The position numbers and the translations under genes are program-made. DNA of 64,000 nucleotides from Olsenella uli (GTDB lineage Bacteria; Actinomycetota; Coriobacteriia; Coriobacteriales; Atopobiaceae), in the NCBI RefSeq assembly GCF_016900775.1, contig NZ_JACJKN010000001.1:124001-188000 (forward strand), in the 5' to 3' direction. The first letter of the stretch is position 1, and every line of letters begins with the position of its first letter. Shown piece by piece: positions 1-64,000 of the stretch. The notes under the pieces were generated by a model. The model was given only the letters and a program-made list of their open reading frames with translations, did not search any database and was not told the origin of the DNA.

Positions 1-716
1 CTCACGCCCACCATCACGGTGTTCTTCTTCTCGAGTGCCTGGGTGAGGCGCTCGATGAGGGCATCCTCGTCGAGCGGGACCTCGGGAAGGAGCACGAGGT
101 CGGGCTCGACGGAGGCAAGGGCGCTCGAGGCGGTGAGCCAGCCGGCGTCGCGCCCCATGATCTCGACGAAGGTGACGCTCTTGAGGTTGTAGACGTCGGC
201 GTCGTAGGCAAGCTCGTTCATGGCGGTCGCCACGAAGCGCGCGGCGCTGCCGTAGCCGGGGGTGTGGTCGGTCCCCACGAGGTCGTTGTCGATGGTCTTG
301 GGCACGCCGATGAAGCGGATGTCGCTCCCGGTGCTTTGACCATAGGCGGCGAGCTTGGAGATGGTGTCCATGGAGTCGTTGCCGCCGATGTAGAGGACCG
401 CGGAGGCCCCCAGCTGCTCAAAGCGCTCGAAGAGCTGCTGGTAGACGACATCATCCGTTCCGGGCGCGGGGAGCTTGAAGCGGCAGCTCCCGAGCCAGCT
501 CGCCGGGGTGTTACGAAGAAGCTCGAGGTCGACCCTGCTGACGAATGCCTCGTCGAGGCGCACGGAGCGGCCGTCGAGGAATCCCTGGATGCCATAGCGC
601 ATGCCCTCGACGCGCGCTCCCTCGAGGATGCCTGCGGCAATCACGCCGGCGAGGCTCGCGTTGATGGCGGCGGTGGGCCCGCCCGACTGTCCTACCAGCA
701 CGCATCTCTCGGCCAT
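1..716 (-). CDS. pfp: 6-phosphofructokinase, PPi-dependent type (3' end outside window)
   Basis: Phosphorylates fructose 6-phosphate at C1 in cytoplasmic glycolysis. The first 238 codons are present and the gene runs off the left edge. The N-terminus carries the VGQSGGPTAAIN nucleotide/diphosphate loop. The GGNDSMDT motif has Asp where ATP-dependent enzymes have Gly (residue 104, E. coli numbering), and PKTIDNDL has Lys where they have Gly (residue 124). In the family this Asp/Lys pair marks use of pyrophosphate rather than ATP. The ATG at 716 follows a GGGAGC ribosome site. Enolase lies upstream on the same strand, separated by a fold-back repeat and the enolase terminator, so the two are probably separate transcripts. 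The donor is inferred from these two residues only. Confidence 0.9.
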   Translation of the reverse strand, partial: MAERCVLVGQSGGPTAAINASLAGVIAAGILEGARVEGMRYGIQGFLDGRSVRLDEAFVSRVDLELLRNTPASWLGSCRFKLPAPGTDDVVYQQLFERFEQLGASAVLYIGGNDSMDTISKLAAYGQSTGSDIRFIGVPKTIDNDLVGTDHTPGYGSAARFVATAMNELAYDADVYNLKSVTFVEIMGRDAGWLTASSALASVEPDLVLLPEVPLDEDALIERLTQALEKKNTVMVGV

Positions 717-783
717 TTGGGGTGCTCCCTTCGTCGTTTGCGCTGCTGTAAGCATACCTCAGCGCATGGGCGGCGCGCGCCGG

Positions 784-976
784 TGCGCAAAAGAGCCGAT
801 GGTGCGAAAGCCAGGGCCGGCGGCGCGCAGTTGGGGCCTTGGTGCGAAGCGTTATGAGGGTCCGTCCTTATAGAGGCTGGAGGTGACCTGGCATTATGTG
901 ATTCCAAATCAGCCGCTACATGAGATGTGTCGGGTTTTGGGCAAAAAAGGCTTCGCACCAAGGGCCTGATTGCGCA
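784..976. repeat. Class II fold-back array, family A, copy 1
   Basis: The unit is TGCGCAATCAGGCCCTTGG followed by TGCGAAG. Two diverged units read forward, with GGTGCGAA at 801 and 841 (40 bp apart). One inverted unit lies at 951-976 and abuts the enolase terminator. The array fills the gap between the enolase 3' end and the phosphofructokinase start. No coding potential is seen here. Confidence 0.75.
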
Positions 977-1009
977 AAGGCGCGGCCCCGGATGGTCCGG
1001 GGCCGCGCC
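976..1009 (-). terminator. Intrinsic terminator of enolase
   Basis: Perfect 13-bp GC stem (979-991 with 997-1009) and a 5-nt loop. On the minus strand it is followed by a short T run. It sits about 30 nt after the enolase stop codon. Confidence 0.8.
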
Positions 1010-1040
1010 AAAGGCTTGCCGAGTCGTCGCTGCCGGGCGT

Positions 1041-2354
<1,314 letters not shown>

Positions 2355-2367
2355 CTAAGTTATCTTG

Positions 2368-2373
2368 AGTATA
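2368..2373 (-). promoter_or_regulatory. -10 box of the eno promoter
   Basis: TATACT on the minus strand, 38 nt before the enolase ATG. No convincing -35 hexamer is visible, as with most -10 boxes in this window. Confidence 0.4.
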
Positions 2374-2415
2374 CCCAATCTAACAATCGACATACCGCGA
2401 CGCGGAACGCACATG

Positions 2416-2450
2416 AAAAAGGGGCGGCGGCCTCGCGTGCCCGCCGCCCC
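2416..2450 (-). terminator. Intrinsic terminator after the hydroxyacyl-CoA dehydrogenase gene
   Basis: GGGGCGGCGG pairs with CCGCCGCCCC (2421-2430 with 2441-2450) across a 10-nt loop, then five T residues on the minus strand. It separates the gene ending at 2461 from the eno promoter. Confidence 0.85.
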
Positions 2451-2460
2451 CAACGCCGCG

Positions 2461-3399
2461 CTAGCGATAGTCGTAGAAGCCCTTGCCGGCGGCGCGACCG
2501 GTCTCGCCGCGGTCGATCTTCTCCTTCAGCAGCGCGGCGATGCGGCCCTTGATGGTGGTGGGGTCGGCTGCCGCAGGGTCGAGCAGCGTGATGTTGTAGG
2601 CGGTGGTCAGCCCGACGATGTCGAGGATCTGGAACGGGCCCGCCGGCGCGCCGGTGCCGAGCCTCCAGGCGAGGTCGATGTCCTCGACCGAGCCCACCTC
2701 ACCGGCCCAGAGCGCCTGTGCGGCGGTGAGGAAGGGCACGAGCATGCTGTTCAGCAGGTAACCGGGCTGCTCCTTCATGACCTTGAGGGGCACCATGCGG
2801 ATGTCCGCGGCAAACTCGACCACCTCGTCGAAGTGCGCCATGTCCGTTCCGGGGTGCGGCATGACCTCGGCGGTGGGGTTCTTCCAGATCTCGTTGGCAA
2901 AGTGCAACGCGAGGTACTTCTCGGGGCGTCCGGTGTGCTCGGCGAAGGCGCTCGGCAGGAGCGTGGAGGAGTTGGTCACCACGATGGTCCGCTCGGGCAT
3001 GATGGGGGCAACGGCGGTGTAGAACTCGATCTTCTGCTGGGGGTTCTCGGCGATGCACTCGATCACGAGGTCGGCGTCGGAGAAGGCCTCCTCATAGCTC
3101 GTGGTGAGGCGGATCCCCTCGTATGCGGCCTCGACGCGCGCCTTGGCGGCCTCGCAGGCCTCGGGCGTGACGTCCTCGCGGGGGAGAAGGCCGTAGGCGT
3201 AGGCGGCGGGGTTGGTCTTCATGGCCTCGAGCGTGGCGAGGTAGACCTCGCGCAGGTGGTCGAGCTTGGGCTGGCAGCGCTCGATGGAGCCCTCCGAGCG
3301 GAGCCAGATGGTGACGTCGCATCCGCTGTACGCGCACTGGAAGGCGATCTGGCTTCCGAGCACGCCGCCTCCGGCGACGGCGACCTTGGTGAACTTCAT
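2461..3399 (-). CDS. 3-hydroxyacyl-CoA dehydrogenase family protein
   Basis: NAD-dependent oxidation of a 3-hydroxyacyl-CoA, or the reverse reduction, is the family activity. The 312 residues begin with a Rossmann fingerprint, VAVAGGGVLGSQIAF. The middle has SDADLVIECIAE and TNSSTLLPS, then LHFANEIWKN and MPHPGTD. The C-terminal helical domain carries GTGAPAGPFQILDIVGL and a final GKGFYDY. No thiolase, crotonase or acyl-CoA dehydrogenase gene is nearby, so the pathway cannot be told; butyrate-type fermentation and fatty-acid metabolism are both possible. It has its own terminator and is transcribed divergently from the PurF-like gene. Confidence 0.85.
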   Translation of the reverse strand: MKFTKVAVAGGGVLGSQIAFQCAYSGCDVTIWLRSEGSIERCQPKLDHLREVYLATLEAMKTNPAAYAYGLLPREDVTPEACEAAKARVEAAYEGIRLTTSYEEAFSDADLVIECIAENPQQKIEFYTAVAPIMPERTIVVTNSSTLLPSAFAEHTGRPEKYLALHFANEIWKNPTAEVMPHPGTDMAHFDEVVEFAADIRMVPLKVMKEQPGYLLNSMLVPFLTAAQALWAGEVGSVEDIDLAWRLGTGAPAGPFQILDIVGLTTAYNITLLDPAAADPTTIKGRIAALLKEKIDRGETGRAAGKGFYDYR

Positions 3400-3521
3400 G
3401 GGAGAGTCCTTTCCGTTGGGCGCGGCGGGGGTCGCCGCGCGGATGCCTTCCTCCTACCCAGAAGCCTGTAACTATTTCACGCACGTTCTTCTCGCGTTCC
3501 TCGTCGGCGCGTGCCGGACGA

Positions 3522-3527
3522 TATACT
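3522..3527 (+). promoter_or_regulatory. -10 box of the PurF-like gene
   Basis: TATACT, 58 nt before the ATG at 3586. No good -35 is seen. Confidence 0.4.
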
Positions 3528-3585
3528 GTGACAGTTGGCAGGACGCGGGCTGCGCGGGGGCGGCGCCGCAGACGGGGAGGTACTC

Positions 3586-5007
3586 ATGGGAGCGTTCTTT
3601 GGCGCGGTCTCGCATCGCGACGTTGCACTCGACGTGTTCTTTGGCGTCGACTATCACTCGCACCTCGGCACGCGTCGTGCCGGCATGGTGTCGTGCCGCG
3701 AGGGGGGCGGCTTCAACCGGCAGATCCACTCGATTGAGAACACGCCGTTCCGCACCAAGTTCGAGCACGACCTGCCCGACCTCTCGGGCACCTGCGCCAT
3801 GGGCTGCATCTCCGACAACGACCCGCAGCCGCTGCTCGTCCGCTCCCACCTGGGGGTCTACGCCATCTCCACGGTGGGCGCTGTCGCCAACCAGGACGAG
3901 CTCGTGGCGCGCTTCGAGGAGGCGGGCCATCAGTTTGGCGCCATGGGGTCGGGCGCGGTCAACGTCAACGAGCTCGTGGCGGCGCTCATTAACTCGCAGG
4001 GGAGCATCGTCGAGGGCATCCGCTACGCGCAGGACGAGATCGAGGGCTCGCTCACGCTGCTCGTCATGACCGAGGACGGCACGCTCATCGCCGCGCGCGA
4101 CAAGATGGGCCGCCTGCCGGTGCTCATCGGCAAGGACGAAGACGGCTACTGCGTGACCTTCGAGTCCTTTGCCTACGGCAAGCTCGGCTATGTCGATGCG
4201 TACGAGCTCGGCTCGGCCGAGATCGTACGCATCACGGCGGACGGCTACGAGACGCTCTCCGAGCCGCGCGACGAGATGCGCATCTGCGCGTTCCTCTGGG
4301 TCTACTACGGCTATCCCAACTCAAACTACGAGGGCGTCAACGTCGAGTGCATGCGCTATCGCAACGGCGCCATCATGGCCCGCGACGAGCGCGAGGCGGG
4401 CCTGCTCCCCGAGGTTGACTACGTGGCCGGCATGCCCGACTCGGGCCTGCCGCACGGCATCGGCTACGCCAACGAGTCCGGCGTTCCGCTCGCGCGCCCC
4501 TTCGTCAAGTACACGCCCACCTGGCCGCGCTCCTTCATGCCCGCAAACCAGGAGGTCCGCAACCGCGTGGCCAAGATGAAGCAGATCCCGGTGCCCGAGC
4601 TCATCCGCGACAAGCGCCTGCTGCTCGTGGACGACTCCATCGTCCGCGGCACCCAGATGCGCGAGACGATCGACTTCCTGCGCGACACGGGGGCCTCCGA
4701 GGTCCACATGCGCTCGGCCTGCCCGCCCATCATGTACGGCTGCAAGTACCTCTCGTTCTCCCGCAGCCGCTCCGAGTACGAGCTCATCGCGCGCCGCAAG
4801 GTCCGCGAGCTCGAGGGGGACGAGGGCGAGAAGCACCTCGACGAGTACGCGGATGGCCGCTCCGAGCGCGGGCGCTGCCTGCTGCGCTCCATCTGCGAGG
4901 AGATGGGCTTCGACTCGCTGGAGTACCAGAGCCTCGACGGCATGCTCGAGGCCATTGGCATCGACCGCAAGAAGGTCTGCACCTACTGCTGGAACGGCAA
5001 GGAGTAG
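3586..5007 (+). CDS. PurF-like phosphoribosyltransferase with a degenerate glutaminase domain
   Basis: Amidophosphoribosyltransferase homologue of 473 residues. The ATG at 3586 sits 5 nt after GGGGAGG. In true PurF the nucleophile is Cys at the mature N-terminus (MCGIxG). Here the aligned stretch is MGAFFGAVS with no Cys, and the usual HNG oxyanion motif is replaced in AISTVGAVANQDEL, so glutamine hydrolysis is unlikely. The PRPP-binding loop LLLVDDSIVRGTQ (about 345-357) is intact. The four iron-sulfur ligand cysteines of the Bacillus enzyme appear to have counterparts (RICAFLW, PPIMYGCKY, CTYCW). I recall this as a conserved paralogue in Firmicutes and Bacteroidetes. It may use free ammonia or have another role. 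No purine genes adjoin. Confidence 0.85.
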   Translation: MGAFFGAVSHRDVALDVFFGVDYHSHLGTRRAGMVSCREGGGFNRQIHSIENTPFRTKFEHDLPDLSGTCAMGCISDNDPQPLLVRSHLGVYAISTVGAVANQDELVARFEEAGHQFGAMGSGAVNVNELVAALINSQGSIVEGIRYAQDEIEGSLTLLVMTEDGTLIAARDKMGRLPVLIGKDEDGYCVTFESFAYGKLGYVDAYELGSAEIVRITADGYETLSEPRDEMRICAFLWVYYGYPNSNYEGVNVECMRYRNGAIMARDEREAGLLPEVDYVAGMPDSGLPHGIGYANESGVPLARPFVKYTPTWPRSFMPANQEVRNRVAKMKQIPVPELIRDKRLLLVDDSIVRGTQMRETIDFLRDTGASEVHMRSACPPIMYGCKYLSFSRSRSEYELIARRKVRELEGDEGEKHLDEYADGRSERGRCLLRSICEEMGFDSLEYQSLDGMLEAIGIDRKKVCTYCWNGKE

Positions 5008-5058
5008 GCACCTAGGCCCCTCGGCGGCGCCGTTCGCGCGAGGGCAAACCATGCGACG

Positions 5059-5110
5059 GTGGGTGGCATCTTTTATATAGAGTCTTGACTCAATAAAAGA
5101 TGCCACCCAC
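5059..5110. repeat. Class I palindrome, family P4
   Basis: Perfect 18-bp arms (GTGGGTGGCATCTTTTAT at 5059-5076, complement at 5093-5110). The 16-nt loop holds a smaller dyad, GAGTC-TT-GACTC. A partial third copy of the right arm lies at 5190-5204. It sits between two convergent genes. The stretch 5111-5190 is unusually AT-rich for this genome and shows nothing recognisable. Confidence 0.8.
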
Positions 5111-5227
5111 TTTTAGCAAAAAACGAGCGGGCAGGACAAGTTTTGCTTTAATTCTGGGCGGATGTCTTCGTTCTGCGGCTGCCCGATATCAAAGATGCCA
5201 CCCAATAGCGGGGAGTTGGCGCGGCGC

Positions 5228-5266
5228 GGGGCGAGAAGAACGCCGGGCCGTCGCTCTTCTCGCCCC
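5228..5266 (-). terminator. Hairpin after the AmmeMemoRadiSam operon
   Basis: Perfect 12-bp arms, GGGGCGAGAAGA and its complement, with a 15-nt loop, immediately past the stop codon at 5270. There is no T run, so termination is inferred from position. The arm contains the GCGAGAAGAACG word that recurs between genes in this window. Confidence 0.45.
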
Positions 5267-5269
5267 ACG

Positions 5270-6133
5270 CTAGCAGTTGCCCACGGAGACGTAGGTGAGG
5301 TGGCGGCGCGCAACGTCGGCTAGCCTCCGCACGGTGGGAATGGGCGTGGGCGGGCGATCCGTCATGCGCCAGCAGGGGAAGAAGCGCGTCACGTGGTAGG
5401 GGACGTCCCCCAGTCCGGCGAGCCAGCGGGCGATGGCGTCGACCTCGCCTTCGGCGTCGTTCATGCCGGGGATGACGAGCGTGGTCACCTCCAGGTGACA
5501 GGTGGGGTCCGCCGCGAGCCGCTCGATCGTGGCACGCACGCACGAGAGGGAGCCCGGCGCGGCCCCGCAGGCATCGTAGAACGCGTCCGAGAAGCCCTTG
5601 AGGTCGATGTTCGCCGCGTCGATGAGCCCCGCGAGCGCGTCGAGCACGCCCGGACCCGCGCACCCGTTGGAGACGAGCACGTTGACGAGCCCAGCCTCGT
5701 GCGCCAGCCGCGCGCAGTCGCGGACGTACTCCCAGCAGACGAGCGGCTCGTTGTAGGTATAGGCGATGCCCGAGACGCGCGGGTCGCGCCGGCGGGCCTC
5801 CTGTGCAAGGGCGACCAGCTCGTGCGGGGAGAGCTCGCGCCAGCGCACGTCCTTCTCGCCCGCTTGGGAGATCTCCCAGTTCTGGCAGAAGGGGCAGCGC
5901 AGGTTGCAGCCGTAGCCCCCGACGGAGACCACGTACGTACCGGGCATGAAGCGGGCGAGCGGCTTCTTCTCTATGGGGTCGAGCGCGATGGAGGTCACGC
6001 GACCATAGCCTTCCGGCACGATGCGGCCGCCCGCGCTGCGCCGCGCGCGGCAGGCCCCGAGCGCGCCCGGGGCGAGCCGGCAGCGGCGCGGGCAGGCGGG
6101 GCAGACGAGCGTGCCGTCCTTCTCGGCGCTCAT
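5270..6133 (-). CDS. amrS: AmmeMemoRadiSam system radical SAM protein
   Basis: Radical SAM enzyme of 287 residues. The cluster motif is C76-NLR-C80-PF-C83, followed by QNWEISQ. An N-terminal cysteine group (C11, C14, C18, C28) is typical of this PflA-like family. SGIAYTYNEPLVCWEYV and the closing LTYVSVGNC match the family that travels with Memo and AMMECR1 proteins. Its ATG overlaps the stop of the Memo-AMMECR1 gene by ATGA, so the two are translationally coupled. The biochemical role of this trio is not settled. I assign family and system from motifs plus linkage, not a reaction. Confidence 0.9.
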   Translation of the reverse strand: MSAEKDGTLVCPACPRRCRLAPGALGACRARRSAGGRIVPEGYGRVTSIALDPIEKKPLARFMPGTYVVSVGGYGCNLRCPFCQNWEISQAGEKDVRWRELSPHELVALAQEARRRDPRVSGIAYTYNEPLVCWEYVRDCARLAHEAGLVNVLVSNGCAGPGVLDALAGLIDAANIDLKGFSDAFYDACGAAPGSLSCVRATIERLAADPTCHLEVTTLVIPGMNDAEGEVDAIARWLAGLGDVPYHVTRFFPCWRMTDRPPTPIPTVRRLADVARRHLTYVSVGNC

Positions 6134-7560
6134 TCGTGGCGCTCCACGACGAAGCGCTCGATTTGCACGCCGGGCTCGGCGAGGTCCACCCCGCCCTTGC
6201 GCGCGGCAATGCGCAGCTGCTCGTCGACGGTGTCCACGCCGTCGAGGTCGGGGAGGAGCAGGCCGCGGCGCCCGCCCGGCGCGCTCACGATTACGCCGTA
6301 GCGGCGCGGGTCCAGCCCCTCGGGGCCGCTTACGGGCTCCGGGGTGCCGAGGACGTCCACGTCATAGACGAGCTCGGGAAGCTCGTCTTTTGTGACGGGC
6401 GGGAAGCGGGGGTCGTGGAGGCCCGCGGAGACCGCGTTGGCCGCGATTTCCTCCGCAAGGCTCGCGCGTGTGGGGGCGATGGTGCCTATGCAGCCTCTGA
6501 GCTGGCCGTTCTTCTTCAGCGAGACAAAGGCTCCGGCGCGGCGGGAGCAGAGCTCGGGCGGGAGGCCCTGCGGGAGCTCAAGGTGCCGGCCCGTGCGCAC
6601 GCGGTGCTCGAGCGAGGCGCGGGCAAGCGCCACGTACGCGTCCTCCCCGGCACGGCGGCGGCCCATGTCCGCGGCGTGCCAGGCCTCATACGCCTCCCCG
6701 AAGGCGCGGGCGGGGTCGCTGCCGGCCGCCCCGGAGGGCGAGAAGCACGTGACGCCGTAGCCCACGCCGAAGGGGCCCTCGTAGGAGAGGAGCTCGGCCG
6801 TGACGGGCGTGCGGTCGAGGGTGCCGGCCATAATCTGGAAGGAGCGCAGGCCGCACTCCGCGGCGCGCTCGCAAAGGCCCGGGTCCGCCGTGAGCAGCTC
6901 GAGGAAGGCGCCAGAGCCGAGCGCCCTGCAGGCCAGCTCGTCGAAGGCGGGACCGTCCGGAGAGAAGCCGTACGGGCCGTCCGCCGCCAGCTTGTGCGAG
7001 AGGTCTCCCGAGGCCACATAGGCCACGCGCCGGCCCAGGCGCTCCGCGGCGCGTGCGACCAGCTGGCCCATGCGGTAGTGCTGGAGCGGGGAGAGGCCGG
7101 AGATGCCCATGCGCGCCACGCGGTAGGGGGCGGGCTCGTGGCCGGCGGCGCGCAGCTCCGCATAGGCGTCCTGGATGAAGTGGAGCGGCACGAGGATGCC
7201 CCAGTCGAGCTCGCGCTCCCGCTCGCCTGCGGTGCCGGCGGGAAGGCCCTCTTCCTGCGCGAGGCGGCAGAGCGTGGCGACAAGCTCCTCGTCGTAGGTG
7301 ACGCGGGAGCCGTCCGCGACGTCGCCAAACTGCGCAAACGTCCCCCGCGCGCCCGGGCCGGGGGCGACGTGCAGATAGTCGAGGTACATGGCCGTGTGCG
7401 GGCTCGAGATGACGATGGTGTCAGGCTCGAGGGCGGCAATGCGGCGGGCGACCTTGCGGTAGGCGTCCACGGTGGACTGGATCTCCCGTTCGCGCCCGTG
7501 CCCCACGCCGGGGACGATGAGGGGCGGGTGCGGTACGGCTGCGGCTATGACGATGGGCAT
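6130..7560 (-). CDS. AmmeMemoRadiSam system proteins B and A fused (Memo + AMMECR1)
   Basis: A 476-residue two-domain protein. The N-terminal part (about 1-285) is Memo-like, related to class III extradiol dioxygenases: AAAVPHPPLIVPGVG, ISSPHTAMYLDY and YVASGDLSHKL supply the metal-site histidines and acidic residues. The C-terminal part (about 295-476) is AMMECR1, with SLKKNGQLRGCIGTI at about 349-363 and LVYDVDVLG. Fusion of the two halves, coupled to the radical SAM gene by an ATGA overlap, supports joint function. I chose the ATG at 7560 because AAGGGAGG lies just upstream and the sequence before it has no family similarity. Confidence 0.9.
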   Translation of the reverse strand: MPIVIAAAVPHPPLIVPGVGHGREREIQSTVDAYRKVARRIAALEPDTIVISSPHTAMYLDYLHVAPGPGARGTFAQFGDVADGSRVTYDEELVATLCRLAQEEGLPAGTAGERERELDWGILVPLHFIQDAYAELRAAGHEPAPYRVARMGISGLSPLQHYRMGQLVARAAERLGRRVAYVASGDLSHKLAADGPYGFSPDGPAFDELACRALGSGAFLELLTADPGLCERAAECGLRSFQIMAGTLDRTPVTAELLSYEGPFGVGYGVTCFSPSGAAGSDPARAFGEAYEAWHAADMGRRRAGEDAYVALARASLEHRVRTGRHLELPQGLPPELCSRRAGAFVSLKKNGQLRGCIGTIAPTRASLAEEIAANAVSAGLHDPRFPPVTKDELPELVYDVDVLGTPEPVSGPEGLDPRRYGVIVSAPGGRRGLLLPDLDGVDTVDEQLRIAARKGGVDLAEPGVQIERFVVERHE

Positions 7561-7684
7561 GCGGGCCTCCCTTCCGGCGGGTGACAGTCTCGTCAGATTT
7601 GTTTGCCTCGGGCTGTGCCTAGTACCATTGTGCCCATGGGAGCCCGGGCGGCGGGCACCAATGGGCGAGCGGGGGTGAAGCGGC

Positions 7685-8392
7685 GTGGTTGTGGCGCTGA
7701 CGGTGCTGGGGGCCATCTTTGTGGCCTATGGGGCACTCATGGCGGCGCTCTATCCGGCGGGCGGGTTCTTTCTGGCATGGATGGCGATCGGGGCGGCGCT
7801 GATCGCGGCTGCTCGCGTGGAGCGCGTGCGCCTTGCGATATGCGTCGTGCTTGCGGCGGGTGCGCTCGTCGTCGGAGCGCTCTCGGCGCTCATTGCCACC
7901 ACGGCCGCGGCGACGCCGCCTGCGGGCGTGGACTGCCTGGTGGTGCTGGGCGCGGGGCTTAGGCCCGACGGCTATCCGAGCGAGACCCTGCGCTTTCGCC
8001 TGGAGGCGGCGCTCGCGTATCTGGACGAGAACCCCGAGACGGCGTGCGTCGTCTCGGGCGGGCAGGGCTTTGGCGAGTCCCGGACCGAGGCCGACGCCAT
8101 GGCGGAGTACCTGGAGGCGCGCGGGCTGGACGGGGCGCGCATCACGAAGGAGGAACGCTCGAGCACCACGGTGGAGAACATCCGCAACTCCTCCGAGCTC
8201 CTGGATCCGGGCGACTCTGTCGCCGTGGTCACCAACGACTTCCACCTCTACCGGGCCCTGCGCATTGCCGAGAAGAACGGGCTGTCCGGCGCGTATGGCC
8301 TGGCAGCCCGCACGAACCCGCTCTACCTGCCCCAGGCGACGCTGCGCGAGTGCGCCGCCATCGTGAAGGAGGCGCTCACCGGCAATCTGTGA
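7685..8392 (+). CDS. DUF218/YdcF-like membrane-anchored protein
   Basis: A 235-residue protein starting at GTG. Residues 1-75 form two or three hydrophobic helices. The DUF218 domain follows: CLVVLGAGL, VVSGGQGFGESRTEA, SSTTVENIRNSSEL and VVTNDFHLYRAL. This is the order seen in the YdcF/SanA/ElyC family, whose members are linked to cell-envelope or lipid-carrier metabolism without a firm reaction. Transcribed divergently from the Memo-AMMECR1 gene. The stop is followed after two bases by a class I palindrome. The start site is uncertain because the ribosome site is weak. Confidence 0.8.
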   Translation: MVVALTVLGAIFVAYGALMAALYPAGGFFLAWMAIGAALIAAARVERVRLAICVVLAAGALVVGALSALIATTAAATPPAGVDCLVVLGAGLRPDGYPSETLRFRLEAALAYLDENPETACVVSGGQGFGESRTEADAMAEYLEARGLDGARITKEERSSTTVENIRNSSELLDPGDSVAVVTNDFHLYRALRIAEKNGLSGAYGLAARTNPLYLPQATLRECAAIVKEALTGNL

Positions 8393-8394
8393 GC

Positions 8395-8465
8395 GACCTG
8401 ACAAAGGTGACGGGGGCGTTTGTCATGAACATCATGACAAACGCCCCCGTCACCTTTGTCAGGTC
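8395..8465. repeat. Class I palindrome, family P1, copy 1
   Basis: Perfect 34-bp arms (8395-8428 and 8432-8465) around a 3-nt loop. The core is TGACAAAGGTGACGGGGGC. It lies between convergent genes and has no T run. Confidence 0.9.
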
Positions 8466-8479
8466 CTGTCGGGTCGCCT

Positions 8480-9688
8480 TTAGGCCTCGGCGTCGAACGT
8501 CTCGCGGATGGCGAGGATGAACTCGCGCGTGCCGAGCGTCTCGGGGCTGGGGAGGCTCGTGATGCGCGCGAGGTCGCCGGTCATGCGTCCGGACTCGATC
8601 GTGTGGACCGTGGCCGCCTCCAGGCGGTTGGCAAAGTCCACGAGCTCGGGCAGCTCGTCGAGCTCGCCGCGCTTGCGCAGGGCCCCCGTCCAGGCAAAGA
8701 TCGTGGCCACGGAGTTGGTGGACGTGGGCTCGCCCTTGAGGTGCTTGTAGTAGTGACGCTGCACGGTGCCGTGCGCGGCCTCGTACTCGAAGTAGCCGTG
8801 CGGGCTCACGAGCACCGAGGTCATCATCGCGAGGCTGCCGAAGGCCGAGGAGAGCATGTCGCTCATGACGTCTCCGTCGTAGTTCTTGCAGGCCCAGATG
8901 AAGCCGCCCTCGGACTTGACCACGCGCGCCACGGCGTCGTCGATCAGCGTGTAGAAGTACTCGATGCCGGCCGCCTCGAATCGGGCGCGGTACTCCGCCT
9001 CGTAGACGTCCGCAAAGACGTCCTTGAAGCGGTGGTCATAGGTCTTGGAGATCGTGTCCTTGGTGGCAAACCACAGGTCCTGACCCGTGGAGAGCGCGTA
9101 CTCGAAGCAGCTGCGCGCGAAGCTCTCGATGGAGGCGTCGAGGTTGTGCTGGCCCTGGACTACGCCCGGGCCGTCGAAGACGTGGACGAGCTCGCGGCGC
9201 TCGGTGCCGTCCGCGGCGGTGTAGACCAGCTCCACCTTGCCGGGGCCGTCGATGCGCATCTCGGCGTTCTTGTAGACGTCGCCATAGGCGTGACGGGCGA
9301 TGGTGATGGGCTTCTTCCAGCAGCTCACCACCGGGTCAATCCCCTTGACCACGATGGGGGCACGGAAGACCGTGCCGTCGAGCAGCGCGCGGATGGTACC
9401 GTTGGGGCTCTTCCACATCTGCTTGAGGCCGTACTCTTCCACGCGCGCCGCGTTGGGGGTGATGGTGGCGCACTTGACGGCCACGCCCAGGCGCTTGGTG
9501 GCCTCGGCGGAGTCAACGGTGACCTGGTCGTCCGTCTTGTCGCGATTCTCAAGGCCGAGGTCATAGTACTCGGTCTTGAGGTCAACGTACGGGCAGATGA
9601 GCTCGTCCTTGATGATCTGCCAGATGATGCGGGTCATCTCGTCGCCGTCCATCTCGACGAGCGGGATCTTCATCTCAATCTTGGCCAT
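8480..9688 (-). CDS. icd: NADP-dependent isocitrate dehydrogenase (homodimeric, eukaryote-like family)
   Basis: Oxidatively decarboxylates isocitrate to 2-oxoglutarate with NADPH formation. At 402 residues it fits the homodimeric family shared with eukaryotes rather than the E. coli type. Landmarks are [13 protein letters not shown] at the start, [20 protein letters not shown] with the substrate-binding Ser/Asn region, [32 protein letters not shown] with the metal-binding aspartates, and the cofactor segment [11 protein letters not shown]. It ends against a class I palindrome and starts beside a class II array. No other TCA gene is visible, so it likely serves glutamate and NADPH supply. Confidence 0.95.
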
Positions 9689-9792
9689 GCGTGCCTCCAG
9701 GGTCGCGGGTGCTCACGGGGAAGAATGTAGCACGGTGCTCGGGACGGCCGGTCAGGCCACGTCAGTTTGAGACGTGTTGGACACACGGATGT

Positions 9793-10017
9793 GGCGCAAT
9801 CAGGCCCTTGGTGCGAAGGCCGGGGCGCCGCCGCGCGCAGTCGGGCCCCTGGTGCGAAGCGTTTTTTGGAAAAGCGCCGTTTTTCCAAGGCGTGGGAGAG
9901 CTGCGACCTGGCAAATGCTCGGCTGGCTACTCGCACCACCCGTGAAAACGCTTCGCACCAGGGGCCCGACTGCGCGCGGCGGCGCCCCGGCCTTCGCACC
10001 AAGGGCCTGATTGCGCA
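9793..10017. repeat. Class II fold-back array, family A, copy 2 (near-perfect 67-bp arms)
   Basis: Two forward units (GTGCGAAG at 9811 and 9852) face two inverted units (CTTCGCAC at 9951 and 9992); both pairs are 41 bp apart. The whole left arm, including the 16-bp spacer between units, is complementary to the right arm over about 67 bp. The 88-bp centre holds a small GGAAAA/TTTTTCC hairpin. It fills the icd upstream region, directly after the stop of the next gene (10022). I see no coding frame. Confidence 0.9.
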
Positions 10018-10021
10018 GCCT

Positions 10022-11824
10022 TTAGCCCCTGCGCCCGGGAAAGAGCCACTCCGGCTGGTCCGCGCTCACTACGCGGGCGCAGGCATAGGCGTCTGCGAGC
10101 GCGAGCGTGGCGATTGCCTCGTAGCTGTCGCCCGCCGGGAGCAGCGCCAGCGCCGACCCCTCGTTGGGCACGAGCAGCACGGTCCTGTCGAGGACGGGGT
10201 CGTAGGCGGGGGTTGCCGCGCGCGGGTTGCGCGCGACCAGCGCGGCCCCAGAGAAGACGGGGGAGGACATCGTCGGGTCGAACGACGCCTCGGCGAACGA
10301 GGAGAGGTAGCATGCCGGCCTGCCGGCGCCCTTGGTGGAGAACTCGACCAGTTGCCAGGGGATGTCTCCCGCAAGAGGGGAGAGGAGCGCCCGAATGGGC
10401 TCTCCGTCCGCGGTGAGCAGGCCCGTGTCGAAGGAGGCGGCCGCGCCGTCGGAGGCGACGGCGATCTTTCCCTCGGAGACGATGCGGGTGACCGTCATCA
10501 TGAGGTAGTCCCTGAGGATGGCGAGGCCCTCCCCCCAGGGCTCCGGCGCCGCAAGCGCCGCGAGGCGCTCGAGGGCGTCATCCCAGGGGCCGAGGGCGAT
10601 GGTCGAGGTGAGGACCTGCAGCGGGTCGGCGCCGCCATCCGCGCCGGCCCCGGCGAAGGCCGCCCACGCCCCGGCGGGCGCGCTGCCAAGCCCCTCGAGG
10701 CCGACCTCCTCCGCCTTGCCCGCGTCGACCTCGGTGAGCGCCCAGCGCTTGCCGGAGACGGGGCGCGCGGAGCGGCGCAGCGTGACGCGCACCGGGGTCA
10801 CGCCGTCGGCCTGCAGGTAGCGCAGGGAAAAGGACACGTTGCTCCGCGTGCCCTCGAGGGCGTCCGTCGAGCGCGCGGCGCGGAAGTCCTCCTCGAGCAC
10901 GGCAAGCGGGTCCACGTTGGGCGGGAGCACCTGGTAGAGGAGGCTCAGCTGCTCGTCGGAGCAGCGAATGTCGGCGTGGAAGTCCTGTGGGAGGTCGGCG
11001 CGGACGCGGGGGGCGACGTCGGGCAGGGGGATGGCATCTGCCTCGGGCTCCTCCCGCGCGGGCGGGGTCTCGGGCACGTAGGTGATGGTGAAGGAGATGG
11101 GAGGCTCGTGCGCGGGCCCGGCGGGTGCGGACTCGGCGGGCGTCTTTGGCTCGGCGGCCGTTGCGTCGTCGGGCGCCTCTTCCGCGGCGGCCTCGGCCTC
11201 TGGGGCGTCGGCCGTGGGCCCGGCGGGCGCCTCGGCGCCTGGGGTGGGCTCGCTCTGCCCGGCGTCCCGATCCGGCTGGCCGGCATCAGGGGTCGGCCGG
11301 TCCTCCCCCGTGCCCGGCTCGCCGCCTGCCACCTTCTTCTCCTCCTCGGTAGGCGTCTGGGCCTGTGCCTCGGCCTCGGGAGCGGGCACCTGTCCCGCCT
11401 TGGGCTCGGCGGGCACCTCGGCCTCGGGGGCCTTGGCATCCTGCCCGCCCTTCTCGTCAGGCCGCTCGACGTGCCGCGGCTTCACGGGCTTGAGCGCCTT
11501 GGCGCCGCGCTTGCGCTTCCAGGGCTTGCCGTTCGCGGCCGCCTTGTCCCCGGCGCCCTGCGCCCGCTCGAGCGCGCGGTCATACTCCTCGCACGCGAGG
11601 ACCGTCGCGTACACGTAGCCCTTCTTGAAGACCGTCAGCTTGATGAACTCGGGAAGCTGCTCGCAGAGCTCGCGCATGTCGGCGCAGCCGAGGTCCGCGG
11701 GCACGATGCCGTCTGCGGCGAGCGCCTCCTCTGCGCGCGGCAGGAGCGTCTGCCTGTTCCGTCCCAGCTCGCGTGAGAGGAGCTGGTACAGGTAGACCCG
11801 GTTGCCGGGGGTGATCCTAGTCAT
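10022..11824 (-). CDS. DUF3825-like protein with a long Pro/Glu/Ala linker
   Basis: A 600-residue protein. The ATG at 11824 follows GCAAGGAGG. Residues 1-95 form a small domain (YLYQLLSRELGRNRQTLLP, then ELCEQLPEFIKLTVFKKGYVY) resembling the short winged-helix-like units that precede DUF3825. Residues of about 95-265 are Pro/Glu/Ala/Lys-rich and probably disordered. The C-terminal half (about 290-600) contains ILRDYLMMTVTRIVSEGKI, ASFDTGLLTADGEPIRALL and PWQLVEFSTKGAG, which I recognise as DUF3825-like. That family is proposed to bind RNA or nucleic acid, but no function is proven. It appears monocistronic, with a class II array after its stop. Confidence 0.65.
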   Translation of the reverse strand: MTRITPGNRVYLYQLLSRELGRNRQTLLPRAEEALAADGIVPADLGCADMRELCEQLPEFIKLTVFKKGYVYATVLACEEYDRALERAQGAGDKAAANGKPWKRKRGAKALKPVKPRHVERPDEKGGQDAKAPEAEVPAEPKAGQVPAPEAEAQAQTPTEEEKKVAGGEPGTGEDRPTPDAGQPDRDAGQSEPTPGAEAPAGPTADAPEAEAAAEEAPDDATAAEPKTPAESAPAGPAHEPPISFTITYVPETPPAREEPEADAIPLPDVAPRVRADLPQDFHADIRCSDEQLSLLYQVLPPNVDPLAVLEEDFRAARSTDALEGTRSNVSFSLRYLQADGVTPVRVTLRRSARPVSGKRWALTEVDAGKAEEVGLEGLGSAPAGAWAAFAGAGADGGADPLQVLTSTIALGPWDDALERLAALAAPEPWGEGLAILRDYLMMTVTRIVSEGKIAVASDGAAASFDTGLLTADGEPIRALLSPLAGDIPWQLVEFSTKGAGRPACYLSSFAEASFDPTMSSPVFSGAALVARNPRAATPAYDPVLDRTVLLVPNEGSALALLPAGDSYEAIATLALADAYACARVVSADQPEWLFPGRRG

Positions 11825-12019
11825 GGTGCCTCCTTGCGTTGCTCGCCCTGGGGCGTGAAGTTGCGAGCACACTACCTTACTACCCATTCCGGCCGGGTGC
11901 CGGGCGCGTCTTGCGAGCGGTCTCGCGGCGTCGCCCGCCGTCAGCCGAAAAGGCGCGGCAAGAAGGCGCCTCCTCGTGGCGAACTGCTAGCATCGAGGGA
12001 GCGACCGGAGGGAGCGCCC

Positions 12020-12925
12020 ATGAGGATACGAGACGTTCTTGGGGCGGCGGGAATCGCCGTCGGTGCCGCAGCGGGAATCGCGGCGGGAGCCTGCGCGCTC
12101 GTGGCGCCGCGCCGCGGCGACGAGGGGCTGGAGGAGCGCTGGGCGGAGATTGCCCGCCACCGCTACGCGCACCGGGGCCTGCATGCCGCCGGCATCCCCG
12201 AGAACTCGCTCGCCGCCTTCGCCAAGGCGCGCGAGCTGGGGTTTGGTGTCGAGCTTGACGTCCGCCTCACGCTCGACGGCGCGCTCGTCGTGATTCACGA
12301 CTCGTGTCTGGAGCGCCTCTGCGGCCGCTCGGGGCTGGTCGAGCAGCTGACCCTTGCCGAGCTCGGCGAGTGCCGGCTCATGGGTACGGACGAGGGCATC
12401 CCCACGCTCGACGAGGTGCTGCGGCTGTTTGACGCGGCGGGCGATGCCGATGCTGCCCCGGCGCCTCCCGTGATCATCGAGCTCAAGACCGCGGATGCCA
12501 ACGCAGGGCTGCTCGCCGGCCGCGCGATGGCGTGCATCGACTGCTATGACCTTCGCTTTTGCGTGGAGAGCTTCGATTCTCGCGTGCTCCGCTGGCTGCG
12601 CTCCCACCGTCCGGACGTCCTGCGCGGCCAGCTCGTGCGGAGCTTCCTGGGCGAGAAGGACCTCGACCCGCTGCGTCGCCTCGGGGCGACGGCGCTTCTC
12701 GGCAACGTGGCGGCACGGCCGGACTTCATCGCGTGCCGGTTCCGCGACCGGGGCCTCCCGGCGGTCCGGCTGGCCTGCGGGCGGCTCGGCGCGCACCTTG
12801 TCACCTGGACGATCCGCTCCGAGCGGGAGATGCTGGAGAGCGAGGCCGAGGGAGCGCCGGTGATCTTCGAGGGCTTCATCCCCGATTCGCTCTCCACGGT
12901 CGGCGGGGAGGCGCGCCCCGCCTAG
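12020..12925 (+). CDS. Glycerophosphodiester phosphodiesterase, membrane-anchored
   Basis: Hydrolyses glycerophosphodiesters to glycerol 3-phosphate and an alcohol. The 301-residue protein begins with a hydrophobic helix (about 8-30), so it is probably tethered with the enzyme outside. Catalytic signatures of the GDPD TIM barrel are present: H51-R52, E61-N62, E78/D80 and H93-D94 (VIHDSCLERL), then IELKTAD and the closing VTWTIRSEREM. The ATG at 12020 follows GGAGGG. Its stop codon interlocks with that of the convergent trmB gene (CTAG at 12922-12925), leaving no spacer for a terminator. Confidence 0.9.
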   Translation: MRIRDVLGAAGIAVGAAAGIAAGACALVAPRRGDEGLEERWAEIARHRYAHRGLHAAGIPENSLAAFAKARELGFGVELDVRLTLDGALVVIHDSCLERLCGRSGLVEQLTLAELGECRLMGTDEGIPTLDEVLRLFDAAGDADAAPAPPVIIELKTADANAGLLAGRAMACIDCYDLRFCVESFDSRVLRWLRSHRPDVLRGQLVRSFLGEKDLDPLRRLGATALLGNVAARPDFIACRFRDRGLPAVRLACGRLGAHLVTWTIRSEREMLESEAEGAPVIFEGFIPDSLSTVGGEARPA

Positions 12926-13773
12926 CGGCCCGCGCCGCGGGAGGAGAGCCGCTCCGCGCGGTTCCTGAGGTTGGCGACCGTCGCCTGCATGCCGTGCGGT
13001 GCGTAGGAGAGCCTCTCGAGCGAGGCCAGGTCCTGGGGGAGATAGGCCGCAAGCGAGAGCTCCGCCGTCTGCTCCGCGCGCTCGGGCGCGGGGCCGGGGG
13101 TGACGACGAGGGAGAGCACCTTCGCGCCCTGCGCGCTCAGACGCTCCTCGTACTCGCTCGTGGGCTCGTCGGGATAGTCCGCCCGCGCATCGCGCGACTC
13201 CCAGAGGATGCGGTAGCCGGCAAGCGGCACCTGCGTGAGCATGAAGTCAAAGAGCGGCTGGCTGTCGGTCTTGAAGGCCACCTCGCCGCCTGCGGCGAGC
13301 ACCCCCCGAAAGTCTATGAGGCGCTCCATGCTCGCCATGCGTAGATGGGCGTCGCGCTTGCGGGGAAACGGCGTGGGGAAGTTGAGGTAGATGCGCGCGA
13401 GCTCGCCGGGCGAGAAGAACTCGCGGACGCGCATGCCGGTGCCGGGGACCACGATCACGTTGGAAAGGCCGCTCTCGCAGACGCGCTGGGCCGCGTAGGC
13501 CACGCAGATCGGCTCGGCGTCCATGGCGACGAAGAGCACCTCGGGCTCGCGGCGGGCCGCCTCGACGGCAAAGGCCCCCTTCCCGCAGCCAAGGTCGAGG
13601 CGCACCTCGCGGTAGCGCCCGGCCCCCGCCTCGGCGCCGATGCCGCGCCAGCAGGCCTCCGCCCACCGGCCGCGCCAGCGCTCGGGCGTGAGCTCGATGG
13701 CGTCCGCGTAGCGCTCGAGGCGCTCCTCGAGGACGAAGTTCTTGGGAAGCCTCGCATGAAGGGCGTGGGGCAT
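12922..13773 (-). CDS. trmB: tRNA (guanine-N7-)-methyltransferase
   Basis: Methylates G46 of tRNA using S-adenosylmethionine. It has 283 residues, slightly longer than usual because of a C-terminal extension. The SAM-binding motif DLGCGKG is at 60-66. The TrmB signature region reads YLNFPTPFPRKRDAHLRM at about 129-146, where many homologues have FPDPWPKKRH. The end, including AQTAELSLAAYLP-like residues and ANLRNRAERLS, is less conserved. Overlap of stop codons with the glycerophosphodiesterase gene makes the pair strictly convergent. A class I palindrome lies just upstream. Confidence 0.92.
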   Translation of the reverse strand: MPHALHARLPKNFVLEERLERYADAIELTPERWRGRWAEACWRGIGAEAGAGRYREVRLDLGCGKGAFAVEAARREPEVLFVAMDAEPICVAYAAQRVCESGLSNVIVVPGTGMRVREFFSPGELARIYLNFPTPFPRKRDAHLRMASMERLIDFRGVLAAGGEVAFKTDSQPLFDFMLTQVPLAGYRILWESRDARADYPDEPTSEYEERLSAQGAKVLSLVVTPGPAPERAEQTAELSLAAYLPQDLASLERLSYAPHGMQATVANLRNRAERLSSRGAGR

Positions 13774-13792
13774 GGGTTCTCCGTTTCCGGAC

Positions 13793-13878
13793 GTTGCCTA
13801 TTTGGGGACAGGCCCCTTTTAGGCATGTTTTCTAGCATGCAAACATGCCTAAAAGGGGCCTGTCCCCAAATAGGCAAC
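13793..13878. repeat. Class I palindrome, family P2, copy 1
   Basis: Perfect 38-bp arms (13793-13830 and 13841-13878) with a 10-nt loop. The core is TTTGGGGACAGGCCCCTTTT, then AGGCATG. It lies between the yfbR-like stop (13886) and the trmB start. It resembles REP sequences of the kind moved by RAYT transposases, but no such gene is present in the window. Confidence 0.9.
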
Positions 13879-13885
13879 GGGAGGG

Positions 13886-14488
13886 TTAGAGCAGCTCGTC
13901 GAGGGTGGCTCCGTAGGAGGGAAGGAACTCGGACACGAAGTCGGCGACCTCGGGGAGCTCTGCCGCCATCTCGTCCACCGCGGCGCGGCAGGTCCGCTCC
14001 GCGCTCGTGAACTCGGCGTTGCCGGCACGGCGCTCGTCGACGCACTTGATGAGCGCGGAGATCTTGTCGGCCGCCTTCACGAGCCGTCGGAGGTAGAGCT
14101 CGTCCTCGTCTGCCCCCTCCGGCGTCCAGAAGACGTCCTCGAGGCAGGGGCGCAGGTCGTTTGGAAGCGCCGCCAGGAGCTGGCGCTCCGCCTCTCGCTC
14201 GACGGCGCCGTACGCGCTTCTGATGGTCCCGTCGTGGTACTTCACGGGCGTGGGCATGTCGCCGGTGATGATCTCCGAGGCGTCGTGGTAGAGCGCCACG
14301 AGCGCGGCGCGCTCGGCGTTGAGCGAGCGGCCATGGCGAGCGTTGCCCACGACGCAGAGCATGTGGGCGATGAGCGCCACCTCGAGCGTGTGCTCGGAGA
14401 GGCTCTCGGGGCGAGAGCTCCGCATGAGGGCCCAGCGCTCGATGTACTTCATGCGCGAGAGCAGCGCGAGGAAGTGGGACTCGGCCAT
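13886..14488 (-). CDS. yfbR: 5'-deoxynucleotidase, YfbR family (HD domain)
   Basis: Removes phosphate from deoxyribonucleoside 5'-monophosphates. The 200-residue protein lines up with the E. coli enzyme almost position for position: R18-W19, H33 (SEHTLEVALIAH), H68-D69 with E72 (YHDASEIITGDMPTPVKY) and D77. The last metal Asp is probably D141. The ATG at 14488 follows CAAGGAG, and the residues before it in the longer frame have no similarity. Single gene, followed by a class I palindrome. Confidence 0.92.
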   Translation of the reverse strand: MAESHFLALLSRMKYIERWALMRSSRPESLSEHTLEVALIAHMLCVVGNARHGRSLNAERAALVALYHDASEIITGDMPTPVKYHDGTIRSAYGAVEREAERQLLAALPNDLRPCLEDVFWTPEGADEDELYLRRLVKAADKISALIKCVDERRAGNAEFTSAERTCRAAVDEMAAELPEVADFVSEFLPSYGATLDELL

Positions 14489-14530
14489 GGCGGCTCCTTG
14501 GTTCGTCCAACGTGTCGCAGCAATGATATA

Positions 14531-14560
14531 CCGCCCGCCGGACAACAATCCGACGGGCGG
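14531..14560 (-). terminator. Intrinsic terminator of the pyrophosphatase gene
   Basis: A 12-bp stem with one mismatch (14531-14542 with 14549-14560) and a 6-nt loop, followed on the minus strand by TATATCATT. It starts about 30 nt past the stop at 14594. Confidence 0.65.
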
Positions 14561-14593
14561 CGGTCGTGCATCACTGGCGTCAGGCGCAAGGCG

Positions 14594-16261
14594 CTAGTCC
14601 GTGCCCTCTTGGATGCTCTGGAGCGTGGCCATGAGGGCGGGGATGACCTGCTTCTTGCGGCTGACGACGCCCGGCAGCTTGGCCATGCCGTCGGTCGGCT
14701 CCACGTCAAAGGCGCGCGCGATGATGTCCTCGGCGCCCTCGCCGTACCACAGCATCTCGCTCGACGAGCTCTTGACGTCGGTGAACAGGTAGAAGACGAG
14801 CGGCAGCTCCTCGAGCGCGGCGGCCTCCCTCAGGTAGGGGCCCACGAGCTCCTCGGCCGCCTTGCGGCTCTTCTCGGTCATGTAGGTGCCCTGGCCCACG
14901 CCAAACTTGACGTTGCCGCGGCTGAAGATCTTGAAGTCGCCGCCGAAGACCTCCTCCGCCGTGCGGCCGGTGAGGTCGGCGCCGGCCTCGAACATCTCGT
15001 CGGCATAGGCGTTGATGTCGACGTCGGCGATCTTGGCGAGCGCGTTTGCGGTGTCGCGGTCGATCTGCGTGCAGGTGGGCGAGCGGAAGGCCAGCGTGTC
15101 GGAGAGGATGGCCGAGAGCATGAGCCCGGCGATGTCCTTGGGGATTTCCACGTTGTTCTCGCGATAGATCATGTAGACGATCGTGCAGGTGCAGCCGACG
15201 GGCACGTTGCGGAAGTACGCGGGCCCCTCGGTCTCGATGGAGCCGATGCGGTGGTGGTCGATGATCTCCATGATCTCCGCCTGCTCGAGGCCCTCGACGG
15301 ACTGCGAGCGCTCGTTGTGGTCCACGAGGATGACGTGCTTCTTCTTGGCGGCGAGGAGGTTCGGCGAGCTCACGAGACCCACGTAGTGGCTGTTCTCGTC
15401 GATGACGGGGAAGTAGCGGTGACGCGAGTGGGCCATCATCTTGCGCGCGTCGTCGACGGAGGTGTTGACGCTCACCTTGAGGATGCCCTCGGAGAGCATC
15501 TTGGCGCGCACGGGGATGGACATCGAGATGATGCGCGCCGCGGCATAGGTATCATACGGCGTGGTGATGATCGCGCAGCCATGGCGCTCGGCGGACGAGA
15601 TGACCTTGCTCGAGATGTGCGCGCTGCAGCAGACCACAAGGCAGCTCGCGTCGCTCTCGACGGCAAACTGCTGGGTCTCGTAGCGGTTGGTCACAAGGAC
15701 GATGTCGCCGGGCTTGACGGTGTCCTCCATCATCTCGGGCGTGGTGCCCACGCGGACGCAGCCGCCGGTGACGCGGCCGGTGGGGTCGCCGAGGATCATC
15801 TCGCCCTTGAGGGTGTCGACGATGTTGGCGTAGCAGGTGCGCGACTCGCCGATCACGCTCATGTCAAAGACGTCCATGTTGGCGTTGGCGATGTCCTTGA
15901 CGGCGATGAGGCCCTCGAGGTTGTTCTCCTCGTCGGTGACGCAGAGGGTGTCGGTCTTAGCCTCGCGCATGAGGTTCCATGCCGCAAAGAGGCTCATCTC
16001 GCCGTCGATGCCGCCCTGGCGCTGGATCTCCGTGTCCTTGATCTGCGGGGTGACGGAGGTGATGAGCTCGGGCTCGGCAAAGCCGAAGTGCCTGAGCACG
16101 AAGGCCGTCTCTCGGTTGATGGCGCCCGCGCGGCGCGGCTGGTAGATGTCCGTGTGCTCGACGGCGTTCTTGAGGTGCGCGTACGCGATGGCCGAGCAGA
16201 TGCTGTCCGTGTCCGGGTGCAGGTGACCGATGACGTTGACCTTGCGGATACCCTCTGGCAT
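14594..16261 (-). CDS. Manganese-dependent inorganic pyrophosphatase with CBS and DRTGG domains
   Basis: Hydrolyses pyrophosphate in the cytoplasm; the family II enzyme is Mn-dependent. The 555-residue protein has the DHH catalytic domain split by a regulatory insert, as in CBS-PPases. HLHPDTDS lies at 13-20. A CBS motif (DTLCVTDEENNLEGLIAVKD) begins near residue 105, a DRTGG-like region follows, and a second CBS (RHRYFPVIDEN) comes before VDHNERSQ and EIIDHHRIG. The DHHA2 part closes the protein. CBS pairs in this family bind adenine nucleotides to tune activity. If the phosphofructokinase here truly uses PPi, this enzyme would compete with it for the same pool. Confidence 0.92.
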   Translation of the reverse strand: MPEGIRKVNVIGHLHPDTDSICSAIAYAHLKNAVEHTDIYQPRRAGAINRETAFVLRHFGFAEPELITSVTPQIKDTEIQRQGGIDGEMSLFAAWNLMREAKTDTLCVTDEENNLEGLIAVKDIANANMDVFDMSVIGESRTCYANIVDTLKGEMILGDPTGRVTGGCVRVGTTPEMMEDTVKPGDIVLVTNRYETQQFAVESDASCLVVCCSAHISSKVISSAERHGCAIITTPYDTYAAARIISMSIPVRAKMLSEGILKVSVNTSVDDARKMMAHSRHRYFPVIDENSHYVGLVSSPNLLAAKKKHVILVDHNERSQSVEGLEQAEIMEIIDHHRIGSIETEGPAYFRNVPVGCTCTIVYMIYRENNVEIPKDIAGLMLSAILSDTLAFRSPTCTQIDRDTANALAKIADVDINAYADEMFEAGADLTGRTAEEVFGGDFKIFSRGNVKFGVGQGTYMTEKSRKAAEELVGPYLREAAALEELPLVFYLFTDVKSSSSEMLWYGEGAEDIIARAFDVEPTDGMAKLPGVVSRKKQVIPALMATLQSIQEGTD

Positions 16262-16426
16262 GTGCCTTCCTTCCCCCTGGTGCTTCCTCGTCTGATTGTG
16301 CCACGCACGAGGTCATGTTTTGATGTGCGGCTTGTGAACGGTACCAAAACTGCGCGACCGGACGCGCCTCTCGGCGCGTCGCGGGCCAACGTTTGTCCGC
16401 CGCAGCTGCCACCGCCCGCTTCCCGC

Positions 16427-16624
16427 TGCGAATCTGGTGGTTGTGGCAATTCCCGGCCCGGAGGCGTTGCGCGGGTTGGGGTTATGGCAGAGTCTGGGCC
16501 GCCATAACCCCAAAAAGCGCAGCACATCGAGAAGAACGGCCAGTTGTTGGGTGGCGTCGATTGCCATAACCCCAAATTCCGCGACGCTGTGGCGACGGGA
16601 ATTGCCATAGCCCCCAGATCCGCA
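16427..16624. repeat. Class II fold-back array, family F, copy 1
   Basis: The unit is close to TTGCGGATTTGGGGTTATGG followed by CAAT. Two forward units have TTGTGG at 16441 and TTATGG at 16482, 41 bp apart. Three inverted units have CCATAA/CCATAG at 16502, 16564 and 16605, spaced 62 and 41 bp. The array fills the divergent gap between the pyrophosphatase and EttA genes. The rest of the gap (16262-16426, 16625-16776) shows only a possible TAGACT -10 before ettA. Confidence 0.85.
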
Positions 16625-16776
16625 GCGCGGGGAGGGGCGTGCGGGCCGGGCGCGCCGTCCCCCCGCCTCCCGTGGCGGATTTCTCCTGCAGGCAGCGCGT
16701 TCTTCTCGCCCGGGGGAGGGGGCTGGGATAGACTCGGTGTGACGGTAAGCCCCGCACAAGAGAGGCGAGAAACCCC

Positions 16777-18456
16777 ATGGCAGAGTTTGTCTACATGTTC
16801 AACCGCGCCCGCAAGGCCGTGCACGACAAGGTCATCCTCGACGACGTCACGGTGGGCGTCTACCCCGGCGCCAAGATCGGCGTGGTGGGCCCCAACGGCG
16901 CCGGCAAGTCCACGCTCCTCAAGGTCATGGCCGGCCTCGAGGACGTCTCCAACGGCGAGGCGCGCCTCACGCCGGGCTACACCGTGGGCATCCTCCAGCA
17001 GGAGCCGCCGCTCGAGGAGGACAAGACCGTCCGCGAGAACATCGAGCTGGCCTTTGCCGACCTCCTTGCCAAGATCGAGCGCTTCAACCAGGTGAGCGCC
17101 GAGATGGCCGACCCGGATGCGGACTTTGACGCCCTCATGGCCGAGATGGGCCAGCTCCAGGACGAGATCGACGCCGCCAACGGCTGGGACCTGGACTCCC
17201 AGCTCTCCCAGGCCATGGACGCCCTGCAGTGCCCGGACCCGGACGCGCCGGTCTCCATCCTCTCCGGCGGCGAGCGTCGCCGCGTGGCGCTGTGCAAGCT
17301 GCTGCTTGAGGCACCCGACCTGCTGCTCCTTGACGAGCCCACCAACCACCTGGATGCCGAGTCGGTGCTCTGGCTGGAGCAGTTCCTGCACAAGTACCCC
17401 GGCGCCGTCATGGCCGTCACGCACGACCGCTACTTCCTCGACGACGTGGCCGAGTGGATCTGCGAGGTCGACCGCGGCCAGCTCTACCCCTACGAGGGCA
17501 ACTACTCCACCTACCTGGAGAAGAAGGCCGCGCGCCTGGAGGCCCAGAGCCAGCAGGACGCCCGCCGCGCCAAGAAGATGAAGTCCGAGCTTGCGTGGGT
17601 GCGCTCCAGCCCCAAGGCGCGCCAGGCCAAGAACCGCGCGCGCCTGGAGCGCTACGAGCAGATGGAGGCCGAGGCCCGCGCCTCCAAGCGCGTGGACTTC
17701 ACCGACATCCACATCCCCGTGGGCCCGCGCCTGGGCGCCAAGGTCCTGGAGGCCGAGCACCTCTCAAAGAGCTTCGGCGACCGCGTACTCATTGACGACC
17801 TCTCCTTCTCCCTGCCGCGCAACGGCATCGTGGGCGTGATCGGCCCCAACGGCGTGGGCAAGTCCACGCTCTTCAAGATGATCGTGGGGCAGGAGGAGCC
17901 CACGTCCGGCACCCTCGCGGTGGGGGAGACCGTCAAGCTCTCCTACGTGGACCAGATGCGCTCGGGCATCGATGCGGAGAAGACCCTCTGGGAGGTCGTC
18001 TCCGACGGCAACGACTACATCCGCGTGGGCGAGTCCGAGATCCCGAGCCGCGCCTACGTGGCGGCGTTCGGCTTCAAGGGCTCGGACCAGCAGAAGCGCG
18101 CGGGCGTGCTCTCCGGCGGCGAGCGCAACCGCCTGAACCTCGCGCTCACGCTCAAGCAGGGCGGCAACCTGCTGCTCCTGGACGAGCCCACCAACGACCT
18201 CGACGTCGAGACGCTGGAGTCCCTGGAGGAGGCGCTCGAGGAGTTCCCCGGCTGCTCCGTGGTGATCTCGCACGACCGCTGGTTCCTCGACCGCGTGGCC
18301 ACGCACATCCTCGCCTGGGAGGGCACGGACGAGAACCCTGGCCGCTGGCACTGGTTCGAGGGCAACTTCGAGGCCTACCAGGCTGACCGCGAGAAGCGCC
18401 TCGGCGCGGAGGCGTCCAAGCCCCACCGCCTGCACCGTAAGCTCACGCGCGACTAG
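16777..18456 (+). CDS. ettA: Energy-dependent translational throttle protein EttA (ABC-F)
   Basis: ABC-F ATPase that binds the ribosomal E site and gates the first elongation step according to ADP/ATP. It has 559 residues and two ABC domains. The first has GPNGAGKST at 38-46, LSGGERRRVALC and LLLDEPTNHLD. The arm and inter-domain linker contain charged helices, including KKMKSELAWVRSSPKARQAK. The second has GPNGVGKST, LSGGERNRLNLA and LLLDEPTNDLD. There are no transmembrane helices, as expected for ABC-F. A hairpin with a UACG loop follows. Assignment to EttA rather than another ABC-F rests on overall length and arm sequence. Confidence 0.95.
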   Translation: MAEFVYMFNRARKAVHDKVILDDVTVGVYPGAKIGVVGPNGAGKSTLLKVMAGLEDVSNGEARLTPGYTVGILQQEPPLEEDKTVRENIELAFADLLAKIERFNQVSAEMADPDADFDALMAEMGQLQDEIDAANGWDLDSQLSQAMDALQCPDPDAPVSILSGGERRRVALCKLLLEAPDLLLLDEPTNHLDAESVLWLEQFLHKYPGAVMAVTHDRYFLDDVAEWICEVDRGQLYPYEGNYSTYLEKKAARLEAQSQQDARRAKKMKSELAWVRSSPKARQAKNRARLERYEQMEAEARASKRVDFTDIHIPVGPRLGAKVLEAEHLSKSFGDRVLIDDLSFSLPRNGIVGVIGPNGVGKSTLFKMIVGQEEPTSGTLAVGETVKLSYVDQMRSGIDAEKTLWEVVSDGNDYIRVGESEIPSRAYVAAFGFKGSDQQKRAGVLSGGERNRLNLALTLKQGGNLLLLDEPTNDLDVETLESLEEALEEFPGCSVVISHDRWFLDRVATHILAWEGTDENPGRWHWFEGNFEAYQADREKRLGAEASKPHRLHRKLTRD

Positions 18457-18496
18457 GGATTTGTGCCCCCTCCCATAGTTTTCGAACGGTTCCCTT

Positions 18497-18546
18497 ACGG
18501 TCGCCTGACGTGACACGACTACGGTTGTGCCATGTCAGGCGACCGT
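18497..18546 (+). other. Long RNA hairpin with a C(UACG)G tetraloop
   Basis: The stem is about 23 bp (one mismatch, two G-U pairs), capped by TACG closed by C-G, the extra-stable UNCG class. It starts 40 nt after the ettA stop and ends 18 nt before the next ATG. With no T run after it, it is either a transcript 3'-end stabiliser for ettA or a leader element for the gene at 18565. Confidence 0.6.
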
Positions 18547-18564
18547 CTCGTGAAAGGGAGCCAT

Positions 18565-19257
18565 ATGTTCGAAGGCGTGTCCTACTCCGTCCACATGGAC
18601 ATCGAGGGGTTCCGCGACCTCTTCCGCGCCCAGCAGATCCGCTACACCCGGAAGCTCGGGATTCTCTGTGCCGTGCTCTTTGGGCTCATGACCATCGCCT
18701 CCGTCTTCGCGTGTCTCTTTGCCCCTTCCGTCGAGATGGTCGGGGGCACGCTGCTCTTCGTGGCGCTTCTCGTGTTTGGTGTCGTGATGGCGGTGCGTCC
18801 GCCGCTTCTGCTCGCAACGCGCGCGGGCCTGGTGCGGAGGTGGTTTGCGCAGCGAGGTGCCGCCAGCGCGGGCGACGATTCGCTCGCGGAGCTCGTTGCC
18901 GACTATACGGTGACCCTCTCCGCGTTTGGCTTCACGGAGGCCTCGAGCACCGCAACGCTCAACATACCCTGGTTTGCCCTCGACGCTCGCCCGGTTGCGG
19001 GCGACAACGGGACCTACTTCGTGCTGGCAAAGGGCAAGGAGGCCTCTCTTGCCTACAACCTCATAGGAATCAACTGGGCCTTCCGCGACGAGGACGCCTC
19101 GGGCGTGCTCTTTCTCCCGCGCGAGCTTGTCGAGAAGAACCCGGGGCTCGTGGACGAGGCGTCCTCCGCGATCAAGGATGCCCGCCGGCACTACCTCGGT
19201 CGCGGAAAGCGGGCCATCGAGGACAAGCAGCTCGCCTCGTGGCTGGCGGCGAAGTAG
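18565..19257 (+). CDS. Two-helix membrane protein, YcxB-like
   Basis: A 230-residue protein of unknown role. It has an N-terminal soluble stretch, two adjacent transmembrane helices (about 27-50 and 55-75) and a cytoplasmic C-terminal domain of mixed strands, including AFGFTEASSTATLNIPWFAL. This layout matches YcxB-like proteins, whose function is unknown. The ATG at 18565 follows AAAGGGAGCC and comes after the hairpin at 18497-18546. A convincing terminator lies 170 nt downstream. The family call is tentative. Confidence 0.6.
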   Translation: MFEGVSYSVHMDIEGFRDLFRAQQIRYTRKLGILCAVLFGLMTIASVFACLFAPSVEMVGGTLLFVALLVFGVVMAVRPPLLLATRAGLVRRWFAQRGAASAGDDSLAELVADYTVTLSAFGFTEASSTATLNIPWFALDARPVAGDNGTYFVLAKGKEASLAYNLIGINWAFRDEDASGVLFLPRELVEKNPGLVDEASSAIKDARRHYLGRGKRAIEDKQLASWLAAK

Positions 19258-19427
19258 GAGGCCTCGTCTCGTGCCTACGGCGGTCTGCCGGGGCGGAGCG
19301 GGGGCGCACCATCGCCAGAGCGCCTGTTCTCGCCGGGCCGCCGCTTGAGCAGGCGCACTCCTCGGTGAACGGCGTCGTTTTTCTGAAACACTAACGTCAC
19401 AGAACGTCCACAACCGGTTAGAATGGA

Positions 19428-19453
19428 GGGGCGCCCCAAGGCGCCCCTTTTTT
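19428..19453 (+). terminator. Intrinsic terminator
   Basis: GGGGCGCC-CCAA-GGCGCCCC followed by six T residues: a textbook terminator for the membrane-protein transcript. It lies 41 nt before the lactate/malate dehydrogenase start. TTAGAAT at 19417-19423 directly before it looks like a -10 box but would place the start inside the stem. The stretch 19258-19427 shows nothing else. Confidence 0.85.
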
Positions 19454-19493
19454 GTGAGCAACGGCGCGCCGCGCCAGGACGATAGGAGCATCA

Positions 19494-20462
19494 ATGCACA
19501 CGGGCGACATCAGGACACGTAAGGCCGTCATCATCGGCGCGGGGCGCGTGGGCAGCCATGTGGCGCTCTGCCTCATGTTCCAGCACCTCGTGAACGAGAT
19601 CGTCTTTCTCGACGTCAACCGGGACGCCGCGCGCGCCCAGGCGCTCGACCTCGACGACCTGGCCTCCGGCCTCGGCGACTCCTTCACCATCCGCGTGGGC
19701 GACTACGCCGACTGCGCGGACGCCCACTTCGTGATCCTCACCGCCGGCCGCAGCCGCCGTCCCGGCGAGACGCGCCTCCAGATGCTCGACGGCACCATCA
19801 AGGTGCTCGACGGCATCGTGGGCCCGCTCAAGGAGTCCGGCTTCCACGGCATCCTGATCAGCGTCTCCAACCCGGCCGACATCGTGGTGGAGTACCTCTA
19901 CCGCAAGCTCGGCCTGCCGCGCAACCAGGTCTTTGGCACCGGCACCTCGCTCGACTCCGCGCGCCTGCGCCGCGTGCTCTCCGAGACCATCGACGTCTCC
20001 AGCCGCCAGATCCAGGCCTTCTGTATGGGCGAGCACGGCGACTCGATGTTCATCCCCACCTCGCGCATCTCCGTCGAGGGCATCGGCCTGCGCGAGTATC
20101 TGTCGCTGCGCGATGACGTGGTGGACACCATCGACTTTGCCGACATCATGCGCCGCGTGCGCGAGTCCGGCGCCGCCATCATCTCGGGCAAGGGCTGCAC
20201 CGAGTTCGGCATCGCCTCGGTGGTGGCCGCGCTCGTGACCTCCATCCTCCACAACGAGAAGCGCGTGGTGCCGCTCTCCGCCCACCTCGACGGCGAGTAC
20301 GGCGAGTCCGGCATCTCCGCCGGCGTGCCCTGCGTCATCGGCAGCACCGGTGTCGACTCCGTGCTGGAGATCGACCTCTCCTACGACGAGCGTCGCGCCA
20401 TGCGCAAGTCCTGCTCGATCATTCGCGACTACTGCGAGAAGGTCCTGCCCGAGCAGGAGTAG
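19494..20462 (+). CDS. L-lactate/malate dehydrogenase family protein with Arg at the specificity position
   Basis: NAD-dependent 2-hydroxyacid dehydrogenase of 322 residues. It has VIIGAGRVGSHVAL (13-26), FLDVNRDAA with the NAD-selecting Asp, SVSNPADIVVEYL, and the catalytic His in MGEHGDSMFIP. In lactate dehydrogenases the substrate loop carries Gln102 (for example ANQKPGETR). Here the aligned residue is Arg88 in AGRSRRPGETR, and Arg at this place is the malate dehydrogenase signature. The rest of the loop, GETR, is lactate-type. The substrate is therefore undecided between pyruvate and oxaloacetate. Single gene, ended by a class I palindrome. Confidence 0.85.
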   Translation: MHTGDIRTRKAVIIGAGRVGSHVALCLMFQHLVNEIVFLDVNRDAARAQALDLDDLASGLGDSFTIRVGDYADCADAHFVILTAGRSRRPGETRLQMLDGTIKVLDGIVGPLKESGFHGILISVSNPADIVVEYLYRKLGLPRNQVFGTGTSLDSARLRRVLSETIDVSSRQIQAFCMGEHGDSMFIPTSRISVEGIGLREYLSLRDDVVDTIDFADIMRRVRESGAAIISGKGCTEFGIASVVAALVTSILHNEKRVVPLSAHLDGEYGESGISAGVPCVIGSTGVDSVLEIDLSYDERRAMRKSCSIIRDYCEKVLPEQE

Positions 20463-20484
20463 CCGTCCCGCAGAGATCCGGGCA

Positions 20485-20545
20485 TGACAAAGGTGTCAGG
20501 GTCGTTTGTCAGGAAACCTGACAAACGACCCTGACACCTTTGTCA
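20485..20545. repeat. Class I palindrome, family P1, copy 2
   Basis: Perfect 29-bp arms (20485-20513 and 20517-20545) with an AAA loop. The core TGACAAAGGTGTCAGGGTC differs from other copies, with the matching change in the second arm. It begins 23 nt after the dehydrogenase stop. Confidence 0.9.
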
Positions 20546-20558
20546 AGTCACCCATAAC

Positions 20559-20588
20559 TTGCCGGGGGGGGTTCTCCTAGCGTAGAAT
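20559..20588 (+). promoter_or_regulatory. Promoter of the ABC exporter operon
   Basis: TTGCCG (20559-20564), 18 bp, TAGAAT (20583-20588). This is one of the better sigma-70-like promoters in the window and lies 39 nt before the ATPase start. Confidence 0.55.
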
Positions 20589-20626
20589 GGCGCACATGAC
20601 CGGCTGGCCCCAGAGACGGGAGACCC

Positions 20627-21406
20627 ATGATCAAGATTGACCACGTGTCAAAGTCCTACGACGGCGGCGCGACCACGGCCGTGCGCGACCTTTCCCTTGA
20701 GATTCGCTCAGGGGAGATCTTCGGCCTGCTCGGCCCCAACGGCGCAGGCAAGTCCACGCTGCTCAACATGCTCGCCGGCGTGCTCGCGCCCACCTCAGGC
20801 ACGATCGAGCTCGATGGCGTGAACGTGGCCACCGACCCGCTCGCCGCCAAGAGAAACCTCTGCTACGTGAGCGACTCGCCCGACCACCTGCTTCGCCTCA
20901 AGGGTCACGAGTTCCTGCGCTTCATCGCCGACGTCTACGAGGTGTCGGACGCCGTGCGGGCCCAGCGCATCGCCGAGCTCGCGCACGAGTACGGCATGGA
21001 GGGCGAGCTGGACAACCAGATCCAGTCCTACTCCCACGGCATGCGCCAGAAGATGATGATCATGGGCGCGCTGCTGCCCGACCCGGCCATCTGGATTCTC
21101 GACGAGCCGATGACCGGCCTCGACCCCAAGGCGTCGTGGCTGCTCAAGCAGTCCATGCGCCGCCATGCGGACGCGGGCAAGACCGTGCTCTTCTCCACGC
21201 ACGTGCTCGACGTGGCCGAGAAGGTCGTGGACCGCGTCGGCGTGATCGCGCACGGCGAGCTGCTCTTCGTGGGCACCGTCGACGAGATGCGCGAGCACTT
21301 CCGGTCCAACGGCTCGCTCGAGGAGATGTTCCTCGAGCTCACGTCTGACAACTCGCCGTTTGCACAGGGCGAGAAGGACGGCGCCGCCGCAGGGGAGGCG
21401 CGGTAA
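20627..21406 (+). CDS. ABC transporter ATP-binding protein
   Basis: A 259-residue ATPase that would energise export with the permease encoded next. Walker A is GLLGPNGAGKST (about 34-45), the signature is SYSHGMRQKMMIMGALL, and Walker B is IWILDEPMTGLDP. It is close to the NatA/CcmA-type ATPases of ABC-2 exporters. Its TAA stop overlaps the permease ATG by one base (TAATG), indicating coupling. The substrate is unknown; drugs, lipids or peptides are all possible. Confidence 0.9.
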   Translation: MIKIDHVSKSYDGGATTAVRDLSLEIRSGEIFGLLGPNGAGKSTLLNMLAGVLAPTSGTIELDGVNVATDPLAAKRNLCYVSDSPDHLLRLKGHEFLRFIADVYEVSDAVRAQRIAELAHEYGMEGELDNQIQSYSHGMRQKMMIMGALLPDPAIWILDEPMTGLDPKASWLLKQSMRRHADAGKTVLFSTHVLDVAEKVVDRVGVIAHGELLFVGTVDEMREHFRSNGSLEEMFLELTSDNSPFAQGEKDGAAAGEAR

Positions 21407-23196
21407 TGGCGCGCGCGGCGGCCCAGGGCCTCTCCTGGCGGCAGTTCCGCGTGATGCTGCGCGTCATCATGCGCGGCGAGCAGCACCTGGACAGCACGGG
21501 CATGGGCCTCGGCGGCGACGGCGAGTCGCGCAAGGGGCTCTGGGGGTCGCTCGGCGCGGGTGCGCGCAAGGTGGCGATGGGCTTCCTGTTTTTGCTCCTT
21601 GCGGCGATGTTCTTCATGATGGGCTTCATGCTGGGGGAGGTGGGCACCACGCCCTACGTGGCGTTTAGCCTCTGCGTGGTATGCCTTGTGGGCCTCACGC
21701 TGCTCACTGGCCTCTATCAGGCCGTGAACATCCTCTACTTTGTGCGCGACCTCGGCTACTACCTCACGCTTCCCGTCTCGGCCACCACGATCATGTGGGC
21801 CAAGCTCGCGCACTTCCTGGGGATGTCGATCATCGGCGACCTCATTCTTCTGCCGGTGGGGCTGGGGTGCCTGCTGTCCGCAGGGGCCGGGCCCGGGGCG
21901 TGGGTGGCCATGACGCTGGCGTTTGTGCTGTGCGCCGTGGCGGTCAACCTGGCGCTCGTGATCGTCTGCGTGCCCATCATGCGCTTCTCGCGCCTGGCGC
22001 ACGACAAGGACCGCTTCTCCCGCGTCTTTGGCGGCATCATCATCGTACTCGTGCTCGTCATTGGCGTGGGGAGCCAGTTTGCGCTCCAGGGCGACGGCCT
22101 GGCCTCGCTCGCCTCGGGCTCGGAGCAGCTGCTCTCGGGTGGCGCCCCTGCGGTCGTGATGGGCCTTCTGTGCCCGCCGTCGCTCTTCGCGCGGCTTGTC
22201 GTTTCGGGAGACGCGCTCGTGGCGGCAGGCGGGCTTCTCGCCATGCTCGCGAGCGTGGCCGTCTATGCCGCCGTGCTCTCCGCCGTCTCCCGGCGCTGGT
22301 ACTTCGAGGGCGTGCAGGCGCTCCAGGGCGCGGGCGGCAAGCGCGGCCGCCGCGTCGAGGGGGCGGAGCTCTCGCAGGTCACGCGCACGCGGGGCGCGCT
22401 CGCGGCGAACCTCAGCCGCGACTGGAAGATGATGGTGCGCGTGCCGGTGTTCTTCAACCAGTTTGTCCTGAGCTCGCTGCTCATGCCGCTCTACTTCATC
22501 GCCATCATCGTGGTGAGCGGCGTCGTGGGCGTCTCGCAGGCGTCTGACGCCGGCTTGGACCCGGCGGCGCTGCTCGGGATGGCGCGCGAGCTCACGAGCC
22601 TTCTGGCCCTCGACAGCCCCGCGCTCGTGTGGTGCGCGGTGGTCGTGCTCGTCTTTGGCCTTTTCCTGGGCTTCTCGTCCTACTCGTTCACGATGGGCGT
22701 GAGCCGCGACGGCGAGGACTTCTTCTTCATGCGCGGCCTGCCCATGAACTGGAGCGCGTATCTGGCCGCCAAGTTCGTGGCGCCGTTCGCGCTCTCCTCG
22801 GTGCCGATGCTCGTCCTCTTTGTGATTGCCATCGTGGCGCTGGGCGTGCCCGCGGCGTCGGGGGCATATCTCATCCTGGTCTACCTCGGCGCGACGATCT
22901 CCCTGGGCCTTCTCTCGCTTGGGCTGGGGGCGCTCTTCCCGCGGCTCACGTGGGATAACGAGGCGCAGCTCGTCAAGGGCGGCGGCGCCACGCTGATGGT
23001 GTTTGCCGGGCTCGTCATTGGTGCGGTCGTGATGGCGCTGCCCGCGCTCGCGCTTCTGGGCTGCGTGCTCTGGGGCGCGTTCGCGGCGCCTGTGGCGCTC
23101 GGCCTTGCGCTGGCGATCTTTGTGCTCGAGTGCGCGGCCCTCGCGTGGTGGGTGCTCGGTCCCTGCGCGCGGAGCCTCTCCCGTCGCGAGCGCTAG
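21406..23196 (+). CDS. ABC exporter permease (ABC-2 like)
   Basis: A 596-residue integral membrane protein with roughly a dozen hydrophobic segments in two clusters, separated by a soluble stretch with a GRRVEGAELSQVTRTRG-like region (about 310-330). The size and layout resemble the large permeases paired with a single ATPase in Firmicutes and Actinobacteria. It forms a two-gene operon with the ATPase. No substrate-binding protein is encoded, consistent with export. The stop is followed by a class I palindrome shared with the convergent asparaginase gene. Confidence 0.8.
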   Translation: MARAAAQGLSWRQFRVMLRVIMRGEQHLDSTGMGLGGDGESRKGLWGSLGAGARKVAMGFLFLLLAAMFFMMGFMLGEVGTTPYVAFSLCVVCLVGLTLLTGLYQAVNILYFVRDLGYYLTLPVSATTIMWAKLAHFLGMSIIGDLILLPVGLGCLLSAGAGPGAWVAMTLAFVLCAVAVNLALVIVCVPIMRFSRLAHDKDRFSRVFGGIIIVLVLVIGVGSQFALQGDGLASLASGSEQLLSGGAPAVVMGLLCPPSLFARLVVSGDALVAAGGLLAMLASVAVYAAVLSAVSRRWYFEGVQALQGAGGKRGRRVEGAELSQVTRTRGALAANLSRDWKMMVRVPVFFNQFVLSSLLMPLYFIAIIVVSGVVGVSQASDAGLDPAALLGMARELTSLLALDSPALVWCAVVVLVFGLFLGFSSYSFTMGVSRDGEDFFFMRGLPMNWSAYLAAKFVAPFALSSVPMLVLFVIAIVALGVPAASGAYLILVYLGATISLGLLSLGLGALFPRLTWDNEAQLVKGGGATLMVFAGLVIGAVVMALPALALLGCVLWGAFAAPVALGLALAIFVLECAALAWWVLGPCARSLSRRER

Positions 23197-23211
23197 CCGC
23201 GGCCGCCGGAC

Positions 23212-23286
23212 AAAGGCTGACAAAGGTGACAGGGTCGTTTGTCATGAAAAACATGACAAACGACCCTGTCACCTTTGTCAGCCTTT
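23212..23286. repeat. Class I palindrome, family P1, copy 3
   Basis: Perfect 35-bp arms (23212-23246 and 23252-23286). The right arm runs into the asparaginase gene and supplies its last codons and TGA stop (23278-23280). Confidence 0.9.
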
Positions 23287-24291
23287 TGGCATGCGATCGT
23301 GGTTGATCTCTTGGTAGAAGAGGCGCGAGAGCTCTGCGGGGTCATGGGTCTGGCCAAGCGCCCACATCGTCTTGGCGACGAGCGCCTCGGTGGTCATGTC
23401 ATCGCCCTTGAGGATTCCGTCCTTCTCCGCGTACGCATGACCGACCTCGTAGACGCCGAGGTCAAGGCCCTCCTCCGGCACCTGCGTCGTGACCACGAGG
23501 GCGCGGCCGGAGTCGACCCAGTCGAAGATCGCCCGCTGGTAGGACTCGTCGTACGCCGGGATGCCGCCAATGCCGAAGGTCTCGAGGATGATGGCGTCAT
23601 AGTCAGGCTTGAGGAGGGCGAAGATCGTGGGCTTGAGCTCCGGGGTGAGCTTGAGCACGATGACGCGCTCGTCGAGGGCGTCGTAGAAGCGCGGGCGGTG
23701 GTGGCCTGCGGGCGCGGGTGCCATGCCTGCTGGGCGCACGATGCCATTGCCGCGGATGTAGGCGAGTGACGGGTAGTTCATGCTCGAGAAGGCGTTGAAG
23801 CTCATGGTCCGCTGCTTGCGTGCGCGGGTCCCGCAGATGACCTTGCCGCCAAAGACCACGCTCACGTCGTGGGACGCCGGGTCGCAGGCGTACAGGACGC
23901 TCTGGTAGAGGTTGAGCTTGGCGTCGGTGAAGGGGTTGGCCATCGGCTGCTGGGAGCCCGTGAGCACGATGGGCTTCTCGCTGTCCTGGATGAGGTAGGA
24001 GAGCGCGGCGGCGGTGTAGGCCATGGTGTCCGTGCCGTGGAGGATCACGAAGCCGTCGTATGCGTCGTAGGCGCGGCGCACCTCGCGCGCTATGCACAGC
24101 CAGTCGCGCGGACGCATGTTGGTGCTGTCGATGTTCATGGGCTGGACGAAGTCCAGCTCGCAGAGGGTGTCGAGCAGGGGGACCTGCCGGGCGAGCTCGG
24201 GCCCGGTCATCGTGGGGGCGAGCCCGGAGCCGTCCTCGGTCGAGGCGATGGTGCCGCCGGTCGCGATGAGGAGCACGCGCCTCTTGCTCAC
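23278..24291 (-). CDS. ansA: L-asparaginase, type I (cytoplasmic)
   Basis: Hydrolyses asparagine to aspartate and ammonia. It has 337 residues and no signal peptide, which fits the cytoplasmic type I enzyme. The two catalytic threonine motifs are TGGTIAS (11-17, Thr14) and HGTDTMAY (85-92, Thr87-Asp88). The TGSQQPMANPFTDAKLN region also matches type I. Its ATG overlaps the stop of the upstream HAD gene (ATGA). The extreme C-terminus, MPKG, is encoded inside a repeat palindrome, so the protein end may have been reset by repeat insertion. Confidence 0.95.
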   Translation of the reverse strand: MSKRRVLLIATGGTIASTEDGSGLAPTMTGPELARQVPLLDTLCELDFVQPMNIDSTNMRPRDWLCIAREVRRAYDAYDGFVILHGTDTMAYTAAALSYLIQDSEKPIVLTGSQQPMANPFTDAKLNLYQSVLYACDPASHDVSVVFGGKVICGTRARKQRTMSFNAFSSMNYPSLAYIRGNGIVRPAGMAPAPAGHHRPRFYDALDERVIVLKLTPELKPTIFALLKPDYDAIILETFGIGGIPAYDESYQRAIFDWVDSGRALVVTTQVPEEGLDLGVYEVGHAYAEKDGILKGDDMTTEALVAKTMWALGQTHDPAELSRLFYQEINHDRMPKG

Positions 24292-25136
24292 GCGCGCTCG
24301 CCTCCTCGGGCGTCGCCCGCGCCCAGCAGGAAGCGGCGGATGGCCTCGGCCACGCCGCCGTGGTCGTTGTCGGCGACGGTCACGGCCGCCGCGGCGCGCG
24401 CGTTCTCGTTGGCGTTGCCCATCGCCACGCCGAGGCCCGCGTCGCGCAGCATCGGCAGGTCGTTGTCGGCGTCGCCGATCGCGATCGTCGCCTCGCGCGG
24501 GATGCCGAGCAGCTCGGCGAGCTCGAGCATGCCCGTGCCCTTGTTGACGCCGATGGGGGAGAGCTCCAGGCTCGCCTCGTCGGAGTAGGCGAGCTCGAGC
24601 GGGGCGCTCTCGAGCCGCTCGCGCACCCGCGCGCGCGCCTCGGGGGTGCGGAAGTGCAGGTTGAACTTCTGTACGGGGAACGACGGCTCGCGCAGGCGCC
24701 GCTCGAAGCCCTCCATGGGCGTGCCCGTCTTTGCGTAGAGCGGCACGTAGATGCCCATGTAGTAGTCGGGCATGCGCTCGACCATGTCGGACTCGAAGTA
24801 GAAGCCGGGGCCGGAGAACGCCTCGCAGATGTAGTCCTCGCCCTCGGAGGCCTCGAGCGCCAGGTCGAGAAGGGCGTGGTCGAGCGTGGTCTCGCGCAGG
24901 AGGCGCCGCTCGTGGAGGTCGTAGATCGCCGAGCCGCTTCCGCAGATCGCGTAGCGGACTCGGGTGAAGTCGTCACGGTCCATCTCGATCATGACCGGGC
25001 AGCGCCCCGAGCAGATGGCGATCTGACGGCCCGCGTCGAGCGCCTCCTCGATCGCCTCGGTCGAGGAGGGCAGCACGCGCTTGGAGCTGTCAAGCAGCGT
25101 CCCGTCCATGTCTATTGCCATGAGCTGGTATTCCAC
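24288..25136 (-). CDS. HAD-superfamily phosphatase (Cof type), paralogue 1
   Basis: A Cof-type sugar-phosphate or nucleotide phosphatase of 282 residues. The motif I aspartates are D9 and D11 in AIDMDGTLLD. Motif II Ser lies in AICSGR, the Lys is in GVNKGTGM, and motif IV is GDADNDLPML. The cap domain sits in the middle. I place the start at GTG 25136, which has AAGGAGGAGG just upstream; the longer reading frame before it lacks similarity. The next gene upstream is a close paralogue, so this is a local duplication. Coupled by ATGA to ansA. The substrate cannot be told. Confidence 0.85.
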   Translation of the reverse strand: MEYQLMAIDMDGTLLDSSKRVLPSSTEAIEEALDAGRQIAICSGRCPVMIEMDRDDFTRVRYAICGSGSAIYDLHERRLLRETTLDHALLDLALEASEGEDYICEAFSGPGFYFESDMVERMPDYYMGIYVPLYAKTGTPMEGFERRLREPSFPVQKFNLHFRTPEARARVRERLESAPLELAYSDEASLELSPIGVNKGTGMLELAELLGIPREATIAIGDADNDLPMLRDAGLGVAMGNANENARAAAAVTVADNDHGGVAEAIRRFLLGAGDARGGERA

Positions 25137-25280
25137 GGGTCCTCCTCCTTGTGGCGTCGCCTGCGGCAACAGGATAGCGGGCGGCGCGCCGTCGTGGCGG
25201 CCGCGTCGCGCGATACCGCACAACTCCCCAATTCTGCCGCGCACGCCTCTCCCTGAGGGGCCTGTGCGGCATCCGGGCTC

Positions 25281-26108
25281 CTAGTGCGCGCTACCCAGCA
25301 GGTAGGTGCGAATCGCCTCGGCGACGCCGCCGTGGTCGTTGTCGGCCACCACGACGTCGGCCGCCGTCCGAACGCGCTCGTTGGCGTTGCCCATCGCCAC
25401 GCCGAGGCCCGCGTCGCGCAGCATCGGCAGGTCGTTGTCGGCGTCGCCCACGGCCATCGTCGCCTCGCGCGGCACGCCGAGGAGCTCCGCGAGGGCGAGC
25501 ATGCCGGTGCCCTTGTTCGCCTCCGTGGGGGAGAACTCGAGGCTCGCCGTCTCGAAGTCCACGAGGCCGAGCCCCAGGTCGCTCACGAGCGCGCGGACGC
25601 GCTCGCGGGTGGCCTCGTCGCGGAAGTGGACGTTGATCTTCTGGACGTGGGTCCGCGGGTCGCGGAGAAGCGCGCGCATGTCCTCGGCGGGACGGCCGGC
25701 GCGCCGGTAGGACTCGACGTAGACCCCGAGCCCGAAGCCGGGCATGCGCTCGAGGGCGTCGCTCTCGAAGAGGAAGGAGCTGCCCACGAACGGCTCGAGG
25801 AGGCAGTCGGTGCCCTCGCAGGCGTCGAGGATGCGGACGAGCGCGTCGTGGTCGAGGCGCGTCTCCCAGAGCAGCCTGCGCTCGTCGAGGTCATAGAGGC
25901 TCGTCCCGCTCCCGCAGATCGCGTAGCGGATGCCGGCGAGCTCGTCGCGGCTGACCTCCACCATGGCCGGGCAGCGGCCCGAGCAGATTGCCACGTGCCT
26001 CCCGGCGGCGAGCGCCTCCTCGATCGCCTCGGTCGAGGACGGCAGCACGCGCTTGGCGCCGTCGAGCAGCGTCCCGTCCATGTCGAGGGCAATGAGCTGG
26101 TAGGCCAT
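25281..26108 (-). CDS. HAD-superfamily phosphatase (Cof type), paralogue 2
   Basis: A 275-residue paralogue of the neighbouring HAD protein. The stretches VLPSSTEAIEEAL, RYAICGSG, NKGTGML and GDADNDLPMLRDAGLG are nearly identical in both; the cap domain between them has diverged. All four HAD motifs are intact (D9, D11, AICSGR, the Lys of ANKGTGM, GDADND). The ATG is at 26108, six bases from the DUF1846 stop, so it is probably co-transcribed with it. The 144-bp gap between the two HAD genes shows no clear promoter. Confidence 0.85.
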   Translation of the reverse strand: MAYQLIALDMDGTLLDGAKRVLPSSTEAIEEALAAGRHVAICSGRCPAMVEVSRDELAGIRYAICGSGTSLYDLDERRLLWETRLDHDALVRILDACEGTDCLLEPFVGSSFLFESDALERMPGFGLGVYVESYRRAGRPAEDMRALLRDPRTHVQKINVHFRDEATRERVRALVSDLGLGLVDFETASLEFSPTEANKGTGMLALAELLGVPREATMAVGDADNDLPMLRDAGLGVAMGNANERVRTAADVVVADNDHGGVAEAIRTYLLGSAH

Positions 26109-26113
26109 GGCGT

Positions 26114-27595
26114 CTAGCGGTGGTAGTAGCCGTGGCGCTCGTACTTGGGCTCGCAGCAGACGTTGATGCCGAGGTTGCGGTAGGTGCTCTTGTCTGCCTC
26201 CGAGATGATGACCGAGAAGTAGGCGTCGCAGCCGGCGAGCTGGTCGAGCGCGTCGACGGCCTCCCCGGCCTGGGGGTTGGTGGCGGAGGAGAGCGACAGG
26301 GCGATGAGCATCTCGTCGGAGTGCAGGCGCGGGTTGCGGCTGCGCAGGTGCTCGGTCTTGAGGTGGCAGATCGGCGCGAGCGCCTCGGAGCTCACGACGT
26401 AGGTCTGCTTGGGGATGCCCGCCATGTGCTTCGCCGCGTTGAGCAGAAGCGACGCTGCGGCACCCATGAGGTCGGAGGTCTTCCCGGTCACGAGCGTGCC
26501 GTCGGGGAGCACCATGGCTGCGGCGGGGCCGCCTGTGTCCTCCTCCTTGGCGAGCGCAGCCTGGTGGGCGGGGGAGTAGTCGCAGGTGACGTCGGTCTGG
26601 CGCATGAGCAGCTCGATCTTGTCGAGCGCCTCGGTGCCCTCGCCGGTGCGGCGCAGCTCCTCCGCCGCCGTGAACCAGCGGCGCACGATCTCGTTCTTGG
26701 CCGCCTCGCGGCAGGCCTCGTCGTCGGAGATGCACAGGCCCACCATGTTGACGCCCATGTCGGTGGGAGACTGGTAGGGGCTCTCGCCGGCGATCTTCTC
26801 CATCATGGCCTTGAGGACGGGGAAGGTCTCGACGTCGCGGTTGTAGTTGACGGTGACCTCGCCGTAGGCCTCGAGGTGCCACGGGTCGATGATGTTGCGG
26901 TCGTCGAGGTCGGCCGTGGCCGCCTCGTAGGCGACGTTCACAGGGTGCTTGAGCGGCAGGTTCCAGACTGGGAACGTCTCGTACTTGGCGTAGCCGGCGG
27001 CAATCCCGCGCTTGTTCTCGTGGTAGAGCTGCGAGAGGCAGGTGGCGAGCTTGCCCGAGCCGGGGCCGGGGGCGGTCACCACCACGAGCGGGCGGCTCGT
27101 CTCGATGTAGTCGTTCTTGCCGAAGCCCTCGTCGGAGACGATGTGGTTGACGTCTGAGGGGTAGCCGTCGATGAGGTAGTGGCGCCACACCGAGACGCCC
27201 ATGCCCTCAAGGCGGCGCTGGAAGGCCTCGGCGTGCGGCTGCCCGGTGAAGTGGGTGATGCAGATGCCGCCCACCATGAGCCCGCGCGAGCGGAACGAGT
27301 CCATGAGGCGCAGCGCGTCCTCCTCGTAGGTGATGCCGATGTCGGAGCGGCGCTTGGCGTTCTCGATGTTGTCGGCGTTGATGACGATGATCGCCTCGAC
27401 GTCCTCCTTGAGGCTCTCGAGCATGCGGATCTTGGAGTCGGGCTCAAAGCCCGGAAGGACGCGGCTCGCGTGGTAGTCGTCAAAGAGCTTGCCACCAAAC
27501 TCCAGGTAGAGCTTGCCTCCGAACTGCCCGATGCGCTTGCGAATCTTCTCCGCCTGAAGCGAGATGTACTTGTCGTTGTCAAATCCTATGCGCAT
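26114..27595 (-). CDS. DUF1846 family protein
   Basis: A 493-residue cytoplasmic protein of the DUF1846 (COG4868) family, which is about this length. The start MRIGFDNDKYISLQAEKIR at 27595 is the usual family N-terminus; an upstream in-frame ATG would add unrelated residues. Recognisable stretches are GGKLYLEFGGKLFDDYHASRV, VVTAPGPGSGKLATCLSQLY with a P-loop-like GPGSGK, and a Pro/Gly-rich central part. Structures in this family suggest nucleotide binding, but no reaction is established. It leads the run DUF1846-HAD-HAD-asparaginase on the minus strand. Confidence 0.85.
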   Translation of the reverse strand: MRIGFDNDKYISLQAEKIRKRIGQFGGKLYLEFGGKLFDDYHASRVLPGFEPDSKIRMLESLKEDVEAIIVINADNIENAKRRSDIGITYEEDALRLMDSFRSRGLMVGGICITHFTGQPHAEAFQRRLEGMGVSVWRHYLIDGYPSDVNHIVSDEGFGKNDYIETSRPLVVVTAPGPGSGKLATCLSQLYHENKRGIAAGYAKYETFPVWNLPLKHPVNVAYEAATADLDDRNIIDPWHLEAYGEVTVNYNRDVETFPVLKAMMEKIAGESPYQSPTDMGVNMVGLCISDDEACREAAKNEIVRRWFTAAEELRRTGEGTEALDKIELLMRQTDVTCDYSPAHQAALAKEEDTGGPAAAMVLPDGTLVTGKTSDLMGAAASLLLNAAKHMAGIPKQTYVVSSEALAPICHLKTEHLRSRNPRLHSDEMLIALSLSSATNPQAGEAVDALDQLAGCDAYFSVIISEADKSTYRNLGINVCCEPKYERHGYYHR

Positions 27596-27677
27596 CTGCG
27601 GGGGTCCTCTCTGCTCTTCTGGGCGGTGAGCCAATCAGAAAGGGTAACACGCCTTACCCGCGCCCCCGTCTCAGAAC

Positions 27678-28055
27678 CTACCGGACGAGCAAAACGAGCA
27701 TCTCCACCACGGTTCCCGCCGCAAGAAGGACCACGGCCGCGAAGCAGATGGCCACCTCCCAGGGAAGGCCGACCTCGCGCCAGAACGCGCGCGGGGCGTC
27801 GTCCTCGTTGGGGGACGCGGCGCCGTCTGCCCGCTCGCGCCCGGAGACGAGAAGCCCGCACCCGCCCACGACAAGGCAGAGCGCCCCCGTCACGTAGAGC
27901 AGCCTGCACGCCCAGTCGAGCCCGACCTTCCAGTCAAGCCCGTGGGTGAGGAGGGCAAAGACGAAGGCGACGGCGCCAAGCGCCAGCGCGGCGACGCCCC
28001 CAAGCCGAAGCGACCTCGCCGCGCCCGCAAGCACCCGCCGTGTTTTGTCCCTCAT
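27678..28055 (-). CDS. Small membrane protein, unknown function
   Basis: 125 residues from the ATG at 28055 (purine-rich GGGGGG upstream). Three hydrophobic helices are visible: AALALGAVAFVFALL, LLYVTGALCLVVGGCGLLV and VAICFAAVVLLAAGTVVEML. A short charged loop, including GRERADGAASPNEDD, lies between the second and third. I recognise no family. It lies just upstream of the DUF1846 gene on the same strand, and divergent to the esterase-like gene. Confidence 0.6.
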   Translation of the reverse strand: MRDKTRRVLAGAARSLRLGGVAALALGAVAFVFALLTHGLDWKVGLDWACRLLYVTGALCLVVGGCGLLVSGRERADGAASPNEDDAPRAFWREVGLPWEVAICFAAVVLLAAGTVVEMLVLLVR

Positions 28056-28256
28056 GAGGCCCCCCGTTGTCCTGCGGCCGCTGCCTGCGGCTTCTTGGGT
28101 ATGGAGCATTGTGTTCCAGAAGCGCTCCCGGGCGCAAATCGAGGTCCGCATCGTTTCCATTTGGTACAGGCCTTACGCGCGAAATACACAGGCCGCGCCC
28201 ATAAGCGCTAGAATACGGCTTTGCTTTTGATAGTCCGTGCTCACGGGGGAGTAACT

Positions 28257-29702
28257 ATGGACAAGAAGATGGTCGTTCGTCACAGTGAGATCCTCGGCGA
28301 GGACCTCGATGTCATCGTGTACGGGTCTGCCGGCCAGCCGGTCATGGCGTTCGCGCCGCTCGGGCAGCGCCCGGAGAACCTCGAGGAGGTCGGACTCGTC
28401 GACGAGCTGGCCGACTACCTCGACGCCGGCGTGATCCAGCTCTTCTGCGTCAGCAACGTCGATGGCGAGTCCTGGGGCTCCGACGGCTACGCCGTCGAGC
28501 GCGCCGCCCGCCAGGAGGCCTACTACCAGGCGGTCTGCGAGGAGCTCGTCCCGCTCGTGGCCGAGGTGAGCGGCTCCGACGCGCGCCCGCTGGCGCTCGG
28601 CTTTGACATGGGCGCCACCCACGCCGCGATCTTCGCGCTGCGCCGCCCCGACCTCTTCCAGGGCTGCGTCTGTCTCTCGGGCGTCTACGACGCCAGCCGC
28701 TTCTTTGGCGACTGGATGGACGCCACGCTCTATGACAACACGCCGTGCGCGTTCCTTCCCAACATGCCGACCGACCACCCCTATATCGCGCTCTACAACC
28801 AGCGCCAGCTGCTGTTCTGCTGCGGCCAGGAGCCGAGCGAGGCCGAGAGCCTCCGCACCACGCGCGAGATCGACGCGCAGCTCCAGCGCCTGGGCGTCGA
28901 GGCGTGGTGCGACTACTGGGGCGGCGACGTCTCGCACACCTGGTTCTGGTGGAAGAAGCAGGTGCGCTACTTCATGCCCATCGTGCTCGAGGACGTGGAG
29001 AAGACCACGGCTGCCGAGCGCGAGGCCGCCGCAGCCGCCAAGAAGAAGGCACCTGCCCGCAAGCGCGCCGCAGCCAAGAAGCCGGCGGCGAAGAAGGTTG
29101 CCGAGAAGAGCGTGGAGAAGGTCGCCGAGAAGGACGCTGCGGTGACGGAGGAGAAGCCGGCCGCCAAGAAGCCGGCCGCGACGAAGAAGGCGGCCATCGC
29201 CAAGTCCGCCGCGGCCAAGAAGCCTGCCGCGGAGAAGGCCGCTGCCGCCACGGAGGAGAAGGTCGAGGCCGCCGCGGCCAAGAAGCCGGCCGCCAAGGCC
29301 ACGACCAAGGCCGCTGCCAAGCCGGCCGCCGCGACCAAGGCCACCGCGGAGGACGCGCCCGCCGAGAAGAAGCCCGCCGCCACCAAGAAGGCTGCGGCCA
29401 CCAAGACGACCGCCACCAAGATGACCGCCGCGAAGAAGCCCACGGCCACCAAGACGACTGCCACCAAGACGACTGCCACCAAGACGACTGCTACCAAGAC
29501 GACTGCGGCCAAGACGACCGCTGCCGCCAAGACGACCGCTGCCGCCAAGACGACCGCTGCCGCCAAGACCGCTGCCGCCAAGCCCGCCGCCAAGGCGGCC
29601 GCACCCAAGGCCGAGGCCGCCGAGAAGCCCGCGGCCAAGAAGCCGGCCGCCAAGAGGACGACCCGCTCGGCCGCGAAGAAGCAGGACACGAGCGCCGAGT
29701 AA
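28257..29702 (+). CDS. Esterase-fold protein lacking the catalytic Ser, with a histone-H1-like Lys/Ala tail
   Basis: A 481-residue protein. Residues 1-245 match the PF00756-type esterase fold (QLFCVSNVDGESW, CLSGVYDASRFF, SHTWFWWKKQVRYF). The nucleophile elbow usually reads GxSxG; here it is G115-F-D117-M-G119, so Asp replaces Ser, while His227 is kept. Residues of about 250-481 are a basic, low-complexity tail of Lys/Ala/Pro/Thr repeats (PAAKK, TKTTA) like bacterial H1-like proteins, which bind DNA or RNA. The start has GGGGGAG upstream. The next gene (ATP-grasp) begins right after the stop codon, so the two form an operon. A non-catalytic or scaffold role is inferred. Confidence 0.7.
   Translation: MDKKMVVRHSEILGEDLDVIVYGSAGQPVMAFAPLGQRPENLEEVGLVDELADYLDAGVIQLFCVSNVDGESWGSDGYAVERAARQEAYYQAVCEELVPLVAEVSGSDARPLALGFDMGATHAAIFALRRPDLFQGCVCLSGVYDASRFFGDWMDATLYDNTPCAFLPNMPTDHPYIALYNQRQLLFCCGQEPSEAESLRTTREIDAQLQRLGVEAWCDYWGGDVSHTWFWWKKQVRYFMPIVLEDVEKTTAAEREAAAAAKKKAPARKRAAAKKPAAKKVAEKSVEKVAEKDAAVTEEKPAAKKPAATKKAAIAKSAAAKKPAAEKAAAATEEKVEAAAAKKPAAKATTKAAAKPAAATKATAEDAPAEKKPAATKKAAATKTTATKMTAAKKPTATKTTATKTTATKTTATKTTAAKTTAAAKTTAAAKTTAAAKTAAAKPAAKAAAPKAEAAEKPAAKKPAAKRTTRSAAKKQDTSAE
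29448..29570 (+). repeat. In-frame 15-nt and 18-nt tandem repeats inside the H1-like tail
   Basis: Four 15-nt repeats (ACCAAGACGACTGCC, encoding TKTTA) are followed by three 18-nt repeats (encoding AKTTAA). They are nearly identical at DNA level, so slippage could change tail length between strains without breaking the frame. Confidence 0.85.
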
Positions 29703-30929
29703 ATGAACTTCGTCTTTGCCTCCCCGCAGTTCCCCGAGGTCTACTGGAAGTTCTGCGCCGCGCTCCGCCGCAACGGGGCGCGCGCCCTCGGGATTGGGGA
29801 CACGCCCTACGACGCCCTGGCCCCCGAGGTCAGGGCGTCGCTCGATGAGTACTACTGGGTCTCCGACCTCGGGGACTACGACCAGGTCTTCCGCGCCGTC
29901 GCGTTCTTCTCGTTCAAGTACGGCAAGGTCGACTGGGTGGAGTCCAACAACGAGCACTGGCTCGCCCAGGACGCGCGCCTGCGCGAGGACTTCAACGTCC
30001 GCACAGGCCCGCTCCCGGCCCAGATCGCCGCATGGCAGAGCAAGGCCGCCCAGAAGCCGCTCTATGCCGCCGCCGGGGTCCCCACGGCCCGCCAGACGCG
30101 CCTCACCACCTTCGACGAGACGCGCTGGTTCATCGGGGAGATGGGCCACTTCCCCGTCTTCGCCAAACCGGAGGTCGGCGTGGGGTCGGGCGGGGCGCGC
30201 CTGCTCACGAGTGATGACGACCTTCGCGACCTCATCGCGGACCACGGGGACGTCCCGTATGTGGTCGAGCAGTACGTCGAGGGCGACATCTGCTCCTACG
30301 ACGCCCTTCTCGACAGCCGGGGGGAGCCTCTGCTCGAGAACCAGGAGGAGTTCCCGCCCTCGATGGCCGACGTCGCGCAGCGGCAGCTCGACCTGAGCTA
30401 TCGGTCCCTGCCGACCGTCGACCCGGCGCTCGCCCGGGCGGGCCGGGCGCTCGCGCGCTCCTTCGGCCTTGCGAGCCGCCTCGTGCACATGGAGTTCTTC
30501 CGCCTCGCGCACGACCGCCCCGGCCTGGGCGCCGCGGGCGACTACGTGGGGCTCGAGGTGAACGTCCGCCCGCCCGGGGGCTCGACCCCGGAGATGATCT
30601 GCCAGGCGCACGGCATCGACGTCTACCAGGCATGGGCGGACATGGTGTGCCATGACGAGCTTCGCTGCAAGCCGACGGGCGACCCGGCGGTCTGCGTCTA
30701 TGCCGCCCGAAGGGACGTCCATCGGTACCGTCGCGCGCACGAGGAGATCATGGCGCGCTGGGGGGATGCCATCGTCTCGTGCGGACGCGTCCCCGCCGCG
30801 CTCTCGGATGACCTGGGGGACCAGCAGTACACGGCGCGCTTTGCGACCTCTGGGGAGGCCGACGAGTTTGTGGCGTACGTCCAGGAGAGGAGGCGCTTTG
30901 GCCATGATGGTCCGAAGGGCGAGAAGTGA
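29703..30929 (+). CDS. ATP-grasp family ligase
   Basis: A 408-residue ATP-grasp enzyme resembling carbamoyl-phosphate synthase large-subunit and D-Ala-D-Ala ligase folds. The ATP-binding part includes FAKPEVGVGSGGARLL (about 155-170) and VVEQYVEGDICSYDALL. The metal-binding end is GLEVNVRPPGGSTPEM. It would join a carboxylate to an amine or thiol using ATP; the substrates are unknown. It starts one base after the stop of the esterase-like gene, and the GNAT gene start overlaps its end by 26 bases. The cluster esterase-ATP-grasp-GNAT-flavin protein looks like one operon. Confidence 0.8.
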   Translation: MNFVFASPQFPEVYWKFCAALRRNGARALGIGDTPYDALAPEVRASLDEYYWVSDLGDYDQVFRAVAFFSFKYGKVDWVESNNEHWLAQDARLREDFNVRTGPLPAQIAAWQSKAAQKPLYAAAGVPTARQTRLTTFDETRWFIGEMGHFPVFAKPEVGVGSGGARLLTSDDDLRDLIADHGDVPYVVEQYVEGDICSYDALLDSRGEPLLENQEEFPPSMADVAQRQLDLSYRSLPTVDPALARAGRALARSFGLASRLVHMEFFRLAHDRPGLGAAGDYVGLEVNVRPPGGSTPEMICQAHGIDVYQAWADMVCHDELRCKPTGDPAVCVYAARRDVHRYRRAHEEIMARWGDAIVSCGRVPAALSDDLGDQQYTARFATSGEADEFVAYVQERRRFGHDGPKGEK

Positions 30930-31383
30930 GGACCTGCCCGGCGTGACGAGCCTGCTGCGGCAGGTGCTGGAGGTCCATGCCGCGGGGAGGCCCGACCTCT
31001 TTCGCGCGGGAACCCGCAAGTACACGGACGAGGAGCTGCTGGCGATCTTTGCCGATGACGCCCGCCCGGTCTTCGTGGCCGTGGAGGAGGGGGCGGCGCC
31101 GGGCGAGGTGCTCGGCCATGCGTTCTGCGAGGTCCAGGACTTCCGCTCGAGCAACAACATGCAGCCCATCCTTTCGCTCTACGTGGACGACATCTGCGTG
31201 GACGAGCGGGCCCGCGGGCGGCGCGTGGGGACGGCGCTCTATCGGCGTGTCGTCGAGCACGCGCGCGAGCTCGGGTGCCACAACCTGACGCTCAACGTGT
31301 GGTCGTGCAACCCCGGGGCGCGCGCGTTCTACGACGCGATGGGCCTCGTTCCGCAGAAGACGTGCCTGGAGCAGGTGCTATGA
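30904..31383 (+). CDS. GNAT-family N-acetyltransferase
   Basis: A 159-residue acetyl-CoA-dependent acetyltransferase. The acetyl-CoA loop is VDERARGRRVGTALYRR, followed by the ELGCHNLTLNVWSCNPGARAFYDAMGL motif B region. The start is either of two adjacent ATG codons (30904, 30907), 10-13 nt after AGAGGAGG inside the ATP-grasp gene. It overlaps the next gene by ATGA. The substrate is not predictable; it could modify the product or a partner of the ATP-grasp enzyme. Confidence 0.85.
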   Translation: MMVRRARSEDLPGVTSLLRQVLEVHAAGRPDLFRAGTRKYTDEELLAIFADDARPVFVAVEEGAAPGEVLGHAFCEVQDFRSSNNMQPILSLYVDDICVDERARGRRVGTALYRRVVEHARELGCHNLTLNVWSCNPGARAFYDAMGLVPQKTCLEQVL

Positions 31384-31883
31384 CGGCACCGCGGGCGATG
31401 CGGCGCGCCCACCGCGAGGTGACGGACCTGGCTGAGCTGAGGTCGATCGTTGATAGGGCGCAGGTCCTGCACGTCGGCTCCGCGGACGACGAGGGCCCCT
31501 TCGTCGTGCCCATGAGCTTTGGCTACGAGGTGCTAGGCGAGAAGGACGACGAGCCGCGCTGGGTCTTCTGGATGCACTCGGCGGGCGAGGGGCGCAAGGC
31601 TGAGGCGTGGGATGCCGACCCCGTGGTGGCGCTCGAGCTCGACGTGCCCGCGGGCGTGATCGAGGGCGACTTCGCCTGCGCGTACTCGTATGCGTATGAG
31701 AGCGTCATGGCGGTCGGCGGCATTGCGCGCGTGCGCGACGCGGGCGAGAAGGTGCACGGTCTTGCGTGCATCATGGACCACATGGCCCCCGGCGCGCCCG
31801 TCTCATTCTCCGAGCCGGCGCTCGAGCGCGTGGCCGTGTGGCGCGTCGAGATCTCGCACCTCACGGGCAAGCGCCGGGCCTGA
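31380..31883 (+). CDS. Pyridoxamine 5'-phosphate oxidase-like flavoprotein (Nim-like)
   Basis: A 167-residue split-barrel flavin protein. VLHVGSADDEGPFVVPMSFGYE and WVFWMHSAGEGRKAEAW match the family that includes NimA nitroimidazole reductases; SYAYESVMAVGGIARV continues the barrel, and VWRVEISHLTGKRR is the usual end. The likely cofactor is FMN or another flavin. Start by ATGA overlap with the GNAT gene; an alternative ATG at 31398 is possible. Resistance function should not be assumed from similarity alone. Confidence 0.8.
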   Translation: MTAPRAMRRAHREVTDLAELRSIVDRAQVLHVGSADDEGPFVVPMSFGYEVLGEKDDEPRWVFWMHSAGEGRKAEAWDADPVVALELDVPAGVIEGDFACAYSYAYESVMAVGGIARVRDAGEKVHGLACIMDHMAPGAPVSFSEPALERVAVWRVEISHLTGKRRA

Positions 31884-31962
31884 CAGGGGCGACCTGACAA
31901 AGGTGACAGGGTCGTTTGTCATGATGACAAACGACCCTGTCACCTTTGTCAGGTCGCCCCTG
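31884..31962. repeat. Class I palindrome, family P1, copy 4
   Basis: 39-bp arms (31884-31922 and 31924-31962) with a single-base loop, the longest of the family. It begins at the base after the Nim-like TGA stop and ends four bases before the cysE stop, filling the whole convergent gap. Confidence 0.92.
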
Positions 31963-31966
31963 CGTG

Positions 31967-32617
31967 CTACTTCTCCACGAGCCAGCTCTTGCCGGAGTCG
32001 TCGGTGACGCAGACCACGTCGTCGAAGAGGGGGCACTCGCGCGTGCGCACCACGCGGGCGGGGTTGCCCACGACGGTGGTGTGGGGCGGGACGTCGTCCA
32101 CCACCACAGACCCCGCGCCCACGCGGGCGCCGTCGCCCACCGTGATGGTGCCGAGGAGGATGGACCCGGCCCCGACGAGCACGTTGTTGCCTAGGGTGGG
32201 GTGGCGCTTGCCGCCGTGCTTGCCGGTCATGCCGAGGGTGGCGCCGTGGTACATGAGGCAGTCGTCCCCGATGACGGCGGTCCCGCCGATGACCACGCCC
32301 ACGCCGTGGTCGATGGTGAAGCGCCGGCCGATCTGGGCGGCGGGGTGAATCTCGGCCCCGTACCTGATGCGGGAGCGCGTGGCGAGCCAGAGCGCGAGCG
32401 AGCGGTGCCCACGCTCGTAGAGCCAGTGCTGGACGCGATAGGCGCGCACGATCCGATAGCCTGCCGAGAAGCGCGTGATGTCGGAGACGCTCTCCGCGGA
32501 CGGGTCGCGCGCGAAGGCGGCCTGGGCGTCCTCGCGAATCATGGCGCGCAGCCCAAGCCGCGCGTTCTTCTCGCCCTGCGCCGGGCTGCTCGCGGTGGCC
32601 ATGGCGACGGCGTCCAT
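31967..32617 (-). CDS. cysE: Serine O-acetyltransferase
   Basis: Makes O-acetylserine from serine and acetyl-CoA for cysteine synthesis. 216 residues, the short CysE/EpsC type. The N-terminal helices contain EDAQAAFARDPSAESVSD. The left-handed beta-helix follows, with GRRFTIDHGVGVVIGGTAVIG, MYHGATLG, GKRHPTLGNNVLVGAG and VVGNPARVV. It overlaps cysK by one base (TGATG), so the two are coupled and may form the cysteine synthase complex. The exact start between 32538 and 32617 is uncertain because the first 25 residues are not conserved. Confidence 0.92.
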   Translation of the reverse strand: MDAVAMATASSPAQGEKNARLGLRAMIREDAQAAFARDPSAESVSDITRFSAGYRIVRAYRVQHWLYERGHRSLALWLATRSRIRYGAEIHPAAQIGRRFTIDHGVGVVIGGTAVIGDDCLMYHGATLGMTGKHGGKRHPTLGNNVLVGAGSILLGTITVGDGARVGAGSVVVDDVPPHTTVVGNPARVVRTRECPLFDDVVCVTDDSGKSWLVEK

Positions 32618-33528
32618 CAGAGGTCCATCGAGAGGTAGCGCTCGCCCGTGTCGGGCAGGACGGCGACGATCGTCTTGCCCTCCATGCCCGGGCGCTCGGC
32701 GAGCGAGAGGGCGGCCGCGACGGCCGCGCCCGAGGAGATGCCCACGAGGATTCCGAGCTCGCCGGCGAGCCGCTTCATCGTGGCGACGGCGTCGTCGGAG
32801 GCCACGGGCACGATCTCGTCCACGACGGAGCGGTCGAAGTTGCCGGGCACGAAGTTGGCGCCGATGCCCTGGATCTTGTGGGGTCCGGCCGCGCCGCCGG
32901 CGAGCACCTGCGACTCGGCGGGCTCCACGGCGACGGCGCGCACCTCGGGGTTCTTCTCCTTGAGGAAGCGCGCGGAGCCGGAGATGGTGCCGCCCGTGCC
33001 CACGCCGGCCACGAGGACGTCGATGGAGCCCTCGGTGTCCGCCCAGATCTCGGGGCCGGTGGTCTCGTAGTGCGCGCGCGGGTTGGCGGGGTTGTCGAAC
33101 TGTCCCGCGATGATCGAGTTGGGGGTGGCCGCCGCGAGCTCCTCGGCCCGGGCGACGGCGCCCGCCATGCCCTCTGTGCCGGGCGTGAGCACGACCTCGG
33201 CACCGTAGGCCGCGGCGAGGCGGCGGCGCTCGACGCTCATGGTCTCGGGCATGGTGAGGATGAGGCGGTAGCCGCGGGCGGCGGCGACCATGGCGAGGCC
33301 GACGCCGGTGTTGCCGCTCGTGGGCTCGATGATGGTGCCCCCGGGGGCGAGGCGTCCCTCGCGCTCCGCGGCGTCGACCATGGCGCGGGCGACGCGGTCC
33401 TTCGCGGAGCCGCCGGGGTTGGCGGCCTCGAGCTTTCCGAGGATGGTGGCAGGGCTGCTGGTGAGGTCGGAGAGGTCCACCAGGGGGGTGGAGCCAACGA
33501 GGGCCTCGACGGTGCGCGCGTGACGCAT
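32617..33528 (-). CDS. cysK: Cysteine synthase (O-acetylserine sulfhydrylase)
   Basis: PLP enzyme that makes cysteine from O-acetylserine and sulfide. 303 residues from the ATG at 33528, with AAAGGAGG upstream. PLP lysine is K43 in NPGGSAKDR. TSGNTG lies at 70-75, GVGTGGTISG forms the phosphate loop, and ILVGISSGAAVAAAL is the C-terminal motif. It leads the cysK-cysE operon. Nothing resembling a T-box or other known riboswitch is visible in the 115-nt leader. Confidence 0.95.
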   Translation of the reverse strand: MRHARTVEALVGSTPLVDLSDLTSSPATILGKLEAANPGGSAKDRVARAMVDAAEREGRLAPGGTIIEPTSGNTGVGLAMVAAARGYRLILTMPETMSVERRRLAAAYGAEVVLTPGTEGMAGAVARAEELAAATPNSIIAGQFDNPANPRAHYETTGPEIWADTEGSIDVLVAGVGTGGTISGSARFLKEKNPEVRAVAVEPAESQVLAGGAAGPHKIQGIGANFVPGNFDRSVVDEIVPVASDDAVATMKRLAGELGILVGISSGAAVAAALSLAERPGMEGKTIVAVLPDTGERYLSMDL

Positions 33529-33644
33529 GGGTGCCTCCTTTGGTATGTGTGCTGGCCGCGAGGTGGTCGCTGCGGCGACGCTCGCTGACGATAGGGTGGC
33601 ACGTATAACCCCTGCGCGCAAGTAGGAATTACGGGGTCGAAACA

Positions 33645-33674
33645 TGCCTAAAAGGGGACAGGCCCTTTTAGGCA
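33645..33674. repeat. Class I palindrome, family P2, shortened copy 2
   Basis: 12-bp arms (TGCCTAAAAGGG and complement) with a 6-nt loop. It ends one base before the pth2 stop at 33676. It is a shortened form of the family P2 hairpin. Confidence 0.85.
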
Positions 33675-33675
33675 A

Positions 33676-34110
33676 CTAGTAGAGCGGGAGCTCGCCGGTC
33701 AGGGGGTCGATCGTCTCGGCGGGAAGCGGCTCGAAGGCGAGGCAGGTGTAGGTGGGCTCCCCATGGAACTCGGTGTGTCCGGCGTCGCGCACGAGCGCCA
33801 CCGCAAGGCCGAGCTCGCGCCCGCGCGCGGCGAGGTCGAGCAGCGCCTCCTCGGAGTCCACGTAGACGCAGACCTTGGCCACCCCGGCGTCGAACCAGTC
33901 CGTGAGCGGGGAGCGGTCCGCCTCGTCATGCTCGAGCCACGCCCAGGCGTCCGTCGCGCGGAGCTGCCCCGCGCGGCCCTCGCGCACGAGCGCCATGAGG
34001 GTGGCCTCCACGCACGCGTGGCCCGCCTGCGCGGCAATCTTGCCCTTGCGCATCTTGAGGTCGCGGCGCATGACGATCATCTGCTTCGAGAGGTAGCTGC
34101 TGGACGGCAT
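33676..34110 (-). CDS. pth2: Peptidyl-tRNA hydrolase, Pth2 family
   Basis: Releases tRNA from peptidyl-tRNA. This is the Pth2 fold typical of archaea and eukaryotes, unlike the Pth1 of most bacteria. 144 residues. The signature is KQMIVMRRDLKMRKGKIAAQAGHACVEA region: conserved Lys, then GKIAAQAGHA. VCVYVDSEEALLDLA and ALVRDAGHTEF follow. A separate Pth1 may exist elsewhere; this could be a second enzyme. It is a single gene between the CDF transporter and a P2 hairpin. Confidence 0.9.
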   Translation of the reverse strand: MPSSSYLSKQMIVMRRDLKMRKGKIAAQAGHACVEATLMALVREGRAGQLRATDAWAWLEHDEADRSPLTDWFDAGVAKVCVYVDSEEALLDLAARGRELGLAVALVRDAGHTEFHGEPTYTCLAFEPLPAETIDPLTGELPLY

Positions 34111-34154
34111 GGGGCTCCAATCTGTACGGGGCGAGACAGTGGGGGCGGGCGCGC

Positions 34155-35333
34155 CTACTGCCGGGAGGAGACGTAGGACTCGTCGACGGTGATCTTGCAG
34201 ATGGCGCGCGGGTAGCGCTCGCGCACGAGCTCGGAGATGCGGGCGCGCAGCTCGGAGGCCGAAAGCGCGCAGTCGGCGGGCCGCACGCAGTCGAAGATCA
34301 CGTTGGTGTGCGTGGGGCCGGGCACGCAGCGCAGGTCATGGATGGAGAGCCGCCGGTCGATGTCCTTCACGGCGAGGTCGATCCAGTGGCGCATGTCGCG
34401 CACCTTGGGGTCGTTGGTGACGATGGGGTCGTAGTGGAGCGTCATCACGAGCCCCTCGTCGTCCTTGAAGTCCTGCTCGATGTTGTCGAGCAGGTCGTGC
34501 TGGTCGAGCGGGTTGCCCTCGGCGGCCATCTCCACGTGCGCGCTCGCGAACTGCCGGCCGGGGCCGTAGTCGTGCACCATGAGGTCGTGCGTCCCGAGCA
34601 CGCCGGGGTAGCTCATGATCTTGGAGCGGATGTGCTCGACGTAGACCGGGTCGGGGACCTTGCCCAGAAGCGGGCTCACGGCCTCGCGCACGAGGCCCAC
34701 GCCGCTCCAGAGGATGAAGCCGCCCACGGCCAGGCCCGCCCAGCCGTCGAGGTCCACGCCGGTGAGCTGGGAGACGACGGCGGAGGCGAGGACCGCCGCC
34801 GTGGCGATGACGTCGTTTCTCGAGTCCACGGCCGTGGCCTCGAGGGTCTCCGATGAGATGGTGCGCCCAAGGCGCCGGTTGAACGCGGCCATCCAGAGCT
34901 TGACCGCCATGGACAGGACGAGCACCGCCACGACGGCCGGCCCGAACTCGGTGGGCTCGGGGTGCGCGATCTTGTTGGCCGAGCTCATGACGAGGTTGAT
35001 GCCGATGGCGCACACGAGCACCGCCACGACGAGCCCGGCGAGGTACTCGTAGCGCCCGTGGCCGTAGGGGTGGTCCTCGTCGGCGGGGCGGCTCGCGAGC
35101 TTGAAGCCGAGCAGGCTCACCACGTTGCTCGAGGCGTCGGAGAGGTTGTTGACGGCGTCGGCCACGATGGAGACCGAGCCCGCCACCACGCCGACGGCGC
35201 CCTTGCCCAGGCAGAGCAGGGCGTTGCAGACGATGCAGGTGACGCTCGCCACGAGCCCGTAGCGCGTGCGGACCGTCGGGTCCCCCGTGTCCTCAGCGTT
35301 AGGGACAAACGTCCGTATCAGCCAGCCCGTCAT
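34155..35333 (-). CDS. Cation diffusion facilitator (CDF) family metal transporter
   Basis: Proton-coupled efflux of a divalent metal such as Zn, Mn, Fe or Co. 392 residues from the ATG at 35333, with GGGGGGATTGG upstream. Six predicted membrane helices span about 30-230. The transport-site acidic residues are in SIVADAVNNLSDASSN and TAVDSRNDVIATAAV. The histidine-bearing EDHPYGHGRYEY is typical. The cytoplasmic domain follows, with GTHDLMVHDYGPGRQFASAHVE. The C-terminal extension beyond about 300 is longer than in FieF. A TATACT -10 box at 35370-35375 precedes it. Confidence 0.9.
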   Translation of the reverse strand: MTGWLIRTFVPNAEDTGDPTVRTRYGLVASVTCIVCNALLCLGKGAVGVVAGSVSIVADAVNNLSDASSNVVSLLGFKLASRPADEDHPYGHGRYEYLAGLVVAVLVCAIGINLVMSSANKIAHPEPTEFGPAVVAVLVLSMAVKLWMAAFNRRLGRTISSETLEATAVDSRNDVIATAAVLASAVVSQLTGVDLDGWAGLAVGGFILWSGVGLVREAVSPLLGKVPDPVYVEHIRSKIMSYPGVLGTHDLMVHDYGPGRQFASAHVEMAAEGNPLDQHDLLDNIEQDFKDDEGLVMTLHYDPIVTNDPKVRDMRHWIDLAVKDIDRRLSIHDLRCVPGPTHTNVIFDCVRPADCALSASELRARISELVRERYPRAICKITVDESYVSSRQ

Positions 35334-35382
35334 GCCAATCCCCCCTGCCCATCTGCTCGGCAAGGGAGAAGTATACCCAGAT

Positions 35383-36486
35383 TCAGCGGATGCGGACCGC
35401 CCTGAGCAGGGGAATCCTCACAAGCTGGTCGAAGGCGAGAAGAACGGCGAGAAGAACGGCGCTCCAGATGACGCCCGCGGCGAGAAGGGAGAGCTCCCCG
35501 TGGTCGAGCGCCGCGAGGCAGAGGTCCCAGCCGAAGGAGCGCCAGAGGGGGGAGAGGAGCGCCTGGGCGACGTAGAAGCCGAGGATGGACGAGGCGAGCC
35601 GGCGGACGAGCGCGGATGCGCGGGCGGGCATGCGCTCGTCGGTGCGCGCGGCGGCCGCGGCGACCGAGCAGACGGCGAGCGCAAAGGAGAGGGCGGAGGT
35701 CGACTTGAAGGAGAGCGCCTCGAGAAGGGCCGTGTTGCCCGCGAGCGCCGCCGCGGCCTCCACCGCCACGGACGCCGCCACGCAGCAGCTGAGCGCTCGT
35801 CCGGGCCGGCCGATCCTGCGCTCGGCGAGCGCGCCGCCCGCGAGAAACGCCACGAGGTAGCTGACGGCGCTCATGAGCTTGCGCCACTCGAGGAGGCCGC
35901 GGACCTCGTCTCCCGGAGAGACGAAGGCGATGTAGGCGTTGACGGCAAAGACGCAGGCGACGAGCGCCCAGACCACGGGGACGGGTCGGCGGACGCGGCG
36001 CCAGGCCCAGCCCATGAGCGGCGTGGCGAGCACGATAACGAGATAGACCCAGACGAACTCGAGCCAGGAGAGGATCCAGAGCGGGCTCTCGAGCGACAGC
36101 CCCTCGATGGGGGCGACCCAGGCGTCCACCGCGAGCGCGCCGAGGACGTAGAGCGCGACGGTCAGGAGGATGACGGCCGCGCGCCGGACGGTTCTTCTCG
36201 CTTGCTCGCGCCAGTAGCCGGGCTCGTCGGCGCCGGCCGCGGCGCGCGGTATGAGGAAGAGGCCCGATATGAGGAAAAAGACGTGGTTGCCGTATGCGCC
36301 GAGCAGGCTTATGCACCCAAGCGCCGCGAGCATGGCGGGGCTCGTCACCCAGACGTCCCAGGAGTCAGCCGTCGCGGCGGCAAACCATGGCTGGAAGGTG
36401 TGGAAGACGGCGATCGCGAGTATGGCCACGAGCCTGAGCGCCTCGATGCGGGCGTTGCGGGGGGCCTGGGCGTGCGCGGTCGTCAT
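35383..36486 (-). CDS. Acyltransferase family 3 membrane protein
   Basis: Integral membrane O-acyltransferase of 367 residues with about ten hydrophobic helices. The start RNARIEALRLVAILAIAVFH has the family His near the end of the first helix, and AYGNHVFFLISGLFLIPRA follows. Such enzymes acetylate or succinylate cell-surface polysaccharides, peptidoglycan or lipids; the target is unknown. The ATG at 36486 follows CGAAAGGAC, and TATACT (36513-36518, minus) is a likely -10. Downstream, CDF gene transcription starts inside the short gap after its stop. Confidence 0.85.
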   Translation of the reverse strand: MTTAHAQAPRNARIEALRLVAILAIAVFHTFQPWFAAATADSWDVWVTSPAMLAALGCISLLGAYGNHVFFLISGLFLIPRAAAGADEPGYWREQARRTVRRAAVILLTVALYVLGALAVDAWVAPIEGLSLESPLWILSWLEFVWVYLVIVLATPLMGWAWRRVRRPVPVVWALVACVFAVNAYIAFVSPGDEVRGLLEWRKLMSAVSYLVAFLAGGALAERRIGRPGRALSCCVAASVAVEAAAALAGNTALLEALSFKSTSALSFALAVCSVAAAAARTDERMPARASALVRRLASSILGFYVAQALLSPLWRSFGWDLCLAALDHGELSLLAAGVIWSAVLLAVLLAFDQLVRIPLLRAVRIR

Positions 36487-36700
36487 GAGGTCCTTTCGTC
36501 GGGGTGGGCTCAAGTATACGTCCGGGGGGCGGCCTTCCGCGAATCTGCCACGAATCTGACGCCGGGCGTCGGTTTTGAAAGAATGCCAGCTGAGAGGGCA
36601 CAAATCGCCTCCTGGCACCGATCTTGGGCCGTGCGGGAGCGCCCCGCGGCGCGGCCTGGCCCCTTAGAATGCTCGCACGGTCCGGGAGAGGGGAGACGAG

Positions 36701-37219
36701 ATGGCTCTTGTCGGCATGGTCGTCTGGGTGGCCTCGTGCGCCGCGCTCGCCGCGGCGCTCGGGCTCGCCGCGGCCGAGGACCTGGCACGCCGGGTCATAC
36801 CAAATGGGTGCGTCGTCGCGGTCGCCGCCTCGGGGCTCGCCGCGGCGCTGTCCCGCGCGGCGGGAGGCGAGGCGGCGGCCCTTGCGGCGGCGCCCGCGGG
36901 CGCGCTCGCGACGCTTTCCGTGATGTTCGCGGCGGCGCTCGTCTCGTGGCGGGTGCGGGGCGCCCCCGGCGTCGGGGGCGGGGACATCAAGCTGCTCGCC
37001 GCGGCGGGGGTGTGGCTCGGGCCGGTCTGGGGGCTTGCGTGCGTGGCGCTCTCCTGCGCGGCGGCGCTCGCCCTCTGGGCGACGGTCCTGCTCGCGCGTC
37101 GGGTCGCGGCGGGCGGCGCCAGGCGCGGGCGCGGGGCCGTGGCGGGCGTGCCCCTCGCGCCGGGGATCGCCGCGGCGACGCTGGGGATCGTCCTTCTTGG
37201 CCTGCCGTGGCAGGCGTAG
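36701..37219 (+). CDS. A24-type prepilin peptidase
   Basis: Membrane aspartyl protease that cleaves type IV prepilin-like leaders. 172 residues, the short form without an N-methylase domain, as in TadV-type systems. The first active Asp is in AAEDLARRVIPN and the second in GVGGGDIKLLAAAGVW. About five membrane helices are visible. The start follows GGGAGAGGGG. No pilin or Tad assembly gene is near, so its substrates are encoded elsewhere. TTAGAAT at 36664-36670 is a possible -10. Confidence 0.85.
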   Translation: MALVGMVVWVASCAALAAALGLAAAEDLARRVIPNGCVVAVAASGLAAALSRAAGGEAAALAAAPAGALATLSVMFAAALVSWRVRGAPGVGGGDIKLLAAAGVWLGPVWGLACVALSCAAALALWATVLLARRVAAGGARRGRGAVAGVPLAPGIAAATLGIVLLGLPWQA

Positions 37220-37324
37220 CCGCGCCGGCGTCCGCTCGCCGCGCGCCCGTCGTCAGAACCCGACGTAGAGGGCCTATGGCCTGCCGTCTGCGACTTTCTG
37301 CGCGCATATCGGGCGCGCGAGGGT

Positions 37325-37517
37325 TATATCTAGGGTGTCGCCTCCCGTGCCCCGCGCCGGGTGCGCGACGTATTCGGGCACGACGGCCCCCGACCGTCGT
37401 GCCTGGGAGACCCCCGCGGCGGGGCGGCGCGCCATGCCCGCCCCGCCGTCGCGTCATGTGCCGCGGCCCGCGAGCCGCGCGCGTGCCGCTAGAATAGGGG
37501 CGAGGAGAGGGGACACC
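37325..37517 (+). other. Structured leader upstream of metF
   Basis: In the 298-bp gap before metF, two strong hairpins occur: 37377-37403 (10-bp perfect stem) and 37418-37447 (GGCGGGGCGG with CCGCCCCGCC). A weaker GTCGC/GCGAC pairing encloses 37337-37369. I find no match to SAM, SAH or cobalamin riboswitch cores that I know. TAGAAT at 37490-37495 is a possible -10, in which case the hairpins would lie upstream of the transcript. The stretch 37220-37324 shows nothing. Confidence 0.4.
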
Positions 37518-38387
37518 ATGAGGATCACAGACAAGCTATCCGCGCGGCAGACGTTCTCGTTTGAGATCTTCCCGCCGAAGGGCGAGCTGCCGCTCGAGAC
37601 CGCCTATGCGGTGGCGAGCGAGATGGCGGCAGACCGCCCGGACTGGATCTCCGTCACGTACTCCGCCGGCGGCTCGGGCAACTCGGCCAACACCGTTCCC
37701 ATTGCCGCCTCCATCGAGCGCGACCTCGGCATCACCGCGCTCGCGCACCTCACGTGCCTCGGCTCGACGCGCGCCGACGTGGACGCCTACGTGGCATCGC
37801 TCGCCGAGGCCGGCGTCGAGAACGTGCTCGCCCTGCGCGGGGACCGCGCCCCCGGGCGCGAGCCCATCGACTTCGAGCATGCCTCAGACCTGATCGCGCA
37901 CCTGCGCTCCTCCGGCTCCGGCCTCTGCATCGGCGCCGCGTGCTACCCGGAGGGCCACGTCGAGTCGCCCACCGAGGAGGAGAGCTTCCGCTCGCTCTAC
38001 CTCAAGCAGGAGGCGGGCGCCGACTACCTGGTCTCCCAGCTCTTCTTTGACAACGAGGACTTCTATCGCTTCCGCGAGAAGTGCCTGCGCCACCGCGTGC
38101 GCCTGCCCATCGTGGCGGGCATCATGCCGTTCACGAGCGTGAAGCAGATCCAGCGCATGGCCTTCACCTGCGGCGCCTCCATCCCGGCCAAGGTGGTCAA
38201 GCGGCTCGTGCTCGCCGGGGATGACCCGGCCGACCAGGCGCGCGCCGGCGTGGAGTATGCCTGCGAGCAGCTGGCCGACCTCGCCGCCAACGGCGTGGAC
38301 GGCCTGCACGTCTACAGCATGAACAAGCCGTCCGTGGCGCACGCCGCCCGCGAGGCGCTCGTGGCCTGCGGATACCTGGGGGCCTAG
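37518..38387 (+). CDS. metF: 5,10-methylenetetrahydrofolate reductase
   Basis: FAD enzyme that makes 5-methyltetrahydrofolate, the methyl donor for methionine synthase. 289 residues from the ATG at 37518 (GGAGAGGGG upstream). FSFEIFPPKGE, ISVTYSAGGSG, ALAHLTCLGST, LALRGDRAPG (Asp for flavin/folate) and YLVSQLFFDNEDFYRF are the standard motifs. The gene is three bases from the reactivation-domain gene and 1.0 kb before metH, so the three genes together form the methionine branch of one-carbon metabolism. Confidence 0.95.
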   Translation: MRITDKLSARQTFSFEIFPPKGELPLETAYAVASEMAADRPDWISVTYSAGGSGNSANTVPIAASIERDLGITALAHLTCLGSTRADVDAYVASLAEAGVENVLALRGDRAPGREPIDFEHASDLIAHLRSSGSGLCIGAACYPEGHVESPTEEESFRSLYLKQEAGADYLVSQLFFDNEDFYRFREKCLRHRVRLPIVAGIMPFTSVKQIQRMAFTCGASIPAKVVKRLVLAGDDPADQARAGVEYACEQLADLAANGVDGLHVYSMNKPSVAHAAREALVACGYLGA

Positions 38388-38390
38388 CGC

Positions 38391-39101
38391 GTGGCCACCG
38401 TCGAGTCCTATGACGTCCGCTCGGTCGACCGCGGCGAGGTCCTGCGCTACCTCGGCTACGCCGGCCAGCCGATCACGCCCGAGCTGGACGCGCGCATCGA
38501 CGAGGTCGTGGCGCGCTGCCTGGCCGCGTGCCGCCCCCGCGGCTCCTGGGGCGTCTTCGACGTGGCGGCGCGCGGCGAGAAGGGCGGCGTGCCCGTCATC
38601 TCGCTCGCGGGGACCTCGCTCGAGCTCCGCGGCCGCTCCATCGCCGAGCACCTGGACGGCGCCGTGGCGGTGGGTGCGCTCGCCGTGACGGTGGGGATGG
38701 GGGTCGAGGCCGAGCTCAGGCGCCTCTCGCTCACCGACCCGCTCGCGCAGGTGGTCTTCGACGCGGCGGGCACGGCCGCCGTGGAGCGCGCGGCCGACGC
38801 CGCGGAGGCGAGCGTGGTGGCCGAGGCCGCCTCGCGCGGGCTCTTCTGCGGGACGCGCTTCTCGCCGGGCTACGGCGACCTGCCGCTTGCGACCCAGCCC
38901 GCCCTTCTCGCCGCGCTCGACGCGCAGCGCGCCCTGGGTATCACGCTGTCCCGGGCGCTTCTGATGTCGCCCACCAAAAGCGTGACCGCCGTGGTGGGGC
39001 TCTTCGAGCGGCCGCGCGGCACCGCGCACGCCAGCTGCGCGGGCTGTCCCTGCCGGGACTTCTGCGTGCTGCTGCGCGCCGGGAGCACCTGCCGCGGCTG
39101 A
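38391..39101 (+). CDS. Methionine synthase reactivation (AdoMet-binding) domain protein
   Basis: A stand-alone version of the C-terminal activation domain of MetH, which re-methylates oxidised cobalamin using AdoMet and a reductant. 236 residues starting at GTG, three bases after metF. RFSPGYGDLPLATQ and LMSPTKSVTAVVGL correspond to the AdoMet-binding motifs of E. coli MetH. A cysteine cluster at the end (CAGCPCRDFC) could hold a metal or iron-sulfur centre. The MetH protein encoded next lacks this domain, which supports action in trans. Confidence 0.88.
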   Translation: MATVESYDVRSVDRGEVLRYLGYAGQPITPELDARIDEVVARCLAACRPRGSWGVFDVAARGEKGGVPVISLAGTSLELRGRSIAEHLDGAVAVGALAVTVGMGVEAELRRLSLTDPLAQVVFDAAGTAAVERAADAAEASVVAEAASRGLFCGTRFSPGYGDLPLATQPALLAALDAQRALGITLSRALLMSPTKSVTAVVGLFERPRGTAHASCAGCPCRDFCVLLRAGSTCRG

Positions 39102-39126
39102 GCGCGCGACGTGCGGAGGGGGCGCG

Positions 39127-39326
39127 TTGCGAGGGGCGGGGTTGTGGCGCCCGCCGGCGCGCGGGGGTTGCGAAAAACGGGGTTATGGCAATCGGTGCGT
39201 GGCGTCACCTGGGCGTTCTTATAGGCATGTTGCGGGATTTGGGGTAATGGCAGCGCGATTGCTGCCACAGCCCCGATTGAGGCAACGCCCCCGGACCGTG
39301 AATTGCCACGACCCAATTATCCGCAA
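39127..39326. repeat. Class II fold-back array, family F, copy 2
   Basis: Three forward units (TTGTGG at 39142, TTATGG at 39183, TAATGG at 39245; spacing 41 and 62 bp) and two inverted units (CCAC at 39265 and 39306; spacing 41). It fills most of the 325-bp gap between the reactivation gene and metH. Confidence 0.85.
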
Positions 39327-39374
39327 CGGGCGCGCGTTTCCTTGCCGGAAACCATCGGCTGCTAGGATGCTGTC

Positions 39375-39413
39375 GATAAGAACGTGCGATAAGAACGACC
39401 GAGAAGAACGTGC
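39375..39413 (+). repeat. Three 13-nt direct repeats in the metH leader
   Basis: GATAAGAACGTGC, GATAAGAACGACC and GAGAAGAACGTGC lie head to tail, directly before the metH ribosome site and 13 nt from the ATG. A TAGGAT -10-like box lies at 39363-39368, so the repeats would be transcribed at the very 5' end of the mRNA. Confidence 0.8.
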
Positions 39414-39426
39414 GCAAGGAGGCGCC

Positions 39427-41865
39427 ATGACCAACGACGACACCCTCGCGGCGGCTCTCGCCGGGGACGGCTTTCTGCTCTTTGACGGGGCCATGGGCAC
39501 CCAGCTGCAGGAGCGCGGGCTTGCCGCCGGGGAGCTGCCGGAGCTTCTGTGCCTCGAGCGCCCGGAGGTGGTGACGCAGATCCACGCCGCCTACGTGGCG
39601 GCCGGCTCCGACGTGGTGACCACCAACACCTTTGGCGCCAACGCGGAGAAGCTCGGCTCCGCGGCCACGGTCGAGGAGGTCTTCTCGGCGGCCGTCGCCT
39701 GCGCCCGCGCGGCGCGCCCGTGCTACGTGGCGGCCGACATCGGCCCCACGGGGCAGCTCCTCGCGCCGATGGGGACCCTCTCCTTCGATGACGCCTACGA
39801 GCTCTTTGCCCGCCAGGTGCGCGCCGCCCAGGCGGCGGGCGCGGACCTCTTCATCATAGAGACGATGGCCGACCTCGCCGAGGCCAAGGCCGCCCTGCTC
39901 GCCGTGCGGGAGAACTCGGACCTTCCGGCATTTGTCACGATGACCTTCCAGGAGGACGGGCGGACGTTTCTTGGCACCACGCCGGAGGTCGCGGCGCTCA
40001 CGCTCTCCTCGCTCGGGGCGGCGGTCGTGGGCATCAACTGCTCGCTCGGCCCGGCCGAGGTGGCGCCGCTCGTGGCGCGCATGCTGCCCTGGGCGAGCTG
40101 CCCCGTGATGGTGCAGGCCAACGCCGGCCTGCCACACGTCGTGGGCGGCCGGACGGTCTTTGACATCGGCCCGGAGGAGTACGCCGCCGCCGTGGCGGGC
40201 ATGCTGGACGCGGGCGTCACCATCGCGGGCGGCTGCTGCGGCACCACGCCGGCGCACATCGCGGCCGAGCGTGCGCTCCTTGCGGGACGTGCGCCCGTGC
40301 GGCGCGAGCGTCCCGACCGCTTTGCGGTGTGCGGCCCCCAGGGCCTCTGCGCGCTCGCGCCCGGCCAGGTGGGCGTCATCGGCGAGCGCATCAACCCCAC
40401 GGGCAAGCGGAAGATGAAGGAGGCCCTGCGCTCGGGCAACCACGACCACGTGCTCGGCGAGGCCATCGCCCAGGAGGCGGCCGGCGCCCAGATCCTGGAC
40501 GTCAACGCCGGCCTGCCCGAGATCGACGAGCGCGCCGTCATGTGCCGGCTTGTGGACGAGCTCCAGGGCGTGACCACGCTGCCGCTGCAGATAGACTCGG
40601 CGGACCCCGCGGTCATCGAGGCGGCCGTGCGCAGCTACCCGGGCAAGCCGCTCATCAACTCCACCAACGGCCGGGCCGACGTGCTCTCGGCCGTGGTGCC
40701 CATCGCCGCGCGCTACGGCTGCGCGCTCGTGGGGCTCACCCTGGACGAGGACGGCATCCCGCCCACGGCCGCGGGGCGCGTGGCCGTGGCGCGCAAGATC
40801 GTGGCCGCCGCGGACGCGGCCGGCATCCCGCGCCACGACGTCGTGATCGACTGCCTGGCCATGGCCGCCTCCACCGACCAGGCCGCGCCGCGCGCGATCC
40901 TCGACGCCATCCACGGCGTCAAGGCGGAGCTGCCGGGCGTGCGCTGCGTGCTCGGCGTCTCGAACATCAGCTTTGGCCTGCCGTTCCGCCCGCTTGTCAA
41001 CGCCACCTTCCTCGCCGCCGCGCTCTCGGCTGGGCTTGACCTCGCGATCATCAACCCGGGGAGCCGGCGCATGATGGACGTGGTGGACTCCTGGCGCGTG
41101 CTCTCCGGCGAGGACGAGCAGGCGCGCTTCTACGTGGAGCACTACGCCGACCGCTCGGACGCCGCCCCCGCCGCCTCGGGGACGGGCGAGAAGGGCGCCC
41201 CGGCCGCGCCCGCCGCCGATGCGGGCCTGCCGGACGACCCCGTGGAGCGCATCCGCGCGCTCGTGCTCGCCGGCCGCGGCGGCCCCGTCCCCGACGCGGT
41301 GCGCGAGGTCCTTCTCGCGCATGACGCGCTCTTCGTCATCAACGAGGCCATCATCCCGGCGCTCGACGAGGTGGGACGGCGCTTTGAGGCGGGGACCTTC
41401 TTCCTGCCGCAGCTCATGGCGTCTGCCGAGGCGGCCAAGGCGGGCTTTGAGGTGGTGCGCGCGGCGAGCGAGAAGGACGGCGCGCCCGCGGGCGACAAGG
41501 GCACCGTGGTGGTGTGCACGGTGCGCGGCGACATCCATGACATCGGGAAGAACATCGTGCGCATGCTGCTCGAGAACTACGGCTTCGACGTCATCGACCT
41601 CGGGCGAGACGTGGCGCCCGAGACGGTGGCCGAGGTCGTGGTGGAGCGGCACGTGCGCCTGGCGGGGCTCTCGGCGCTCATGACGTCCACGGTGCCAGCC
41701 ATGGCCGAGACCATCGAGCTCCTGCGCGAGCGCGCCCCGTGGTGCAAGGTCGTCGTGGGCGGCGCGGTGCTCACGCCCGAGTACGCGCGGATGGTGGGCG
41801 CGGACTACTATGCCAAGGACGCCACGGAGACCGCGCGCATCGCCGGCGAGGTGCTCGGGCGCTAG
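39427..41865 (+). CDS. metH: Cobalamin-dependent methionine synthase lacking the activation domain
   Basis: Transfers the methyl group of 5-methyltetrahydrofolate to homocysteine. 812 residues. Homocysteine-binding barrel about 1-300 (LFDGAMGTQLQ, zinc cysteines in GINCSLGP and AGGCCGTTP). Pterin barrel about 315-575 (GERINPTGKRKMKEAL, ILDVNAGLPEID, PLQIDSADP). Cap about 600-690, then the cobalamin domain with the axial His at about 703 in GDIHDIGKN. Most MetH proteins continue for 300 residues with the AdoMet domain. Here that part is the separate gene at 38391. The ATG follows GCAAGGAGG. Confidence 0.95.
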   Translation: MTNDDTLAAALAGDGFLLFDGAMGTQLQERGLAAGELPELLCLERPEVVTQIHAAYVAAGSDVVTTNTFGANAEKLGSAATVEEVFSAAVACARAARPCYVAADIGPTGQLLAPMGTLSFDDAYELFARQVRAAQAAGADLFIIETMADLAEAKAALLAVRENSDLPAFVTMTFQEDGRTFLGTTPEVAALTLSSLGAAVVGINCSLGPAEVAPLVARMLPWASCPVMVQANAGLPHVVGGRTVFDIGPEEYAAAVAGMLDAGVTIAGGCCGTTPAHIAAERALLAGRAPVRRERPDRFAVCGPQGLCALAPGQVGVIGERINPTGKRKMKEALRSGNHDHVLGEAIAQEAAGAQILDVNAGLPEIDERAVMCRLVDELQGVTTLPLQIDSADPAVIEAAVRSYPGKPLINSTNGRADVLSAVVPIAARYGCALVGLTLDEDGIPPTAAGRVAVARKIVAAADAAGIPRHDVVIDCLAMAASTDQAAPRAILDAIHGVKAELPGVRCVLGVSNISFGLPFRPLVNATFLAAALSAGLDLAIINPGSRRMMDVVDSWRVLSGEDEQARFYVEHYADRSDAAPAASGTGEKGAPAAPAADAGLPDDPVERIRALVLAGRGGPVPDAVREVLLAHDALFVINEAIIPALDEVGRRFEAGTFFLPQLMASAEAAKAGFEVVRAASEKDGAPAGDKGTVVVCTVRGDIHDIGKNIVRMLLENYGFDVIDLGRDVAPETVAEVVVERHVRLAGLSALMTSTVPAMAETIELLRERAPWCKVVVGGAVLTPEYARMVGADYYAKDATETARIAGEVLGR

Positions 41866-41893
41866 CCCGGGCCCGCCCGGGCCCCGGGGCGCC

Positions 41894-42439
41894 TCACATG
41901 ACGATGCCGACCACGAGCTGGATGAGCTGGGCGATGGGCATGGGCCTGTCCTCGGCGGTCCAGGTGCGGATCACGGAGACGATCCCCGAGAGGTAGAACT
42001 CCCGGACGATGCGCTCAGCCTGCTCGCCGAGGGGCTCTGCCGGCAGGAAGAAGCGGTCCACGAGCGGGCTGATGATCTCCTTCAGCCGCTGGGTGAACGC
42101 CGGGTCGCCGTGGTCGCCGAGGAGCACCCGCGTGTAGTCGCGGGACTTCTCGGCGAGCCGGAGGATGAGGCTCATGTGCTGCGAGAAGTCGAGCCGGTCC
42201 CCCTGGAGCAGGCGCTTGTTGACCAGGTGGTCGATGACGCCGAGCACCTGCCCCTCGATCTCCTCCAGAAGCTCGTAGACGTCGTGGTAGTAGAGATAGA
42301 ACGTGGCGCGGTTGTAGCCCGCGCGGTCCGTGATCTCGCGCACGGAGATCTTCTCGATGGGCCGCTCGCGGTAGAGCTCCCAGAACGCCTGGCGGAGGTT
42401 GGCCCGCGTCTGCTCGGTGACCTGCGGCTGCTTTCTCAT
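41894..42439 (-). CDS. TetR-family transcriptional regulator
   Basis: 181-residue repressor. The N-terminal HTH is recognisable: RANLRQAFWELYRERP, ISVREITDRAGYNRATFYLYY, with the family YxY motif before the ligand domain. The C-terminal part is variable, as usual. It is divergent from the ABC exporter genes at 42614 and 43331. The shared 174-bp region holds inverted repeats suited to a TetR dimer. Local control of the exporter, and autoregulation, is the simplest reading. The ligand is unknown. The start is the ATG at 42439 after GGGGGA. Confidence 0.88.
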   Translation of the reverse strand: MRKQPQVTEQTRANLRQAFWELYRERPIEKISVREITDRAGYNRATFYLYYHDVYELLEEIEGQVLGVIDHLVNKRLLQGDRLDFSQHMSLILRLAEKSRDYTRVLLGDHGDPAFTQRLKEIISPLVDRFFLPAEPLGEQAERIVREFYLSGIVSVIRTWTAEDRPMPIAQLIQLVVGIVM

Positions 42440-42457
42440 GGATCCCCCGTCCCCGAG

Positions 42458-42600
42458 CGTGGAAAAGTGGCAGCCCCTCTTCCACGAGGTGGCTTCGTGC
42501 GCGCGGAGAGGACTCGACACTTGCGCACCCGGTGTCGAGCCGAGGTTCTTCTCGCCGGTTGGGACCAGTATACTTCCCTTTAGACAACACGCTGTCGAGT
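42458..42600. promoter_or_regulatory. Divergent control region with candidate TetR operators
   Basis: Three dyads: CGTGGAA/TTCCACG (42458-42486), CTCGACAC/GTGTCGAG (42513-42539) and TAGACA/TGTCGA (42581-42598). TATACT at 42569-42574 is the likely -10 of the exporter genes, so the last dyad lies at or just after the transcription start. The word TGTCGAG occurs in two dyads. Confidence 0.5.
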
Positions 42601-42613
42601 AATCGGAGATGGC

Positions 42614-43315
42614 ATGTCCTACATCGAGTTTTCCGACGTGGTGCGCAGCTACGGCGAGGGCGGCGCCAAGATCAACGCCCTCGACGGCGCGAGCTTTGTC
42701 GTGGAGAAGGGCGAGCTCGCCGTCATCCTGGGCGCCTCCGGCGCCGGCAAGACCACGGCCCTCAACATCCTGGGCGGCATGGACTCCGCGACGTCGGGCA
42801 CGGTCGTCGTGGGCGGGCGCGACATCAGCCACGCCAGCGAGAACGACCTCGTCATGTACCGGCGCGCCGACGTGGGCTTTGTCTTCCAGTTCTACAACCT
42901 CGTGCCCAACCTCACGGCGCTGGAGAACGTGGAGCTGGCGGCGCAGATCTGCCCCGACTCGCTCGACGCGGCGCAGACGCTCGAGAAGGTCGGCCTGGCG
43001 GAGCGCCTGGACAACTTCCCGGCCCAGCTCTCCGGCGGCGAGCAGCAGCGCGTCTCCATCGCGCGCGCCATAGCCAAGAACCCCAAGCTCCTGCTCTGCG
43101 ACGAGCCCACAGGAGCGCTCGACTACGTCACCGGCAAGCAGATTCTGCAGCTCCTGCAGGACACCTGCCGGCGCGACGGCATCACCGTGATCATCGTCAC
43201 GCACAACGCGGCGCTCGCCGACATGGCCGACCGCCTCATTCGCTTCAAGAGCGGGCGGGTGACGGACATGACCGTGAACCCCGACCCCAGGCCCATCGCC
43301 CAGATCGAGTGGTAG
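42614..43315 (+). CDS. ABC transporter ATP-binding protein (MacB/LolD-like)
   Basis: 233-residue ATPase for the large permease encoded next. Walker A is [14 protein letters not shown] (about 35-48), the Q-loop is [17 protein letters not shown], the signature is [15 protein letters not shown] and Walker B is [12 protein letters not shown]. The Q-loop and signature are those of the MacB/LolD group, which move lipoproteins, peptides or drugs by mechanotransmission rather than by a channel. It is followed after 15 bases by the GTG start of the permease. Confidence 0.92.
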
Positions 43316-43330
43316 CGGGGCGAGAGGGAC

Positions 43331-46300
43331 GTGGCGGCACGGGGCGGCATATCCCCTGCGTTTTCAAAGGACGTCCTGCGCACGGTGCGCGGGAGCCTGA
43401 AGCGCTTCGTGGCCCTCGCCACGATCACCGCGCTTGGCGTGACCATGCTCGTGGGCCTGCGCGCGGCATGCGTGGACCTGCGCAACTCCGCCGACGCCTT
43501 CTTTGACGATCAGGGCCTCTTTGACGTGCGGGTGCAGTCGACCCTCGGGCTCACGGACGAGGACGTGGACGCGCTCTCGCGTCTCGACGGCGTGGAGGCC
43601 GTCGAGGGGGGCTACGCCGAGACGTGCTACACGACGGTGGGCACCACCTCGGAGAAGGTGGACGTCAAGGCGCTTTCCGCCTCGGGAATGAACGAGCCGC
43701 TCGTGCTCGAGGGTCGCCTGCCCGAGTTCGCGGGCGAGGTGGCGGTGACCGCGCGCTACCTCAAGGACTCCGGCCTCTCCGTCGGGGACTCGGTGAGCTT
43801 CCACGGCGCCGACGACGGCGAGGAGTCCGGCGAGGATGAGTCCGCGCTCGACTCCGGCTCGAGTGAGGTCTTCGGGCGCGGGGACTACACGATCGTGGGG
43901 TCCGTGCTCGACCCGATGGAGATCAACGCGGGCGAGGGGACGATGTCCTTCCGTTCGAGCGGAGGCTCGCAGTACTCCTTCTTCGTGACGGGGGACGACG
44001 TCGTCGATCCGAGCGTCTATACCGTGGCGTACGTCATGGTCGAGGGGGCCGCCGACCCGCTCTGCTACTCGGCGGAGTACGAGGGCATCGTGGACGAGGT
44101 GCTCCAGAGCGTCGAGGATGCGCGCGCCGAGCGCGAGCGCGCCCGCGGGGAGCAGGTTCGCTCCGACGCCGCCGAGGAGGTGGACGACGCGGAGGCCGAG
44201 GCCCTCGAGGAGCTGGCCGAAGCCGAGCAGGAGCTCGTGGATGGGCAGGCGGAGCTCGACGAGGGGCGTGCCGAGGTCGCGGACGGCCAGCGCGAGCTCG
44301 ACGAGCAGCGCGCGGACGCCCTCGCGCAGCTCGAGGACGCCCAGGATGCGATCGACGAGAACCTCCGCACGCTCGAGGAGGGCGCCGCGGAGTACGAGGA
44401 CGGCCTCGCCGCGTATGAGCAGGGCCTCGCCGCGTACGAGGCGGCGCTTCCGGGCGCCGAGCAGCAGCTTCGAGACGGCCAGGCCCAGCTCGACGCCGTG
44501 CGCGCGAACATCTCCGGCGTCGAGGTCGCCGAGGGGGTCACGATAGGCGACCTCGAGGAGCAGCGCGACCAGGCCCAGGCGGCCGTGGACTCGCTCCCAG
44601 GGACCATCGCGTCGATTGACGCCACCGCCGAGGGCGTGGCGTCAGGACTCGAGCAGATATCGGAGGCGCTCAAGGGCCTTCTGGGAACGGACTTCGGGAT
44701 CGGGGGGCTTGCGACGGAGGCGCGCGACGCCTGGGCGGCCGTGGTGGCCGTCGACCCGAGTGACGACGTGGCCGTCAGCGCCGCCGTGGGCGGGTACGCC
44801 GAGGTGCTCTCCCGGGCTTCGAAGACGCTCTCCGCCCTCTCGGGGCTCCTCGGGACCCAGATAGACCAGCTGGGCGTGAAGATTGCCGACCTCGACGGCC
44901 AGATCGAGGAGCTCGGCCGTGCCATCGAGGAGAACGAGGGGAAACTCGCGGACCTCACGAGCAGGATCGAGGAGCTTCAGGAGTCTGACCCCGAGTCTCC
45001 CGACCTCGAGGGACTTCTCAATCAGAAGATGGAGCTCGAGGGGACGCTCGGGGAGCAGCGGAAGAGCCGCGAGGACCTCCAGGGCCAGCGCGACGCCCTC
45101 CAGGGCCAGCTCGACACCTACGTCGGATACCAGACGAGCCTCGACCAGCTCATCTCCTTCGGAAGCGATGAGTCTGCGGACGGCCAGGGCGCCACGGCCC
45201 TGGCGAGCGGCCGCGTGCGGGCGCAGGCGGGCCTTGCCCAGGCCCAGGAGGGGCTCGACCGTCTCAACCCCGCGATCGAGCAGGCGAGGAGTGCCGTCGA
45301 GGCGGAGCTTGCCGCACGGCAGGCGGCCATCGACCAGGGCTGGCAGGAGCTCCGGAACGCCTATGCCGAGCTCGAGAGCGCCCGCGTCCTTCTCGCCCAG
45401 AGCGCGGAGCAGATAGCCGACGGGCGGGCCCAGCTTGCGGAGGGCCAGGCCGAGCTCGATCGCCAGCGCGCCGATGCCCTGGCACAGCTCGCCGACGCCC
45501 AGCGTCAGCTCGACGACGCCCTTGCGGAGATCGCCGATGGCCAGGCCGAGCTCGACGAGGGGCGCGCCACCTTCGAGCAGGAGCGCGACGACGCCCTCGC
45601 CGAGATTGCGGACGCCCGCGAGGAGATCGCGGACCTCCCCGACGCCACGTGGTACGTGCAGGACCGCTCGAGCCTCTCGAGCTACGCGAGCGTGGACTCC
45701 GACGCCTCCTCGATCGAGGCGATCGGCACCGTGATCCCCGTCGTGTTCTTCGTGGTGGCGGTGCTCATCAGCCTCACCACGATGACGCGCATGGTGGAGG
45801 AGGAGCGCGGGCTCATCGGCGTCTACAAGGCGCTCGGCTACGGCCGCGGGAGCATCCTCGCCAAGTACTCCCTCTACGCGCTGGCGGCGTGCCTCGTCGG
45901 GGGCGTGGTGGGCAACGTGCTCGGCTTCGTGGTGCTGCCGGCCATCATCTTCACGATCTTCTCGACCATGTACGCGCTGCCGGGGTTTAGCTACGGCTTT
46001 GACGCGGCGTGGGCGCTCGCGGCGTTTGCGCTCTTTGCCGCGGGCATCGTGGGCGCGACGCTTCTCACCTGCTGGCGGGAGCTCCACGAGTCGCCCGCCT
46101 CGCTCATGCGGCCCAAGGCCCCCAAGGCGGGCTCGCGCATCCTGCTCGAGCGCGTGGCGCCCGTGTGGCGCCGGCTCGGCTTCCTCAACAAGGTCACGGC
46201 GCGCAACCTCTTCCGCTACAAGCGCCGCCTCCTCATGACGGTCTTTGGCATCGCGGGGTGCGTGGCCCTGCTCATCACGGGCTTTGGCATCCGGGACACG

Positions 46301-47308
46301 GTCCTCTCGCTTCCCGGGCGCCAGTATGGGGATGCCGGCGTGACCCGCTACGACCTCATGGCCGTGACCTCGGCGGACGACCTCGACTCTGCGGTGGCCG
46401 ACCTCGAGGGGAGCCCCGAGGTCGAGGACGTGCTGCGCGTCTCCATCGACAGCCTCACCGTGAGCTATGGCGACTCCAAGGAGAGCGTCTCGCTCATCGT
46501 GGTCCCGGATGACGTCGACCTGTCGGGCTACGTGCGGCTCGTGGACGAGTCCGGGCAGCCCATGGCGCTCCCGGAGGACGGGGCCGTTATCACCAAGAAC
46601 GCCGAGCAGGTCATGGGCTTCTCGCTCGGTGACGAGCTTCATCTCCAGGACTCCACGCTTGCTGAGGGGACGACGCCTGCGGCCGGCATCGCAATGGGCT
46701 ATCTGGGCAACACGCTCTACATGACCGAGAGCGCCTACGAGGCCGCCTTCGGCGCGCCCTGCGAGCAGAACGGCGTGCTCGCGCACCTCTCAGGGGGCGC
46801 CGACGAGCAGATTGCCTTCTCCGAGGGGCTTACCGAGGACGGTCGCTACCTCTCGGTGGTCTCCACGCAGAAGCTCGTGAATGACTTCTCGAGCGCGTTC
46901 ACGCTCATCAACACCGTGGTCTACGTGGTCATCGTGCTGGCGGCGGCGCTCTCGTTCACGGTGGTCTTTACGCTCTCCAACACCAATATCTCCGAGCGCG
47001 AGCGCGAGCTCGCCACCATCAAGGTGCTTGGCTTCAGGCGGCCCGAGGTGCATCGCTACATCAACAAGGAGACGCTCATCCTCACGGCGATCGGCATCGT
47101 GGTCGGGCTTCCGATGGGCTATGTGCTGGCCCGCTCGCTCACGTGGATCCTCCGCATGCCGTCCCTTTACTTTGACGTGGTCGTGGACCCGCTCACGTAT
47201 GCAATCTCCGCGGCGATGGCCTTCGCGTTCACGCTGATGGTGAACCTCATCACCAACCGCTCCCTCGATCGCATCGACATGGTGGGCGCCCTCAAGTCCG
47301 CCGAGTGA
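43331..47308 (+). CDS. FtsX-like ABC permease with a very long extracellular coiled coil
   Basis: 1325 residues, starting at GTG. One membrane helix near residue 20-45 is followed by a large external region. This holds an Ala/Glu/Gln-rich coiled coil of about 500 residues (about 240-770) with repeated phrases such as ADGQAELDEGRA. Next come FtsX helices near 797-930, including MVEEERGLIGVYKALGYGRGSI. A further soluble part and a second FtsX unit (about 1185-1325, ISERERELATIKVLGFRRPEV) close the protein. This matches the predicted permeases of Firmicutes and Actinobacteria paired with MacB-like ATPases. The coiled coil may reach through the cell wall. The cargo is unknown. Confidence 0.88.
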   Translation: MAARGGISPAFSKDVLRTVRGSLKRFVALATITALGVTMLVGLRAACVDLRNSADAFFDDQGLFDVRVQSTLGLTDEDVDALSRLDGVEAVEGGYAETCYTTVGTTSEKVDVKALSASGMNEPLVLEGRLPEFAGEVAVTARYLKDSGLSVGDSVSFHGADDGEESGEDESALDSGSSEVFGRGDYTIVGSVLDPMEINAGEGTMSFRSSGGSQYSFFVTGDDVVDPSVYTVAYVMVEGAADPLCYSAEYEGIVDEVLQSVEDARAERERARGEQVRSDAAEEVDDAEAEALEELAEAEQELVDGQAELDEGRAEVADGQRELDEQRADALAQLEDAQDAIDENLRTLEEGAAEYEDGLAAYEQGLAAYEAALPGAEQQLRDGQAQLDAVRANISGVEVAEGVTIGDLEEQRDQAQAAVDSLPGTIASIDATAEGVASGLEQISEALKGLLGTDFGIGGLATEARDAWAAVVAVDPSDDVAVSAAVGGYAEVLSRASKTLSALSGLLGTQIDQLGVKIADLDGQIEELGRAIEENEGKLADLTSRIEELQESDPESPDLEGLLNQKMELEGTLGEQRKSREDLQGQRDALQGQLDTYVGYQTSLDQLISFGSDESADGQGATALASGRVRAQAGLAQAQEGLDRLNPAIEQARSAVEAELAARQAAIDQGWQELRNAYAELESARVLLAQSAEQIADGRAQLAEGQAELDRQRADALAQLADAQRQLDDALAEIADGQAELDEGRATFEQERDDALAEIADAREEIADLPDATWYVQDRSSLSSYASVDSDASSIEAIGTVIPVVFFVVAVLISLTTMTRMVEEERGLIGVYKALGYGRGSILAKYSLYALAACLVGGVVGNVLGFVVLPAIIFTIFSTMYALPGFSYGFDAAWALAAFALFAAGIVGATLLTCWRELHESPASLMRPKAPKAGSRILLERVAPVWRRLGFLNKVTARNLFRYKRRLLMTVFGIAGCVALLITGFGIRDTVLSLPGRQYGDAGVTRYDLMAVTSADDLDSAVADLEGSPEVEDVLRVSIDSLTVSYGDSKESVSLIVVPDDVDLSGYVRLVDESGQPMALPEDGAVITKNAEQVMGFSLGDELHLQDSTLAEGTTPAAGIAMGYLGNTLYMTESAYEAAFGAPCEQNGVLAHLSGGADEQIAFSEGLTEDGRYLSVVSTQKLVNDFSSAFTLINTVVYVVIVLAAALSFTVVFTLSNTNISERERELATIKVLGFRRPEVHRYINKETLILTAIGIVVGLPMGYVLARSLTWILRMPSLYFDVVVDPLTYAISAAMAFAFTLMVNLITNRSLDRIDMVGALKSAE

Positions 47309-47317
47309 CCTGGCAAG

Positions 47318-47393
47318 GGCGACCTGACAAGGGTGACGGGGGCGTTGCCATGGTTTTCATGACAAACGCCCCCGTCACCCTTGTCAGGTCGCC
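47318..47393. repeat. Class I palindrome, family P1, copy 5 (slightly decayed)
   Basis: The arms pair over about 36 bp. The apex has diverged: GTTGCCATG on the left against CATGACAAAC on the right. The core is TGACAAGGGTGACGGGGGC. It starts 10 nt after the permease stop. Confidence 0.85.
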
Positions 47394-47419
47394 TCCGTCA
47401 GTTCGAGTGCGGTCTGGCT

Positions 47420-47483
47420 GAGTGACAGCTTTTGTACGGATGAGGCCCCCTCGGGGGCCTCGTTTATCCGAAAGCTGTCACTC
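47420..47483. repeat. Class I palindrome, family P3, copy 1, containing a terminator
   Basis: Outer arms GAGTGACAGCTTT and complement. The inner stem AGGCCCCC-TC-GGGGGCCT is followed by CGTTTAT, so it can also act as a terminator for the permease transcript. It lies between convergent genes. Confidence 0.85.
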
Positions 47484-47502
47484 GCCGTGGGGTGCCCTTT
47501 TG

Positions 47503-48273
47503 CTACTCGCGCTGGGCGAGAAACGCGCGGGTGCGCTCCTCGCGCGGGTGCTCGATGACCTGCTCGGCCGGGCCCTGCTCTACGATGACGCCGCCGTCCA
47601 TGAAGACCACGCGGTCCGCGACCTCGCGGGCGAAGCCCATCTCGTGCGTGACGATCACGAGCGTCATGTTCTCTGCCGCAAGCTCCTTGATGACGCGCAG
47701 GACCTCGGCCGTGAGCTCGGGGTCGAGGGCGCTCGTGGGCTCGTCGAAGTAGACGATGTCGGGGTGCATGGCCAGGGCGCGGGCGATGCTCGCGCGCTGC
47801 TGCTGGCCGCCGGAGAGCTGGCAGGGCACCTTGTCCTCGTTGCCGGCGAGCCCCATCTTGGCAAGAAGGGCACGGGCCTCCGCCTCGGCCTCGGCGCGGT
47901 CGCGCCCCCGCACGCACACGGGCGCGTCCATGACGTTGCGCAGCACCGAGAAGTGCGGGAAGAGGTTGTAGTTCTGGAACACCAGGCCAAAGCGCTGGCG
48001 GGCCTGGGCGAGCACGTTCTTGTCGCCATATGCGCCTCCGTGGGCGACGGTCACGTCCTCGTAGGAGAGGTCGCCGTCATCCAGGCGCTCGAGCAGCGTG
48101 AGGCAGCGCAGCAGGGTTGACTTGCCGCCGCCCGAGGGGCCGATGATGGCCACGACCTCGCCGGGGCTCACGGAGAGCGAGATGTCACGCAGGACCTCCA
48201 CGTCGCCGAAGCTCTTGCGCGCGTGCTCGAGGGAGACGACGGGACGCGCCTCGTTCTTCTCGGCGTTAGTCAT
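47503..48273 (-). CDS. Polar amino-acid ABC transporter, ATP-binding protein
   Basis: 256-residue importer ATPase of the GlnQ/ArtP type. Walker A is [20 protein letters not shown], the Q-loop is [17 protein letters not shown], the signature is [15 protein letters not shown] and Walker B is [12 protein letters not shown], followed by [15 protein letters not shown]. These are the standard amino-acid-transport motifs. Its start overlaps the permease stop by eight bases. With the permease and the binding lipoprotein it forms a complete one-permease importer. Confidence 0.93.
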
Positions 48274-48919
48274 GGTAGTAGCTCAGCTTTCTCTCGATGC
48301 GCCCGGCCACGAAGTCGACGAGCAGGTTGAAGACCCAGTAGAAGGCTGCCGCGATGGCGAAGGGCAGCATGCTCACCTGGCTTGCGACGAGCTGCTTGGC
48401 CACGGTGAACATCTCGATGACGCCGATGGAGAAGGCGAGCGAGGTGTCCTTAACGAGCGTGATGACCTCGTTGGTCATGGCGGGCATGATGCGCTTGACC
48501 ACCTGCGGCAGCACGATGCGCACGAACGTCTGCGCCTTGGAGTAGCCGAGGACCTCGGCCGCCTCGTGCTGGCCTTGTGGGATGGACTGGATGCCGGAGC
48601 GGTAGATCTCGGCGAAGTAGGCGGCGTAGTTGACGATGAAGGCCACGATGGTGGCGTACCACTTGCTGTCGGTGGTGAGGCTGATGCCAAAGACGTAGTA
48701 CGGCACGAAGTAGATGGCAAACATCTGCAGCATGAGCGGGGTGCCGCGCATGAGGGAGATGTAGAAGCGGGCGAGGAGCGCGAGCGGCCTCACGCGGCTC
48801 ATGCGGGCGAAGGCGACGAGCATGCCAAGGGGCAGTGACCCCACGAGGGTGAAGAGGAATATCTGCAGGCTGACGAGGAATCCCTCGGCAAGCATGCCGG
48901 TCATGGTAAGCGCGTCCAC
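48266..48919 (-). CDS. Polar amino-acid ABC transporter, permease
   Basis: 217-residue HisM/GlnP-type permease with about five membrane helices. The EAA loop reads [36 protein letters not shown] and [15 protein letters not shown] are typical. I place the start at GTG 48919, preceded closely by AAAGGAG; a longer reading frame runs upstream through a repeat hairpin and should not be used. It probably works as a homodimer with the ATPase downstream. Confidence 0.9.
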
Positions 48920-48938
48920 GCTGCTCCTTTCACGACCA

Positions 48939-48975
48939 GGATGCCTAAAAGGGGACAGGCCCCTTTTAGGCATCC
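48939..48975. repeat. Class I palindrome, family P2, shortened copy 3, inside the amino-acid ABC operon
   Basis: Perfect 16-bp arms (48939-48954 and 48960-48975) with a 5-nt ACAGG loop. It sits between the binding-protein stop and the permease ribosome site. Here a hairpin could lower downstream expression or stabilise the upstream message. Confidence 0.88.
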
Positions 48976-49003
48976 CTGGGAGGAACCTTTGGGTCGGGTG
49001 CCG

Positions 49004-49873
49004 CTACTCGAGGCACCAGTTGGCGTAGTCGATGCCCTGGTCGGCGTACTTCTCGCAGAGCTCCTCGACGAAGCCCTCCTCGTCCATGGCGCGCAGGGTC
49101 TCGGTGACCGTGCTTGCCGTGGCGTCGTCGCCCTTCTTGAAGCCGACGGCGTAGTGCTCCTCGGAGAGGGGCTCGTCCATCTGGACGTAGGCGTCGGGCT
49201 TGGCGGCGAGCTGATAGGCGGCGATGGAGAGGTCGCAGGCCACGGCGTCCACGGCGCCGGACTCGAGCTGCATGAAGGCGGTGTTGTAATCGCCGATGGT
49301 CTCGAGGCTGGCAAAGGTGGCGGCAAGCTCCGCCTGTGTGGCGTCCTCTCCGGCGAGCACGTTGTAGGCGGCGGAGTCGACCTGCGTGATCACGGCCTTG
49401 CCGGCGAGGTCGTCAAAGCTCGCGATGCCTGAGTCCGCGCGCGTGACGACGACCTGCGCGTTGAGCATGTACGGCTCGGAGAAGGTGTAGTCCTCCTCGC
49501 GGCCCTCCATGGTGAAGCCGTTCCAGATGCAGTTGATGGCGCCGCTGTCGAGCAGGGTGTCCTTGGCGTCCCAGTCGACGGGCTCGAGCTGGATTCCCCA
49601 GTCGTTGCGGCTGGCGACCTCCTGGGCGAGCTCGAGGTCGAAGCCGGTGTACTCGCCGTCGTCGCCGACGTAGCCGTAGGGCGGGTAGGAGGAGTCAAAG
49701 CCCACGATGAGGGTGCCGGTGTCCGCGGCCCCGGTGCCGGCCCCGCCGGTATCGGCGGCGGGCTCCGCCGCGTCATCGCTGGTCGCGGGCGTGCCGCCGC
49801 AGCCGGCAAGCGCGGCGGCGGAGAGGGCGGCGAGGGAGGAGAGGACGAACGACCTTCTGTTTATGGCGCGCAT
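49004..49873 (-). CDS. Amino-acid ABC transporter, substrate-binding lipoprotein
   Basis: 289 residues with a lipoprotein signal: a basic start (MRAINRR), a hydrophobic core and the lipobox LAGC with Cys25. A Gly/Ala/Asp-rich tether (about 26-53) precedes the periplasmic-binding-protein fold: TLIVGFDSSYPPYGYV, EYTGFDLELAQEVA, CIWNGFTMEGREEDYTFS and MQLESGAVDAVACD. These match the family 3 solute-binding proteins for polar amino acids. It is the first gene of the operon and is followed by a hairpin, the common pattern that gives excess binding protein. Confidence 0.92.
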   Translation of the reverse strand: MRAINRRSFVLSSLAALSAAALAGCGGTPATSDDAAEPAADTGGAGTGAADTGTLIVGFDSSYPPYGYVGDDGEYTGFDLELAQEVASRNDWGIQLEPVDWDAKDTLLDSGAINCIWNGFTMEGREEDYTFSEPYMLNAQVVVTRADSGIASFDDLAGKAVITQVDSAAYNVLAGEDATQAELAATFASLETIGDYNTAFMQLESGAVDAVACDLSIAAYQLAAKPDAYVQMDEPLSEEHYAVGFKKGDDATASTVTETLRAMDEEGFVEELCEKYADQGIDYANWCLE

Positions 49874-49909
49874 GGGATTCCTTCCGTATGGTTCTTCTCG
49901 GCGGGGCCG

Positions 49910-49963
49910 GTACTTTACTCTGCTAAAGCACGGATGAATATACGCTTTAGCGTGGTGGAGTAC
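49910..49963. promoter_or_regulatory. Extended dyad upstream of the amino-acid transporter
   Basis: GTACT (49910-49914) and GCTAAAGC (49922-49929) mirror GCTTTAGC (49944-49951) and AGTAC (49959-49963) about one centre at 49936.5. GTATATTC on the minus strand in the centre is a possible -10. It is placed as an operator for the transporter operon; no matching regulator is encoded nearby. Confidence 0.5.
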
Positions 49964-50017
49964 AAGGTGGGTGCGTGCAGGTTTTCAGGTTGGTAACAGA
50001 GCGGCTGTGGTATGATG

Positions 50018-50106
50018 GCGCCCCACGAGGGAGTAGTGGCACGCCGCCCGCGGCGTGTGGTGCGTCAACACGCTGGCCGCAGGGCCTGGCGCGCCTTAAT
50101 CAACGA
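50018..50106 (+). ncRNA. yybP-ykoY (manganese) riboswitch aptamer
   Basis: The conserved GGGAGTAG segment (50029-50036) and TGCGTCAACACGC (50061-50073) are joined by the GC hairpin ACGCCGCC-CGC-GGCGTGT and followed by GGCCGCAGGGCC. This is the Mn-sensing yybP-ykoY architecture. It begins just after a TATGAT -10 box (50011-50016) and leads into an intrinsic terminator and mntP. Boundaries are approximate. Confidence 0.88.
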
Positions 50107-50147
50107 GACTCGCGACGAGGGTGAGGGCCCTTGTCGCGAGTCTTTTT
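50107..50147 (+). terminator. Riboswitch-controlled terminator before mntP
   Basis: A 15-bp stem with one G-U pair (50107-50121 with 50128-50142), then five T residues. Manganese binding to the aptamer is expected to prevent this stem, turning mntP on. Confidence 0.85.
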
Positions 50148-50173
50148 CTTTGACGCTGACGAGAGGGGACGTC

Positions 50174-50746
50174 ATGGGTATTGTCGAGCTGCTTCTCATT
50201 GCCGTGGGGCTGTCCATGGACGCGTTTGCCGTCTCCATCTGCCGTGGCCTGGGGATGCGGCGGCTCAACCTGCGGACGGCGGCCGTTCTGGCGCTCTTCT
50301 TTGGCGGCTTCCAGGGGCTGATGCCGCTCATCGGATGGGCGCTTGGCAGCCAGTTCATGTGGCTCATCGAGCCCGTGGATCACTGGGTGGCGTTTGTGCT
50401 GCTCGCCTTCATTGGCGGCAAGATGCTCTGGGAGGCCTTCCATGAGGAGGAGGGGTGCTGCGGCTGCGAGGACACGAGCGGGATTGACCTGCGGGAGTTT
50501 CTCGTGTTGGCGGTGGCCACCTCGATCGACGCGCTGGCAGCAGGCATTTCCTTTGCGGCGCTCGCGGTGGATATCGTCCCGACGGTTGCCCTCATCGGCG
50601 TCATCACGTTTGGCCTTTCGTTTGCCGGCGTCGCGGTGGGCCACTACTTCGGCGCGCGCTACGAGAAACCTGCGAGCGTTGTGGGCGGCGTGGTGCTGAT
50701 TTTGATCGGCCTCAAGGTCCTCCTCGAGCACCTGGGCGTTCTGTAG
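50174..50746 (+). CDS. mntP: Manganese efflux pump MntP
   Basis: Exports Mn(II). 190 residues with six membrane helices in two inverted repeats. The paired transport aspartates are in LSMDAFAVSICRG (Asp16) and VATSIDALAAGISF. The GFQGLMPLIGWALG and FGLSFAGVAVGHYFGARYE helices are typical. The short cytosolic loop is Cys/Glu-rich (HEEEGCCGCEDTSG). It is controlled by the upstream Mn riboswitch. Its TAG stop lies in the left arm of a class I palindrome. Confidence 0.95.
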   Translation: MGIVELLLIAVGLSMDAFAVSICRGLGMRRLNLRTAAVLALFFGGFQGLMPLIGWALGSQFMWLIEPVDHWVAFVLLAFIGGKMLWEAFHEEEGCCGCEDTSGIDLREFLVLAVATSIDALAAGISFAALAVDIVPTVALIGVITFGLSFAGVAVGHYFGARYEKPASVVGGVVLILIGLKVLLEHLGVL

Positions 50747-50827
50747 TTTGGGGACGGGCTATTTCTCTCAGAGAGCCCCGGGCCTGCCCCGAGCTCTCTG
50801 AGAGAAATAGCCCGTCCCCAAACTACA
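50742..50827. repeat. Class I palindrome, P2-related, with both neighbours' stop codons in its arms
   Basis: Perfect 34-bp arms (50742-50775 and 50794-50827). The outer part, TTTGGGGACGGGC, resembles family P2; the inner part is CTCTCAGAGAG-type. The stops of mntP (50744-50746) and engB (50823-50825) are mirror images within the arms, and both genes end CTGTAG. Confidence 0.9.
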
Positions 50828-51413
50828 GACAGGCGTCGGCGATGCGGCGACGCAGGTCATCGATGCCCTGGCCCGTCTCCGAGGAGGTGACGACCACCTG
50901 GTCGCGCTCGATGCCGAGCTGTCGCGCGATCGCGGCCGCCTGCTGCGCCTGCTTGGAGCGCCCGAGCTTGTCCGCCTTGGTGAGCGCTACCACGAAGGGA
51001 AGGCCGCTCTCGCGCAAAAACCCCACCATCTCGTGGTCGAGCCGCTGCGCGTCGTGCCGGATGTCCACGAGGGCGATGACGAGGTTGAAGCTGCGCTCCT
51101 GCGCAAAGTAGCCGGAGATGAGGTCCGCCCAGCGCTGCTTCTCCTTCTGGGAGACCTTGGCAAAGCCATAGCCGGGCAGGTCCACAAAGCGAATGCCGTC
51201 GACCTCGAAGAAGTTGATGTTGGCCGTCTTGCCGGGCGTGCTCGAGACCTTGACGAGGCCCTTGCGGTTGAAGAGCTTGTTGAGCAGGGACGACTTGCCC
51301 ACGTTGGAGCGGCCGGCCACCGCGACCTCGGGCGTGGTCGACTCGGGAAGCTGGGCCACGGTGCCGTATGAGGCCTCGAAGCGCGCAGTCTGGTAGTTGA
51401 TGCTGCCGGCCAT
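50823..51413 (-). CDS. engB: Ribosome biogenesis GTP-binding protein EngB/YsxC
   Basis: GTPase needed for 50S ribosome assembly. 196 residues. G1 is GRSNVGKSS at 34-42, G3 is DLPGYG, G4 is TKADK and G5 is a TSSETG-like motif. FNRKGLVKVSSTPGKTANINFF is the family switch region. The gene is convergent with mntP and shares its 3' palindrome. A class II array covers its upstream region. Confidence 0.95.
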   Translation of the reverse strand: MAGSINYQTARFEASYGTVAQLPESTTPEVAVAGRSNVGKSSLLNKLFNRKGLVKVSSTPGKTANINFFEVDGIRFVDLPGYGFAKVSQKEKQRWADLISGYFAQERSFNLVIALVDIRHDAQRLDHEMVGFLRESGLPFVVALTKADKLGRSKQAQQAAAIARQLGIERDQVVVTSSETGQGIDDLRRRIADACL

Positions 51414-51473
51414 GGGGGTCCTTTCTCGATGTTGTGCGATGACCCATTGTACTTTGAGCCGGTGCCGCTGAAT

Positions 51474-51706
51474 TGCGCAGTCAGGCCGATGGTGCGAAGA
51501 AACGCGGTTTTGATGCGCAATCAGCGCCTTGGTGCGAAGGCATTTCGCGCGCTCACAAGATGATGGCTGCTCCGCACCTGGCCTTTTGCGGAGACACCGC
51601 CCCTCGAAGCGTCAAAAGAAGCCGAGGAGCCATAGAATGGCTTCGCACCAAGGGGCTGATTGCGCAGACGGCGTCCATTTCTTCGCACCAAGGGCCTAAC
51701 TGCGCA
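51474..51706. repeat. Class II fold-back array, family A, copy 3
   Basis: Two forward units (GTGCGAAG at 51492 and 51532, 40 bp apart) face two inverted units (CTTCGCACC at 51641 and 51681, 40 bp apart). The spacers between units are 15 nt but, unlike copy 2, are not complementary. It fills the divergent gap between engB and the fructosamine kinase gene, ending 15 nt before the latter's ATG. Confidence 0.88.
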
Positions 51707-51720
51707 CAGAAGGGGGCTTC

Positions 51721-52536
51721 ATGAGAGATGGCACCTTCGTCAAGGAGGCCGGTTTTGGCGACAACCTGCCCGGTGAGGCGGCCGGCCTGCGCTGGCTCGC
51801 CGAGGCAGAGCCCCTCGGCGGCATTCGCGTGGCGCGCGTGGTGAGCGTGACGAGAGACGAGCTCGTCGAGGAGCGCATCGAGACGGGCGCTCCCTCCGCG
51901 AGGGCGGCCCGCAGGATCGGTGCGGCCCTCGCGAGGACGCATGCGGCGGGCGCCCCCTGGCTTGGCTGCGCCCCCGAGGGGTGGTCGGGCGACCCGTGGT
52001 GTGGCCGGGCCCGCACCCCCTACGTGGCGCGCGAGGACGCGGCGGACGCCTGGGGCGTGTTCTTTGCCGAGCACCGGGTCATGAACTACGTGCGCACGCT
52101 CGTCGACCGCGGGGACTTCAGCGACGGGGACGCCGCAGTTCTGGAGCGGGTGGCCTCCCGGATTGCCGGCGGGCAGTTCGACGCCCCGCAGCCGGCGCTC
52201 GTGCGGGCGTCGGGCCTCCCGTGCGCCCGCCTGCACGGAGACCTCTGGGCGGGCAACGTGCTCTGGGACGCCGACCGAGACGCGCCCACCGGCGGTGTCC
52301 TCATCGACCCGATGGCCTACGGAGGCCACGCCGAGACCGACCTCGCGATGCTCGCGCTCTTTGGCTACCCGTTTCTGGATGAGGTGATCGCCGGATACGA
52401 CGAGGCGTCGCCGCTTGCCGACGGCTGGCGGGAGCGGGTGGGCATTCACCAGCTGGCGCCGCTGCTCCTGCACTGCGTGCTCTTTGGCGGCTGGTATCTT
52501 GCTGAGACCATCGCGACGGCGCGACGCTATGCGTGA
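51721..52536 (+). CDS. Fructosamine/ketosamine-3-kinase family protein
   Basis: Phosphorylates fructosamines or ribulosamines on glycated proteins or amines, allowing deglycation. 271 residues with the aminoglycoside-phosphotransferase-like fold. The catalytic loop is LHGDLWAGNVLW, and the metal Asp is in LIDPMAYGGHAETDLAM, both diagnostic for the family. WCGRARTPY and EHRVMNYV are also family-like. The ATG at 51721 has GAAGGGGGC upstream, just beyond the repeat array. The N-terminal part is shorter than in human FN3K. Confidence 0.88.
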   Translation: MRDGTFVKEAGFGDNLPGEAAGLRWLAEAEPLGGIRVARVVSVTRDELVEERIETGAPSARAARRIGAALARTHAAGAPWLGCAPEGWSGDPWCGRARTPYVAREDAADAWGVFFAEHRVMNYVRTLVDRGDFSDGDAAVLERVASRIAGGQFDAPQPALVRASGLPCARLHGDLWAGNVLWDADRDAPTGGVLIDPMAYGGHAETDLAMLALFGYPFLDEVIAGYDEASPLADGWRERVGIHQLAPLLLHCVLFGGWYLAETIATARRYA

Positions 52537-52647
52537 CGCCACGATGCGCGGCGAGGACAGCGTGCGACCTGTGCGGCTGGACGAACAAACGCCCGGATGG
52601 GGAGAAGAGCCTCGCTCGGAACGCGTGCTGCGGAGGGCCCGTCGTAC

Positions 52648-53844
52648 CTACGCTCGTCCGCGTCGCGCGAGCGCGCGCGTGCTCAGGACGGCCTGGGCCA
52701 CGAGCGCGGCGCCGGCGCAGGCCCAGAGCGCGAGGTAGCCGCCCGCGCCGATGGCGAGCTGGCCGAGCACCGAGCCAACCCCGCCGCCCGCAAAGACGCC
52801 GAGGCCGATGAGGCCGGTGCAAAGGCCCGTCTGGGACGGGTCCACGTCCATGGAAAGCGAGACGAGCGTGGGCTGGACGAGGATGTACCCTAGGCCGAGG
52901 CACGCCGCCGCCCCGAGCGCGGGCACCCAGGAGCCGGTCAGCGCGCTCGCGGCGAGCAGGATGACGGCGCAGAGCCCCGAGACCTCGCCCACCTGGATCA
53001 CGCGCAGCAGCCCGCCGCGCGCGCCGATGCGCCCCGAGATGGTTCCGCCCACGAGGCACGCGATGCCGTAGAACATCATGAGCAGGCCGGCGGCCGTGGA
53101 GGAAAGGCCGCACCGCTCGGAGAGAAACGTCCCCATAAACCCATAGACGCCGAGGTAGATGATGCCCGTTGAGCAGGCGGTGAGGTAGATTGCGCGACCG
53201 CGCACAAAGAAGAGGCGCCCTGCCCGCGCAAGGAAGTCGCGCGCCTCGGCGGCGGGGGAGCGGCGCTCCCCGGCGGGCGGCAGGGCCTCGGTGACGCCGC
53301 GCAGTCGCAGCAGGCCGACCCACGCCAAAAGCCCCAGCACGCCGAAGGAGACAAACGCCGCCCGCCAGCCCATGAGGTCGGTGATGATGCCGCCGAGCCC
53401 CGCGGAGAGTCCCTGCCCGGTGAAGGTGATGCCCATGAGCAGGCCCACCGCACCCGCGCGCCCCTCTGCGGGGACGACGTCGCCCACGAGCGCCTGCGAG
53501 ACGGAGATGATGCCCGCGGCGAAGCAGCCCGTGAGGATGCGTGCCGCCACGAGGAGCGGCAGCGTCGGGGCCGCGGCGCAGATGACGGTGCTTATCGCCA
53601 GCCCCAGGACGATGATGCGCAACAGCCTCTGGCGACCCACGCGGTCGCCGATGGCTCCGCAGACCGGCTGCAGCATGCCGTAGGGGACGAGGTACGCCGT
53701 CAGCACCACGGCTGCGACGGACGGCATCACGGCGAGCGTCTGCGCGATGGCGGGCAGCGCCGGCGAGACAAACCAGTTGTCCGCCGCGGACACCAGCCCG
53801 CAAAAACCCAGCGTCACAACAACGCGCCTTTGACTCGCGTCCAT
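52648..53844 (-). CDS. Major facilitator superfamily transporter
   Basis: 398-residue secondary transporter with twelve predicted helices. The loop between helices 2 and 3 is GAIGDRVGRQRLL, the MFS signature. Helix 5 has the antiporter-like GQGLSAGLGGIITDLMGWR. It resembles drug:H+ antiporters of the Bcr/EmrB-like groups, but the substrate is not predictable. I chose the ATG at 53844 after AGAGGGGGG; the longer frame upstream runs into a repeat palindrome. Convergent with the fructosamine kinase gene. Confidence 0.88.
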   Translation of the reverse strand: MDASQRRVVVTLGFCGLVSAADNWFVSPALPAIAQTLAVMPSVAAVVLTAYLVPYGMLQPVCGAIGDRVGRQRLLRIIVLGLAISTVICAAAPTLPLLVAARILTGCFAAGIISVSQALVGDVVPAEGRAGAVGLLMGITFTGQGLSAGLGGIITDLMGWRAAFVSFGVLGLLAWVGLLRLRGVTEALPPAGERRSPAAEARDFLARAGRLFFVRGRAIYLTACSTGIIYLGVYGFMGTFLSERCGLSSTAAGLLMMFYGIACLVGGTISGRIGARGGLLRVIQVGEVSGLCAVILLAASALTGSWVPALGAAACLGLGYILVQPTLVSLSMDVDPSQTGLCTGLIGLGVFAGGGVGSVLGQLAIGAGGYLALWACAGAALVAQAVLSTRALARRGRA

Positions 53845-53913
53845 GAGCCCCCCTCTGTTGCGTTTTCCGACAACCAACCATAGCGCAACGTAGCCGATGG
53901 GAGGGCGGGGGCG

Positions 53914-53982
53914 TCCTGACATTGGTGACAGGGTCGTTTGTCAGGTTTTTCCTGACAAACGACCCTGTCACCAATGTCAGGA
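53914..53982. repeat. Class I palindrome, family P1, copy 6
   Basis: Perfect 32-bp arms (53914-53945 and 53951-53982) with a TTTTT loop. The core is TGACATTGGTGACAGGGTC. The right arm supplies the TGA stop (53977-53979) of the AlbA-domain gene. Confidence 0.9.
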
Positions 53983-55221
53983 GGTGCGCAGCAGGGCGTC
54001 CACGAGGGCGTTGTCCTCCGGGTCCGGCGAGCCCAGCGGCAGGCCGCACGCCTCGAAGAAGTGGCTGCCGGCAAACTGGCGCGCCCGGAACGTGTCGTGC
54101 GCGCCGTCGTCGAGATAGCGGACGCGCGAGAGGCAGTCGGTCGTGGCGCAGTAGAGCACGCCGTGCCGCTCGGCGTAGGCGAGGTAGACCGGGTCGTCCG
54201 ACCACAGGGTCACGCCGGCCATGTTCTCGAGCTCGTAGGCCACGGCGTACTCGCGCCACCCAATGCCCCGGGCGCGCGCGTAGCGGTCGAGCAGCGATGC
54301 CATCCGCGTCACGCGCCCGAGGGTCGCGGGCGCGTCGATGAGCTGGGCGTCCGCGGCGGGCGGGAAGAGGGCGCGCGCGGCCAGGACGTCAATGGCGCGC
54401 GCCCGCTCGTCCCCGCCAAGCAGGACCGCGGGCACCGAGAGCTTCATCGACTCGTCCGGGAAGAGCTCGATCGCGGAGTGCGGGACCACCGTCTCGTCGC
54501 GCGCCGGGATGCGAAAGACCAGGCTGTCGTGCGCATGCTGAACGCGGCACTCGAGTCCCTGCTGGGTGAAGGCGGCGCTCATGGCGCGCGCGTGCTCGCC
54601 GTCGCGCTCGCGCGAGAAGGACTCCTCGGCCACGCGCCCCATGCGGAAGAGATAGAGGTTGAAGAGCGGCAGGGACTCGCCGCCCATGGGGTAGTGGACG
54701 GTCCGCTTGCAGAACATCCGCACCTCGAGGCGCCGGCGCGTGGCCTTGTCGTAGAGGTCGACGAGCGCGGTGCCGGCGGCGGGCCCGGACGTGGAGCCCT
54801 CGCGGATCTCCACGATGCCGTCCGCCACGTAGGGCGGAAAGTCCCCCTCGAAGACCTGCACGAGGATGACGCCCTGCCCGGGCGCGGCGGGGTCCGGCAC
54901 GAAGCGCGCGTCAAAGCGCGGCGCGGGGGAGACGTGGCGCCGGCAGAGCTCGCCGATCGTCTGGCTGACGTCGGCCTTGGGGCGCGGCACCGGGCAGACG
55001 TCCTTCTCGGCATCCGACACGCCAATGACGAGCCAGCCGCCGCGCGAGTTGGCAAACGAGGCCACGATCTTGGGGACCTTGCGGCGCACGCTCGGCGAGA
55101 AGGACTGCTTGAACTCCAGGGCAAAGCCCTCCTCGTAGTCCGCGAGCTGCGTGAGGTCGGCGTACTCCACGTCCGCAAGCGCCTTGGGCGCGCCCTGCCT
55201 ATCGCGAAACGGGCTGAACAT
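53977..55221 (-). CDS. AlbA_2 (Schlafen-like) domain protein
   Basis: 414 residues from the ATG at 55221 (GGAGGCC upstream). The N-terminal AlbA_2 domain (about 20-150) has FALEFKQSFSP and KIVASFANSRGGWLVIGVSD, the usual nucleic-acid or nucleotide-binding signature of this group. The C-terminal half (about 200-414) has no family that I recognise; GWREYAVAYELENMAGV is notable. Such proteins are often annotated as transcriptional regulators or defence-related, without proof here. Its last codon and stop are formed by a repeat palindrome. Confidence 0.75.
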   Translation of the reverse strand: MFSPFRDRQGAPKALADVEYADLTQLADYEEGFALEFKQSFSPSVRRKVPKIVASFANSRGGWLVIGVSDAEKDVCPVPRPKADVSQTIGELCRRHVSPAPRFDARFVPDPAAPGQGVILVQVFEGDFPPYVADGIVEIREGSTSGPAAGTALVDLYDKATRRRLEVRMFCKRTVHYPMGGESLPLFNLYLFRMGRVAEESFSRERDGEHARAMSAAFTQQGLECRVQHAHDSLVFRIPARDETVVPHSAIELFPDESMKLSVPAVLLGGDERARAIDVLAARALFPPAADAQLIDAPATLGRVTRMASLLDRYARARGIGWREYAVAYELENMAGVTLWSDDPVYLAYAERHGVLYCATTDCLSRVRYLDDGAHDTFRARQFAGSHFFEACGLPLGSPDPEDNALVDALLRTS

Positions 55222-55326
55222 GGGGCCTCCAAAGAACGTGCCAGTCTGCGTGCGGGGCCGGTCAAGAGCAGCGTAGCACGTTCTCGCAGGGAGCGGCGGA
55301 GGGCGGGCCGCGGGTGGTGGCGCGCA

Positions 55327-55393
55327 GTGGGTGACGGGTTTTGAACAAACGAGGGCCCTCGGGAGGCCCCATCCGTTCAAAACCGTCACTCAC
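55327..55393. repeat. Class I palindrome, family P3, copy 2 (diverged)
   Basis: Outer arms GTGGGTGACGG and GTCACTCAC, with TTTTGAAC and GTTCAAAA inside. The GC apex is imperfect. It matches the copy at 47420 (GTGACxGxTTTTG pattern). After it, 55394-55456 holds three GGCGAGAAG-type words. Confidence 0.75.
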
Positions 55394-55456
55394 GGCTGGC
55401 GAGAAGGACCGGGCGAGAAGAGCCGCCGAGAAGAACGGCCGGAAGGTCGCCCGGCG

Positions 55457-57577
55457 CTAGCCCAGCATCGGCGTGAGCGGGCCCTGGGCGAGCACGGTCA
55501 CGCGGTGCATCGCGCGGGAGAGCGCGGTGTAGAGGCGCCGGCGCGCGAGCGGGGTGTCCGGGTAGACCTCGGCCTGCGCGTCGGGCACGATCACGTGGTC
55601 GAACTCCAGCCCCTTGGCCACGCGCAGGGAGAGCAGCACCACGCCCGAGGCGGGCAGGTCGGAGTTCTTGCCCAGCACGCAGGCGGCGTCCCCAAGCTGC
55701 TTGGCAAGCCAGCTCACGCGCGCGTCCGACTCGGCGATGACGGCCGTGAGGCCCTCGCCGGGCTCGGCCACGGCCTCGCGCAGCGCCGCGAGATACGCGT
55801 CCTTCTCGGCGAACGAGCGGACGTCGGGCTTGATGCCGGCGCGCTGCACGGAGGTGAGGCGGCGCCGCTCGTCGGGCTCGAGAAGCCCGCAGAAGAGCTC
55901 GGTGATCTCCGGCGAGGAGCGGTAGCTCGTGAGCAGGCGGCACTCGTCCACGCTGCCGTGGCTCGCGCGGAAGATCTCCGCGATCCGCGGGAACGTGGCC
56001 GTGCCCTCCATGATGGCCTGGTGCTCGTCTCCCAGGAGCAGGAAGTGCGCGCGCGAGAAGTGCCGCGCGAGCACCATGAGCTGGGCCTCGGTGTAGTCCT
56101 GGACCTCGTCCACCATGACGAAGCGCGCGGACTTGTCACCGGTGCCGGTGAAGAGCAGCCGCAGGTAGAGCCACTCGGTCGCGGAGAGGGCCCGCTGGCC
56201 GAGCAGGCGCATGCCAATGCGGTCGAAGCGGATCCACGAGAGGCGCTCGATCTCATCGTGCGCGCCGGCGTAGCGCTGCTCCACGAGGCGGCGCGCGTAG
56301 GCGGCGACCTCGTCGTCATCGTCGGGGGAGATGGTCTCGCCAAAGACCTCCACCTGCTGCTCGACGTCCATGTCGAGCATCTCCTCCTGGACCTCGTCGC
56401 TCTTGGAGAGCTGCGTGAAGCGCCGCTCCAGCCGCTCGTGGAGCTCGTCTTTCACGAGCGCGGTGAAGCGCGGGCCAATGGGGAACTGCGCGAACTTCTC
56501 CGCCGCGCTCTGGACCTGGCCCGCCCTGAGGAGGACCTCGTCCGCAAAGCGGATCTCGCGCAGGTCGTCCGGCTCGAGCGTGAGCTCGGCCACGGCCTCC
56601 TCGAGCCGGCGCAGGGACTCGGGCGCGGTGTCCACGCCGAGGTCGCGCTCGCCGGCGCCCTGCGCCTCGACGAAGGCGCGCCAGGTGAGCGTCTGCGGGT
56701 TGGCCTCGCCCATCGAGGGCAGGACCGTGTCGATGTAGTGCTCGAAGACGTCGTTGGGCGTGAAGAGCCAGACCTGATCGGGCGAGAGGGTCTTGCGCTC
56801 CTGGTAGAGCAGGTAGGCGATGCGCTGCAGCAGCACGGACGTCTTGCCGGAGCCCGCGATGCCGTTGACCAGCAGCACGGGCACGTCCTCGTGGCGGACC
56901 ACCTGGTTCTGCTCGCGCTGGATCGTGGCCGTGATGGCCTGGAGCTTCTCGGTGTGGTGCTTCTTGAGGGCGCCCAGCAAGAGCGAGTCCTGGATCGCGA
57001 CGGTGGTGTCAAAGTAGGAGTTGAGCTGGTCGCGCACGATGTCGAACTGCCGGCGCAGCGTGAGGTTCACGGTGCGGACCTTGCCGTCCACCTCGTAGCT
57101 GGTGGGGCCCATCTCCTGGTTGTAGTAGGTCTCGGCCACGGGCGAGCGCCAGTCCACCACGAGCGGGCGGCTGCGCTCGTCGGTCATGCCCGCGGTGCCA
57201 ATGTAGACGTCGCGCGGGGGGCGTCCCGGGCGCATCTCGAGCGTGACCTTGGCAAAGTAGGGCTGCATGAGCAGCAGCATCACGCGGCGGAGCTTGTCCA
57301 CGTTGAAGTCGTGGTACTGGTTGTAGGCGTCGATGACGGAGTTGAGCGTCTCGATGGCGGCGAGCGTCTCGATGGTCTCGTCCGCGCCGCCAAAGTCCAG
57401 GCGCACCTCCTCGCTCATGGCGATGAGGTCCTGCTTGGCGCCCCGGTGGTTTGACTCGAGGTCGGCCGAGATGTCGTCGCGGATCTTGAGGAGCTGCGCG
57501 TAGAGCTCCGTGAGATGGTCCTGCTCTGCCTGGAAGATGGGGTCGACGTTGCTGGCGGCGTCGATGTTCTCGGGCAT
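55457..57577 (-). CDS. helD: HelD-like superfamily 1 helicase/ATPase
   Basis: 706 residues. HelD proteins bind RNA polymerase and use ATP to release stalled or idle complexes. The N-terminal coiled coil (about 10-70) leads to a conserved region (GTAGMTDERSRPLVVDWRSP). Walker A is NGIAGSGKTSVLLQR at about 240 and Walker B is MVDEVQDYTEAQL. ALSRAMHRVTVLAQGPL is the C-terminal helicase motif. The start is the ATG at 57577 after CGGAGGGAG. An actinobacterial HelD helps rifampicin resistance in some species; that is not shown here. A class II array lies upstream. Confidence 0.88.
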   Translation of the reverse strand: MPENIDAASNVDPIFQAEQDHLTELYAQLLKIRDDISADLESNHRGAKQDLIAMSEEVRLDFGGADETIETLAAIETLNSVIDAYNQYHDFNVDKLRRVMLLLMQPYFAKVTLEMRPGRPPRDVYIGTAGMTDERSRPLVVDWRSPVAETYYNQEMGPTSYEVDGKVRTVNLTLRRQFDIVRDQLNSYFDTTVAIQDSLLLGALKKHHTEKLQAITATIQREQNQVVRHEDVPVLLVNGIAGSGKTSVLLQRIAYLLYQERKTLSPDQVWLFTPNDVFEHYIDTVLPSMGEANPQTLTWRAFVEAQGAGERDLGVDTAPESLRRLEEAVAELTLEPDDLREIRFADEVLLRAGQVQSAAEKFAQFPIGPRFTALVKDELHERLERRFTQLSKSDEVQEEMLDMDVEQQVEVFGETISPDDDDEVAAYARRLVEQRYAGAHDEIERLSWIRFDRIGMRLLGQRALSATEWLYLRLLFTGTGDKSARFVMVDEVQDYTEAQLMVLARHFSRAHFLLLGDEHQAIMEGTATFPRIAEIFRASHGSVDECRLLTSYRSSPEITELFCGLLEPDERRRLTSVQRAGIKPDVRSFAEKDAYLAALREAVAEPGEGLTAVIAESDARVSWLAKQLGDAACVLGKNSDLPASGVVLLSLRVAKGLEFDHVIVPDAQAEVYPDTPLARRRLYTALSRAMHRVTVLAQGPLTPMLG

Positions 57578-57674
57578 TGCGCTCCCTCCGTTGCGCGGAA
57601 TTTCGAGTAGATAATGGTACGCCATCGGGGTGTTGGCGCACAACGGGGGGCTGCGTCCACGAGCCGTGACGTGG

Positions 57675-57905
57675 TTAGGAAATGCGGGCTGTTGCGCCGC
57701 GCGGCCTTGGCGCGCTTAGAAAATGGGACTCGTTGCAGCCGCCGGCCCTCGCACGCATAAAGAACGGGGCTTGTTGCGCCCCTAAGTCCCCCTGCGGCGG
57801 CTCTGCGGCTCCCCCGACGGTCCTTCTCGGTGCTCCTTCTATGCAACGACCTCGATTCCCTAAGTGCGTTGCCGGATAATCCTGCAACGACCCGGCTTTC
57901 CTAAG
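57675..57905. repeat. Class II fold-back array, family G
   Basis: Three forward units of the form CTTAGGAAAnnCGGG then CGTTGCAG have GTTGC at 57691, 57732 and 57773: exactly 41 bp apart twice. Two inverted units have GCAAC at 57843 and 57884, also 41 bp apart. It fills most of the 504-bp divergent gap between helD and the DUF2264 gene. The rest of the gap (57906-58035) is GC-rich and shows only a GGCGAGAAGAACG word at 57981. Confidence 0.88.
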
Positions 57906-58035
57906 CTGGTGGCGCGGTTGGCGCGGGCGGCGCGGACGGCGCGGGTGGCGCGAGGGGGCACCTTGCGGCCGGGAGGCCGCATGGCGAGAAGAACGACCAC
58001 TCGCCGCCCGCCCGTGCGCCGCCTCACGCGCGTGG

Positions 58036-58056
58036 TATGGTAACGATAAACGTTTA
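58036..58056 (+). promoter_or_regulatory. -10 box and LacI-type operator of the DUF2264 gene
   Basis: TATGGT (58036-58041) is followed by the palindrome TAAACGTTTA (58047-58056), which would cover the transcription start. The half-site TAAAC is shared with the operators at 60978, 61889 (variant) and 62014. Confidence 0.6.
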
Positions 58057-58081
58057 CGAAAACCGAGACGCGGAGGGCGCC

Positions 58082-59875
58082 ATGTCGGAGGAGTGCCACG
58101 AGCTCAGCACGAGGGACGACCTCGTCGCGTGGACGCGGCGGCTGCTCCCGGACCCGTATGCCTACCCCGCGACCTCGGGCTCAACCTATGACGAGGACAT
58201 CCGCCGCTTCGAGTGGGCGGCCCGGCCGCTCTGGGCGGTCTTCTCGCTCATGGCATCGGGCGAGTATGACGAGAGGGACGTGGCGCCGTTCATCCGCCGC
58301 GTGCACGACGGGCTTGACCCGGCGGGGCCGTTCGCCTTCCCCGAGCCCACGCTCCCGCGCCGGCAGATCATCATGGAGATGGAGGTCTTTGGGTATGGCC
58401 TCCTCGTCTGCGCGGAGGACCTGCTCTCCCGCCTGAGCGCGGCCGAGTGCGACCGCCTCGTCGCCTGGCTCAACCTTGCCAACGGGGTGGAGCTTCCCTG
58501 GGGCGGCTGGTTCTGCTCGCGCGCGCTGGTGAACGCGGGCCTCGCCGCCGCGGGGCTGCCGTACGACGCCGAGCGGCTCGCGCTGGACCTGCGCTCGATC
58601 GAGTCCATGTACGCGGGCGGCGGCTGGTACGAGAACGGCCGCCCCTTCCAGCGCGATCACTACATCGGGCTCTCGTTCCACTTCGTGCTCCTGCTGCTGC
58701 ACCGCTTTGCGCCCGAGGCGTGCCCGCTGCCGGAGGAGCCCGCCCGCGCGGCGGAGTTCGAGGCGGACTACCTCCCCTGGTTTGATCGCCAGGGGCGCTC
58801 GGTCCCGTTTGGCCGCAGCATCTTCTACCGCTTTGGCCATGCGTGCTTCTGGGCCGCCGAGGCCCTCACGGGGGTGCACGAGCGCCCCCTCGGCGAGGTC
58901 AAGCGCCTCATCATGCAGAACCTCCGCTGGTGGCACGACCACCTGGAGGAGCTCGCCAACCCGCTTGCGCCGGGCTACGGCTATCCCAACCTCGCGCTTG
59001 TGGAGGACTACTGCTCGCCCGCCTCGCCGCTGCGCGCGCTGCGCTCGCTCGTGCTCCTGGCACTCCCGTCCGAAGACGAGTTCTGGCGCATGGGCGAGAG
59101 GGACCCGGAGCGCGAGGCCGTGCGCGTGGAGGAGGGGCCGGGGGTGCTCGCCGTGAGCGGGCCTCACCACAGCTACCTGCTCTCCGCCTCGCAGTTTGGC
59201 GGCCCCTCCGTCTGGGGCGGCATGTCGCGCTACGGGAAGCTCTGCTACTCCTCCGCCTTTGGGTGGAACGTCTCGCGCGACGTCTGCGGGCTCTCCTACT
59301 TTGCCGCGGACTCGTGCCTCGCGCTCTCCGTGGCGGGGCTTGACCAGTATGTCTCGCGCGACCGCATAGACATGGGCGAGGTGCGCCCTGGCTTTGCGCA
59401 CACCCTCTGGCGCTACGCCTCGATCGCGCAGGTGGAGACCTGGCTCATCCCGGTGAACGAGTCCACGCACGTGCGGATCCACCACGTGGAGTCCTCCTCT
59501 GCGCTCGACGTCTGCGAGGGCGCCTTCCCGCTCTTTGGCTGGAACCCCAAGCGCGACGTCCCCGAGGAGGAGCGCGACGGCGCCGTGCTCCTCTCGCGCG
59601 TGTCGGGCGCGGGGAGGCTCTGGCGCTCGGGCATCGTGGACGCGCGCGCGTGCGACGACACGCTCGAGCGCGCCATCGGGGGGGCGGGCCTTGCCGACGC
59701 CATGCGCGGCGTCCTGTGGAGCGACCGCGACGCCGGGGTGGTCCTGCAGGACCCCAACACCAACATCTACAGCTGCGAGCGGAGCGCCGTGCCCGTGCTG
59801 CGGGCGCGCATCACCGCCGGGACCACGTGGCTCGCCTGCGTGGTCTGCGGCGAGCCGGGCTATCTGGCGGAGTAG
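58082..59875 (+). CDS. DUF2264 domain protein, candidate glycosaminoglycan-degradation enzyme
   Basis: 597 residues from the ATG at 58082 (GGAGGG upstream). No signal peptide is seen, so it should be cytoplasmic. The N-terminal part (about 1-330) is rich in Trp/Tyr and helices, as in alpha/alpha-barrels: LPWGGWFCSRALVNAGL, GGGWYENGRPFQRDHYIGLSFHF, WFDRQGRSVPFGRSIFYRFGH. The C-terminal part (about 360-597) looks like a beta-sandwich, as in heparinase II/III-like lyases (SGPHHSYLLSASQFGG). DUF2264 has no settled reaction that I know. The LacI-type operator and position beside RegR, DhuI and GH88 genes suggest a role in uronic-acid oligosaccharide breakdown. Confidence 0.75.
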   Translation: MSEECHELSTRDDLVAWTRRLLPDPYAYPATSGSTYDEDIRRFEWAARPLWAVFSLMASGEYDERDVAPFIRRVHDGLDPAGPFAFPEPTLPRRQIIMEMEVFGYGLLVCAEDLLSRLSAAECDRLVAWLNLANGVELPWGGWFCSRALVNAGLAAAGLPYDAERLALDLRSIESMYAGGGWYENGRPFQRDHYIGLSFHFVLLLLHRFAPEACPLPEEPARAAEFEADYLPWFDRQGRSVPFGRSIFYRFGHACFWAAEALTGVHERPLGEVKRLIMQNLRWWHDHLEELANPLAPGYGYPNLALVEDYCSPASPLRALRSLVLLALPSEDEFWRMGERDPEREAVRVEEGPGVLAVSGPHHSYLLSASQFGGPSVWGGMSRYGKLCYSSAFGWNVSRDVCGLSYFAADSCLALSVAGLDQYVSRDRIDMGEVRPGFAHTLWRYASIAQVETWLIPVNESTHVRIHHVESSSALDVCEGAFPLFGWNPKRDVPEEERDGAVLLSRVSGAGRLWRSGIVDARACDDTLERAIGGAGLADAMRGVLWSDRDAGVVLQDPNTNIYSCERSAVPVLRARITAGTTWLACVVCGEPGYLAE

Positions 59876-59924
59876 GGGCGGGCGCGGCGGCATCTGGCGG
59901 CGGGCCCGACAAGATCGCGGCGCG

Positions 59925-60935
59925 CTACATCGTGGTCGAGCGCCACTGGACGTTGCAGCCGAGCTCCTGGTGGACGGACTTCTTGTCCTCGTTCTCGAGC
60001 AGGTCGAGCAGGATGCGCGCGGCCTCGCGGCCCTCCTCGAAGGCGGGCTGCTCGATGGCGGTGACGCTCGGCGAGGCCACGCCCGTCCAGTCGAAGTTGT
60101 CAAAGCCCACGAGGCCCACCTTCTCGGGCATGAGCGGGTAGAACTCGCGCATGGCCATGTAGATCTCCGGCAGCGCCCAGCAGTTGGGGGCAAAGACGAG
60201 GGTCGGGGTCTCGCCGTCGATGTTGGCGCGCAGGAACTGGGAGAGCGACTCGCCGTCGATGCCGCCTGGGGCTATCTCGTACTGCGTGAAGCCGGTCCCC
60301 TCCTTCTCCAGCGCGTCGACAAAGCCGGAGAAGCGCTCGATGCGCGAGCTCAGGAGCTGCGGCGCAGCGGCGATGAGCAGGAACCGGCGGTAGCCGCGCT
60401 CCACGCAGGACTTCACCGTGCGGTAGGTGGCCTCGTAGTTGTCCGTCTTCACCCAGCTCGAGGTGTAGTCGTAGTACTTGGAGTCAAAGAAGACGAGCTT
60501 CTTGCCCGCGGCCTCGATGTCGTCCGCGACGGTCTTGAACTGGGAGGTGGGCTGCACGATGAAGCCGTCCACGCCAAGCGCGAGCAGGCGGTCGATGTAG
60601 GCGCGCTCGCCGTCGGCGCTGTAGTTGGACGAGCAGCAGAGCAGGCGGTAGCCGGCCTTGTCCACCACCGAGCCGATTCCCTTGACGATGCGGTTGGAGA
60701 ACTCGTTGGTGACGTCGCCGATGATGACGCCGATGAGCTTGGAGCTCTTGGCGTTCATGCCGCGCGCGAGCGGGTTGGGCTCGTAGCCGGTCTTCTCAAT
60801 CGCCCTCTTGATGCGCTTCTGGGTGTCCTCGGACATGCGCTCGGTCTTGCCGTTGAGATAGAACGAGACGGTGGTCTTCGACGTCTCCGCCATCTCGGCG
60901 ATGTCCTTGATGGTGATGCGTCTCTTCTGCGCCAT
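59925..60935 (-). CDS. regR: LacI-family repressor, RegR-like
   Basis: 336 residues. The N-terminal HTH (TIKDIAEMAETSKTTVSFYL, residues 7-26) and hinge are followed by a sugar-binding domain (KLIGVIIGDVTNEFSNRIVKG). The sequence closely resembles, from memory, RegR of the streptococcal hyaluronate locus. The ATG at 60935 is preferred; a start at 60986 would lie within the operator. It is convergent with the DUF2264 gene and downstream of the dhuI terminator. Self-control is indicated by the operator covering its promoter. The inducer is probably an unsaturated uronic acid product. Confidence 0.88.
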   Translation of the reverse strand: MAQKRRITIKDIAEMAETSKTTVSFYLNGKTERMSEDTQKRIKRAIEKTGYEPNPLARGMNAKSSKLIGVIIGDVTNEFSNRIVKGIGSVVDKAGYRLLCCSSNYSADGERAYIDRLLALGVDGFIVQPTSQFKTVADDIEAAGKKLVFFDSKYYDYTSSWVKTDNYEATYRTVKSCVERGYRRFLLIAAAPQLLSSRIERFSGFVDALEKEGTGFTQYEIAPGGIDGESLSQFLRANIDGETPTLVFAPNCWALPEIYMAMREFYPLMPEKVGLVGFDNFDWTGVASPSVTAIEQPAFEEGREAARILLDLLENEDKKSVHQELGCNVQWRSTTM

Positions 60936-60972
60936 GATGCTCTTCGCGCTCCCCACTACGTCCGGCCCGGGA

Positions 60973-60994
60973 TGTTTAGTAAACATAGTTTACT
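60973..60994 (-). promoter_or_regulatory. LacI operator at the regR promoter
   Basis: Two overlapping palindromes: TGTTTAGTAAACA (60973-60985) and AGTAAACATAGTTTACT (60978-60994, perfect 7-3-7). They share the TAAAC half-site and lie just upstream of the regR start, consistent with autoregulation. Confidence 0.65.
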
Positions 60995-61077
60995 CAATTC
61001 GCGGCAGCTGGGAACGCAAATATGCCCCCAACAAAACGCTTACATATCAGTTGGCGTGGGCGCGATGCGCGAGGCAC

Positions 61078-61107
61078 AAAAAGGCGGGCGACCCGAGGGC
61101 CGCCCGC
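61078..61107 (-). terminator. Intrinsic terminator of the dhuI transcript
   Basis: An 11-bp stem with one G-T pair (61084-61094 with 61097-61107), followed on the minus strand by five T residues. It separates dhuI from regR. The stretch 60995-61077 shows nothing further. Confidence 0.85.
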
Positions 61108-61174
61108 GGCAGGGCGCAGAAGGGCGAGAAGAACCCGCGTCTTCCGCATGTAAGATCGCGCTTTCGGCGCTGGC

Positions 61175-61816
61175 CTAGAGACCCAGGATCTCCTTGACCT
61201 TGGCGACGATGGCCTCGTCGGTGGCGTTGGCGAAGAAGTACTCCTGGAAGTGCTCGCCGGAGAGGGCGCCCTTCACGAGCTCAGGGTCAAGCGCGTCGAG
61301 GATCTCGGTCAGCGGCTTGAAGGCCGCGGCGCGCACGCCGTCGAGAATCTTCTTGTTGCGCTGCTCGGGGACCACGCGGTCGGCGGGGTAGCCGTTGCCG
61401 GAGCCAAAGCCGAAGAGCTTCTCGAAGGTGTACTCGAGGTTGAGCTCCTGGCCCCAGCCGTTCTTGAGGGCAAACGGCATGGCCACGGCGTTGCCGTCGT
61501 TGACCTGGGCGAAGGTGTAGGCGTCAAGCGGGTCGGCCACGTGGCCGCACAGCACGCCCGGGAAGCTGTTGCAGGCGAGCATGGCGCCCTCGCCGGTGCC
61601 GCAGCCGGTGACCACGTAGTCGGCGGCGCCGGAGTTGATGAGGACGGCGGCGAGGATGCCGTTCTGCACGTAGGTGAGGGGGTTGGAGCCCTCCTCGGCA
61701 TACATGCCGTAGTTGAACACGGTGTGGCCCATGGGCTCGACGACCTTCTTGAGGGCGGCCTCGATCATGGGGTTCTTGGCGTTCTGGCTGTTCTCGTTGA
61801 TGAGGGCGATCTTCAT
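61175..61816 (-). CDS. dhuI: RpiB/LacAB-family isomerase, DhuI-like
   Basis: 213 residues from the ATG at 61816 (GGAAGGA upstream), the length of streptococcal DhuI. That enzyme isomerises 4-deoxy-L-threo-5-hexosulose-uronate, the product of unsaturated glucuronyl hydrolase, to the next keto-uronate. MKIALINENSQNAKNP, the phosphate-like loop VVTGCGTGEGAMLACNS and RVVPEQRNKKILD match that subgroup rather than ribose-5-phosphate isomerase. The gene is divergent from the GH88-PTS operon and has a repressor site between its -35 and -10. Dehydrogenase, kinase and aldolase for the following steps are not in the window. Confidence 0.85.
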   Translation of the reverse strand: MKIALINENSQNAKNPMIEAALKKVVEPMGHTVFNYGMYAEEGSNPLTYVQNGILAAVLINSGAADYVVTGCGTGEGAMLACNSFPGVLCGHVADPLDAYTFAQVNDGNAVAMPFALKNGWGQELNLEYTFEKLFGFGSGNGYPADRVVPEQRNKKILDGVRAAAFKPLTEILDALDPELVKGALSGEHFQEYFFANATDEAIVAKVKEILGL

Positions 61817-61878
61817 GGGTCTCAAATCCTTCCTTCCGCGGTCCAGTGCGCTCCCTGAGAGGAAACGTAATCAGAACC

Positions 61879-61906
61879 AGAGTAAGAGCAAAACTAGTTT
61901 TGTCAA
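61879..61906 (-). promoter_or_regulatory. dhuI promoter with embedded operator
   Basis: On the minus strand: TTGACA (61906-61901, perfect -35), a 16-bp spacer, TACTCT (61884-61879). The perfect palindrome CAAAACTAGTTTTG (61889-61902) fills the spacer, a classic position for repression. Confidence 0.75.
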
Positions 61907-62013
61907 CAGTTACGGCCGAGAGACCCGCTCACCGAGAAACATGGACCGTTTACGTGATTAAAAAACTGACCGTCTTGTTCCTCTAGCTGTCATCTTCTAT
62001 AAACGGTGGCGAA

Positions 62014-62030
62014 ATAAACCGGTTTATAAT
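62014..62030 (+). promoter_or_regulatory. -10 box and operator of the GH88-PTS operon
   Basis: The perfect palindrome ATAAACCGGTTTAT (62014-62027) overlaps a consensus TATAAT (62025-62030). Further half-sites CCGTTTAC (61947-61954) and TAAACGG (61999-62005) lie upstream, which would allow looping. The -35 is weak. Confidence 0.75.
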
Positions 62031-62084
62031 AAGCTGGACCGGAAAGAAGCGGGAAGTGGAACGAGGCAGGAAGGGACGGTAGGG

Positions 62085-63272
62085 ATGGCTCACGTGCACA
62101 CGGAGAAGATCGCCGATCGCGAGCGCTGGCTCTCGGTCGAGCCGCTCACCAAGGAGGAGGTCGATCGCGGCCTGGCCTGCTGCCTCGCCCAGATTGACGC
62201 CAACATGGAGGCCTTCGGCACGAGGTTTCCCTGGTCTGCCACCAAGGGCCTTGAGTACCCGGTCATTGACTGCATCGAGTGGACCGACGGCTTCTGGACC
62301 GGCCTTCTCTGGCTCGCCTACGAGGTGACGGGGGACGAGAAGTACCGCGACCGCGCCCTCGAGAACGTCCAGAGCTTCAAGCACCGCGTCGAGAACCGCA
62401 TCGAGCTCGATCACCATGACCTCGGCTTCCTCTATGTGCCCTCCTGCGTGGCGGCCTATCGCCTCACCGGCAGCGAGGACGCCCGCACCGCCGCCCTTCT
62501 CGCCGCCGACAAGCTCATGGAGCGCTGGCAGCCCAAGGGCAAGTTCCTGCAGGCCTGGGGCCCCATGGACAGCCCCGAGCACTACCGCTTCATCATTGAC
62601 TGCATGCTCAACCTGCCGATTCTCTACTTCGCCACGGAGGAGACCGGCGACACGCACTACCGCGACGTCTGCCGCATGCACTTTGACACCACGGTCAACA
62701 ACATCATCCGCGAGGACGGCAGCGCCTTCCACACCTTCTATATGAACCCCGAGACCGGCGGCCCCGACCACGGCGCCACCCGTCAGGGCTACTCCGACGA
62801 CTCCGCGTGGGCCCGTGGCCAGGCCTGGGGCATCTACGGTATCCCGCTGAACATGCGTCACCTGAACGACCGCAAGTACCTCGACACCTGGCGCGCGATG
62901 GCGAACTACTTCATCAACCGCCTTCCCGAGGACTCCATCTGCTACTGGGACCTCATCTTCGGCGACGGCTCCGGCCAGTCCCGCGACTCCAGCGCCGCCG
63001 CCGCGGCCGCCTGCGGGTTCATGGAGGTCGCGCCCATGCTTCCCGTTGACGACCCCGACGCGCCCGTCTATGCCGGCGTCACCGCGCAGATGATGCGCTC
63101 CCTCATCAACTCGTACACCTCCGAGGACCACGCGCCCCTGCGCCCCATCCTCTATCACGGCGTCTACAGCTGGCACTCCGGCAAGGGCGTCGACGAGGGC
63201 AACATCTGGGGCGACTACTACTTCATGGAAGCCCTGGTTCGCAGCGCCAAGAGCTGGAACCCGTACTGGTAG
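62085..63272 (+). CDS. ugl: Unsaturated glucuronyl hydrolase (GH88)
   Basis: Cleaves the unsaturated uronic acid from disaccharides made by hyaluronate, chondroitin or heparin lyases. 395 residues, cytoplasmic, alpha6/alpha6 barrel. The two catalytic-site Asp residues of Bacillus UGL (Asp88, Asp149) correspond to D112 in LDHHDLGFLY and D172 in FIIDCMLNLPILYFA. DHGATRQGYSDDSAWARGQAW and WDLIFGDGSGQSRDSSAAA are strongly conserved. The ATG at 62085 follows GGAAGGGACGG. First gene of an operon with PTS components, under a LacI-type operator. Sulfation preference cannot be told. Confidence 0.93.
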   Translation: MAHVHTEKIADRERWLSVEPLTKEEVDRGLACCLAQIDANMEAFGTRFPWSATKGLEYPVIDCIEWTDGFWTGLLWLAYEVTGDEKYRDRALENVQSFKHRVENRIELDHHDLGFLYVPSCVAAYRLTGSEDARTAALLAADKLMERWQPKGKFLQAWGPMDSPEHYRFIIDCMLNLPILYFATEETGDTHYRDVCRMHFDTTVNNIIREDGSAFHTFYMNPETGGPDHGATRQGYSDDSAWARGQAWGIYGIPLNMRHLNDRKYLDTWRAMANYFINRLPEDSICYWDLIFGDGSGQSRDSSAAAAAACGFMEVAPMLPVDDPDAPVYAGVTAQMMRSLINSYTSEDHAPLRPILYHGVYSWHSGKGVDEGNIWGDYYFMEALVRSAKSWNPYW

Positions 63273-63281
63273 GAGGAAGAA

Positions 63282-63776
63282 ATGGCAACACCCAACATCG
63301 TTATGACCCGCATTGACGAGCGTCTCGTCCACGGTCAGGGCCAGCTCTGGATCAAGTCCCTGGGAGTCAACACCGTCATCGTGGCCAACGACGAGGCGGC
63401 AGGTGACAAGATGGCCCAGACCCTCATGAAGACGGTCATCCCCGGCAACATCGCCATGCGCTTCTTCACGCTGCAGAAGACGATTGACATTATCCACAAG
63501 GCCGCTCCCGCGCAGCGCATCTTCCTGCTCGTGAAGAACCCGGCCGACGCGCTCACCCTCGTCGAGGGCGGCGTGCCCGTGACCGAGATCAACGTCGGCA
63601 ACATCCACAACGCCGACGGCAAGGAGAAGGTCACTCGCTCCATCTTCGTTGGCGCCGAGGACAAGGCCGCCATTCTCGCCATGGCCGACAAGGGCGTCAA
63701 GTTCAACACCAAGACCACCCCGTCCGGCGCTGACGGCGCGGCCGAGGTCGACATCGTGGAGTTCTGCAGGAAGTAG
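63282..63776 (+). CDS. PTS mannose-family EIIB component (AgaB-like)
   Basis: Phosphotransfer subunit of a sugar PTS. 164 residues. The phosphorylated His is H17 in TRIDERLVHGQGQLW. IVANDEAAGDKMAQTLMK and EINVGNIHNADGKEKVT are typical of the EIIB of N-acetylgalactosamine or unsaturated-disaccharide permeases. It begins nine bases after the ugl stop, with GGAGGAAG upstream. In streptococci the same gene order, ugl then EIIB then EIIC, serves uptake of unsaturated hyaluronate disaccharides. EIIA and EIID are expected beyond the window. Confidence 0.92.
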   Translation: MATPNIVMTRIDERLVHGQGQLWIKSLGVNTVIVANDEAAGDKMAQTLMKTVIPGNIAMRFFTLQKTIDIIHKAAPAQRIFLLVKNPADALTLVEGGVPVTEINVGNIHNADGKEKVTRSIFVGAEDKAAILAMADKGVKFNTKTTPSGADGAAEVDIVEFCRK

Positions 63777-63845
63777 CCCCTGCTGAGCATACCGCCCGCC
63801 AAGGGGAGGGCGGAACGTAGTGTCAGGTAGGAAAAAGGAGGGAAC

Positions 63846-64000
63846 GTGGAGATCTCGTTCATCCAGGCCATTCTGATTGGCCTCTGGACAGCTGTCTGCT
63901 GGAGCGGCATGCTGTTCGGAATCTACACCAACCGCAGCCTCGTGCTGGCGTTCGGTGTGGGCGTCATCCTCGGCGACATCCCGACGGCGCTTGGCGTCGG
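63846..64000 (+). CDS. PTS mannose-family EIIC component (5' end only)
   Basis: The first 51 codons of a membrane permease subunit, starting at GTG 63846 with AAAAAGGAGGG upstream; it runs off the right edge. ISFIQAILIGLWTAVCWSG is the first membrane helix, and LVLAFGVGVILGDIPTALG is the conserved start of the second. It is 69 bases after EIIB. Together with EIIB it would form the disaccharide uptake channel. Confidence 0.88.
   Translation, partial: MEISFIQAILIGLWTAVCWSGMLFGIYTNRSLVLAFGVGVILGDIPTALGV

Follow-up and report, generated by a model that had tools for sequence, protein, structure and literature searches.

What kind of element is the row of phased, inverted repeats that lies between two divergent genes at 57674..57905 of the Olsenella uli stretch analysed here (64,000 nucleotides, hereafter the window), and what keeps such rows in the genome? 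A first-pass annotation had proposed that three repeat families in the window, A, F and G, share one build, and had offered three guesses as to their nature: a protein-binding array, a nucleoid anchoring site or a non-autonomous mobile element. Units were read directly in the sequence and were then mapped with position weight matrices built from 293 kb of DNA. In these matrices, the units of all three families are asymmetric, bipartite sites of 23–26 bp (26 bp in family A, for example 784–809, and 23 bp in family G), with the consensus CTTCGCACCAAGGggcTGATTGCGCA in family A, cTGCCAcAACCCCcaATTccGCAACGc in family F and cGCAACGACCgcgATTTtCTAAC in family G. Neighbouring units lie 40/41 or 62 bp apart. 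The window contains three A arrays, two F arrays and one G array. In the family G array (57674..57905), three minus-strand units (57674–57696, 57715–57737 and 57756–57778) are followed by two plus-strand units (57842–57864 and 57883–57905), with spacings of 41, 41, 86 and 41 bp.

The other arrays of the window follow the same scheme. Array A1 (784..976) has only three detectable units, 784–809 and 824–849 on the minus strand and 951–976 on the plus strand, with spacings of 40 and 127 bp; its units are changed in the counterparts of two related genomes, G012 and G026 (the latter Thermophilibacter provencensis), and a third relative, G004, has an internal deletion. Array A2 (9793..10017; units starting at 9793 and 9834 on the minus strand and at 9951 and 9992 on the plus strand; spacings 41/117/41) has complementary spacers as well as complementary units and is absent from G026. 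Array A3 (51474..51706; 51474 and 51514 minus, 51641 and 51681 plus; spacings 40/127/40) has an orthologous array in G026 in which all four units are altered. Both F arrays have five units. F1 (16423..16628; 16423 and 16464 minus, 16500, 16562 and 16603 plus; spacings 41/36/62/41) has left only a remnant in G026, and F2 (39124..39329; 39124, 39165 and 39227 minus, 39263 and 39304 plus; spacings 41/62/36/41) has a near-identical array there.

Several further motifs were recorded in and around the arrays. The 36-bp gap inside the 62-bp step of F1 (16526..16561) contains GAGAAGAAC and a core motif of the CCAGTTG type. GAGAAGAAC is present in 17 of 26 F gaps, with a shuffle expectation of 0.0, and also in 7 of 21 G cores. 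It occurs 20 times in the window (for example at 3485, 5233, 16529, 16699, 39401 and 57986), where base composition predicts 0.17 occurrences, and ten of these copies are intergenic, although 87% of the window is coding by our gene calls. CAACWGG was found in 11 of 26 F cores, 5 of 22 A cores and 1 of 21 G cores (shuffle expectations 0.2, 0.5 and 0.3, respectively). By this test it is not universal, and it was rejected as a conserved core motif of all arrays. A long palindrome, TGACAAAGGTGACAGGG(T)CGTTTGTCA..., has six copies in the window (8393–8465, 20485–20549, 23217–23281, 31889–31957, 47319–47392 and 53911–53981) and represents a separate repeat family, not phased units. Palindromic repeats of the GCCTAAAAGGGG(A)CAGGCCCC type were observed at 13792–13879, 48941–48973 and 33640–33676.

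A whole-genome search that tolerated up to three mismatches in the unit pattern returned 78 A, 82 F and 32 G matches, the G count coming from a stricter pattern and perhaps being low, and reversed-pattern controls returned none for any family; the three families are real. The 293 kb of examined DNA holds 69 arrays (22 A, 26 F and 21 G) of common geometry, which bears out the shared build. A de novo detector set to spacings of 39–43 bp recovered 63 of 68 known arrays, compared with 9, 5, 6 and 4 at four other spacing ranges. An A array consists of two units, a gap and two inverted units, with steps of 40 or 41 bp; an F array consists of five units at 41/62/36/41 or the mirror image, with some units missed in places; and a G array is a 41-bp repeat whose central part varies. 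The central gaps come in steps, at 107, 117/118, 125–129 and 139 bp in family A and at 54, 64/65, 75, 85/86, 96, 106, 117, 127, 137/138 and 159/161 bp in family G. When periods between 8 and 14 bp were scanned, the gap between inverted halves gave a best period of 10.4 bp in family A (n = 22, nR2 17.3) and 10.55 bp in family G (n = 19, nR2 16.8). The gap therefore climbs by single turns of the helix, in keeping with the helical phasing that the first-pass annotation had suspected from the unit spacing. Quantisation at about 10.5 bp, the helical repeat of DNA, points to proteins on one helix face and not to RNA folds. Spacers differ between loci, and the units and their helical spacing are kept.

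Arrays lie between tandem genes in 37 cases, between convergent genes in 18 and between divergent genes in 14 (n = 69). This mix is close to that of all intergenic gaps of at least 150 bp in the examined DNA, arrays included (56 tandem, 23 convergent and 30 divergent). The earlier statement that every array precedes one gene or more is correct for the six arrays of the window and fails genome-wide, given the 18 arrays between convergent genes. With orientation bias absent among the 69 arrays, a promoter, operator-only or terminator reading was rejected.

When 132 genes that adjoin arrays were compared with one another, one cluster emerged with a member beside an A array, a member between two F arrays and a member between two G arrays. 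Sequence similarity unites these neighbours of A, F and G arrays in one paralogous family, with proteins of 340–375 amino acids, and such paralogy explains the diverged common origin that had been suspected for the units. The A-protein matches Pfam DUF559 (E = 1.5e-5), and a weak match to Pfam MTES_1575 was obtained for 11 of 30 relatives. The Pfam scan of the cognate proteins found no transposase domain (DUF559, MTES_1575 and weak others only), PADLOC and NCBIfam scans yielded nothing above weak matches, and a plasmid collection search gave no match. Across 30 sequences, D227 and H253 are invariant and E247 and D262 are conserved at 90% or more; these four positions are candidate catalytic residues. 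A three-protein profile gave 7–17 matches, a few of which may be fragments, in each of the 31 genus genomes searched. Named relatives identify the genus as the one to which T. provencensis belongs, and the family has further members in Olsenella, Gordonibacter, Raoultibacter and Paraeggerthella. Sampling of the class gave 65 genomes with a match to the family out of 149; two of the 65 fall outside the order, and at least five sampled genomes inside the order have no match. No family gene falls in the window among the matches listed for the O. uli genome (G000). The F-type gene of that genome (C1:112986-114290, outside the window) appears to be frame-disrupted near its start, reflecting either a pseudogene or an assembly error; it is open in G026 and G012.

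The first-pass annotation had also suggested looking for a protein gene whose presence follows the arrays, and this family behaves in that manner. Two arrays of the matching family enclose the F gene, and likewise the G gene. At A-type genes only one flank carries an array. Arrays with four or more units were detected in 58 of 180 gene flanks versus 5 of 185 control windows; counted by locus, 40 of 90 had such an array, and 18 of these had one in each flank. A 40–42-bp step was found in the arrays of 32 of the 41 closer loci, 16 of which have arrays in both flanks; three of the 32 are of the 30-bp family, and the remaining nine loci show no array by the 40–42-bp detector. No array was found at 10 of 16 more distant loci, and two further distant loci (L325 and L328) have neither arrays nor homologous flanks. 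At 52 of 79 loci the two sides of the gene share homologous sequence, direct or inverted and up to 354 bp long (42 matches of at least 50 bp and ten shorter). At ordinary genes such homology was found in 3 of 63 cases, all of 23–28 bp, and in mismatched locus pairs in 6 of 79, four of which are alignments of 198–646 bp that look like shared neighbouring genes. Each paralog, as read from its flanks, has its own unit. Other paralogs have spacings that are likewise whole turns of the helix, and the values within the family include 21 bp (L229 and L230), 30/31 bp (L213 and L225–L227), 40–42 bp, 52 bp (L293), 61/62 bp (61 at L297) and 92/93 bp (L289). Over 34 loci the best period of the unit spacings is 10.3 bp (nR2 25.5), in a set that kept three low values (18, 20 and 25) arising partly from low-complexity repeats and in which the loci are related to one another, so that the Rayleigh figures overstate independence.

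In a forward test, the unit TCCAAC..CTAAGC, taken from the gene flanks of G001 and G037, was sought in 31 genomes. It was matched 49 times in G001 (on ten contigs among the matches listed), 20 times in G037, 37 times in G011 and four times in G034, with no matches in controls. In G011 the units occur around its own copy of the gene (C1:54238) and elsewhere; in G034 all four lie on one contig, and no gene of that kind was identified. The other 27 genomes gave no matches. For this one unit type among 31 genomes, repeat abundance appears to follow the presence of the cognate gene, with the four matches in G034 unexplained.

Protein and unit also change together between species. F units number 86 in G026 and 158 in G012; G009 has 53 in a diverged form (control 10), and six other genomes have 1–10 (controls 1–2). 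The A unit of G000 was found in none of the 20 relatives searched, and a changed form of it is present in 48 copies in G026 and 57 in G012. G000 and G026 share orthologous A arrays at two loci, where every unit has changed and the other parts can still be aligned. Correspondingly, the A-protein of G000 is 68–69% identical to those of G026 and G012, which are 87% identical to each other and share one unit; for the F-protein, whose unit is unchanged, the values are 85–86% and 92%. In seven species the A-type gene adjoins the same neighbour, which we take to encode a flavoprotein, and each species has its own unit and array beside the gene. Identity to G000 in the six other species is 69, 68, 49, 46, 45 and 40% for the A-type gene and 97, 97, 93, 91, 95 and 90% for the neighbour, sequence divergence (40–69% versus 90–97% identity) that indicates much faster evolution of the A-type gene. 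Across 29 loci, protein identity correlates with unit similarity (Mantel r = 0.44; 0 of 2,000 permutations), and a sliding-window correlation for a specificity segment gave no clear peak. With gene and unit changing in step, the units form a dialect peculiar to each species.

Two loci show units out of keeping with their genome. At L186 (G009:C18:1827-2046), G009 has one array with the A-type unit of G026 and G012, which possibly arrived by horizontal transfer. At L121 in G004, presumably the eno-pfk gap, an A array is cut to its two outer units, which carry an older CACTATC dialect; the unit of G004's own A-type gene differs from them. To judge from these sequences, the L121 array is left over from an earlier specificity.

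When 11 G000 arrays were compared with T. provencensis, five could be aligned throughout, and the other six were lacking there in part or entirely. In these comparisons no insertion event, clean empty site or target duplication was seen. Arrays decay by deletion, and this, together with the negative result on insertions, argues against a purely selfish mobile element. One A-type array of T. provencensis (G026:C3:66215-67920; L169 3719-5420) is split by a gene in its core, presumably an IS110-family-like transposase. The presence of this IS110-like gene led us to reject the locus as an autonomous transposon of the array system.

The predicted structure of the T. provencensis F-type protein (pLDDT 89.4, pTM 0.87) falls into two parts. 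Residues 180–303 resemble the catalytic domain of I-Bth0305I (3r3p; Z 10.5, 95 of 97 residues) and 3hrl (Z 9.5), so that the C-terminal domain is modelled as an EDxHD/Vsr-type nuclease fold. Residues 1–175 match AbiEi (6y8q) at Z 7.6 over 118 residues, below the level that the tool calls reliable, and Rv2827c (1zel) tentatively at Z 5.7; the AbiEi match covers AbiEi residues 67–195 and not its N-terminal winged helix. The N-terminal part may thus resemble AbiEi antitoxins. A Foldseek search with the whole model found no match among PDB or viral models at E ≤ 0.001.

Taken together, these results make it probable that the arrays serve as serial binding sites of cognate proteins, the members of one fast-evolving, nuclease-fold family whose genes stand beside arrays of their own. 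Of the three original guesses, a putative protein-binding array fits best; the REP-RAYT analogy makes a non-autonomous mobile element a possibility as well. The cognate gene lies next to its own array, as a rule with a copy on either side, and arrays of the same unit are dispersed among other genes. Protein molecules would occupy the asymmetric units on one helix face, in two facing groups around the core, and we infer that the family protein binds the units and may assemble cooperatively on that face. The nuclease domain may cut, or may once have cut, at or near the arrays, and its putative action would spread them or keep them uniform, as is thought of TnpA-REP for REPs. A more specific version, a gene-drive-like system, is conceivable, and we put it forward tentatively: the protein would cut or mark arrays, repair would copy and homogenise them, and an arms race or drive would change both specificities together to give species dialects at fixed loci, as a bacterial counterpart of PRDM9 hotspots, or of REP-RAYT with an unrelated nuclease at its base.

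Alternatively, the proteins could be transcription factors of the AbiEi kind in which the nuclease domain is inactive, and the arrays operators, autoregulatory beside the gene and controlling other genes where dispersed. The 36-bp start-to-start step of the inverted pair bound by Rv2827c (PMC7319586) equals the step of the inverted pair in F arrays, and the N-terminal similarity to AbiEi and Rv2827c is in keeping with such a role. However, the absence of promoter-side bias among the 69 arrays, 18 of which lie between convergent genes, argues against a plain regulon, the putative active-site positions are kept, and arrays are readily gained and lost; we regard this explanation as unlikely. Less likely still are nucleoid anchoring or looping sites bound by a domesticated nuclease with a structural role on DNA. 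Dispersed, orientation-neutral placement between genes and facing groups 5–15 turns apart on one helix face suit such an architecture, but the presence in one genome of several families, each with a unit of its own, and the loss of whole arrays between close species would be odd for a core structural role.

Inverted units at the ends of elements of about 200 bp and paired homologous arrays around a gene recall transposon remnants, MITEs or IS ends. However, spacers are unlike between loci while the units keep their helical spacing, target duplication was not seen in the comparisons made, no Pfam transposase was found in the cognate proteins, and units at fixed loci change with the protein. Classical MITEs or IS ends were rejected on the first three of these grounds, and remnants of ordinary transposons are in general very improbable. 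RNA hairpins such as terminators are scarcely credible: the inverted halves are often perfectly complementary, but RNA folding gives no reason for loop sizes that step by 10.5 nt over 54–161 nt, and a bias towards gene ends is absent.

If binding of the arrays by their neighbouring proteins is the right reading, the REP-RAYT plan would have been arrived at a second time, from independent parts. Orthologous proteins and their altered DNA sites would then form natural series in which the evolution of DNA specificity could be studied, and the reason why bacteria maintain repeats together with nucleases would become testable outside Proteobacteria.

Among known systems, AbiEi binds two 23-bp inverted repeats and Rv2827c binds four, with 13-bp gaps within pairs (PMC7319586). 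The likeness to our family lies in the possible fold of the N-terminal part and in the 23-bp inverted sites; by contrast, the protein described here is fused to a nuclease-like domain, and its arrays number in the tens across the chromosome rather than lying at one promoter. The EDxHD homing endonuclease I-Bth0305I and Vsr-like/DUF559 proteins share the fold of the catalytic domain, and the A-protein is itself a DUF559 match; here, however, there is no intron or intein, and the putative recognition sites are multi-unit arrays on the flanks and genome-wide. In a literature search that lay mostly outside subscription journals, nothing was found that links a DUF559/EDxHD-like protein type with dispersed repeats, and the gene with its dispersed arrays looks like an undescribed gene-and-repeat system. 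The closest resemblance in organisation is to REP-RAYT (PMC2817692), in that a gene is flanked by its own repeat, repeats are dispersed between genes in an abundance that tracks the gene, the gene outpaces its neighbours in evolution, and repeat and protein change together. However, RAYT is an HUH tyrosine transposase (Y1) and REPs are 20–40-bp palindromes with a GTAG head, whereas the protein here has a predicted nuclease fold of the DUF559/EDxHD-like type, its units are asymmetric, helix-phased and 23–26 bp long, and the array-linked family has many paralogs per genome. By this analogy the likeness is one of plan and not of parts, and the protein and the element are unrelated to those of REP-RAYT.
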